Positions 1 through 28,827 of a DNA stretch of 28,827 bases are shown piece by piece (position 1 is the first letter of the stretch; each line of letters starts with the position of its first letter). Source of the DNA: a virus; the IMG/VR virus record IMGVR_UViG_3300009311_000017, positions 1 to 28,827 of that record; one strand, given 5' to 3'. Under the pieces are notes generated by a model. The model did not search any database. It was not told the origin of the DNA and saw only the letters and a list, made by a program, of their open reading frames with translations. A program made the translations under genes and the position numbers.

Positions 1-288
1 ATATACCCAAGCTATCATATCCCTAATCTCAAACCCTGCGTCCTCAATATTTACTGCCATTCTATGCTGTGTTCTAGTACCTGCAAAAGATAATAAATGA
101 CCACCTGGCTTAAGCACCCTTAAACATTCTTTCCATATCTCAACTGACGGCACATCATAATCCCACTTCTTGCCCATAAATGACAGTCCATAAGGTGGGT
201 CGGTAACTATACTATCAACCGAGTTATCTTCCATTGTTCGCAGTTCTTTTAAACAATCCCCGTAGATTATATTGTATTCCATCATCAT
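1..288 (-). CDS. DNA methyltransferase (N6-A/N4-C type), N-terminal part, cut by window edge
   Basis: This gene encodes the amino-terminal ~95 residues of a DNA methyltransferase that reads off the left edge. It opens MEYNIIYGDCLKEL, then has the catalytic motif DPPYGLSFMGKKWD, then a CLRVLKPGGHLLSF segment. The order catalytic DPPY first, with the SAM-binding FxGxG motif expected later, fits the beta class of N6-adenine or N4-cytosine methyltransferases; base specificity cannot be told. Three ATG codons lie in a row at 288-280; the last (282) has the best spacing from the AAAGGGGG ribosome binding site. The first overlaps the TGA of the upstream 76-aa gene, so translation is probably coupled. 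A C-terminal methyltransferase remnant lies about 250 bp upstream. Confidence 0.88.
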   Translation of the reverse strand, partial: MMMEYNIIYGDCLKELRTMEDNSVDSIVTDPPYGLSFMGKKWDYDVPSVEIWKECLRVLKPGGHLLSFAGTRTQHRMAVNIEDAGFEIRDMIAWVY

Positions 289-300
289 TCCCCCTTTATC
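282..300. repeat. 19-bp direct repeat, left copy (gene-junction repeat)
   Basis: An exact 19-bp direct repeat of 509-527. On the minus strand it contains the last codons (..KGE, stop), the AAAGGGGG ribosome binding site and the first ATGs of the next gene. The two copies bracket the 76-aa gene. Confidence 0.85.
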
Positions 301-515
301 TCTTTGATTCGGTTCTCTAACTCAAAGTATATCTTATCTGGTGGTAGCATAGATAGCTTTTTATATCTCTCTACTATAAGTGAGCAGATTTTGTCGGCAA
401 GATTGTTCATAACTGTCTCGTTCATAAAGATAGCCCTTGTTCCATCCCAATCACCTGCAATAGGGGTATGCCTTATTTTATCTTTCACTATCTTCTCTAT
501 CTCTTTCCTCATCAT
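285..515 (-). CDS. Small phage protein of unknown function, 76 aa
   Basis: I do not recognise this protein. It is a 76-residue, mostly helical and charged chain starting MMRKEIEKIVKDKIRH, with a central LADKICSLIVERYKKL helix and a C-terminal ELENRIKEIKGE. No signal peptide, membrane segment or metal site is visible. It is preceded by the AAAGGGGG ribosome binding site, and its stop codon sits inside an identical junction that starts the next methyltransferase gene. Being bracketed by 19-bp direct repeats, it may be a small accessory insertion between two methyltransferase-derived pieces. Confidence 0.65.
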   Translation of the reverse strand: MMRKEIEKIVKDKIRHTPIAGDWDGTRAIFMNETVMNNLADKICSLIVERYKKLSMLPPDKIYFELENRIKEIKGE

Positions 516-527
516 TCCCCCTTTATC
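509..527. repeat. 19-bp direct repeat, right copy
   Basis: Exact copy of 282-300. It carries the ribosome binding site and start of the 76-aa gene and, on the minus strand in the ancestral frame, the final IKGE-stop of the broken methyltransferase upstream. Confidence 0.85.
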
Positions 528-533
528 CTAGCC

Positions 534-638
534 TTAGCTATTTCTATTCCATTTTCTATCCATTTGTTCTGCCACCCACCCCGTTGTGCCACTTCCGAAG
601 AACGGGTCTAAAACAGTATCACCTTCTTTACGCCGCAT
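534..638 (-). pseudogene. Remnant of a DNA methyltransferase C-terminus (SAM-binding motif), frameshifted
   Basis: The minus strand encodes [20 protein letters not shown] followed by [12 protein letters not shown], the classic SAM-binding motif I region found at the C-terminal end of beta-class DNA methyltransferases. After RKW the reading breaks: the live frame ends NRNS-stop, while the next frame gives [12 protein letters not shown]-stop (to about 512), the ending such enzymes normally have (RKWIGIEI..ARI). A deletion of about five bases after the RKW codons would explain it. The catalytic half is missing: upstream DNA encodes other proteins in other frames. The longest ATG-started piece is 34 aa. 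A sequencing error at the frameshift is possible, but the loss of the N-terminal half is not an error. Confidence 0.7.
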
Positions 639-786
639 AAGCCAGCAAAATGGCAGCGAGAATGCAGATCCACATAATCGCTAAGGCCTTTAATATCCAT
701 TCTCCGTCATTCTCCCTGGGCTTCGTCCCCAGTCCCCTGTTCCCCCTCAGAAGTCTCTTGCTCGGTATTCGCATCGGTCTGCTCAT
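628..786 (-). CDS. Small tail-anchored membrane protein overlapping the coiled-coil gene, possible lysis partner
   Basis: A 52-aa protein starts at an ATG inside the coding region of the signal-peptide/coiled-coil gene (707-1045), in another frame. The start follows a strong AAGGAG ribosome binding site with six bases of spacing. The N-terminal half is basic ([18 protein letters not shown]) and the C-terminus is one hydrophobic helix ([19 protein letters not shown]) running to the stop. A nested membrane gene embedded in a gene for an exported coiled-coil protein recalls the overlap of Rz and Rz1 spanin genes, but there is no lipobox, so it could equally be a holin-like protein. Function is inferred from layout and topology only. 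Confidence 0.5.
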
Positions 787-1045
787 TAAGGGCTCCTTCC
801 TCCAGTTCAGCATTACGCGCGGCTATGAGATCATTAATCTTTTTGATCTCATTAATCGCGCCCATCTTCTGGTAGCCCAGGGCTTCCAGGCGCTTGATCT
901 CCGCGTGATGCTGCTGAATCCTCTGGTTGATCTGTTGGATCTCCTGCTGAAGCTGTGCCGTTCTCTCCGATTTTATTTCTGCCGGCACATCTCCGTAAGC
1001 CATAACCGGGAAAATCAGCAACAGTAGAATAATAATTTTTTTCAT
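707..1045 (-). CDS. Exported coiled-coil protein, possible Rz-like spanin component
   Basis: The start chosen is the ATG at 1045, which follows an AAAGGAAAAAG ribosome binding site and overlaps the stop of the upstream zinc-ribbon gene (ATGA); an ATG 18 bases upstream lies before that site. The 112-aa product begins MKKIIILLLLIFPVMAYG, a Sec signal peptide or membrane anchor with a possible cleavage after AYG. It then has a heptad-rich coiled coil (about residues 25-75, rich in QQ, IN and LE) and an acidic Glu/Gln/Gly-rich tail ending GDEAQGE. An N-terminal anchor plus periplasmic coiled coil matches inner-membrane spanins of Gram-negative phages. The membrane protein nested in its 3' end supports a lysis role, but there is no direct homology evidence. 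Confidence 0.6.
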   Translation of the reverse strand: MKKIIILLLLIFPVMAYGDVPAEIKSERTAQLQQEIQQINQRIQQHHAEIKRLEALGYQKMGAINEIKKINDLIAARNAELEEGALNEQTDANTEQETSEGEQGTGDEAQGE

Positions 1046-1185
1046 TCTTTTTCCTTTCCGCATTTAACGCATTTGTTATTTCGAATTACTCCCTTACACT
1101 CTTTACAAAACTCGAGCATCACTGCTTCCGGGTAGGATTTACACCCCCTGATCTTTCTCCCCGGGATTTTTCCTTCATGTATCAT
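1042..1185 (-). CDS. Small zinc-ribbon protein, 47 aa
   Basis: The start is taken at the ATG (1185) that overlaps the TGA of the DNA polymerase gene (ATGA), preceded by AAAAAGG; a start further upstream would lie inside the polymerase gene. The product begins MIHEGKIPGRKIRG and has two CxxC knuckles, CKEC and CVKC, spaced as in a small zinc ribbon, with a basic tail. Its stop overlaps the start of the next gene in the same manner, so it belongs to a tightly coupled operon. A role as a nucleic-acid-binding accessory is only an inference. Confidence 0.6.
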   Translation of the reverse strand: MIHEGKIPGRKIRGCKSYPEAVMLEFCKECKGVIRNNKCVKCGKEKE

Positions 1186-3083
1186 TTGTGATACCTTTTT
1201 CCCCGCCAGCCTTCCGCCGCTATTGGGCAGCCTTCTGCCCACTTCGGCACAGCGGTTATGATATTAATAAATTCTTTCACGCCTCCGAACGGCTTTGGAA
1301 CTTCAGCCACAAGCTCATCGTGTACGGTTAAGACAATCTTGTACCCAGCTTTTTCCGCTCGGAGCATGGCATACGCCAAGATATCCCGGGCCACAGCCTG
1401 AGTGACATTCTCGATGATTTTCCCACCATAAGTGCCCGTCTTTTGGTATTTTTTTGTAGTTGAGTTGGTGGTCCAATACTTTATCTCCCCGCCCTCCAGC
1501 TTCGCCTTGTGATAAGCCAACGAGCGACCAGAAGGAAGATAGCAATATAAGAATTCCCCTTTGTATTCCCATGTTATTTTACCTCTCTTCAAAGTTTGTT
1601 TTGTGATAATAGCCGTTTTCATGGCCCGTTCGTATGAGTACCAGGTAAAGGGCACCTTTTTAAATGTGCCACGGTAAGCATTCACCGCAGTTTCGGCGAG
1701 CGTCGCAGAGATTTCAATGCCATATGTGGCGCATGTCCCCCGGAATCTATCCGGCCCCATCCCATACCCGCAGCCAAGAACCGCTTGTTTACCAAGCTGG
1801 CGCGTGGCATTAGGACCTATGCGTTCGGCCATCTTCACATAGATATCCTCGCCGTCATGGAACATCTTTACCGCATCATCCTGGCCGCACAGCCACATAA
1901 GGACCCGGGCCTCTATTGCCGCGTAGTCTGCCACTATGAGATCATGCCCAGGAGCGGACACAAACATACCTCTCACGCAGCTTGAGAGGGCCCCCATGAC
2001 GTTGCCGTACATCATCCGGACAGTCTCAAGATCGGTGCTTTTTATGAGATCTACTGCTACATCTGTATCAGATATGGTACCTCGGGGAAGATTTTGCATC
2101 TGGACAAGCTTTCCACCCCATCGGCCAGTTGAGGCAGAGTGAAATAAGAGTATGTCCCGGAGTCTGGAATCCTCGCATAATGCCGTTTTAAGAGCCTTAT
2201 ATTTCGCGGTAGAGGTAAGCCCTAGCTGCTGCCGAATACGCAGGATCTGGGCCAGTTTTGGGGGTATTTTGCCCGATTTCAGGGCCTTCTCGACCGTAGC
2301 TTTGGTGAAATCCGGGAGTTTAACCCCATTCTTCTCAAAATACTGAAGGACCGCGTTCCGCCGGGATACACTATCCAGCGCGCCATCTGTCAAGGTAGCT
2401 ATCTCTTGCTTTAACAAAGCCGTCTCTTCGTCGATGAGCGCCAGGCATTTTTCCAGGGCGTCTTCGTCTACTGCTATCCCTCTCTGGTTGATAAGCTGAT
2501 CCTCGAACCAGACGTACTGCTCAAAGGCCTGGAGTTCTGGGAGAGCATGATCGATTTCGCGCTCTGTTGCAACATCCTGGGCGCAGTAGTCTTCGAGCTG
2601 TCGGATGAGATCCGCCCCTTCTTCCCATTCTCCTTTGCTGTTCGGCTTACAGACTTTCAGCATAACTGCCCGGCCGCCCATGTCTTTCTGTTCCCCGGTC
2701 TTTAAGGCAGCGGCTACGTCCTTAAGAGCTTTGGGGAGGCCGTGGCTCAGGGCTTTGGCCGCAGTACAGCGCCACCTATTTATAGGAAGCCGCGGCAGAC
2801 CGAAAGCCCGGAGCTTGTGCTCCCAGATAAGCTGCTCGAAGAGCGCATTGTGGGCGTAGAAGAGTGTGTCTTCAGCTCCCGCCAATTCCCGGAGCTCTTC
2901 AAAAGGATCCGAAAGCTCGGCCATGAGTATGTCATTCCACCGAACCAGCTTAACCGGCCCGTTGTCTACTGCATACGCCAGGCACATGATCTCAGTGGAT
3001 GGGTCGGAGGCGTAAACGTACGCCCCCGACACCCATATGTCCACTCTTGACCTACTCTCGAAGTCAAGATGCACTTTCCTCAT
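1182..3083 (-). CDS. polA: DNA polymerase, family A, with 3'-5' exonuclease domain
   Basis: This 633-aa enzyme is the phage replicative polymerase. The exonuclease has all three sites: HLDFES (D7, E9), AHNALFEQ (N79) and YCAQD (Y166, D170). The polymerase has motif A DLIVADYAAIEARVL (D386), motif B RQLGKQAVLGCGYG (about 428-441) and motif C VHDE (D589, E590). It lacks the 5'-nuclease domain of bacterial Pol I, as is usual for phage enzymes of this size. The ATG at 3083 overlaps the stop of the ssDNA-binding protein gene, and its own stop overlaps the next gene. It works with the nearby ssDNA-binding protein, primase-helicase and SNF2 helicase. Confidence 0.97.
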   Translation of the reverse strand: MRKVHLDFESRSRVDIWVSGAYVYASDPSTEIMCLAYAVDNGPVKLVRWNDILMAELSDPFEELRELAGAEDTLFYAHNALFEQLIWEHKLRAFGLPRLPINRWRCTAAKALSHGLPKALKDVAAALKTGEQKDMGGRAVMLKVCKPNSKGEWEEGADLIRQLEDYCAQDVATEREIDHALPELQAFEQYVWFEDQLINQRGIAVDEDALEKCLALIDEETALLKQEIATLTDGALDSVSRRNAVLQYFEKNGVKLPDFTKATVEKALKSGKIPPKLAQILRIRQQLGLTSTAKYKALKTALCEDSRLRDILLFHSASTGRWGGKLVQMQNLPRGTISDTDVAVDLIKSTDLETVRMMYGNVMGALSSCVRGMFVSAPGHDLIVADYAAIEARVLMWLCGQDDAVKMFHDGEDIYVKMAERIGPNATRQLGKQAVLGCGYGMGPDRFRGTCATYGIEISATLAETAVNAYRGTFKKVPFTWYSYERAMKTAIITKQTLKRGKITWEYKGEFLYCYLPSGRSLAYHKAKLEGGEIKYWTTNSTTKKYQKTGTYGGKIIENVTQAVARDILAYAMLRAEKAGYKIVLTVHDELVAEVPKPFGGVKEFINIITAVPKWAEGCPIAAEGWRGKRYHK

Positions 3084-3685
3084 GAGAACATACCATCCAT
3101 GTCAGCCGCACCAGCATCTACCTGAGCGTCTACATCTGCTTCAGCGATGTCGAACTCACTGAATACATCAGCTTCACGCGGACCGCCCGCGATCTGTTCG
3201 CCATCTTTCACTTTCTGAACATGATTCAGGTAAAGCGTTACGCCCCTGTTCGGCTGGCCGTAGGCTTTAACCGTCACATTCACATTCGCAAAGACGCCGG
3301 AATAGATCTCATTCGGGTCAAGGATTTTCTGTACGCGGCTATCCACAACCCCCGGGGCCTTCAGCCTGGTCGCAGCTTTCACAACCCACTGCCCCTTAAA
3401 CTCCGGACGCTGCTCTGTACCGTCAGCTTTGGGCGCGTCCCCATCTTTGATCCTCTTGAGATCAAGCTCCCCCAGGTCTACGTCCGGACCGAACTCATTT
3501 TTTGCGGCCTGGATCATAGTCTGTTTAAGCTTGGCAAGATCTTCTTTTCCCTTCTCGAAGAGCATCGTAACAGACCACTCTTCTTTGCCCTTAAGATCAT
3601 TCATCTTCTTCTCGAAGACTACCGGAAATGCCAGTCGGCATGTTGGTAATGTCAGGTTGATTCCTGTGAACTCTTTCTTTGCCAT
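3080..3685 (-). CDS. DUF2815 family, gp2.5-like single-stranded DNA-binding protein
   Basis: The 201-aa protein matches the DUF2815 pattern: a strand-rich start (INLTLPTCRLAFPVVF), a KGKEEWSVTMLFEKG segment, a central APKADGTEQRPEFKGQWVVK and the late YSGVFANVNVTVKAY strand followed by GVTLYLNHVQKV. Members of this family are related in fold and context to T7 gp2.5 ssDNA-binding proteins. The C-terminus is acidic (FDIAEADVDAQVDAGAADMD) and ends GMFS, like the acidic aromatic tails through which SSBs contact polymerases. It sits directly upstream of the polymerase gene with a stop-start overlap, supporting a replication role. The start has an AAGGAG site. Confidence 0.85.
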   Translation of the reverse strand: MAKKEFTGINLTLPTCRLAFPVVFEKKMNDLKGKEEWSVTMLFEKGKEDLAKLKQTMIQAAKNEFGPDVDLGELDLKRIKDGDAPKADGTEQRPEFKGQWVVKAATRLKAPGVVDSRVQKILDPNEIYSGVFANVNVTVKAYGQPNRGVTLYLNHVQKVKDGEQIAGGPREADVFSEFDIAEADVDAQVDAGAADMDGMFS

Positions 3686-3703
3686 TGTCTCGTTCTCCTT
3701 CTT

Positions 3704-4873
3704 TTATTTGATCACATTAAAAACTTGCCCGGCAGAAGCGACCACCGCTTCACCTTTTGCGCTTTCCGGTACGAGCTCAACGCCCCTGTCCGGAATACTT
3801 ACAAGTTCTTTCACGCGATCTTTTCCTACTACTTTCTCGAGCTTGGCTGGAGACTTCAGTTTCTTGTCGTAAATATCATCCCCAAACTCATGCTCGAACT
3901 CGTTCTCTACTGCCACTTCGTCCGTCCACGCCCGGCGCCCTTTCTTGGCCACCAGCTTATGTCCGGGGATCTGGACGCCCAGTTCTTCAGCTTGCCTTTT
4001 GGCGTAAGCGTGGACTTCCTTTGCCCAGGAAGAGATCATGCCAGATGCTTCAAGGACTTTGGCTATCTCTTCAGGTGACAACTTTGCCGGGTCAGGGAAA
4101 TTTAAAGTTGTAACCGAGTTGTCAACCACGGCTACCGCTTTATCCCTAAGAGCCGGACAAATTCCCTGCGCCGGGCAGAAAGTTTTTGCGCACCAGGTTC
4201 CCGGGCAAAGCTTCGCGTCTTTCTTCTGGCATTCAGCTATCGCGTTTTTCAGTTTTGCTATAAAAGCGCAAAGCTCCAGCTTCGTAACCACCCATCGTCT
4301 CACTGGCGCTACCTCTTCGTCCCGGTAGCGCGGCTGGGCTATGACGATCTCCACTTCTTCGTTAACCCACCCGGCTTTTTGCATAGCTCCGATGGCGTAT
4401 ATCATAAGTTGCGGGTTTTCTTCAACTTCAACATACGTTCCCTGGCCATGCTTATAGTCATAGACGTAGAGTTTTCCGAGTGGGCTTGAAAAAGAAGAGT
4501 CATTCGTCCCTTTAACGGCTGGGATGGCCTCGAGTTGAAACTGCTTTTCTATAGCAAGTTCCTTATAGTCAAGGCCGTTCTCTTCCAAGTCCCCGCGGAC
4601 AGCATCAAGGTAAACCTGGACAGCATCTGCCATCTCTTCAGTCACCTTGAACATTTTGTCCTCTACTTCTATAGTCTCACCTATCCACTGGCAAGCGTCT
4701 TCGTTCTGCTCCAGGCATAACGCCCCCAATTCATGCGCCGCAGTCCCTTCCATAGCGTGTTTACTGCTTGCTGGAGTGGGTATCGTGGCACAAAGAGCAA
4801 GAGCCCCGGGGCAGTTCATCCATCTTTCCGAGTGGGATGGCGAGAACTTTAGTTTATGAGGCAATTTTGCCAT
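3704..4873 (-). CDS. DUF2800 family, Cas4/RecB-like PD-(D/E)XK nuclease
   Basis: The 389-aa protein has the DUF2800 signature: SHSERWMNCPGA near the start, EGTAAHELG at about residues 42-50, then the nuclease core KGTNDSS, LYVYDYKHGQG and ENPQLMIYAIGA, which carry the acidic and lysine residues of the PD-(D/E)XK fold and the QLxxYA motif of RecB-like nucleases. A Cys cluster follows (CPGTWC, CPAQGIC), as in Cas4-like enzymes that bind an iron-sulphur cluster. The C-terminal third is a conserved DUF2800 extension. In phages this gene typically sits between a helicase and the DUF2815 protein, as here, and is thought to serve replication or recombination. Confidence 0.88.
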   Translation of the reverse strand: MAKLPHKLKFSPSHSERWMNCPGALALCATIPTPASSKHAMEGTAAHELGALCLEQNEDACQWIGETIEVEDKMFKVTEEMADAVQVYLDAVRGDLEENGLDYKELAIEKQFQLEAIPAVKGTNDSSFSSPLGKLYVYDYKHGQGTYVEVEENPQLMIYAIGAMQKAGWVNEEVEIVIAQPRYRDEEVAPVRRWVVTKLELCAFIAKLKNAIAECQKKDAKLCPGTWCAKTFCPAQGICPALRDKAVAVVDNSVTTLNFPDPAKLSPEEIAKVLEASGMISSWAKEVHAYAKRQAEELGVQIPGHKLVAKKGRRAWTDEVAVENEFEHEFGDDIYDKKLKSPAKLEKVVGKDRVKELVSIPDRGVELVPESAKGEAVVASAGQVFNVIK

Positions 4874-4875
4874 GA

Positions 4876-5061
4876 TTATCCTCCTTTCTGTAAGAATAGC
4901 TTGTTTGGATCAAGCCTCTTTTGTTTCACTGGGCCTTTGATATACCGCATGGGGTTCCACCACTTACGCTCTGTGATAAATAAAGCCCCAGTCCCAAAAA
5001 TGGCTGCGTCAGACGCTGCCTTAAGGCACTCTCGTAAATTAACATTTAACTTAGGCCCCAC
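4876..5061 (-). CDS. Small phage protein of unknown function, 61 aa, GTG start
   Basis: The gene starts with GTG at 5061, nine bases after an AGGAGG site that lies at the end of the SNF2 gene, and ends two bases before the DUF2800 start. The same GGAGGATAATC leader precedes both this gene and DUF2800. The product is basic, beginning MGPKLNVNLRECLKAASDAA and containing FITERKWWNPMRYIKG. I do not recognise the family. Its position inside a replication operon with good translation signals argues that it is real. Confidence 0.6.
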   Translation of the reverse strand: MGPKLNVNLRECLKAASDAAIFGTGALFITERKWWNPMRYIKGPVKQKRLDPNKLFLQKGG

Positions 5062-5063
5062 GA

Positions 5064-5462
5064 TTATCCTCCTACTATTTCATCGAATGCAACTTTAGCT
5101 TCGGCCACATGCTCCGCCGGGAGCTCTTTGATCGCCTTGACATCAAACTTTTCCCGGAACATCTCTGCTACCTGTTTGATAACTGCCGACCGATCCTCAG
5201 CGCTCTCGATCAAAGCGAGCTTCTTGTTGCAATACTTCATAAGCTCCGCCCCTGTCTTCGGGCCGTCTGCTTCCGGTTCTGCCGCGGGCGCAGAAGGTTC
5301 TGCCGGGGCAGAAGGCGGGGAGGCCGGGACCTCTTCCACTGCTTTTGTGCTCTTACGCTTCGGCGCGGGCTTTGGCGCTTCCACTACAAGCGGAGCGCCA
5401 AGCTTCGCCTCGATACGCTCTAAGGCATCCGCTATCCTTTCAATGTTCTTTTCGATACTCAT
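5064..5462 (-). CDS. Possible internally initiated protein, C-terminal part of the SNF2 gene
   Basis: An in-frame ATG at 5462 lies behind AGAGAGGAAAGTGAC, a ribosome binding site with good spacing. The product of 132 aa would begin MSIEKNIERIADALERIEAK, an opening typical of separate small phage proteins. It would have a Pro/Ala-rich linker and a C-terminal helical domain (AELMKYCNKK to AKVAFDEIVGG). It is in frame with the helicase, so both a long fusion and a short protein could be made. Only the sequence signals support this. Confidence 0.35.
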   Translation of the reverse strand: MSIEKNIERIADALERIEAKLGAPLVVEAPKPAPKRKSTKAVEEVPASPPSAPAEPSAPAAEPEADGPKTGAELMKYCNKKLALIESAEDRSAVIKQVAEMFREKFDVKAIKELPAEHVAEAKVAFDEIVGG

Positions 5463-6752
5463 GTCACTTTCCTCTCTTTCTGTTTGTTGTGGTCTTATGA
5501 CCTGTTGTATGACAGCCTCTTTCGTACTGATTGAAGCCACTATGTCCTCGTCTATGCTCCCTTGAGCGATAAGAAATTGTATAAGCACTGCGTTCTTCTG
5601 GCCGATCCGGTGGCAACGGTCTATTGCTTGGTGGATCTGTCCCGGAACCCAGGTGACTTCAGCAAATACGACAGTATCGCATACGTCTTGCAAGCCGTCA
5701 ATTCCGGTTCCGGCCGCTTCAATCTGTCCGATGAAAAGACGGCATGATTCATCAGTTCTGAAATTATCGACCGCTTTCTGTCTCTCATGCGCTGGCGTAT
5801 CACCAGTAAGTTTGACGGGGGTATAATCCCTAAGCTTCTCCATAAGCGCGGATATGACATCACGGTGATAAGCAAAGATAACGGCCTTTTGCTTATCTTC
5901 AAGTATATCCTTAATATGCTGAACGACGTAAGGAACCTTAGCCATTCCACTCTTACGCCGTATAGTCGCAAGTTCCCCCAGAATCCCTTCCCTTTCTTTT
6001 TCATAACCCGCCCTCTCTTTCTTTATAAGTATTTGATTACCTGGGATCTCAAGCGTCTGGTATATTTTCTCAGGAAGCTGTTTCAATACATGTTTCTTGA
6101 GCCGGCGTAACATAAAGCCATCAAGTTTAGCCGCGAGTTCCCCCATATTTGAAGCCCCGGAGACATCCCAGCCCCACTTCCCCTCGTACGCTGCGCAGTA
6201 TCTTTTACAAAATTCTATATAACTCGTATATCTCTGGCCCAGGCGATCCGGCGCCAGGGCTTTTAAGTGGCTGAACAGTTCGACGGGCCGATTGAGAATT
6301 GGTGTACCTGTAAGAAGCCATACTCTATCTGTCCGGTCTTTAAGTCCTCGCGGATAATAAACACATTTAGTTCTTTTGGCACGGTTATTTTTAAGATAGT
6401 GAGCCTCGTCACAGATGATAAGATCGTAGTGATTGTTAAGAAGTTGAAGGAATACTGGCTTAGAATGAATGAGGTCATAGTTTATCACCGTGTATTGCGT
6501 TGAGGGAATACGCGCGCCCCGCCCCTCTATCACGTTGATAGAAGCTTCCGGCTGCCACTTAAGGATCTCTTTACGCCAATTATATTTTACTGATGCTGGA
6601 CAGATGACAAGGATCTTTTCAAAGGCCAAGCCCTTCGCGGCCATTACAGCCTGGCAACTCTTGCCGGTGCCCATAGCATCTGCTAACATAGCGTGTTTTC
6701 GGGCCATAAGAAACTCCACCCCTATCTCCTGGAACTTATATAGTTTTGCCAT
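5064..6752 (-). CDS. SNF2-family DEAH helicase with C-terminal extension
   Basis: This is a superfamily 2 helicase/ATPase with motif I ADAMGTGKS, motif II CDEAHYLKN, motif III LTGTPILN, and the C-lobe motifs GTGIDGLQ and IHQAIDRCHRIGQ. The start is uncertain: ATG 6752 (MAKLYKFQEIGVEF) matches the family's usual N-terminus but has no clear ribosome site, while an in-frame TTG at 6809 would add 19 residues. After the helicase core (ending about VIQQVIRPQQ) comes an added ~132-residue part: a helix, a Pro/Ala/Glu linker and a C-terminal helical domain (KTGAELMKYCNKKLAL). This tail has its own internal start with a ribosome binding site, suggesting fusion of two genes. Phage SNF2 proteins usually sit in replication modules. 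Confidence 0.92.
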   Translation of the reverse strand: MAKLYKFQEIGVEFLMARKHAMLADAMGTGKSCQAVMAAKGLAFEKILVICPASVKYNWRKEILKWQPEASINVIEGRGARIPSTQYTVINYDLIHSKPVFLQLLNNHYDLIICDEAHYLKNNRAKRTKCVYYPRGLKDRTDRVWLLTGTPILNRPVELFSHLKALAPDRLGQRYTSYIEFCKRYCAAYEGKWGWDVSGASNMGELAAKLDGFMLRRLKKHVLKQLPEKIYQTLEIPGNQILIKKERAGYEKEREGILGELATIRRKSGMAKVPYVVQHIKDILEDKQKAVIFAYHRDVISALMEKLRDYTPVKLTGDTPAHERQKAVDNFRTDESCRLFIGQIEAAGTGIDGLQDVCDTVVFAEVTWVPGQIHQAIDRCHRIGQKNAVLIQFLIAQGSIDEDIVASISTKEAVIQQVIRPQQTEREESDMSIEKNIERIADALERIEAKLGAPLVVEAPKPAPKRKSTKAVEEVPASPPSAPAEPSAPAAEPEADGPKTGAELMKYCNKKLALIESAEDRSAVIKQVAEMFREKFDVKAIKELPAEHVAEAKVAFDEIVGG

Positions 6753-6882
6753 GTAAATGAATATAATGGAAAGGCGCGTCGCATAAGGCGCAATATCGAA
6801 TTTCTTCAACTCTAGGCATTTTCGGTCTCGTCTCTCTGGTACTCGTATAGTCTCATTAGTCTCCTGTTATCAAGCAAAAGCA

Positions 6883-6911
6883 AGTATACACTATGTTATC
6901 CTATTTGTCAA
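6883..6911 (-). promoter_or_regulatory. Sigma-70-like promoter for the SNF2-led operon
   Basis: On the minus strand TTGACA (6906-6911) and TATACT (6883-6888) are 17 bases apart. The -35 box shares its TGA with the stop codon of the C5-methyltransferase gene. The octamer CTATTTGT (6901-6908) overlaps the -35 box. The promoter directs transcription into the SNF2, DUF2800, SSB and polymerase genes. Confidence 0.75.
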
Positions 6912-7963
6912 GTAAACATTTCAGTTTCTTCGCCAAAATCTATAGCATACATATCAGCAATGCGTTTCCCTATTGCGGTAATAACATTAGTCGTAACAGC
7001 ATTACCTAAACATTTATATCGCTGAGTATCGCTTATCCCTTCTGTCCATCCATCGGGGAATCCTTGGAGTCTTTCGCATTCTGTTGGAGTCAGCCGTCTA
7101 ATTCTGATGCCGTCAGCAATTTTGGGCTGATTATAGTGTCCGGCGTTAAGTGTCTGTGCAACCTTATCACTTAATTTTTGATCTTGGCTGTTTCCGTAAT
7201 GAATAAAGTTTGTTCCGTCCTTATAGTCTCTTTGCCTTAATGCCCAGGCACGTCCACTATGTTCTTGTCCCTTATCCTTCTTTCTGTCTTGAATAGTCCC
7301 CTTATAGCTTTCTCCGTTAGGAAATACTTGTCCTCCACTTTGTCCTCTAAGATGTCCGACAATGAACACTCGTTCCCTGTTCTGCGGAACTCCGAAGTCT
7401 TTAGAATTAAGTACCTGCCATTCAACTCTATACCCAAGGTCGGTGAGTACTTTAAGTATGGTTTGGAAAGTTTTTCCAGAGTCATGAGATAATAAGCCTT
7501 TGACGTTTTCGAGTAATACACATCGGGGTCTTTTGTCATTAAGAATCCTTGCGATTTCAAAAAAGAGAGTTCCTCGAACCTCATTAAACCCTTGTCTTTT
7601 TCCTGCAATTGAGAATGCTTGGCAAGGAAACCCTCCAACCAAGAGGTCGTGGTCTGGGATGTCTCTGGTATCAACTGTTCTGATGTCTCCTTCATATAAC
7701 TCTCCTCCTCCAAAGTTTTTTCGGTAGATTGATGCTGCGTATTTGTCGATTTCGTTTGCCCAGACACAAGTATATATTGCCCGCTCCCACCTGTTGTCGG
7801 TAGGCAAAACGCCCGGTCGAACTTCCACAGGGGTCCGGAGCCCCCCGAGCTGTACTTCAAGCTCGGCCTGTTCGGATTCCTTGTTTGTTGATTCAACACC
7901 CACACACCTTTCGAGTCCATATCTAAACCCTCCTATGCCCGCGAATAGCTCTATGAATCGCAT
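6908..7963 (-). CDS. DNA (cytosine-5-)-methyltransferase
   Basis: All core motifs of C5-cytosine methyltransferases are present in this 351-aa protein: motif I FIELFAGIGGF (4-13), motif IV GGFPCQAFSIAG with catalytic C114, motif VI ENVKG (152-156), motif VIII QNRERVFIVG (194-203), RRLTPTECERLQGFPDGW before the end, and motif X CLGNAV. An insertion of about 40 residues rich in Glu and Val (about 22-62) separates motif I from the acidic VWANEIDKYA motif, which is unusual. The start overlaps the deaminase gene by 13 bases and has a GGAGG site. The gene looks AT-richer than the replication genes around it. No endonuclease is adjacent, so it probably protects phage DNA from host restriction. Confidence 0.96.
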   Translation of the reverse strand: MRFIELFAGIGGFRYGLERCVGVESTNKESEQAELEVQLGGLRTPVEVRPGVLPTDNRWERAIYTCVWANEIDKYAASIYRKNFGGGELYEGDIRTVDTRDIPDHDLLVGGFPCQAFSIAGKRQGFNEVRGTLFFEIARILNDKRPRCVLLENVKGLLSHDSGKTFQTILKVLTDLGYRVEWQVLNSKDFGVPQNRERVFIVGHLRGQSGGQVFPNGESYKGTIQDRKKDKGQEHSGRAWALRQRDYKDGTNFIHYGNSQDQKLSDKVAQTLNAGHYNQPKIADGIRIRRLTPTECERLQGFPDGWTEGISDTQRYKCLGNAVTTNVITAIGKRIADMYAIDFGEETEMFT

Positions 7964-8262
7964 ATAATAACCTCCGCTATGCCAAACTCATCCATAACCC
8001 TCTTACATCCTTCACAGCAATAGTAATGACCGATTAAGTAAAGGGTAGCCCCTTTTGCTCCAATACCGGCTTTCATGCAAGCATTTACTTCAGCGTGGAA
8101 TTCTTGCTTACATATTTGTTTGCAAAGCTCATACCCTTCTCCAGTTTTCATGCCTTTTCTTGGGCATTTGTCTTGAGGGTTTTTACACTCATTCGTTCCT
8201 ACCCAAAACTTATTACCATTCGTGATAATTGCTATAGTTGTCTGTTTAGCACAAATCCCCAT
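7951..8262 (-). CDS. Cytidine/deoxycytidylate deaminase-family protein
   Basis: The 103-aa protein has the zinc-dependent deaminase signature: HAEVNACMKAG (H56, A57, E58) and, after a short strand, CCEGC supplying the C-x-x-C pair (C83, C86). The first half carries additional cysteines (NECKNPQDKC and LCKQIC) as in dCMP deaminases with a second metal or structural site. The likely reaction is hydrolytic deamination of dCMP to dUMP, feeding thymidylate synthesis; a different cytosine substrate cannot be excluded. Its start overlaps the stop of the primase-helicase gene (TAATG), and its 3' end overlaps the cytosine methyltransferase gene. Confidence 0.85.
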   Translation of the reverse strand: MGICAKQTTIAIITNGNKFWVGTNECKNPQDKCPRKGMKTGEGYELCKQICKQEFHAEVNACMKAGIGAKGATLYLIGHYYCCEGCKRVMDEFGIAEVIICDS

Positions 8263-10376
8263 TATTCTCCCCCCTCCATCAGTTCTTTTATCCGTTCTTT
8301 AGCGACTACCACATCTCTTGTATAGCTATTTGCGCGACCACCCTCAGTTCGGACTCGATGTTTTTTAAAACCAAGATCCCTAAGTACGCGGCCTATCCTG
8401 GCCTGATCTGCCCGTGCGATGCTCCGTGGCTGGCCCCCAAGAGCCATTTCCCACACCTGATTAAGCGTAACTTTCTCGATTTCCGGGGCGCTTTCGAGCC
8501 AAGCGGAGACTACATCAAGCCACGGATCGTCGCTCATGCGCTCGTACTGCTCGATTTCAGCAAGTTTTGCTAAGTCTCCCTGGAGATAAAGCGATTCCCC
8601 TCCCTTATACGCGGCGTATGCTTCAGCTATTATCTGATCCCGGGCTCCCGCCAGGCCATCCATATTTATCTCGTCTCCACATCTTACGGGCCAAAAGCGC
8701 CTGTTACCCGTAGTATCTGATAAATACCCCAGCTCATCCGGGTTTATCGTTCCTATAAATACGCACTGCCGGGGAAAATCGAGCGTAGTTCTGGCATAAG
8801 CAAGCCGCGCCCGGTCGTGTGTCCGGGAGATGAAAGCTTTAAGCGCCTGGGCGTCTGATCTCTTTGTAACTTCCATCTCTGAAAGCTCAATGACCCACTT
8901 CCCCCGCATAGCGTCAACCGTATCGCGCGCATGGGGGTCAAGAACAATATCCCCGTACCACTGGCCGCCCAGGATAGCACAAACAGAGCTTTTCCCTATG
9001 CCCTGGGCCCCCTCAAGGATCGTACAGTAGTCAAATTTAACCCCCGGCCGGAATATCCTGGCTACCATTCCTATTATAGTTTTTCTCCCCACTGCTTGCG
9101 TATACGCATTATCGCGGGCTCCACAGTAATTGGTAAGCCAGGAATCCAGCCGGGAAACTCCATCCCACTTAAGTTCCTCTATATAGTTTCGTATCGGGTG
9201 GTATGCTTTACGAATAGCGGCGGCATGAAGCGCCTCCCAAAGCATAGCCGTTGAAAATTCTATCCGTTTTGTTTTCGCCAGGTGGTATTTAAGAAGCACA
9301 ACGTCCGTGTCTGTCCACATGACGTTAGGCGCCCGCTTGTCGAACCAGGGCACCCGCCCGGTCATCTCTATATCTCCGGTAAATTGGTTCAGCTTGATCG
9401 TATCGCGAAGATCCGGGCTTAGATATAGGTAATTAATTGCGTTGCGTAATGTTTTCTTAGGCGCTTCATCCTTCCCCATATCCCAGCGGCGTTCGGCGTC
9501 TGATTCATCATCCCAGGCATCTTCCTCATCTATGGACTCGAAACTATGTGTCGGATCTTCGTGTCCGGCTTCGCCGGAAGCGTATTTATAGGCGTTATAG
9601 ATCTTGCGCTTGAGTTCGTCTTCGCTCCAGGGAGGCTGGCACCGCTCGTTGTAGTGCTCGAGCATGGCTTTAAGCGTAAGCCTGGCCGGAAGGCCAAAGT
9701 CCCGGCCCCGGGCGGCTATCTTAAAAGTCTCATGATCCCCGGCCTGCCCTTCAACGGCGGCTTCCTGGTTATCGAGCCATGAAACATACCGATCATATTC
9801 CTGGGCCCCTCCGTCAAGGCTGCCTTCAGAAGCCTCTGCCGCCGGCAGTTTCTTAAACTTTTCCCATAGTTTATTTGGAATGGGAGGCACCATGCTAAGG
9901 GAAAACCCGTTAGGGTGCCAGCGGTAAGGCGTACCGGAAGGGTGAGCGCTGCCTGGACCAATAACATAAGCTCCTTTGCCGCCGGATTTGATCTCAACGC
10001 CGGGATAGCCTTTTACTTTAAATATTGTGGCTTCATCTGCGGGCTTCGTAAAATAGATATGGACCCCACCGCCCCCGGTCATAACGCTAGGTGCGTCTAC
10101 GCGCCCGAGAGCAAGATCCTCGCGGAGTTTTTTCCAGGAATTAACATCATCTTGGAAAGCTCTGGGGTCCACATCTACAATAAGATCCTGGGGCCGCAAG
10201 ACTACGCCATAGGCGCCGGCCTTGATGTACGCCTCTTCCTCAAGGGAAGCTTGTATGGGGTCTGGTTCACGCGAAGCCCAGTCTTTGCACGCGGGGGTCT
10301 TAGCTTTGGGGCCGGTAGCAATAACGGGAAAAGTAGCCCAGCCCAGGCTATTATACTCAATAATCTGGTCTATCAT
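8262..10376 (-). CDS. Prim-pol primase fused to VapE/D5-type superfamily 3 helicase
   Basis: The 704-aa protein combines priming and unwinding. The N-terminal prim-pol domain (about 1-175) has LIVDVDP (D68, D70), TGGGGVHIYF (H106) and KSGGKGAYVIGPGSAHPSG, the bifunctional primase/polymerase pattern. A middle region (about 200-270) resembles a primase C-terminal domain. The C-terminal helicase of the VapE type has RNYIEELKWDGVSRL, Walker A GAQGIGKSS (456-464), a LSEME Walker B, an arginine-rich segment and GTINPDELGYLSDTTGNRRF. The start follows GGGAG. A single primase-helicase of this kind, together with the polymerase and ssDNA-binding protein, would make the phage largely independent of the host replisome. 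Confidence 0.95.
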   Translation of the reverse strand: MIDQIIEYNSLGWATFPVIATGPKAKTPACKDWASREPDPIQASLEEEAYIKAGAYGVVLRPQDLIVDVDPRAFQDDVNSWKKLREDLALGRVDAPSVMTGGGGVHIYFTKPADEATIFKVKGYPGVEIKSGGKGAYVIGPGSAHPSGTPYRWHPNGFSLSMVPPIPNKLWEKFKKLPAAEASEGSLDGGAQEYDRYVSWLDNQEAAVEGQAGDHETFKIAARGRDFGLPARLTLKAMLEHYNERCQPPWSEDELKRKIYNAYKYASGEAGHEDPTHSFESIDEEDAWDDESDAERRWDMGKDEAPKKTLRNAINYLYLSPDLRDTIKLNQFTGDIEMTGRVPWFDKRAPNVMWTDTDVVLLKYHLAKTKRIEFSTAMLWEALHAAAIRKAYHPIRNYIEELKWDGVSRLDSWLTNYCGARDNAYTQAVGRKTIIGMVARIFRPGVKFDYCTILEGAQGIGKSSVCAILGGQWYGDIVLDPHARDTVDAMRGKWVIELSEMEVTKRSDAQALKAFISRTHDRARLAYARTTLDFPRQCVFIGTINPDELGYLSDTTGNRRFWPVRCGDEINMDGLAGARDQIIAEAYAAYKGGESLYLQGDLAKLAEIEQYERMSDDPWLDVVSAWLESAPEIEKVTLNQVWEMALGGQPRSIARADQARIGRVLRDLGFKKHRVRTEGGRANSYTRDVVVAKERIKELMEGGE

Positions 10377-10394
10377 CTAATGCTCCCGGCGTTA

Positions 10395-10580
10395 TTATCC
10401 CTTTAAAAGTTCAGCTTCCATGACGTAATCGCTTACATCGTCAGGCAGTACAAAATACCTGCTCCCACGCTTAAGGGCCGGAAGCTTACCGTCGCGGATA
10501 AGCCGGGTTATGTTCGCGTTCGTATAGCCGAGCCTGGCGGCCACCTGTCCCACTGTCATGTAATCTTTGATGTCAAACAT
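10395..10580 (-). CDS. HTH_17/excisionase-like DNA-binding protein, 61 aa
   Basis: A compact helix-turn-helix protein: DYMTVGQVAARLGYTNANIT followed by RLIRDGKLPALKRGSRYFVL, then PDDVSDYV. This is the HTH_17 (excisionase/MerR-like) pattern with the RLIRDGKLPA recognition helix and the beta-wing RGSRYFVL. Such proteins act as recombination directionality factors or small regulators. No integrase is in the window, so a regulatory role is at least as likely. It starts behind an AGGAGG site that belongs to a 61-bp repeat copy. Confidence 0.88.
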   Translation of the reverse strand: MFDIKDYMTVGQVAARLGYTNANITRLIRDGKLPALKRGSRYFVLPDDVSDYVMEAELLKG

Positions 10581-10582
10581 TC

Positions 10583-10643
10583 TTACCTCCTAATTCTTCC
10601 ATTTAATAAAGGTAATGCTTTCCCCACAAACCGGGCAAAGAGC
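10583..10643. repeat. 61-bp direct repeat, copy A
   Basis: Matches 10960-11020 base for base over 61 bp, offset 377 bp. On the minus strand it holds the end of a zinc-ribbon gene and the AGGAGGTAA ribosome binding site of the following gene. In this copy the zinc-ribbon frame is closed by an upstream stop, so it is a fragment. Confidence 0.92.
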
Positions 10644-10701
10644 TTATCATAAAGCCTGCCTCTAATGCTTTAGCGAGTATTTTTTCCTTATCCATCATCA
10701 T
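10603..10701 (-). CDS. Chimeric 32-aa ORF truncated by the repeat
   Basis: Behind GGGAGG, three ATGs open a frame reading MMMDKEKILAKALEAGF and then MISSLPGLWGKHYLY. The first part resembles the start of common small phage proteins (DKEKILAKALEAGF). The last ~14 residues come from the 61-bp repeat read in a frame different from its zinc-ribbon frame. It is probably the stump of a longer gene cut by the repeat; whether the product has a function is unknown. Confidence 0.35.
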   Translation of the reverse strand: MMMDKEKILAKALEAGFMISSLPGLWGKHYLY

Positions 10702-10720
10702 TTCCCTCCCAGTTTTTCGG

Positions 10721-10957
10721 TTAACAACTATTATTACATATAGTAGAGTCATATTCGGGACATTCCCACACAGGAGTCGTTATGCCAAACTCAACGCAAT
10801 TTGCGAAGTTAGCTCTTGCAATCTTGCAGTTTCTATCTTTGTCGTCAAAACTAAACTTGTGGCAAGAGAAACAAAGGCAATGCTCACCGTGTCTACCTTT
10901 CAAGTCTGACCGAACCCACACATCTCTGCCGTGATGGTTATACTTTTCAATCCTCAT
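10721..10957 (-). CDS. Cysteine-rich small protein, 78 aa
   Basis: This protein begins MRIEKYNHHGRDVWVRSDLK and contains a CLCFSC knuckle, a KDRNCKIARANFANC segment and PVWECPEYDSTICNNSC. The seven or so cysteines and histidines suggest one or two zinc sites. I recognise the general type of small phage protein (GITTPVWECP) but not a function. It starts behind AGGAGGTAAAG supplied by repeat copy B and lies inside the repeat-bounded cassette, in AT-rich DNA. Confidence 0.7.
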   Translation of the reverse strand: MRIEKYNHHGRDVWVRSDLKGRHGEHCLCFSCHKFSFDDKDRNCKIARANFANCVEFGITTPVWECPEYDSTICNNSC

Positions 10958-10959
10958 CT

Positions 10960-11020
10960 TTACCTCCTAATTCTTCCATTTAATAAAGGTAATGCTTTCC
11001 CCACAAACCGGGCAAAGAGC
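10960..11020. repeat. 61-bp direct repeat, copy B
   Basis: Second copy of the repeat at 10583-10643. Here it is the intact 3' end of the 55-aa zinc-ribbon gene plus the ribosome binding site of the 78-aa gene. Confidence 0.92.
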
Positions 11021-11134
11021 AAAGTGATGTTTATTAGGGTTCTGAGTAATCGCCCCACAAGCACACCTTTTTATTTCTAAAATTTCTGTCTCCAAAGCTT
11101 TTTTCAAGTCCGGAATGTTAGGCACATAACTCAT
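10967..11134 (-). CDS. Zinc-ribbon protein, 55 aa
   Basis: The product starts MSYVPNIPDLKKALETEILE and has two knuckles, CACG and CPVCGES, separated by 17 residues including HH, a zinc-ribbon arrangement. The ribosome site GGGAGGGAAAG lies just upstream. The 3' end is in repeat copy B, the source of the fragment downstream. Function is unknown; such ribbons usually bind nucleic acid or protein. Confidence 0.62.
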   Translation of the reverse strand: MSYVPNIPDLKKALETEILEIKRCACGAITQNPNKHHFALCPVCGESITFIKWKN

Positions 11135-11146
11135 CTTTCCCTCCCC

Positions 11147-11668
11147 TCACTTGTCTATACAGCATTTTTTATATTTCTTTCCGGAACCACAAAAGCAAGG
11201 TTCATTCCGGCCAGGTTTATTCTCAGGAGCCACTTTCCTATCTATGCAAAGTATGCCGTCCATATGATCTACTTCATGCTGGATTATAACGGACTCAAGG
11301 CCGGCCACGGTGTAATCAAGGTGTGTCCCTGCCCCCCAGTCCCGGATCAGAAGCCCATTATACCGCACCGTAGTAAGCCGCGTGTCTGGAATACTCAAGC
11401 ACCCTTCGTTCGGGACATGAACCGCGCCGGACTTGTGCATTATGGACGTATTTATAAGAAGCGTCTCGGTGTCTTTGAACCTATACCACGCCGCGCGAAT
11501 GGGTATTCCGATTTGTATAGCGGCCAAGCCATAGCCATGTGTCCAGGCGGTGTCGATGACCGCTTTAGCGCGGTTTACAAAGTCAAGATCCTGGACTTCT
11601 TCAAGCGAAGTCTTCCGGGATTTTTGACGTAGGAAGTCAATGTCTGTTATGATTTTGTCCGATGTCAT
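11147..11668 (-). CDS. def: Peptide deformylase with C-terminal SEC-C motif
   Basis: The 173-aa enzyme removes the formyl group from N-terminal Met. All three deformylase motifs are present: motif 1 GYGLAAIQIG (45-54), motif 2 EGCLS (zinc ligand C90) and motif 3 QHEVDH (H131, catalytic E132, H135). After the catalytic domain a linker leads to PGRNEPCFCGSGKKYKKCC, a SEC-C zinc motif best known from the SecA tail. Deformylases occur in several phages and are thought to speed maturation of phage-directed proteins; a SEC-C tail on one is uncommon in my knowledge and might tether the enzyme to the ribosome or a partner. It has its own promoter. Confidence 0.95.
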   Translation of the reverse strand: MTSDKIITDIDFLRQKSRKTSLEEVQDLDFVNRAKAVIDTAWTHGYGLAAIQIGIPIRAAWYRFKDTETLLINTSIMHKSGAVHVPNEGCLSIPDTRLTTVRYNGLLIRDWGAGTHLDYTVAGLESVIIQHEVDHMDGILCIDRKVAPENKPGRNEPCFCGSGKKYKKCCIDK

Positions 11669-11701
11669 GGCCCTCCCTGTTTTCCTGTAGGCATGAATTA
11701 A

Positions 11702-11729
11702 AGTATACCATACTTTCGCTATTTGTCAA
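11702..11729 (-). promoter_or_regulatory. Sigma-70-like promoter for the deformylase gene
   Basis: TTGACA (11724-11729) and TATACT (11702-11707) on the minus strand are 16 bases apart. The TGA in the -35 box is also the stop codon of the RlpA-like gene, the same arrangement as at 6883-6911. The octamer CTATTTGT (11719-11726) overlaps the -35 box. Confidence 0.78.
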
Positions 11730-12118
11730 CTAGATTTTAACTGTTTTACTGAGACTTTGATCAGTCCTTTCTTTAAATCTCCTATTTTAGCGAAAGCGGC
11801 GGGACTTAAATCTATTACCCTTCCTGCCTGGCTCAAACGCTTGTTGGGCCCAAAATCATTGTGTTTAACTATTACTGAACGTCCGGTGTCAAGATTTGTA
11901 ACCTTATAGTGCTTGCCAAAATCCCGAGAACGCATAGCGCAGGTATGGCCCGTATTATAGAAACGCTCTCCAGAAGCCGTCCAAACTCCGCTAGTGCCCT
12001 CTCTTTGGCAGCTTTCAACACTATACCAAGACGCTACCCCCTCTACACGAACCTCAGCCCGGACTTGGGTTATGGGCCCCAGCGTCAAAAGCGCCAGGGC
12101 GAGAATAAGTGTTTTCAT
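11726..12118 (-). CDS. RlpA-like double-psi beta-barrel protein with signal peptide
   Basis: The 130-aa protein begins with a Sec signal peptide (MKTLILALALLTLGPITQVR, likely cut after RAE). It then has the RlpA fold signatures: GVASWYSVESC, WTASGERFYNTGHTCAMRS, YKVTNLDTGRSVIVKHND, FGPNKRLSQAGRVIDLSPAA and FAKIGDL. Bacterial RlpA binds peptide-stripped peptidoglycan and is a lytic transglycosylase in some species; the conserved Asp of the NDxGP motif is present as NDFGP. It lacks the SPOR domain of full-length RlpA. In a phage this is a plausible endolysin or wall-remodelling factor acting in the periplasm. It follows a 53-aa gene and uses an AAAGGA site. Confidence 0.85.
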   Translation of the reverse strand: MKTLILALALLTLGPITQVRAEVRVEGVASWYSVESCQREGTSGVWTASGERFYNTGHTCAMRSRDFGKHYKVTNLDTGRSVIVKHNDFGPNKRLSQAGRVIDLSPAAFAKIGDLKKGLIKVSVKQLKSS

Positions 12119-12122
12119 AGTT

Positions 12123-12284
12123 TTATCCTTTCTTTTTTATTATTTTATAATCACTTCCTGTTATACGGCGGTATAGCTCCGCTTGCGCTTCGTCAAGCCG
12201 GCTCGGCTTCGCTGGCTTCGTTAGAGCGCCATATATGACCCGGTTTACCCTGAGATACGTGTCAAAGTTCTTTAATTTCTGCAT
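12123..12284 (-). CDS. Small basic protein of unknown function, 53 aa
   Basis: Behind a GGAGG site (CGGGAGGTATTGACTT) an ATG opens MQKLKNFDTYLRVNRVIYGA, followed by SRLDEAQAELYRRIT and a lysine-rich tail ending IIKKKG. It sits five bases from the end of the RlpA-like gene's leader and three bases after the stop of the 59-aa gene, in a tight operon. No family recognised. Confidence 0.5.
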   Translation of the reverse strand: MQKLKNFDTYLRVNRVIYGALTKPAKPSRLDEAQAELYRRITGSDYKIIKKKG

Positions 12285-12287
12285 AAG

Positions 12288-12467
12288 TCAATACCTCCCG
12301 GTTAAACGTATTTTTTCGCACTCTGAGCCCGGCACTACTGGCCGGGGCTTTTGCTCATGCTGGGTATACTTCCTGGCCTTGTATGCTCCAAGATACCGTT
12401 TTTGGAGTGTTTCAAGCCTCTGGTGGTATGATATTCCGGTTAAGCAGTCTTTTTTATAGTCTGTCAT
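12288..12467 (-). CDS. Small protein of unknown function, 59 aa
   Basis: An ATG behind GGAGGTAAAGC opens MTDYKKDCLTGISYHQRLET, then LQKRYLGAYKARKYTQHEQK and a proline-rich PRPVVPGSEC, ending LTGRY. Spacing to neighbours is that of an operon, and the ribosome site of the next gene lies in its last codons. No family recognised. Confidence 0.5.
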   Translation of the reverse strand: MTDYKKDCLTGISYHQRLETLQKRYLGAYKARKYTQHEQKPRPVVPGSECEKIRLTGRY

Positions 12468-12488
12468 GCTTTACCTCCCTCCGGTTAT

Positions 12489-12785
12489 TTACTTATATAC
12501 CCCCAGCCCCCGGACACTTTCAACGGCAGAAGAAAATATTTGCTGACCTCCTAAGCTGTCCCGGCGGTATATCTGAAGGAATACCGGGACCCAGCCCGTT
12601 GACTTACCTACATAAAAGCGCGCTTTCCGGCCTTCTGTACGGGCCCCATACCCGCCGAAGTCCTCAAAGCCGGGCTTCCATGTTACTTCTACCCGCTCCC
12701 CGCGATCGTAATACTTTGTAAAGCGTTCGTCAAGCCGGGAATAATTCATATCCCGGCCGGACTGGTGTAGTTTTGGTCTGTCCAT
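12489..12785 (-). CDS. Small phage protein of unknown function, 98 aa
   Basis: The gene has a GGGAGGTAAAGTC leader. The product (MDRPKLHQSGRDMNYSRLDE...) is rich in Tyr, Arg and Gly, with strand-like stretches RGERVEVTWKPGFEDFGGYG, ARFYVGKSTGWVPVFLQIYR and IFSSAVESV. It has no signal peptide or membrane segment. I do not recognise the family; the Gly/Tyr pattern suggests a small beta-barrel. Confidence 0.62.
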   Translation of the reverse strand: MDRPKLHQSGRDMNYSRLDERFTKYYDRGERVEVTWKPGFEDFGGYGARTEGRKARFYVGKSTGWVPVFLQIYRRDSLGGQQIFSSAVESVRGLGVYK

Positions 12786-12814
12786 GACTTTACCTCCCTT
12801 TTTTAGTGTTCCTT

Positions 12815-12870
12815 GCCCGGACTTCGGACCGGGCGCGTCTTTTAATCCCGGGACCTAAGCGGCCCCGGGA
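12815..12870. other. Two intercistronic hairpins
   Basis: The 97-base gap between the 104-aa and 98-aa genes holds two hairpins: a six-base GCCCGG/CCGGGC stem (12815-12834) and a ten-base stem with one mismatch, five-base loop and CCCGGG core (12846-12870). Neither has a T tract on the minus strand, so they look like processing or stability elements rather than terminators. Confidence 0.6.
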
Positions 12871-12882
12871 CCCGTCAAGAGT

Positions 12883-13197
12883 TTAGCTGTTGCTCTCGCC
12901 GCACTCGTCGCAAAACGTATTTGGCCGGACTTCGTTTGTGTGTCCGCATTTATAACAGTTCCACGCCTCCGGCTTTTCGGCGTTTTCGTTTTGGGCTTTT
13001 AAAAGCTCCATAATTTCGGCAAGCGCGTCTTTTACTTCGTCGAGCTCCGCCTTTATTTCGGCGATATGCTCCCTTGTCTCTTCGTGCTCTGTCCCTACGG
13101 CGTCCATAACTTCGTCGCCGCTGTCTGTCCTGTCAAGCGCCTCCGATAATTGGCCCTGTAAATACTCGATTTCCTTTTTCATCTGTTCGTCTGTCAT
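12883..13197 (-). CDS. Coiled-coil plus zinc-ribbon protein, 104 aa
   Basis: The first ~75 residues form a strongly charged coiled coil (MTDEQMKKEIEYLQGQLSEA, then HEETREHIAEIKAELDEVKD and ALAEIMELLKAQ). The C-terminus is a zinc ribbon with C-x2-C and C-x2-C: WNCYKCGHTNEVRPNTFCDE followed by CGES. The protein is acidic. The layout suggests an oligomer that displays ribbons; a regulatory or recombination role is possible but unproven. The ribosome site lies just after a perfect GC hairpin. Confidence 0.72.
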   Translation of the reverse strand: MTDEQMKKEIEYLQGQLSEALDRTDSGDEVMDAVGTEHEETREHIAEIKAELDEVKDALAEIMELLKAQNENAEKPEAWNCYKCGHTNEVRPNTFCDECGESNS

Positions 13198-13212
13198 TTT
13201 TGGCCCCTCTCC

Positions 13213-13240
13213 GGCCCCGGGACGGTAATGCCCCGGGGCC
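13213..13240. other. Perfect nine-base-pair GC hairpin before the coiled-coil/zinc-ribbon gene
   Basis: GGCCCCGGG pairs with CCCGGGGCC across a ten-base loop. It lies between the 26-aa ORF and the ribosome site of the 104-aa gene and shares its CCCGGG core with a hairpin at 12846-12870. Confidence 0.65.
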
Positions 13241-13254
13241 TATTGTGTCGCTTT

Positions 13255-13335
13255 TTATGATATGTCGCTTACGATAACATCGTTTTTGACCACAATAACA
13301 CGGCCGCCCTGTACTGTTCCTCTGAAATGTGCCAT
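13255..13335 (-). CDS. Truncated MAHFRGTV-family peptide, 26 aa
   Basis: Behind GGGAGGCATTATC an ATG opens MAHFRGTVQGGRVIVVKNDV and stops after IVSDIS. The opening resembles that of the 80-aa gene just upstream (MAQFRGTVNGG), and the start region including the TTATCATGGCACA context is nearly duplicated. Proteins starting MAHFRGT are common in phages and plasmids but longer, so this is probably a shortened copy. Function unknown. Confidence 0.5.
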   Translation of the reverse strand: MAHFRGTVQGGRVIVVKNDVIVSDIS

Positions 13336-13350
13336 GATAATGCCTCCCTT

Positions 13351-13376
13351 TGTTTTTTGTTTTTTGTTTTTTGTTT
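13351..13376. repeat. Heptamer microsatellite (GTTTTTT), three units
   Basis: Three tandem GTTTTTT heptamers end in GTTT, overlapping the stop region of the 80-aa gene. Such tracts are prone to slippage. Confidence 0.8.
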
Positions 13377-13617
13377 ACCTCCTATAATATTTGTTTACTA
13401 TGTCAAAACGCTGATCTTTCCAACTCTCGCAAGGCCACCCAAGCTGCTGTTTTTGTATAATCATTCGGTTTAGTTCTCTCCACATATCAAAGTCACTTAT
13501 GGTCATATCATCCGGTAAATTATACTTTTTGAGCCGTTCCCGGTGCTTTTTTACTACAAGCGTGTTTGCGTCCATCTCTTTGCCCCCTCCGTTTACTGTC
13601 CCTCTGAATTGTGCCAT
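13375..13617 (-). CDS. MAQFRGTV-family small phage protein, 80 aa; first gene of left arm
   Basis: This is the first gene behind the left-arm promoter (13676-13703), with a GGGAG site. The product begins MAQFRGTVNGGGKEMDANTL and continues with VVKKHRERLKKYNLPDDMTI, SDFDMWRELNRMIIQKQQLG and WPCESWKDQRFDIVNKYYRR. The start resembles a common opening of small phage and plasmid proteins; the remainder is basic and helical. Its place as the first gene transcribed suggests an early host-takeover or regulatory role, which is inference. Confidence 0.62.
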   Translation of the reverse strand: MAQFRGTVNGGGKEMDANTLVVKKHRERLKKYNLPDDMTISDFDMWRELNRMIIQKQQLGWPCESWKDQRFDIVNKYYRR

Positions 13618-13675
13618 GATAATCTCCCTTCCTTCAGTTTTTCTTTGTGCCGGAGCTTCGCTCTGGCTTACCTAT

Positions 13676-13703
13676 ATTATACACTATTTGTGTTAATTGT
13701 CAA
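13676..13703 (-). promoter_or_regulatory. Consensus sigma-70 promoter of the left arm
   Basis: Perfect TTGACA (13698-13703) and perfect TATAAT (13676-13681) on the minus strand with 16 bases between. CTATTTGT (13684-13691) lies in the spacer, next to the -10 box. It is the strongest promoter in the window by match to consensus, and should fire early using host RNA polymerase. Confidence 0.88.
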
Positions 13704-13770
13704 GCCCTGTTTTATTTATTTATAGGTAAATGTTGTATTCCTAACAGGCTGAGCCGGGGCCATAGGTGTG

Positions 13771-13789
13771 ACCGCTTCGGCGGTTTTTT
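13771..13789 (+). terminator. Rho-independent terminator with TTCG loop
   Basis: ACCGC-TTCG-GCGGT followed by six Ts on the plus strand is a textbook terminator. No plus-strand gene lies upstream in this region; the nearest genes are leftward. It may end a small RNA started near 13700 or insulate the arms. Confidence 0.8.
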
Positions 13790-13815
13790 GGCTCTGGTCA
13801 TAGACATTTTTAGTG

Positions 13816-13821
13816 TATAAA
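13816..13821 (+). promoter_or_regulatory. Possible -10 box for a plus-strand transcript
   Basis: AGTGTATAAA carries the AGTGTATA context shared by other promoters here, but no good -35 box is seen at the right distance. It would start a transcript across the 41-aa ORF. Confidence 0.3.
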
Positions 13822-13862
13822 TAGTTGGTTATTTATTTTTGTGCTGTTTGTTTTTGTGGACT

Positions 13863-13988
13863 ATGACCGGGGCGTTTTTTGATTTTTTGGTCATACTTTG
13901 TGCTATTTGTTTATTGTACTTATTTTACCCCTTTTGGTCCTATTGGTCATACTGGTCATATATAAAGGGAGTATGTAAGAAGGGGTAA
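13863..13988 (+). CDS. Possible 41-aa membrane microprotein with (WSY)x3 repeat
   Basis: An ATG opens MTGAFFDFLVILCAICLLYL followed by FYPF, three WSY units and IKGVCKKG. Residues 5-22 form one hydrophobic helix; the basic tail would favour C-terminus-in topology. The three 9-base WSY units differ only at positions that leave the amino acids unchanged, which hints at coding constraint. Against it, the ribosome site is weak and the 9-base motif is also found inverted 70 bases away, so the repeat may exist for DNA binding. Confidence 0.3.
   Translation: MTGAFFDFLVILCAICLLYLFYPFWSYWSYWSYIKGVCKKG
13935..13961. repeat. Three 9-bp direct repeats (TGGTCATAC type)
   Basis: Three tandem 9-base units (TGGTCCTAT, TGGTCATAC, TGGTCATAT). 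The same unit appears singly at about 13888 and as an inverted pair at 14029-14049. Confidence 0.75.
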
Positions 13989-14028
13989 GGATAATATGGT
14001 ATAGAGTGGGGACACTTTTTAGGGTGTC

Positions 14029-14049
14029 CAGTATGCCCAGTATGACCAC
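14029..14049. repeat. Inverted pair of the 9-bp repeat
   Basis: CCAGTATGCCCAGTATGACCA is, on the minus strand, two tandem units (TGGTCATAC, TGGGCATAC) plus TGG. Together with 13935-13961 it forms inverted arrays around about 67 bases, as for iteron- or operator-type sites. Confidence 0.7.
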
Positions 14050-14237
14050 CTATTTCAAATAGTTAGCCCTCTATCACTGGCCCTCTTAGCCTATTTGTTT
14101 AACCCTTTCCCCACCTCATGACCCCACTATCACACTATTTGTTTTGCCTTGTCCCCTTGTGCTAATTGTCTCAGCCCATGTCAAGGGCTCAATAGCTCAG
14201 GCCCGGATCCATAGACTGCCCCCGGCTATGTGTAAGG

Positions 14238-14306
14238 CCCCCCGGGGGGTCGTTTGTGTGTGAGAGACTGACCCCCCATGCAACCCCAGAGGGGGGCGGG
14301 GCTCTG
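14238..14306. other. Alternating C6/G6 tracts with competing hairpins
   Basis: C6 (14238-14243), G6 (14244-14249), C6 (14272-14277) and G6 (14291-14296) follow one another. GGGGGGTC (14244-14251) can pair with GACCCCCC (14270-14277); alternatively the second C6 can pair with the last G6, or CAGAG (14287-14291) with CTCTG (14302-14306). This may be a structural landmark of a packaging or origin site. Confidence 0.55.
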
Positions 14307-14307
14307 A

Positions 14308-14326
14308 AGGGGTAAATAGTACCCCT
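14308..14326. other. Perfect seven-base-pair hairpin AGGGGTA/TACCCCT
   Basis: AGGGGTA-AATAG-TACCCCT lies about 90 bases upstream of the right-arm promoter. No T tract follows, so it is not a terminator. Confidence 0.6.
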
Positions 14327-14415
14327 CTCACAACCGCGCACAAAATTTTTACCTAAAACAAATAGTATACATCAGCACAAATGAATCCCCCGGCAAAAAA
14401 ATTACCGAACAACCC

Positions 14416-14444
14416 TTGACAATCTCCATCCCATAGTGTATATT
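14416..14444 (+). promoter_or_regulatory. Sigma-70-like promoter of the right arm
   Basis: TTGACA (14416-14421) and TATATT (14439-14444) are 17 bases apart on the plus strand, with the CATAGTG context directly before the -10. It leads into the terminase operon; a GGCGC/GCGCC hairpin (14457-14474) lies in the leader. Confidence 0.78.
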
Positions 14445-14502
14445 TGAAAATTGAGAGGCGCCACAGGGAGCGCCGACAACCTAACGAAAGGAGATGGTAC
14501 AG

Positions 14503-15120
14503 ATGGATTACTATGAAGTGTTTTTACATGGCGAATATTTCGCTCAGATGGGGGATAAGCGGGAACTTCGCCCCTATTCCACCAGTTTCAAACTCCCAAA
14601 TGCGGAGAAACCCCTCTCAGTCATTCTAAAGAAACTTCTCAAACCCTATCTTCTCCAGGAAGATTCAAAATTTGTGGATGTCTACACCCATCATGTAGAT
14701 GAGATCACCTTTTCCGGCCGGACGCTGGACCCGAATGAGATCCCGATACGGTTCCAGTCGAAAGATCAGCTTAAAGAGTATATCAAATACCACAAACTCC
14801 ACATAAATGTGGATGAATATGGCTCGCTTGGGCTTCTCAGGGACCATGTGCGTATGGCGAAAGAAGAACCCGAGAACTGGCAGAAGACCGCGGAGAAGTT
14901 CGCCCAGAAGAAAGCGGATGAAAAAGAGCTTTTTGCGCTGAATGCTGATAAAATTCAGAGCCCGGGGATGAGTTTTGATGAAGAAGAACAGCGCAAACGC
15001 CGTGCGAAGCCCTCCAAAGCGGCCAAAGCGGGGAAAAAGTCGTCCAGATCCAGCGTTCCTGACTCGAATCAAGGCGCGCAGTCCGATACGGATGACGAAG
15101 CAGCAAGGCTCTTATCATGA
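14503..15120 (+). CDS. First gene of the late operon, unknown function, 205 aa
   Basis: The start is the ATG at 14503, nine bases after AAAGGAG; another ATG at 14494 touches the ribosome site. The protein starts MDYYEVFLHGEYFAQMGDKR, has a folded-looking first ~115 residues (SFKLPNAEKPLSVILKKLLK, FVDVYTHHVDEITFSG), then a charged helix and a low-complexity Lys/Ser tail (RRAKPSKAAKAGKKSSRSSV) ending acidic. I do not recognise the family. It overlaps the next gene by ATGA and lies two genes upstream of the large terminase, so a DNA-packaging accessory role is possible. Confidence 0.7.
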   Translation: MDYYEVFLHGEYFAQMGDKRELRPYSTSFKLPNAEKPLSVILKKLLKPYLLQEDSKFVDVYTHHVDEITFSGRTLDPNEIPIRFQSKDQLKEYIKYHKLHINVDEYGSLGLLRDHVRMAKEEPENWQKTAEKFAQKKADEKELFALNADKIQSPGMSFDEEEQRKRRAKPSKAAKAGKKSSRSSVPDSNQGAQSDTDDEAARLLS

Positions 15121-15515
15121 AATCGGAAGATCGCGGGCCGCAGATTGTCAAGCCTCCCGGTGCCACAGTGCCAATGCCGGTAGGGAAGGAGTCTGACATA
15201 ACGCAAATGGCAGAAAGCTGTCTTGAAGCTGTAGCCCGCGATAAATACGACGGTAAAATAGAAAAATATAAAGGCAAAACCCGCCTCGAAGTGGCTGTCT
15301 TGAGCCTGGCAGAAGACGCGGCGTGGGATCAGAAGTCCCGTACCGAGTTCCTTGACCGCATTCTGGGCAAGCCCAAACAACGGATCGACTCCCAAAACCT
15401 CAATATCACGTTGACTGGCTTTCTTCAGACCCTCGCCGAAGAAGATGAGCCAGAAGAAGCCCAGGTTATTGACATCACCCTGGAGCCGGATGGCGATGAA
15501 AGGATGTTCTCATGA
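15117..15515 (+). CDS. Putative terminase small subunit-like protein, 132 aa
   Basis: This protein lies directly upstream of the large terminase with stop-start overlaps (ATGA) on both sides. After an unstructured N-terminus it has a helical part, including MAESCLEAVARDKYDGKIEK, TRLEVAVLSLAEDAAWDQKS and FLDRILGKPKQRIDSQNLNI. The LDRILGKPKQ element occurs in many small phage proteins encoded before terminase large subunits. The C-terminus is acidic. Assignment as the DNA-recognising small subunit rests on position and this motif. Confidence 0.55.
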   Translation: MKSEDRGPQIVKPPGATVPMPVGKESDITQMAESCLEAVARDKYDGKIEKYKGKTRLEVAVLSLAEDAAWDQKSRTEFLDRILGKPKQRIDSQNLNITLTGFLQTLAEEDEPEEAQVIDITLEPDGDERMFS

Positions 15516-17137
15516 CAGAAAATGCACAGATGGCTGAAAAAGAACTCCGCGTCCTTCGGAAACTGCGTAATGATTTCACCTATTACGCGCCTAAGTGCCT
15601 TAAAATACAGGACAAAGAGACTGGCCAGATCATGCCCTTTGTCATGAATCGGGCCCAACAGTACATCCACGCGAAACTTGAAGAACAGAAAGCTAGACTC
15701 GGGTTTGTGCGCGCAGTTATAGTGAAAGGTCGGCAGCAAGGGTGTTCCACCTACACGGCGGGGAGATATTTTCACCAAGCCACGCTTCACTCGGGGGTAA
15801 GCGTCTTTATACTCGCGCACATATCCGACTCGACGAATCACCTTTTCGGGATGGCCAAGCGCTATTACGAGAACGCCCCGGCTCCGATACTCCCCACCAT
15901 CGAGAAGATGAATGAGCGTAGGCTCGAGTTTAAGAGCATCAATTCAAGCTATGGTGTGGGAACGGCCGGGAGCGCGCAAATAGGGCGCGGAACGACAATA
16001 AGATATTTTCATGGGTCTGAAGTTGCGTACTGGGAGCATTCCGGGGATATAGCGGCTGGAGTCCTCCAGGCCGTTCCCCGGGCGGCGAATACGGAGATCA
16101 TCCTCGAATCGACGGCAAATGGTTCCGGTAACTGGTTTCATAAGATGGCGATGGAAGGGCTGAACGCAGATTCGGCCGGAGACTTTATTACTATATTTGT
16201 GCCCTGGTATTGGCAGCCGGAATACTACCGCGAGCCTCCGGCCGGGTTTATAATAACCCCGGAAGAGGAAGAGATCATGATGCTGTATGGTCTGAACCTC
16301 GGGCAGATATGCTGGAGGCGGGGGATGATAGCAGATGCGTTCAGTGGGCAAGAATGGCGCTTTCGCCGGGAATATCCCAATACGATCGAAGAGGCTTTCT
16401 CAGCTTCCGGCGAGCGATTGATCCCGGTAGACCAGGTTATAGCCGCCAGGAAGAGCCAGATAAAAGACCCAAATGCTTATATTGTAGGGGGTTGTGATCC
16501 GGCCAGGAAAGGGGACCGGACGGTGCGGGCCATCCGGCGCGGGCGGGAACTTCTTAAAGTCTTTAAGCATAACAACATGGATGAAATGACCTGCGCCGGC
16601 CTTATAGCCAATGATATCGATAAATACCAGTGCTCGAAATATTTTGTCGATGTTGGCTGTGGGTACGGCACCGTAGACCGTTTAAAAGAAATGGGTTATG
16701 GCGATGTTGTGATGGGGGTGCATTTTGGGGCCGCGGCGCTTCAAGACGATATATTTATTAATAAGCGGGCTGAGATGGCCGATGCGGTGCGTGAGTGGTT
16801 CAATGATGGTAATTGTAGTATTCCTGATGATGACGAGATCCAGATAGATCTCGGGTCCATACCGCCGTTGAAGGAGATCGGGTCCAGGCACCGTCAGGGG
16901 CTTCCGCCGAAACAAGAGATCAAAGACACCCTCGGCCGGAGTCCTGATATTTTTGACGCTATCGGGCTGACCTTTGCTTATCCCATAGCCAGGAATATCC
17001 GGAAGAAGAAAGTTCGGCGAGCAGAAACAGATGTTTCCCGGCGCAATAGCCCGCTTTCAACCGTACAAGATTTTAACCGCCGCGGGGGCGGGTCGGGTAA
17101 ATCCCGGACTTTTAACCAGAACATAAAAATACGGTAA
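15512..17137 (+). CDS. terL: Terminase large subunit
   Basis: The 541-aa packaging motor has the ATPase centre VKGRQQGCSTY (about 71-81), with the lysine at the early position as in terminases with K-x-RQ-x-G-x-ST P-loops, the Walker B IILEST (196-201) followed by ANG coupling motif, and GTTIRYFHGSEVAYW. The nuclease half has GGCDPARKGDRT (D329), YFVDVGCGYGTVDRL and SPDIFDAIGLTFAYP, the three acidic positions of the RNase H-like fold. It cuts concatemeric DNA and drives it into the capsid through the portal encoded downstream. The N-terminus overlaps the preceding gene; a Ser/Arg/Gly-rich tail follows the nuclease. Confidence 0.97.
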   Translation: MTENAQMAEKELRVLRKLRNDFTYYAPKCLKIQDKETGQIMPFVMNRAQQYIHAKLEEQKARLGFVRAVIVKGRQQGCSTYTAGRYFHQATLHSGVSVFILAHISDSTNHLFGMAKRYYENAPAPILPTIEKMNERRLEFKSINSSYGVGTAGSAQIGRGTTIRYFHGSEVAYWEHSGDIAAGVLQAVPRAANTEIILESTANGSGNWFHKMAMEGLNADSAGDFITIFVPWYWQPEYYREPPAGFIITPEEEEIMMLYGLNLGQICWRRGMIADAFSGQEWRFRREYPNTIEEAFSASGERLIPVDQVIAARKSQIKDPNAYIVGGCDPARKGDRTVRAIRRGRELLKVFKHNNMDEMTCAGLIANDIDKYQCSKYFVDVGCGYGTVDRLKEMGYGDVVMGVHFGAAALQDDIFINKRAEMADAVREWFNDGNCSIPDDDEIQIDLGSIPPLKEIGSRHRQGLPPKQEIKDTLGRSPDIFDAIGLTFAYPIARNIRKKKVRRAETDVSRRNSPLSTVQDFNRRGGGSGKSRTFNQNIKIR

Positions 17138-17148
17138 TAAAAAAAGAT

Positions 17149-17177
17149 TTGCCTAATTACTTATCTTAGTGTATATT
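17149..17177 (+). promoter_or_regulatory. Promoter-like site before the GNAT gene
   Basis: TTGCCT (17149-17154) and TATATT (17172-17177) lie 17 bases apart, with the AGTGTATATT context seen at the right-arm promoter. The ribosome site AGGAGG (17186-17191) follows within ten bases, so any leader is very short. Confidence 0.5.
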
Positions 17178-17216
17178 TTATGAATAGGAGGCGATAATAT
17201 CGCTATTGAAATACGC

Positions 17217-17642
17217 TTGATGGAAGAGCGCGACATAGCCGAGGCGATAGCCCTGGTTCAAGAATTTCATGTTGAAGCTTTGGAAGTAATTGGTATTTAT
17301 CCAGACAAAGAGAAGCTTCAGCAAATGGCACGGGTTTTCATGTCCACATCGTTTGTTGTGGTGGCCGATGGAAAAGTTGTCGGAACACTTGTAGGATTTA
17401 TTACAGAATATGTCGGCGGGACTCAAGCATTGTACCAGGAAGTTATGTGGTTTATGAATAAACGATATCGCAAATACGGTATTCAACTACTTCGGAAAGT
17501 TGAAGAATGGTGTGTAGAGAATGGTATATTTGCGATAATGATGGTGGGACTTGGTAGCGCGGAAGGCCGGCTGCATGATTTTTTTTTGCGATGCGGGTAC
17601 AAGACGCTTGAAACACAATACATGAAAACTTTGGGGGTGTGA
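17217..17642 (+). CDS. GNAT-family N-acetyltransferase
   Basis: The protein has the GNAT layout: EERDIAEAIALVQEFHVEAL at the start, FVVVADGKVVGTLVGFI (strands 2-4), the acetyl-CoA loop region MNKRYRKYGIQLLRKVEEWC, and the final DFFLRCGYKTLETQYMK. The target is unknown. The annotated start is a TTG (an ATG follows), but the only ribosome site, AGGAGG at 17186-17191, is spaced for codon 17199, an in-frame ATC that would give the family-typical N-terminus xAIEIRLMEERD. Acetyltransferases are recurrent additions near terminase and portal genes of podoviruses. A promoter-like site lies just upstream. Confidence 0.88.
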   Translation: MMEERDIAEAIALVQEFHVEALEVIGIYPDKEKLQQMARVFMSTSFVVVADGKVVGTLVGFITEYVGGTQALYQEVMWFMNKRYRKYGIQLLRKVEEWCVENGIFAIMMVGLGSAEGRLHDFFLRCGYKTLETQYMKTLGV

Positions 17643-17643
17643 T

Positions 17644-17937
17644 ATGGGTGCGATCTCAGGTTCTACCGCGGCATTAATTGGTATGATGGCTATTTCGACC
17701 GCAGCATCTACCGGAACGGCGTTATATACTGGTGGACAGCAAGCTAAACAAGCGCGAGGCGCCAGAGAACAAGCTGCGCGGCTGGCCGCAGAGCAACGAA
17801 AGAGAGTGGGTGAACTTACAGCAGGTGAAGCGAGAGTAAGTGCCTCAAAGCGGGCGTTCCGCCAGGGGCTATTTTTGACCTCTCCTACAGGAGCAATCGG
17901 CGGTAGGCGTGGGCGGTCCAGGCTTCTCGCGGGGTAG
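17644..17937 (+). CDS. Small virion core-like protein, 97 aa
   Basis: It begins MGAISGSTAALIGMMAISTA, a small-residue hydrophobic stretch, and continues with ASTGTALYTGGQQAKQARGA and a basic helical part (AAEQRKRVGELTAGEARVSA) ending in a Gly/Arg-rich tail. This layout of a Gly/Ala/Met hydrophobic start, then an Ala/Arg-rich helix, also occurs in the internal virion protein at 28454. It may be a short paralogue or a membrane-active ejection protein. The start has no gap from the GNAT gene (TGATATG). No family assigned with certainty. Confidence 0.6.
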   Translation: MGAISGSTAALIGMMAISTAASTGTALYTGGQQAKQARGAREQAARLAAEQRKRVGELTAGEARVSASKRAFRQGLFLTSPTGAIGGRRGRSRLLAG

Positions 17938-17966
17938 GAGAAACGTAACACAGGAGGACAGAGGAT

Positions 17967-18578
17967 ATGAGAAAAGGACTTTCACTTATTTTGGCATGTG
18001 TATTGGCATTTGCTTTTGCCGCTGGGGCATTTGCGAGTGACAACGATCTCGCGTATCTGGGGTTCGGTGAACTCGAGAGTATGACCGTTACCGCCAGTGG
18101 CGATAAAGTTCCCGTGTATGATTCATCCACGGATGATGTGAAAGCGATGGATGCGAATAACCCGGCGATCGCTGGAGATCAGACTTTTCGAACGAGTCTA
18201 TTGGCGATGGGTCGGGTAAATGCTGCCTCTTCGGCTGCATCTTCTTCAACGAATCTTGCACCGTCAACTCTTCCGTATGTGGTATTGCGTAAATACATCG
18301 GCGGAAATAGCGGACTTGATGAGACTGACGGCGGGACAAGACTTCCGAATGGCATCCCGGGACAGGTTCTTGTACTTATAGCGATGGATGTCGATACGAA
18401 CGGTAGCTGGATAGTGACCCCGGTAACGTCATTGACTGTCACGACGTTGACATTTGACGCCGCGGGAGAAACTACGACGCTTCTGTATGTGGATGACACT
18501 ATCGGTTGGACGATTATAGCGAACCTCGGAACCACGGTTGTATTTGAGAGACAGACGGGTATACCGAGCAAGCCGTAA
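17967..18578 (+). CDS. Exported protein of unknown function, 203 aa
   Basis: The protein begins with a clear Sec signal peptide (MRKGLSLILACVLAFAFAAG, probable cut after AFA). The mature part starts SDNDLAYLGFGELESMTVTA and is rich in Thr, Val, Asp and Ser. It includes a beta-rich C-terminal half (TSLTVTTLTFDAAGETTTLL followed by YVDDTIGWTIIANLGTTVVF) that looks like repeats found in surface or fibre proteins. Genuine virion proteins do not normally carry Sec signals, so this one is probably sent to the periplasm or surface of the infected host. It has an AGGAGGACAG site and lies immediately before the O-antigen polymerase-like gene, suggesting joint action. Family not recognised. Confidence 0.75.
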   Translation: MRKGLSLILACVLAFAFAAGAFASDNDLAYLGFGELESMTVTASGDKVPVYDSSTDDVKAMDANNPAIAGDQTFRTSLLAMGRVNAASSAASSSTNLAPSTLPYVVLRKYIGGNSGLDETDGGTRLPNGIPGQVLVLIAMDVDTNGSWIVTPVTSLTVTTLTFDAAGETTTLLYVDDTIGWTIIANLGTTVVFERQTGIPSKP

Positions 18579-18580
18579 TT

Positions 18581-19696
18581 ATGAGAAAAGCAATATCTTA
18601 TGTCCTCGGTTTTGCGGTGGGGTTACTGGCGGTAGCCCCACCGCTTAACTACAATATCCCGGTAGTCATTAATAGTTACGCATGGCTATACGGATTTATT
18701 GTTGCAGCGTTGTTGGGGACTTATCTCTTTTCAGTAAAGTTCCCGCTGGCACTTAAGATATTGCTTGCGTATTTGTTTATGGGGTGCTTTCTCAGTATGG
18801 CGCCCTATTTATCGTTTAACGCGTATATTCTTGTTATAGTCGCGGCCTGGGCGTTTTTGGGATTCGCGACGGGAGAAGAAGAACCGGTACTTAATGTGGT
18901 GGCCGCGGCTTTTTGGGTACAAGTAGTGATGACAGCGGCGCAGTTGATGGGGGCGGATAAGCTTATGAATTTCGATCGGCCGGAACCCGTATTCCTGGGA
19001 ACAGTAATGCAGTATATGAGATTCAGTTCTCTGCTGGCCATAATGACTCCCCTTCTTATTTTGAAGAATCGACTTTATATTATCCCCGTATTAATTCTGT
19101 GTATTCTTTCTCGATCTTCGAGTTTTGCTTTAGCGGTTATTGCCGGGGCGACGGCTTATCTCTTTATGACGATGAAGAAAGAGCGGTTCCTGATTAGTAT
19201 ATTTGCTGTCTTAGCCCTGGCATCTTATTATTTATGGGATGCAGGATCTTTTAAAACGGCATTTACCTGCGGTCGAGTACATGTGTGGGGGGATATAGTC
19301 CGGACCTGGGTTATGGACACTTCTCACAATTTTACGCTTCCTTTGAGGGGGCCGATGGATTGGAAAAGTATTTTTCTTGGCCGGGGGATGGACACGTTTA
19401 TGCCGCTATTTCCTGTTTTTAAACATGACATGAACCCTTTTGCCCAGGCACATAACTGCCATTTGCAACTTTTGTGGGAACTGGGGATTTTAGGATATAG
19501 CATTATCGCGGCGTATGCGGGGCGTCTTATGTGGCGTTTACGTTCCCGGCCGCTTTATATAGCAGGACTTGTATGTATGATGATAAATATGTTTTTTGCG
19601 TTTCCTACAAGAATGACCCAGACTATGTTTATGATGATTGCATTTATGGGCATCTGTGAAAAAGAGGCGCGTCGCATAGATTGGGAGGGGGTATAA
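18581..19696 (+). CDS. O-antigen polymerase/ligase homologue (Wzy_C superfamily), membrane protein
   Basis: The 371-aa protein has about ten hydrophobic helices. Its last third has the pattern of the Wzy/WaaL family: CGRVHVWGDIVRTW, then WKSIFLGRGMDTFMPLFPVF and AQAHNCHLQLLWELGILGYS, i.e. the R..W ... GRG.DTF ... AHN..L..L.ElGi.G signature of the large periplasmic loop followed by a helix. In Wzy/WaaL enzymes the Arg and His of this loop are needed to join undecaprenol-linked sugars. Sequence alone cannot separate polymerase from ligase. Phages such as D3 carry a wzy used to alter host O-antigen; here the gene sits within the virion operon between an exported protein and the portal. Confidence 0.85.
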   Translation: MRKAISYVLGFAVGLLAVAPPLNYNIPVVINSYAWLYGFIVAALLGTYLFSVKFPLALKILLAYLFMGCFLSMAPYLSFNAYILVIVAAWAFLGFATGEEEPVLNVVAAAFWVQVVMTAAQLMGADKLMNFDRPEPVFLGTVMQYMRFSSLLAIMTPLLILKNRLYIIPVLILCILSRSSSFALAVIAGATAYLFMTMKKERFLISIFAVLALASYYLWDAGSFKTAFTCGRVHVWGDIVRTWVMDTSHNFTLPLRGPMDWKSIFLGRGMDTFMPLFPVFKHDMNPFAQAHNCHLQLLWELGILGYSIIAAYAGRLMWRLRSRPLYIAGLVCMMINMFFAFPTRMTQTMFMMIAFMGICEKEARRIDWEGV

Positions 19697-19697
19697 G

Positions 19698-21407
19698 ATG
19701 TCAGCCAAGATAGAATATTTAATAGAGAAACGTAAGGTAATGCTTACCCAGAAAGATTCTTGGCTCCGGCAATACCAGATTTTAGGGAAATATATTTATT
19801 CTAAAAAACAGCAATTTCAGATTGAGCGTGAGGATGGAGCTTTTCTTAATGACGGCATGATTAATGATTCGACGGCCGTACGCGCAAATTCAGCTATGGC
19901 TTCGGCTATAATGGGATCTCTCTGGAAAAGTGGGAATCGTACATTTCGAGTCCGCCGATCGAAAAATATTCCGGATACCAAAATAAATAATGAATATTAT
20001 AGAGAAATAAATCAGCAGATCGCTGATGCTATGGAAGCTCCGAAAGCCGGATTTGAGACAGCTTTTCATGAAGAGATCAGCGAAGAGGGAGCTTTTGGTA
20101 CAGGATGTATAGCTCTTTTTCAAGGAGATTATGAAAATCCGCTCAATTTTAAAAGCTGGAGTATTCAAAAACTTGCTATTGAGGAAGGGCCGGACGGATA
20201 TGTTGATACAGTTTATTATGATGAGAAAATAACGATTGCGGCTTTGGCTGAACGGTATGGTAAAAATAAACTTCCCGAAGATCTCCAGAAAAAAGTTGAT
20301 AGTCAAAAAGGCCGTATTGAAAAAGTAATATTGACCGTGGCTATAGAGCCGCGACCGATAGGAGAACGTAAAGGGGTGGGGGTATTTGGTACGCCTATAG
20401 CCTCATATCATTTTTTACATAAAGATAAAGCTATATTATTAGAGAGCGGATTTGTCAGTCTTCCGGCCCGGGTGGGCCGCTGGTATAAATTAGCCAGTGA
20501 AACATATGGGCGGTCCCCGGGAATGGATGCGCTTCCGGCCATAATGCAAATAAACGCGCTTAAAGAATCTTTTCTTATTGGGGTTGAAAAGAAAGTTGAG
20601 CCGCCTCTCTTTATATTAGATGATGGGTCTTTAGGGGCCGGGGTTGTCGATACTTCCGCCCGGGGGCTTTCAGTATTTAACAGTATGGGCCGCACGAATA
20701 CTCAGAATCCTGTTGGTACTATTTTTGATATAGGAGAGCTTAACAGTGTAGCCGCGGCGATAACAGAGACGCGGGAAGAGATATTACAGCATTTTCTTAT
20801 TGATAGACTTTACGATCTCAATAATAAAACCCGGATGACTCTTGGTGAAGCCGAGATGCGGTACCAGATTCGAAGTGATGCGCTTTCGTCTATATATGCG
20901 AGATATACCGCAGAAATTCTGAATCCGCTTATAGACCGGGCATTTAGTATAATGTTTGAGATGGGTCTTTTAGGTATAACTGAAGAGAATTTTGCCCAAG
21001 AAGCTGTTCTTATCGCGAATGGAATAGATCCTATACAGATACCGCCGGATGTGGCCGAGGCGATTGTAGCTAACAAACGCATTTACGAAATTGATTACAT
21101 TTCCCCTGCGGCTAATGTCATGCGCGAAGAAGAATATCGCGGAATAATTGCCACAACGAATAACGCGATTCAGCTCGCAGGAGCTGGTGCAGATACAATG
21201 ACGAAACTCGACACAGATCGTATAATTGAACATTCTGCCAGATTATCCGGTGCGCCTATGGATATTGTTGTGGCGGATGATGTTGTTAAGGACATAAGAG
21301 ACACCAGACAAGAACAACAGGAAGCATTGGTCCAGGCGGAGCTCACGGCTCAGATGGCCAAAGCCGGAAAAGACGCAGCGCAAGGCCAAGCTGCTCTTGT
21401 CCAGTAA
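19698..21407 (+). CDS. Portal protein (head-to-tail connector, podovirus type)
   Basis: The 569-aa protein matches the Head-tail_con family of T7-like portals: N-terminal KDSWLRQYQILGKYIYSKKQ, FLNDGMINDSTAVRANSAMA with SAIMGSLWKSGNRTF, a middle YGRSPGMDALPAIMQINALK, NKTRMTLGEAEMRYQIRSDA and the C-terminal LNPLIDRAFSIMFEMGLLG. It forms the dodecameric ring through which the terminase pumps DNA, and joins head to tail. A Gln/Ala-rich tail ends the protein. It follows a GGAGGGGGT site at the end of the polymerase gene. Confidence 0.94.
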   Translation: MSAKIEYLIEKRKVMLTQKDSWLRQYQILGKYIYSKKQQFQIEREDGAFLNDGMINDSTAVRANSAMASAIMGSLWKSGNRTFRVRRSKNIPDTKINNEYYREINQQIADAMEAPKAGFETAFHEEISEEGAFGTGCIALFQGDYENPLNFKSWSIQKLAIEEGPDGYVDTVYYDEKITIAALAERYGKNKLPEDLQKKVDSQKGRIEKVILTVAIEPRPIGERKGVGVFGTPIASYHFLHKDKAILLESGFVSLPARVGRWYKLASETYGRSPGMDALPAIMQINALKESFLIGVEKKVEPPLFILDDGSLGAGVVDTSARGLSVFNSMGRTNTQNPVGTIFDIGELNSVAAAITETREEILQHFLIDRLYDLNNKTRMTLGEAEMRYQIRSDALSSIYARYTAEILNPLIDRAFSIMFEMGLLGITEENFAQEAVLIANGIDPIQIPPDVAEAIVANKRIYEIDYISPAANVMREEEYRGIIATTNNAIQLAGAGADTMTKLDTDRIIEHSARLSGAPMDIVVADDVVKDIRDTRQEQQEALVQAELTAQMAKAGKDAAQGQAALVQ

Positions 21408-21425
21408 AAAACAAAGGGGGAAATT

Positions 21426-21758
21426 ATGGAGGAAGCACTGACTCGTAAAGAGCAGCGAGAAGCCTCGAAAGCTAAATCTGAAGCTTTCGGTAAAAAAATG
21501 CAGACAGCACTTAACGCACTTTCCAAATCAAATGCGGGCATTTTAGTATTGCGTTTTCTTATGTATGAATGTCGTTTCTTAGCGCCTCTCACAAAGGAAA
21601 CATTGGAAGGAGTAAATAAAGATCTTCTTGTAGAGAATGAAGCTTTACGAAGATTATATCTTTATTTGCGTAGTTATATGGATCGGGAGACGATTATAAG
21701 GGTAGAAATACCCGAACAAACAGGGGGAATAACGAAAGGGGAAGAGGATGACAATTAA
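21426..21758 (+). CDS. Bbp19-like small structural protein, 110 aa
   Basis: Between portal and scaffold lies a 110-aa protein with the pattern of the Bbp19 family: ILVLRFLMYECRFLAPLTKE, then NKDLLVENEALRRLYLYLRS and YMDRETIIRVEIPE. Such proteins occupy this place in several podoviruses; their function is unclear. The N-terminus is a Lys/Ala-rich helix. Its end overlaps the scaffold start by about ten bases, and it starts behind AAAGGGGGA. Confidence 0.72.
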   Translation: MEEALTRKEQREASKAKSEAFGKKMQTALNALSKSNAGILVLRFLMYECRFLAPLTKETLEGVNKDLLVENEALRRLYLYLRSYMDRETIIRVEIPEQTGGITKGEEDDN

Positions 21759-22632
21759 GGATTTATTATTCAATACTTTTATGCCTAAATTTTATATGGG
21801 TTTTTCGGATGATCCTCCGGCAGATCCGCCGGCAGATCCACCGGCTGACCCTCCGGCGGACCCTCCGGCAGAAAAACAGCTCATCGACTATGTACCGGAG
21901 GATCTGCGAGAAAAACCCTGGGTGAAAGAGAACATGGAATCCCCGGAAAAATTTTTCAAATTCGTGGCGAATCAGAATGAAATGGTAGGGAAGAAAGGGG
22001 TGATTATCCCCGGAGAAGGAGAAGATAGGACAGAGTTTTATAAAGCTTTGGGTAGGCCGGATAACGCGGAAGGATATGAACTTCCACCTATAGAAGAGAT
22101 GAAAGAGGCCAAACGGGATGAGGCTTTTATGAAAGGTGTTAAAGATGCTTTTTATAAAGCTGGAGTGCCAAAAGATATGGCTTCTCAAGTTTTTCAGGGT
22201 GTAGAAAAAATGCTGTATGAACAAAATAAAGAAGTTCTTCAGGCACAGCAGGAAGAAGATGCCGCTTTCGAGAAACTTAATACAGAATTTTTCGGAGAAA
22301 ATAAGGAAGCCGTTGTGGCTAATGCCCAGAAAATTCTTAAAGAACTGCTTCCCGAAAAAGCACTTCCGGCTCTTGATAAAATGTCTGTAGATCAACTTGG
22401 AATGGTGATCGCGGTAACGGATGCCATTTATACAAAATTCGGAAAAGAAGATGGATTTCGGGGCGGTAAAGGTGACGGCACCAGTGGTAACGAGAGTTAT
22501 GAAGCTCTTAGTGCCCAGCAACGGGAGCTCATGGAGAAAGAAGGTTTTGGGGATTGGAGACATATAGATCATCAGAAACTTATGGAGCAGAATGCTGAGA
22601 TTATGGCAAAAATGCGGGCTCTTAAAAAATAA
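21748..22632 (+). CDS. Capsid assembly scaffolding protein
   Basis: The 294-aa protein sits between portal and major capsid genes, the usual place of the scaffold. It has a hydrophobic start (MTIKDLLFNTFMPKFYMG), five DPPA repeats (residues about 22-41), then the recognisable YVPEDLREKPWVKENMESPE, DRTEFYKALGRPDNAEGYEL and a long charged helical part with a helical C-terminus (KLMEQNAEIMAKMRALKK). The PEDxRxKPWL and FYxxLGRPxxxxGYxL segments are shared by many phage scaffold proteins. It would guide capsid protein assembly and leave before packaging. Confidence 0.88.
   Translation: MTIKDLLFNTFMPKFYMGFSDDPPADPPADPPADPPADPPAEKQLIDYVPEDLREKPWVKENMESPEKFFKFVANQNEMVGKKGVIIPGEGEDRTEFYKALGRPDNAEGYELPPIEEMKEAKRDEAFMKGVKDAFYKAGVPKDMASQVFQGVEKMLYEQNKEVLQAQQEEDAAFEKLNTEFFGENKEAVVANAQKILKELLPEKALPALDKMSVDQLGMVIAVTDAIYTKFGKEDGFRGGKGDGTSGNESYEALSAQQRELMEKEGFGDWRHIDHQKLMEQNAEIMAKMRALKK
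21811..21870 (+). repeat. Five 12-bp tandem repeats coding for DPPA
   Basis: Five consecutive 12-base units inside the scaffold gene each encode Asp-Pro-Pro-Ala, with third-position changes only. They form a flexible linker. Confidence 0.9.
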
Positions 22633-22634
22633 AT

Positions 22635-22663
22635 TTGACAAACAGACTTTTGTTATGTATATT
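22635..22663 (+). promoter_or_regulatory. Sigma-70-like promoter for the major capsid gene
   Basis: TTGACA (22635-22640) and TATATT (22658-22663), 17 bases apart, directly after the scaffold stop codon. It gives the capsid gene its own transcription start. Confidence 0.75.
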
Positions 22664-22820
22664 TAATATTGTAGCGTTACGGGTAGCGCGATAGCGTCCA
22701 AATACGTTTCAGATATGCACCGGTCTATAACGGTGAAGGCAGCGTCCGGTATCTCCGGGGAGCGTTTCCGAAAAATGTGGTTGTTTTTTGGTTACTCTTA
22801 ATTAACTCGGAGGTATTATT
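22664..22820 (+). promoter_or_regulatory. Long structured leader of the capsid mRNA
   Basis: About 150 non-coding bases precede the capsid ATG. They hold hairpins CACCG/CGGTG (22718-22735) and CCGG-TATCT-CCGG (22746-22758), four AGCGT repeats, and a T-rich stretch before the CGGAGG ribosome site. No known riboswitch class was recognised. Confidence 0.5.
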
Positions 22821-23705
22821 ATGGCTGTTGACACTGCTTTAATCACCCAGTTCAGTAATCTGCTGCACGTTAAGGCCCAGCAGATGACTACGAGACTTAT
22901 GGGCCGCTGCCAGATCATACCGATCACGGGCGAAAATTTCGCTTATGACGGTACGGGCATGGTAGAAGCTCGCACGAATAACTCTCGTAACCCCTTGATC
23001 GACCCGCAGGACCCGGAATACACCCGTAGGAAACTCACTACGGATAGGATTCTGGTAGAGCTTATCGTGGACAACCGCGATGCTCGGCGTATGTTTGAAG
23101 ACCCGTCTTCCAAGCTGGTCAACGAATGTATGTTTGCGATCATGAGAAAAGCCGATAAGATCGGTATAACGGCCGCTACGGCATCTGTATATACCGGGAA
23201 AAGTTTCGGAACGACTGTGGCTTTCGCGACGGATGGAGGCCAGACAGTGGATGCTACGGGCGGCCTGACATACGCGAAACTTCTGGAGATAAAGGACAAT
23301 TTCAAGAAGTATGAAGTTGGCCTGGAAATGCCGGAAGATCTTCTGTTTCTCACCACGGAAGAGGAAGAAACGAAGATGCTTCAGCTCACGCAGCTTACGA
23401 GCGGCGATTTTGTCCGTGACTATGCTGTAGAGAAAGGAAAGATCGTCCGTGCTGTTGGCTTGGATGTGATCCTTTTCGGTAGTGGCGTGGATAACCCGCA
23501 ACTTTCGGTTGCCAGCGGAACCCGCGATAATATCGCAATGTCCACAAAAGGACTCATTTACGGCATGAGTAAAGAGTTCAACGTGCATGTGCAGGAGAAT
23601 CACCCGAGCTATGTAGAATCTACATATATTCGCGTGATGGCAGATCTCGGCGCGGTGCGTACCGATGGGCAGAGGGTCCAGAAGGTCCAGACTACGGATG
23701 CGTAA
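22821..23705 (+). CDS. Major capsid protein
   Basis: The 294-aa protein starts MAVDTALITQFSNLLHVKAQ and contains DPQDPEYTRRKLTTDRILVE, MFEDPSSKLVNECMFAIMRK and ENHPSYVESTYIRVMADLGA, as in the family of ~300-aa capsid proteins of podoviruses with HK97-like folds. Position after the scaffold, a dedicated promoter, a strong GGAGG site and a terminator just downstream all fit the most abundant virion protein. Its codons look more GC-ending (CTC, AAG, ATC, GCC) than those of the AT-rich portal and scaffold genes before it. Confidence 0.92.
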   Translation: MAVDTALITQFSNLLHVKAQQMTTRLMGRCQIIPITGENFAYDGTGMVEARTNNSRNPLIDPQDPEYTRRKLTTDRILVELIVDNRDARRMFEDPSSKLVNECMFAIMRKADKIGITAATASVYTGKSFGTTVAFATDGGQTVDATGGLTYAKLLEIKDNFKKYEVGLEMPEDLLFLTTEEEETKMLQLTQLTSGDFVRDYAVEKGKIVRAVGLDVILFGSGVDNPQLSVASGTRDNIAMSTKGLIYGMSKEFNVHVQENHPSYVESTYIRVMADLGAVRTDGQRVQKVQTTDA

Positions 23706-23720
23706 TGTGAGGTAAGGGTT

Positions 23721-23754
23721 CTCAGAGGGGCGCCAAGCGTCCCTCTGAGATTTT
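23721..23754 (+). terminator. Terminator after the major capsid gene
   Basis: CTCAGAGGG pairs with CCCTCTGAG; inside, a G-T pair and CGC/GCG close a CAA loop, and ATTTT follows. It is strong enough to cap most capsid transcripts while allowing readthrough to the next gene. Confidence 0.88.
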
Positions 23755-23780
23755 AAAAGTTAACCTACGGAGGTAGAAAG

Positions 23781-24263
23781 ATGGCTGTTATAAACGCATA
23801 TAAGCTCAGTACGAGCATCAAGACCCAGGTGAAGGGCGGGCAGGTCATCGCTGTGGCCGGGAATTTCGAAACAGTGGCTACGGACGGCGCGGGGTCCAAG
23901 TACCGGCTGTGTAGAGTCGGAGCGGACTATGTGCCGATCGAGCTGTGGTTAAACAATGACGCGATCGCGGGAACTGATGATGTTGACCTCGGCCTTTATA
24001 CGGTCCTGGAAGACGGAGGGGCTGCGAAAGATGCGGATTGTTTTGTCGATGGCGCGGACATAAGCGCCGGTAAGGCTATAGGTTCGGAGCAGAATGGTCT
24101 TGCTTCGCTTCCTTTAGACGAAGTTGGCGATACGATGTCCGAACAGGCCGGGGACACGAATCAGACTCCAGGTATGGAGTATGATCTGGTTCTTACGTCG
24201 AACAACGCCGTTACGGGAGCTGGTACTGTAGCTTTCCGTGGTCTGTTTGCGAAAGCCGCTTAA
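23781..24263 (+). CDS. Decoration- or head-fibre-like structural protein, 160 aa
   Basis: This protein follows the capsid gene and terminator, with a GGAGG site. It begins MAVINAYKLSTSIKTQVKGG and is beta-rich with many Asp, Gly and Ala (RLCRVGADYVPIELWLNND, DDVDLGLYTVLEDGGAAKDA, GMEYDLVLTSNNAVTGAGTV). Genes of this size and type commonly follow the capsid gene in podoviruses and encode decoration or accessory capsid proteins; that is the basis of the call. It shares the GC-richer codon use of the capsid gene and is itself followed by a strong terminator. Confidence 0.7.
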   Translation: MAVINAYKLSTSIKTQVKGGQVIAVAGNFETVATDGAGSKYRLCRVGADYVPIELWLNNDAIAGTDDVDLGLYTVLEDGGAAKDADCFVDGADISAGKAIGSEQNGLASLPLDEVGDTMSEQAGDTNQTPGMEYDLVLTSNNAVTGAGTVAFRGLFAKAA

Positions 24264-24285
24264 GTTGATGCGGAAATGTTTGACT

Positions 24286-24316
24286 AAGCGGGGGGCAATA
24301 TAGCCCCCCGTTTGTC
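24286..24316 (+). terminator. Terminator after the decoration-like gene
   Basis: CGGGGGGC-AATATA-GCCCCCCG (24289-24310) followed by TTTGTCTT, extended by A-T pairs at the base. It closes the capsid cassette. Confidence 0.88.
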
Positions 24317-24339
24317 TTATTAGTCAATAGGGGGTGTAT

Positions 24340-25233
24340 ATGACTGAAGTTGAAATATGTAACATGGCTTTAAGTTTTTTGAAGGTGCCGACTATTGACT
24401 CAATAGATTCTCCATCAGATGAAGTCGAGACTCTTTGTGCACTTCATTTTGATCAGTCCCGTCAAGAAATTCTCAGAAAACATCCCTGGAATTTTGCCAA
24501 AAAAAGAACGACGTTGTACGCTATATCGACAGCGCCGCCTTTTGAATACGATTATAAATTTCTTTTGCCTTCTGATTTTATACGCTTAAGATTTATCGGC
24601 GATGAAAACGAAGGGCTTGTAGATAAACTCTACGACTTGGAGACGGACCAGTATCTTCTTACGAGCGATAATTTTAGTGGCCCGGCTGAAAAAACCATAA
24701 CCGGAATTACTCAGGCAGATCCGGGCGTAGTGACGTCTGCCAATCATGGGTTTACGGACGGCCAGGTTGTTTTGATAGAAGATGTAGTAGGCATGACTGA
24801 AGTGAATGATACTCATTTTACAGTCAATAATGCGGCCACCAATACTTTTGAACTTCAGACACAGGCTGCGACTCCGGCGAATGTTGATACTTCGGCATAT
24901 ACCGCATATGCGTCTGGGGGTACAATCTCATTAGTACCGTCTTTGCCAGTGGGATATATTTTCGATGAAGACGATACAACGAAATTTGATGCGCTTTTTA
25001 TAAAAGCTTTTGCGCTTCAGCTTGCAGTTAATCTCTCGTATGGCGTAGCCGGGAAAACCACTCTTCGGACAGATTGCCGCAATATGCTGGCAGAAGCATT
25101 GGCCGAAGCCAGATCCATAAACGGCCAGGATAAGCCGCCAGTAAGAGTTACCCGAAGTAATGTGATAGGGGCGCGCCGGCGCTATTCGAGCGGAACAGCC
25201 GAGGGCAGAGATCCGTTAAGGATATATGACTAA
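24340..25233 (+). CDS. Tail tubular protein A (T7 gp11-like) with inserted FCCH-like module
   Basis: The start is the ATG at 24340, six bases after AGGGGG. The 297-aa protein has the tubular A pattern: EVEICNMALSFLKVPTIDSI, HFDQSRQEILRKHPWNFAKK, YKFLLPSDFIRL and, near the end, FDALFIKAFALQLAVNLSYG. Residues about 119-195 (TITGITQADPGVVTSANHGF, VVGMTEVNDTHFTVNNAATN, DTSAYTAYASGGTI) form an extra beta module of the type profiled as the FCCH domain, inserted between LLTSDN and ISLVPSLPVG. The same module is found twice in the next protein. It forms the gatekeeper ring below the portal. Confidence 0.88.
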   Translation: MTEVEICNMALSFLKVPTIDSIDSPSDEVETLCALHFDQSRQEILRKHPWNFAKKRTTLYAISTAPPFEYDYKFLLPSDFIRLRFIGDENEGLVDKLYDLETDQYLLTSDNFSGPAEKTITGITQADPGVVTSANHGFTDGQVVLIEDVVGMTEVNDTHFTVNNAATNTFELQTQAATPANVDTSAYTAYASGGTISLVPSLPVGYIFDEDDTTKFDALFIKAFALQLAVNLSYGVAGKTTLRTDCRNMLAEALAEARSINGQDKPPVRVTRSNVIGARRRYSSGTAEGRDPLRIYD

Positions 25234-25265
25234 CCGCAAGATAGAAAGGGGGACGGCGTACAGAT

Positions 25266-28200
25266 ATGGAAGTTAATGCTTCATTAATCAATTTTGCGGC
25301 GGGTCAATTATCGAAGAAATTTTTAGCTCGAATAGATCTTCCTAATTTTTATAGAGCGGGAACTCTTCTTTGCCGTAATTTTGTTCCACAAGCGCAGGGT
25401 CCAGTAGAATTTCGTTCCGGATCAAAATATGTTCTTCATACTCGATTGAATAAAGAAGCGGCGCTCTATCCTTTTATTTTTAATGATGAACAGGCTTATG
25501 CGCTTGCTTTTTCTGATCAGAAATTAAGATTTTTTTCTGATGGGGGTGTGGTATTGGCCAGTGCTGGTACTACTCAATTTCAATTCCTTTCCCATTTTGA
25601 TGGCGTGGATGGAGCTACTTCTTACACTGCTGAATCCGGTCAGTCACTTTCTTTTCAGGGGGACGCACAGCTTGATACGGCACAGAAAGCTTTTGGAGTT
25701 TCCTCTCTTTTATTGGATGGTTCGGGAGATTGGGTTAATATTAGTGATTCTACGCTGTTAGATTTAAGTACTGATGATTTTACAATAGACACGCGGGTTC
25801 GATTTTCGGGAACTCCGGGTAATGATACGATATTAGGTAGTTCTTCGAGTGGATTTTTAATTTATGTATCGAATGCTACAACGATAACAGTTTATCGTGA
25901 TTGGGGGACTCCTATATCTTTCACTGTTTCAACTATGAGTGCCGCCACTTGGTATCATTTAGCCGTTGTACGCGAAGGTAATTTTATTAGATTATTTTTA
26001 GATGGAGTACAGCAAGATACGGATAAAGACATAACCGGCTGGAATATAACAGCCGCGGGAACACCCCAGATAGGAACATATGCGGGCAACAATCCTTTTG
26101 CTGGTTGGATAGATGAATTTGCTATTCGTAAGGGAGTGGCTATTTGGACTTCTAATTTTACACCGCCTACCGCTGCGTACCCGGCCACTAATCTCAATGC
26201 TATTACGGGCATAACTCAAGCAGATCCAGGAGTTTTAACTGTGCCCTCACACGGGTATTCTGGCGGAGAAGAAGTTTATTTAAGCGAAATCGAAGGGATG
26301 ACAGAACTTAATAATAAATATTATCTTGTTGTCTATATTGACGCGGATACTTTTTCTCTTACTGATGTAGATGGTACGGCCATAGATACTACTGCGTATA
26401 CCGCATATACTACTGGGGGAGCTACTGATGCTGTTTATGAGATAGACACCCCGTATGAAGAGGCGGATATTTATGATCTTAAATTTGCCCAAAAAGCAGA
26501 TCTTATGTATATAGTACACCCGAATTATGAGCCGCGTAAGCTTACTCGATCTGGAGACGCAGATTGGGCGTTAGATACTTTTATTCGTACGGATGATCCT
26601 TTTACTAAGACGATTTCCGGGATTACAAAAGCGAATCCCGGCGTAGTAACTTGTACGGCGCATGGTTTTTCAAACGGAGATATTGTAGAAATAAATGGTG
26701 TTGTAGGTATGACCGAGGTAAATGAGCAGTTATTTAAAGTTGCCAACAAAGCCACAAATACTTTTGAACTTACTGATCCCACTACTGATGCAGATGTAGA
26801 TACTTCTGGGTATTCTACATACGCATCCGCGGGGGTAGCATTTAAAGAGGGAAATATGCCGGGAGCGGTGGCTTTTTATGGGGGCCGTCTTTTTTATGGA
26901 GGAACGGATGATGATCCGGAAACTTTTTTTGGTAGCAAAGCTCCGGATAATGATGGTACGACGAATTATGATGTATTTACTGTAGGATCAAGTGCGGAAG
27001 ATGCGGTTATTTTTCCGATATCTTCTCAAAATAATGTTGCAGACAGGATTCAATGGTTTGCCGGAACGAGTCGATTTTTAGGTATTGGTACTTTTGGTGG
27101 AGTTTATAAAGCTCATGGGGGTTCTGACGCTGATCCGATAAGCGGAACAGCCGTAGAGGTTCGAGCGGTAGAATTTTTAGGTTGTAAATATATAGCTCCA
27201 GCCCGAATAGGAAATTCTCTTTTTTATGTCCAGCGCGGAGGTCAGATATTAAATAGGTTTGGATTTTCTCTTTTAGCAGATGATTATGCTGCGGAAAATC
27301 TTAATATATTTTCAGATGAAATAACTTCCCCCGGGCTTAAACAACTTGCGGTACAACAGGGACGAGCGGATATTATATGGGCTGTCACGACAGGCGGTAA
27401 ACTTATAGGCGTTACAATTAAGATCGGAGAAGAAATAAATGCGTGGCATAGCCATACAATAAGTGGAACAGATATACAAATTTTGTCTGTTTGTGGGGAA
27501 CCACAGCCAGATAATATGGACAGTTTATGGTTAATAGCTGAACGAACGATTAACGGAGTGACGCGCCGGTATGTCGAATATTTTGAAGCAGAGGCTTTAT
27601 TACCTGAGCCCGAAGAATATTATACCGGAACGCAAAGTGATGATGAAGATAAATACCGGAATCTTCTTTATGAAGCACAAAAACACCTTGTTCGTTTAGA
27701 TAGTTCTTTGAGTTTAAATACCCAACAAGCAGCTCCGGTTACTCCTGGAGCGACCACGGGAACTGGAATAGCTTTCACATCTACTGAAGAAATTTTTTCT
27801 GCTTCAGATGTAGGTAAAAAAATTGTTAAGAAATTCGTAACTGGAGAAGAAGCGGGTATTGCCACCATCACTGCGTATGTATCTACAACGGAAGTCACTT
27901 GTACTATCAATACTGATTTTGATTCAACAGATGAAATAGAAAGTGATAAATGGTTTTTGGCTGTCAATTCAGTTTCGGGACTTGAACATTTAGAAGGTGA
28001 AACTGTAGCCGCTCAAGTAGACGGATCAGATGATGGTACATTTACTGTTACTGATGGCGCGGTCACGCTAAATAATTATGGTACTGTTATACATGTGGGA
28101 CTTGAATATACCGGCAGGATCCAAACTATGCCGCTCGATATAGGAGCTCTCGCTGGTACTGCTCAGTCGCGCATAATGACAGTGAATCGCCTCGGACTTT

Positions 28201-28436
28201 TATTTCGCCACGCACGGGGTACTAAATACGGATCTGAACTCTATCGGCTCGAAGAATTAAAAGACCGGGATCTCGGGGCTATTACCGGACGTCCGGCGCA
28301 GCTTATAACGGAAGCGAAATTTCTTGAACTGGCAAGTAATTATGAGCGCCGGCAATATATCTACATTGTCCAGGATACTCCTGCGCCTTGTACGGTTCAG
28401 GGAATTGTACCGTTTGTAGATACGACAAATGAATAG
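25266..28436 (+). CDS. Tail tubular protein B (T7 gp12-like) with LamG-like and two FCCH-like modules
   Basis: The 1056-aa protein is the tail nozzle homologue, larger than T7 gp12. The backbone starts EVNASLINFAAGQLSKKFLA with DLPNFYRAGTLLCRNFVPQA and resumes at YEIDTPYEEADIYDLKFAQK with LMYIVHPNYEPRKLTR, segments that lie close together in simpler homologues. Between them are a LamG/jelly-roll domain (about 105-305: LLLDGSGDWVNIS, ATWYHLAVVREGNFIRLFLD, GWIDEFAIRKGVAIW) and a first FCCH-like module (312-385). A second module lies at 449-523. The LamG domain could bind surface glycans. The C-terminal half carries the beta-propeller-like body and a collar region. Confidence 0.88.
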   Translation: MEVNASLINFAAGQLSKKFLARIDLPNFYRAGTLLCRNFVPQAQGPVEFRSGSKYVLHTRLNKEAALYPFIFNDEQAYALAFSDQKLRFFSDGGVVLASAGTTQFQFLSHFDGVDGATSYTAESGQSLSFQGDAQLDTAQKAFGVSSLLLDGSGDWVNISDSTLLDLSTDDFTIDTRVRFSGTPGNDTILGSSSSGFLIYVSNATTITVYRDWGTPISFTVSTMSAATWYHLAVVREGNFIRLFLDGVQQDTDKDITGWNITAAGTPQIGTYAGNNPFAGWIDEFAIRKGVAIWTSNFTPPTAAYPATNLNAITGITQADPGVLTVPSHGYSGGEEVYLSEIEGMTELNNKYYLVVYIDADTFSLTDVDGTAIDTTAYTAYTTGGATDAVYEIDTPYEEADIYDLKFAQKADLMYIVHPNYEPRKLTRSGDADWALDTFIRTDDPFTKTISGITKANPGVVTCTAHGFSNGDIVEINGVVGMTEVNEQLFKVANKATNTFELTDPTTDADVDTSGYSTYASAGVAFKEGNMPGAVAFYGGRLFYGGTDDDPETFFGSKAPDNDGTTNYDVFTVGSSAEDAVIFPISSQNNVADRIQWFAGTSRFLGIGTFGGVYKAHGGSDADPISGTAVEVRAVEFLGCKYIAPARIGNSLFYVQRGGQILNRFGFSLLADDYAAENLNIFSDEITSPGLKQLAVQQGRADIIWAVTTGGKLIGVTIKIGEEINAWHSHTISGTDIQILSVCGEPQPDNMDSLWLIAERTINGVTRRYVEYFEAEALLPEPEEYYTGTQSDDEDKYRNLLYEAQKHLVRLDSSLSLNTQQAAPVTPGATTGTGIAFTSTEEIFSASDVGKKIVKKFVTGEEAGIATITAYVSTTEVTCTINTDFDSTDEIESDKWFLAVNSVSGLEHLEGETVAAQVDGSDDGTFTVTDGAVTLNNYGTVIHVGLEYTGRIQTMPLDIGALAGTAQSRIMTVNRLGLLFRHARGTKYGSELYRLEELKDRDLGAITGRPAQLITEAKFLELASNYERRQYIYIVQDTPAPCTVQGIVPFVDTTNE

Positions 28437-28453
28437 GGAGAAAGAAGGTTAAT

Positions 28454-28827
28454 ATGGCGGCAGCAGGAATGTTAGCATTGATGTCAGCAGGAATGGGAGT
28501 CGCCCAGGGCATTTCTGCTATGGGTTCCAAACGGGCCGAAGCTACGATGCTTGAAGCAGACGCCATTCGGCTCGAAAGGGAAGCAGGTAGAGAAGCTCGA
28601 CGTATAGAAGATGATGGTAAGCGCTTCGCTGCCCGGCAGAAGATGACGTATATAGGTTCTGGTGTTCAGATTGGAGGGTCTGCGGTAGTTACTTTGGCTC
28701 AAACGGATAAATGGGCTAGAACAGAGGCAGAAGCTGTTAGAGAGCGTGGCCGGGCTATACGAGAATATTATGGTCGGGCAGCTCAAATAGCCCGTAGAGA
28801 AGGAATGGCGGCATTTATAGGTGGAGT
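28454..28827 (+). CDS. Internal virion (core) protein, T7 gp14-like, cut by window edge
   Basis: The visible 124 residues begin MAAAGMLALMSAGMGVAQGI, a Gly/Ala/Met-rich membrane-active stretch, followed by Ala/Arg/Glu-rich helices (EADAIRLEREAGREARRIED, TEAEAVRERGRAIREYYGRA) and a second Gly-rich stretch YIGSGVQIGGSAVVTLA. This layout matches the small internal core protein encoded after the tubular genes in T7-like phages, which enters the host envelope during ejection. The gene starts behind GGGAGAAAGAAGG and runs off the right edge. Confidence 0.78.
   Translation, partial: MAAAGMLALMSAGMGVAQGISAMGSKRAEATMLEADAIRLEREAGREARRIEDDGKRFAARQKMTYIGSGVQIGGSAVVTLAQTDKWARTEAEAVRERGRAIREYYGRAAQIARREGMAAFIGG

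Follow-up and report, generated by a model that had tools for sequence, protein, structure and literature searches.

In the oligosaccharyltransferase (OTase) systems TfpO, TfpM and PglS, the gene for the substrate protein adjoins the gene for the enzyme, and the Wzy_C domain is common to OTases and WaaL (PMC12645811). The site modified by PglS is internal and rich in Ala, Ser and Thr (PMC12645811). In the phage VarioGold, p26, encoded beside the O-antigen ligase p25, bears an N-terminal signal peptide (PMC9658991). The pair of genes described here is found in an IMG/VR fragment of 28.8 kb, possibly incomplete, from a podovirus-type phage; this fragment is called the window throughout and constitutes the whole stretch of DNA analysed. 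As in D3-type Wzy and VarioGold p25/p26, a Wzy_C gene is carried by a phage; however, the D3-type and VarioGold genes reside in lysogeny or moron clusters, whereas the window pair, with its virion-type partner, lies in the late head/tail operon. As for TfpO/PilO and TfpM, a Wzy_C membrane enzyme devoid of the PglL_A and Wzy_C_2 domains is encoded directly downstream of an exported protein; in contrast to TfpO and TfpM, the phage partner is a virion-type Sec protein and not a pilin, and the cassette is located inside a phage structural operon. With PglL/PglS (9rmk) the viral enzymes share the HN..LQ...E.G motif and, in a pooled viral profile whose members are mostly 14-24% identical to the window enzyme, the best sequence match in the PDB (70.7 bits), but they mostly comprise about 370-410 aa compared with 610 aa, and a conserved Arg has given way, in most cases, to Ser. 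WaaL (7tpg) provides the best structural match (Z 18.7) and shares the HX10G motif, although the affinity of the pooled profile to WaaL (35.1 bits) is weaker than to the OTase, opposite to host Wzy_C controls. Equally, the mature parts of the largest family of exported partners are homologous to PF09956 cement and to gp82N (8keg), from which the cassette versions differ by a Sec signal peptide and the adjacent Wzy_C gene.

Replication genes (DNA polymerase A, primase/VapE, SNF2 helicase and C5 methylase) run leftward in the window and late genes rightward; an integrase was not seen among the proteins scanned of this possibly incomplete fragment. On the plus strand, in almost gapless succession, the terminase large subunit (15512-17137; phrog_2, E 6e-25) is followed by a GNAT acetyltransferase (17217-17642; PF00583, 28.9 bits versus a cut-off of 20.7), a small, 97-aa internal-virion-protein-like gene (17644-17937; phrog_418, a weak match with E 0.07, position kept in relatives), the exported partner, a virion-fibre-like protein of 203 aa and proposed glycan acceptor (17967-18578; identified by its ORF, Shine-Dalgarno sequence and pairing statistics), the Wzy_C/WaaL-fold membrane protein of 371 aa and proposed O-oligosaccharyltransferase (18581-19696; identified by fold, motif and profile matches), and the portal or head-tail connector (19698-21407; PF12236, E 6e-69), with the major capsid protein (22821-23705; PF19821, E 4e-28) and a tail protein with a LamG domain further downstream. 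The partner and enzyme ORFs are intact, co-directional and separated by 2 bp, with 1 bp remaining before the portal gene. A preliminary description of this DNA, which had placed a signal-peptide protein and a Wzy/WaaL-like membrane protein between terminase and portal, co-oriented with the late genes, is borne out in these points. Its suggestion that the LamG-bearing tail could be the matching glycan reader is not supported: the domain does exist (residues 151-287 of the tail protein encoded at 25266-28436; Laminin_G_3, E 1e-16), but nothing links it to the cassette. Portal searches of 395 genomes of one phylum for the host of the window phage returned distant portals only. A GNAT-type gene occupies the same position also in phages without the cassette, and in the cassette-free L032, L033, L037 and L039 genes similar to the GNAT acetyltransferase of this late operon adjoin terminase or portal. 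Furthermore, the window encodes a peptide deformylase carrying a SEC-C motif at 11147-11668.

The partner gene is preceded by a strong Shine-Dalgarno sequence, AGGAGG, and its product starts with a textbook Sec signal peptide, MRKGLSLILACVLAFAFAAGAFA, which spans residues 1-23 (17967-18035), displays n-, h- and c-regions and an A-x-A site with the predicted cut between AFA and the subsequent SD, and has counterparts in L012, L095, L097 and some 50 other partners. A fibre-type domain forms the mature N-terminus (about residues 24-75; 18036-18191), and its profile match to collagen-like fibres that lack a signal peptide constitutes the link of the window partner to virion proteins. An Ala/Ser/Thr-rich linker, NAASSAASSSTNLAPST (18219-18269), with an SSST stretch conserved among the window, L012 and L095 partners (alignment A6), is a conceivable region of O-glycosylation. 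The C-terminal beta-rich domain (18270-18566) is 49% identical to the corresponding part of the L095 partner and, according to a partial Mantel test, travels with the enzyme type. The AlphaFold model of the window partner reached a pLDDT of 49.5 and was left out of the fold search; neither the PDB nor 50,697 cultured phage records contained a match to its sequence. Since a profile comparison with the cement-type partners aligned the signal peptide only, window-type and cement-type partners are not treated as one family.

The window enzyme carries the stretch GRGMDTF and AHNCHLQLLWELG, the latter being the HX10G motif from H291 to G302 (19451-19486), the predicted catalytic loop; R232 (codon 19274-19276) is also present. 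Across 41 of 41 viral homologues R232, G267, G269, A290, H291, Q296, E300 and G302 are invariant. An AlphaFold model built from 41 viral relatives (pLDDT 87.7, pTM 0.87) displays a multi-helix GT-C-type fold with WaaL 7tpg_B as the best structure in the VIA comparison (Z 18.7, 299 residues aligned), and SEDS proteins as next matches (Z 9-11). Foldseek alone did not list WaaL for this model, the second look with VIA did, and the OTase 9rmk appeared in neither list; a BFVD search in the structural follow-up gave no significant match. With PF04932 the window enzyme alone scores 15.4 bits, under the curated cut-off of 31.7, which is a detection threshold and not a mechanistic feature, while the same-slot relatives L010 (41.8 bits) and L097 (37.0 bits), and equally L095 (35.3 bits), L099 and L100, pass. 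Comparison with the 87% relative L005 gives a dN/dS of 0.09, indicative of purifying selection on the enzyme gene. The confident model, the WaaL match, the invariant residues and this selection together make it a well-supported prediction that the window enzyme is a functional member of the WaaL/OTase fold.

Recurrence of the pair was addressed by searching IMG/VR (2.9 million viral contigs) at the DNA level for a degenerate version of the catalytic-loop motif AHNxYxQxxxExG, the neighbouring genes being disregarded. The scan retrieved 106 stretches, reduced to 84 non-redundant Wzy_C enzymes. A signal-peptide ORF, as called with a simple home-made script, is found directly upstream in 52 of the 68 evaluable non-redundant viral Wzy_C genes, and inspection of the 16 exceptions by eye revealed a signal-peptide partner in L110, L151 and L198 and a truncated partner in L010 and L171. 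As background, a signal-peptide gene precedes 43 of 378 other ORFs in the same loci (11%), 11 of 495 ORFs in portal-selected phage loci (2%) and 6 of 39 Wzy_C genes in host genomes (p 1e-9 versus viral). Of the six host cases, L294 and L299 represent the prophage cassette itself, and in L311 and L328 Wzy_C comes straight after a type IV pilin gene, a known layout of substrate and OTase. Since the pairing recurs in unrelated phages, the window pair stands far above chance, and the preliminary description was right to treat the two genes as a pair. The cassette is mostly preceded by the gene for the major head protein or the head protease and often followed by a tail tubular or head-tail adaptor gene. 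Metagenome-assembled bins also contain the cement-type partner, with the enzyme adjoining in three, assigned to Syntrophobacterales (L204), binned as Verrucomicrobiales (L205) and assigned to Desulfomicrobium (L206). A tblastn search with four representative enzymes against the 50,697 cultured phage records found no match, and the literature searched, which included few subscription papers, held no description of an exported virion-type protein together with Wzy_C in a late operon. The window pair exemplifies a phage cassette that recurs and has apparently not been described before, and the absence of this cassette from the cultured phages searched points to a gap in what cultured phages teach. 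Two further loci were recorded: in L118 (9259-9639, reverse-complement frame) a gene resembling a signal-peptide partner lies on the opposite strand, separated from the Wzy_C gene, possibly a split cassette, and in L027 (3306-4436) a Wzy_C-like gene (PF04932 15.8 bits, sub-threshold) is situated upstream of the terminase, with no signal-peptide partner noticed among the listed ORFs.

Relatives identified by their portal show what the slot between the late genes can hold. The same slot harbours a type-A enzyme with the window-type partner in L012 and L013 (L011 is truncated), and a type-B enzyme with a different partner in L097 and L188 (L010 and L009 are truncated). In the distant relatives L019, L023 and L024 (51-53% portal identity) the slot is filled by a collagen-like fibre without signal peptide and without enzyme, and a profile of the signal-peptide-bearing partners detects the N-termini of these fibres with E 2e-4 to 1e-2 among 13,845 ORFs. 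This sister clade thus lacks both the export signal and the enzyme but retains a related N-terminal module.

The exported partners belong to several unrelated groups. The largest consists of capsid cement furnished with a signal peptide, with PF09956 recognized in 8 of 51 partners (L120 above the cut-off), and the family profile matches the solved neck fibre gp82N (8keg) with E 6e-7; among the other partners, either an N-terminus of fibre type or a C-terminal domain recurs. This kinship with virion proteins is accompanied by a Ser/Thr content of 21%, compared with 14-16% in neighbouring genes. With the phage backbone and the N-terminal half of the partner controlled for, the partial Mantel test relates enzyme similarity to the C-terminal half (r 0.23, p 0.0005); the association with the N-terminal half falls short of significance (p 0.06). 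The clearest case is the window compared with L095, two different phage types with differing partner N-termini, in which the C-terminal halves are 49% and the enzymes 45% identical. Such co-variation, a correlation seen in sequences, would be expected if the acceptor domain were matched to the enzyme. A strict rule that the signal peptide occurs with Wzy was considered and rejected on account of 33 loci with a signal-peptide-bearing cement and no subsequent Wzy, often longer fusions. From these 33 loci it follows that export of cement-type proteins is broader than the cassette and has other uses.

The preference of the viral enzymes for the OTase is reversed in the host Wzy_C profile (WaaL 126.9 bits, OTase 73.0) and equally in the motif-matched host set A9 (WaaL 89.5 bits, OTase 40), and the latter control weakens the explanation that motif selection had caused the OTase affinity. 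The preference rests on the pooled profile, as the window enzyme is sub-threshold in Pfam and its subfamily alone has no sequence match in the PDB. Near residue 179 (LSxSR region), the viral set mostly has Ser in place of a second Arg that is invariant among the host enzymes (R253 of set A7) and also found in 9rmk. Among NCBIfam models, TfpM matches 2 of 41 viral enzymes weakly and the PEP O-ligase model also 2, the latter being matched more often by host Wzy_C genes; no PglL_A or Wzy_C_2 domain was matched in the viral enzymes scanned.

That the pair comprises a phage O-oligosaccharyltransferase and its own exported virion-type substrate, in other words a protein O-glycosylation cassette, is in our view the best explanation, although it is about as likely to be wrong as right. 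We infer catalysis, the identity of the acceptor, the glycan donor and virion loading along the following lines. The first gene would encode a fibre or decoration protein of virion type that has been fitted with a Sec signal peptide, so that late in infection the product would reach the periplasm. The second would encode a membrane O-oligosaccharyltransferase of the WaaL/PglL/TfpO superfamily, which would move a lipid-linked host glycan onto the partner, probably at its Ser/Thr-rich part. The partner might be anchored on the virion side through its N-terminal half and fitted to the enzyme through its C-terminal half. When the cell lyses, the glycoprotein in the periplasm would come into contact with the released particles or stay on the cell remains. 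The complete course of events, in which the phage exports its own decoration or fibre protein, its O-OTase adds host glycan in the periplasm and the product is mounted on particles at lysis, is proposed tentatively, with the balance of probability against it. Lipid or LPS may also be the acceptor.

The preliminary description had offered, as a possible reading, modification of the surface glycan that prevents re-adsorption or superinfection. Formulated for the pair, the enzyme would work on host LPS as an O-antigen ligase or polymerase, with a late surface change directed against trapping by debris or against other phages and the partner incidental or a helper. WaaL as the closest fold, the known serotype conversion by D3-type phage Wzy and the Wzy_C gene in a presumed lysogeny cluster of phage VarioGold (PMC9658991) speak for it. 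However, the exported virion-type protein beside most viral copies, the OTase-leaning profile and the co-variation with the C-terminal half of the partner are left unexplained, and exclusion at the surface is a function that one would expect early or during lysogeny and not from a position between major head and tail genes. Furthermore, the partners fall into virion-protein families and not among LPS-modifying factors of the Wzz, Iap or Oac-like kind, and an adjacent exported protein, the layout of substrate-specific O-OTases, is not needed for an O-antigen polymerase. Action on LPS is thus judged unlikely, and the surface-glycan/superinfection reading is outranked by that of protein glycosylation.

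The phage T5 protein Llp coats or blocks the host receptor from outside. In the same way, the exported fibre-like protein might coat or block a host receptor, and the role of the enzyme would be to glycosylate this protein or to attach it to surface glycan; a signal peptide, fibre-like mature domains and late expression, which would shield progeny from debris, agree with such masking. We consider it distinctly improbable, as many partners are homologues of capsid cement or neck fibres and not receptor-binding domains, and the sequence of the window partner displays no outer-membrane anchor and no convincing lipobox. That the genes are unrelated neighbours, a mobile two-gene moron retained for separate reasons with no relation of substrate and enzyme, is in line with the cassette residing in phages among which no other shared ORF was detected and with signal-peptide-bearing cement existing without Wzy, but is very improbable in the face of several distinct partner families in the same arrangement and an enzyme similarity that follows the partner C-terminal half beyond the backbone.

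If the protein O-glycosylation reading is true, tailed phages possess systems dedicated to glycosylating proteins in the periplasm, and proteins of phage structural families, usually assumed to be cytoplasmic until lysis, can be exported, with a bearing on avoidance of phage recognition, sticking to surfaces or avoidance of re-adsorption. A virus that may sugar-coat one of its own proteins by means of such a pair would be new. If periplasmic glycosylation and loading both occur, virion maturation would involve two compartments and tailed phages would obtain a host-derived glycan coat. As an application, many compact OTases with matched acceptors would become available for glycoengineering.

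Phage proteins of structural families seem to be exported more widely than in the cassette. Signal-peptide-bearing cement-like proteins, often fused to a fibre-like C-terminal domain, are encoded in Wzy-less phages (L207, L240, L242, L248, L249, L251, L253, L263 and others). In L096 (6918-14430), with a Mu-like gene order, several consecutive signal-peptide genes follow the capsid gene; one of their products, of 1056 aa, contains a B-repeat domain of InlB type (PF18998). Equally, large virion-like signal-peptide proteins are encoded downstream of the cassette in L107 (11705-13000), L115 (10232-11980, reverse-complement coordinates) and L113 (4988-6250).
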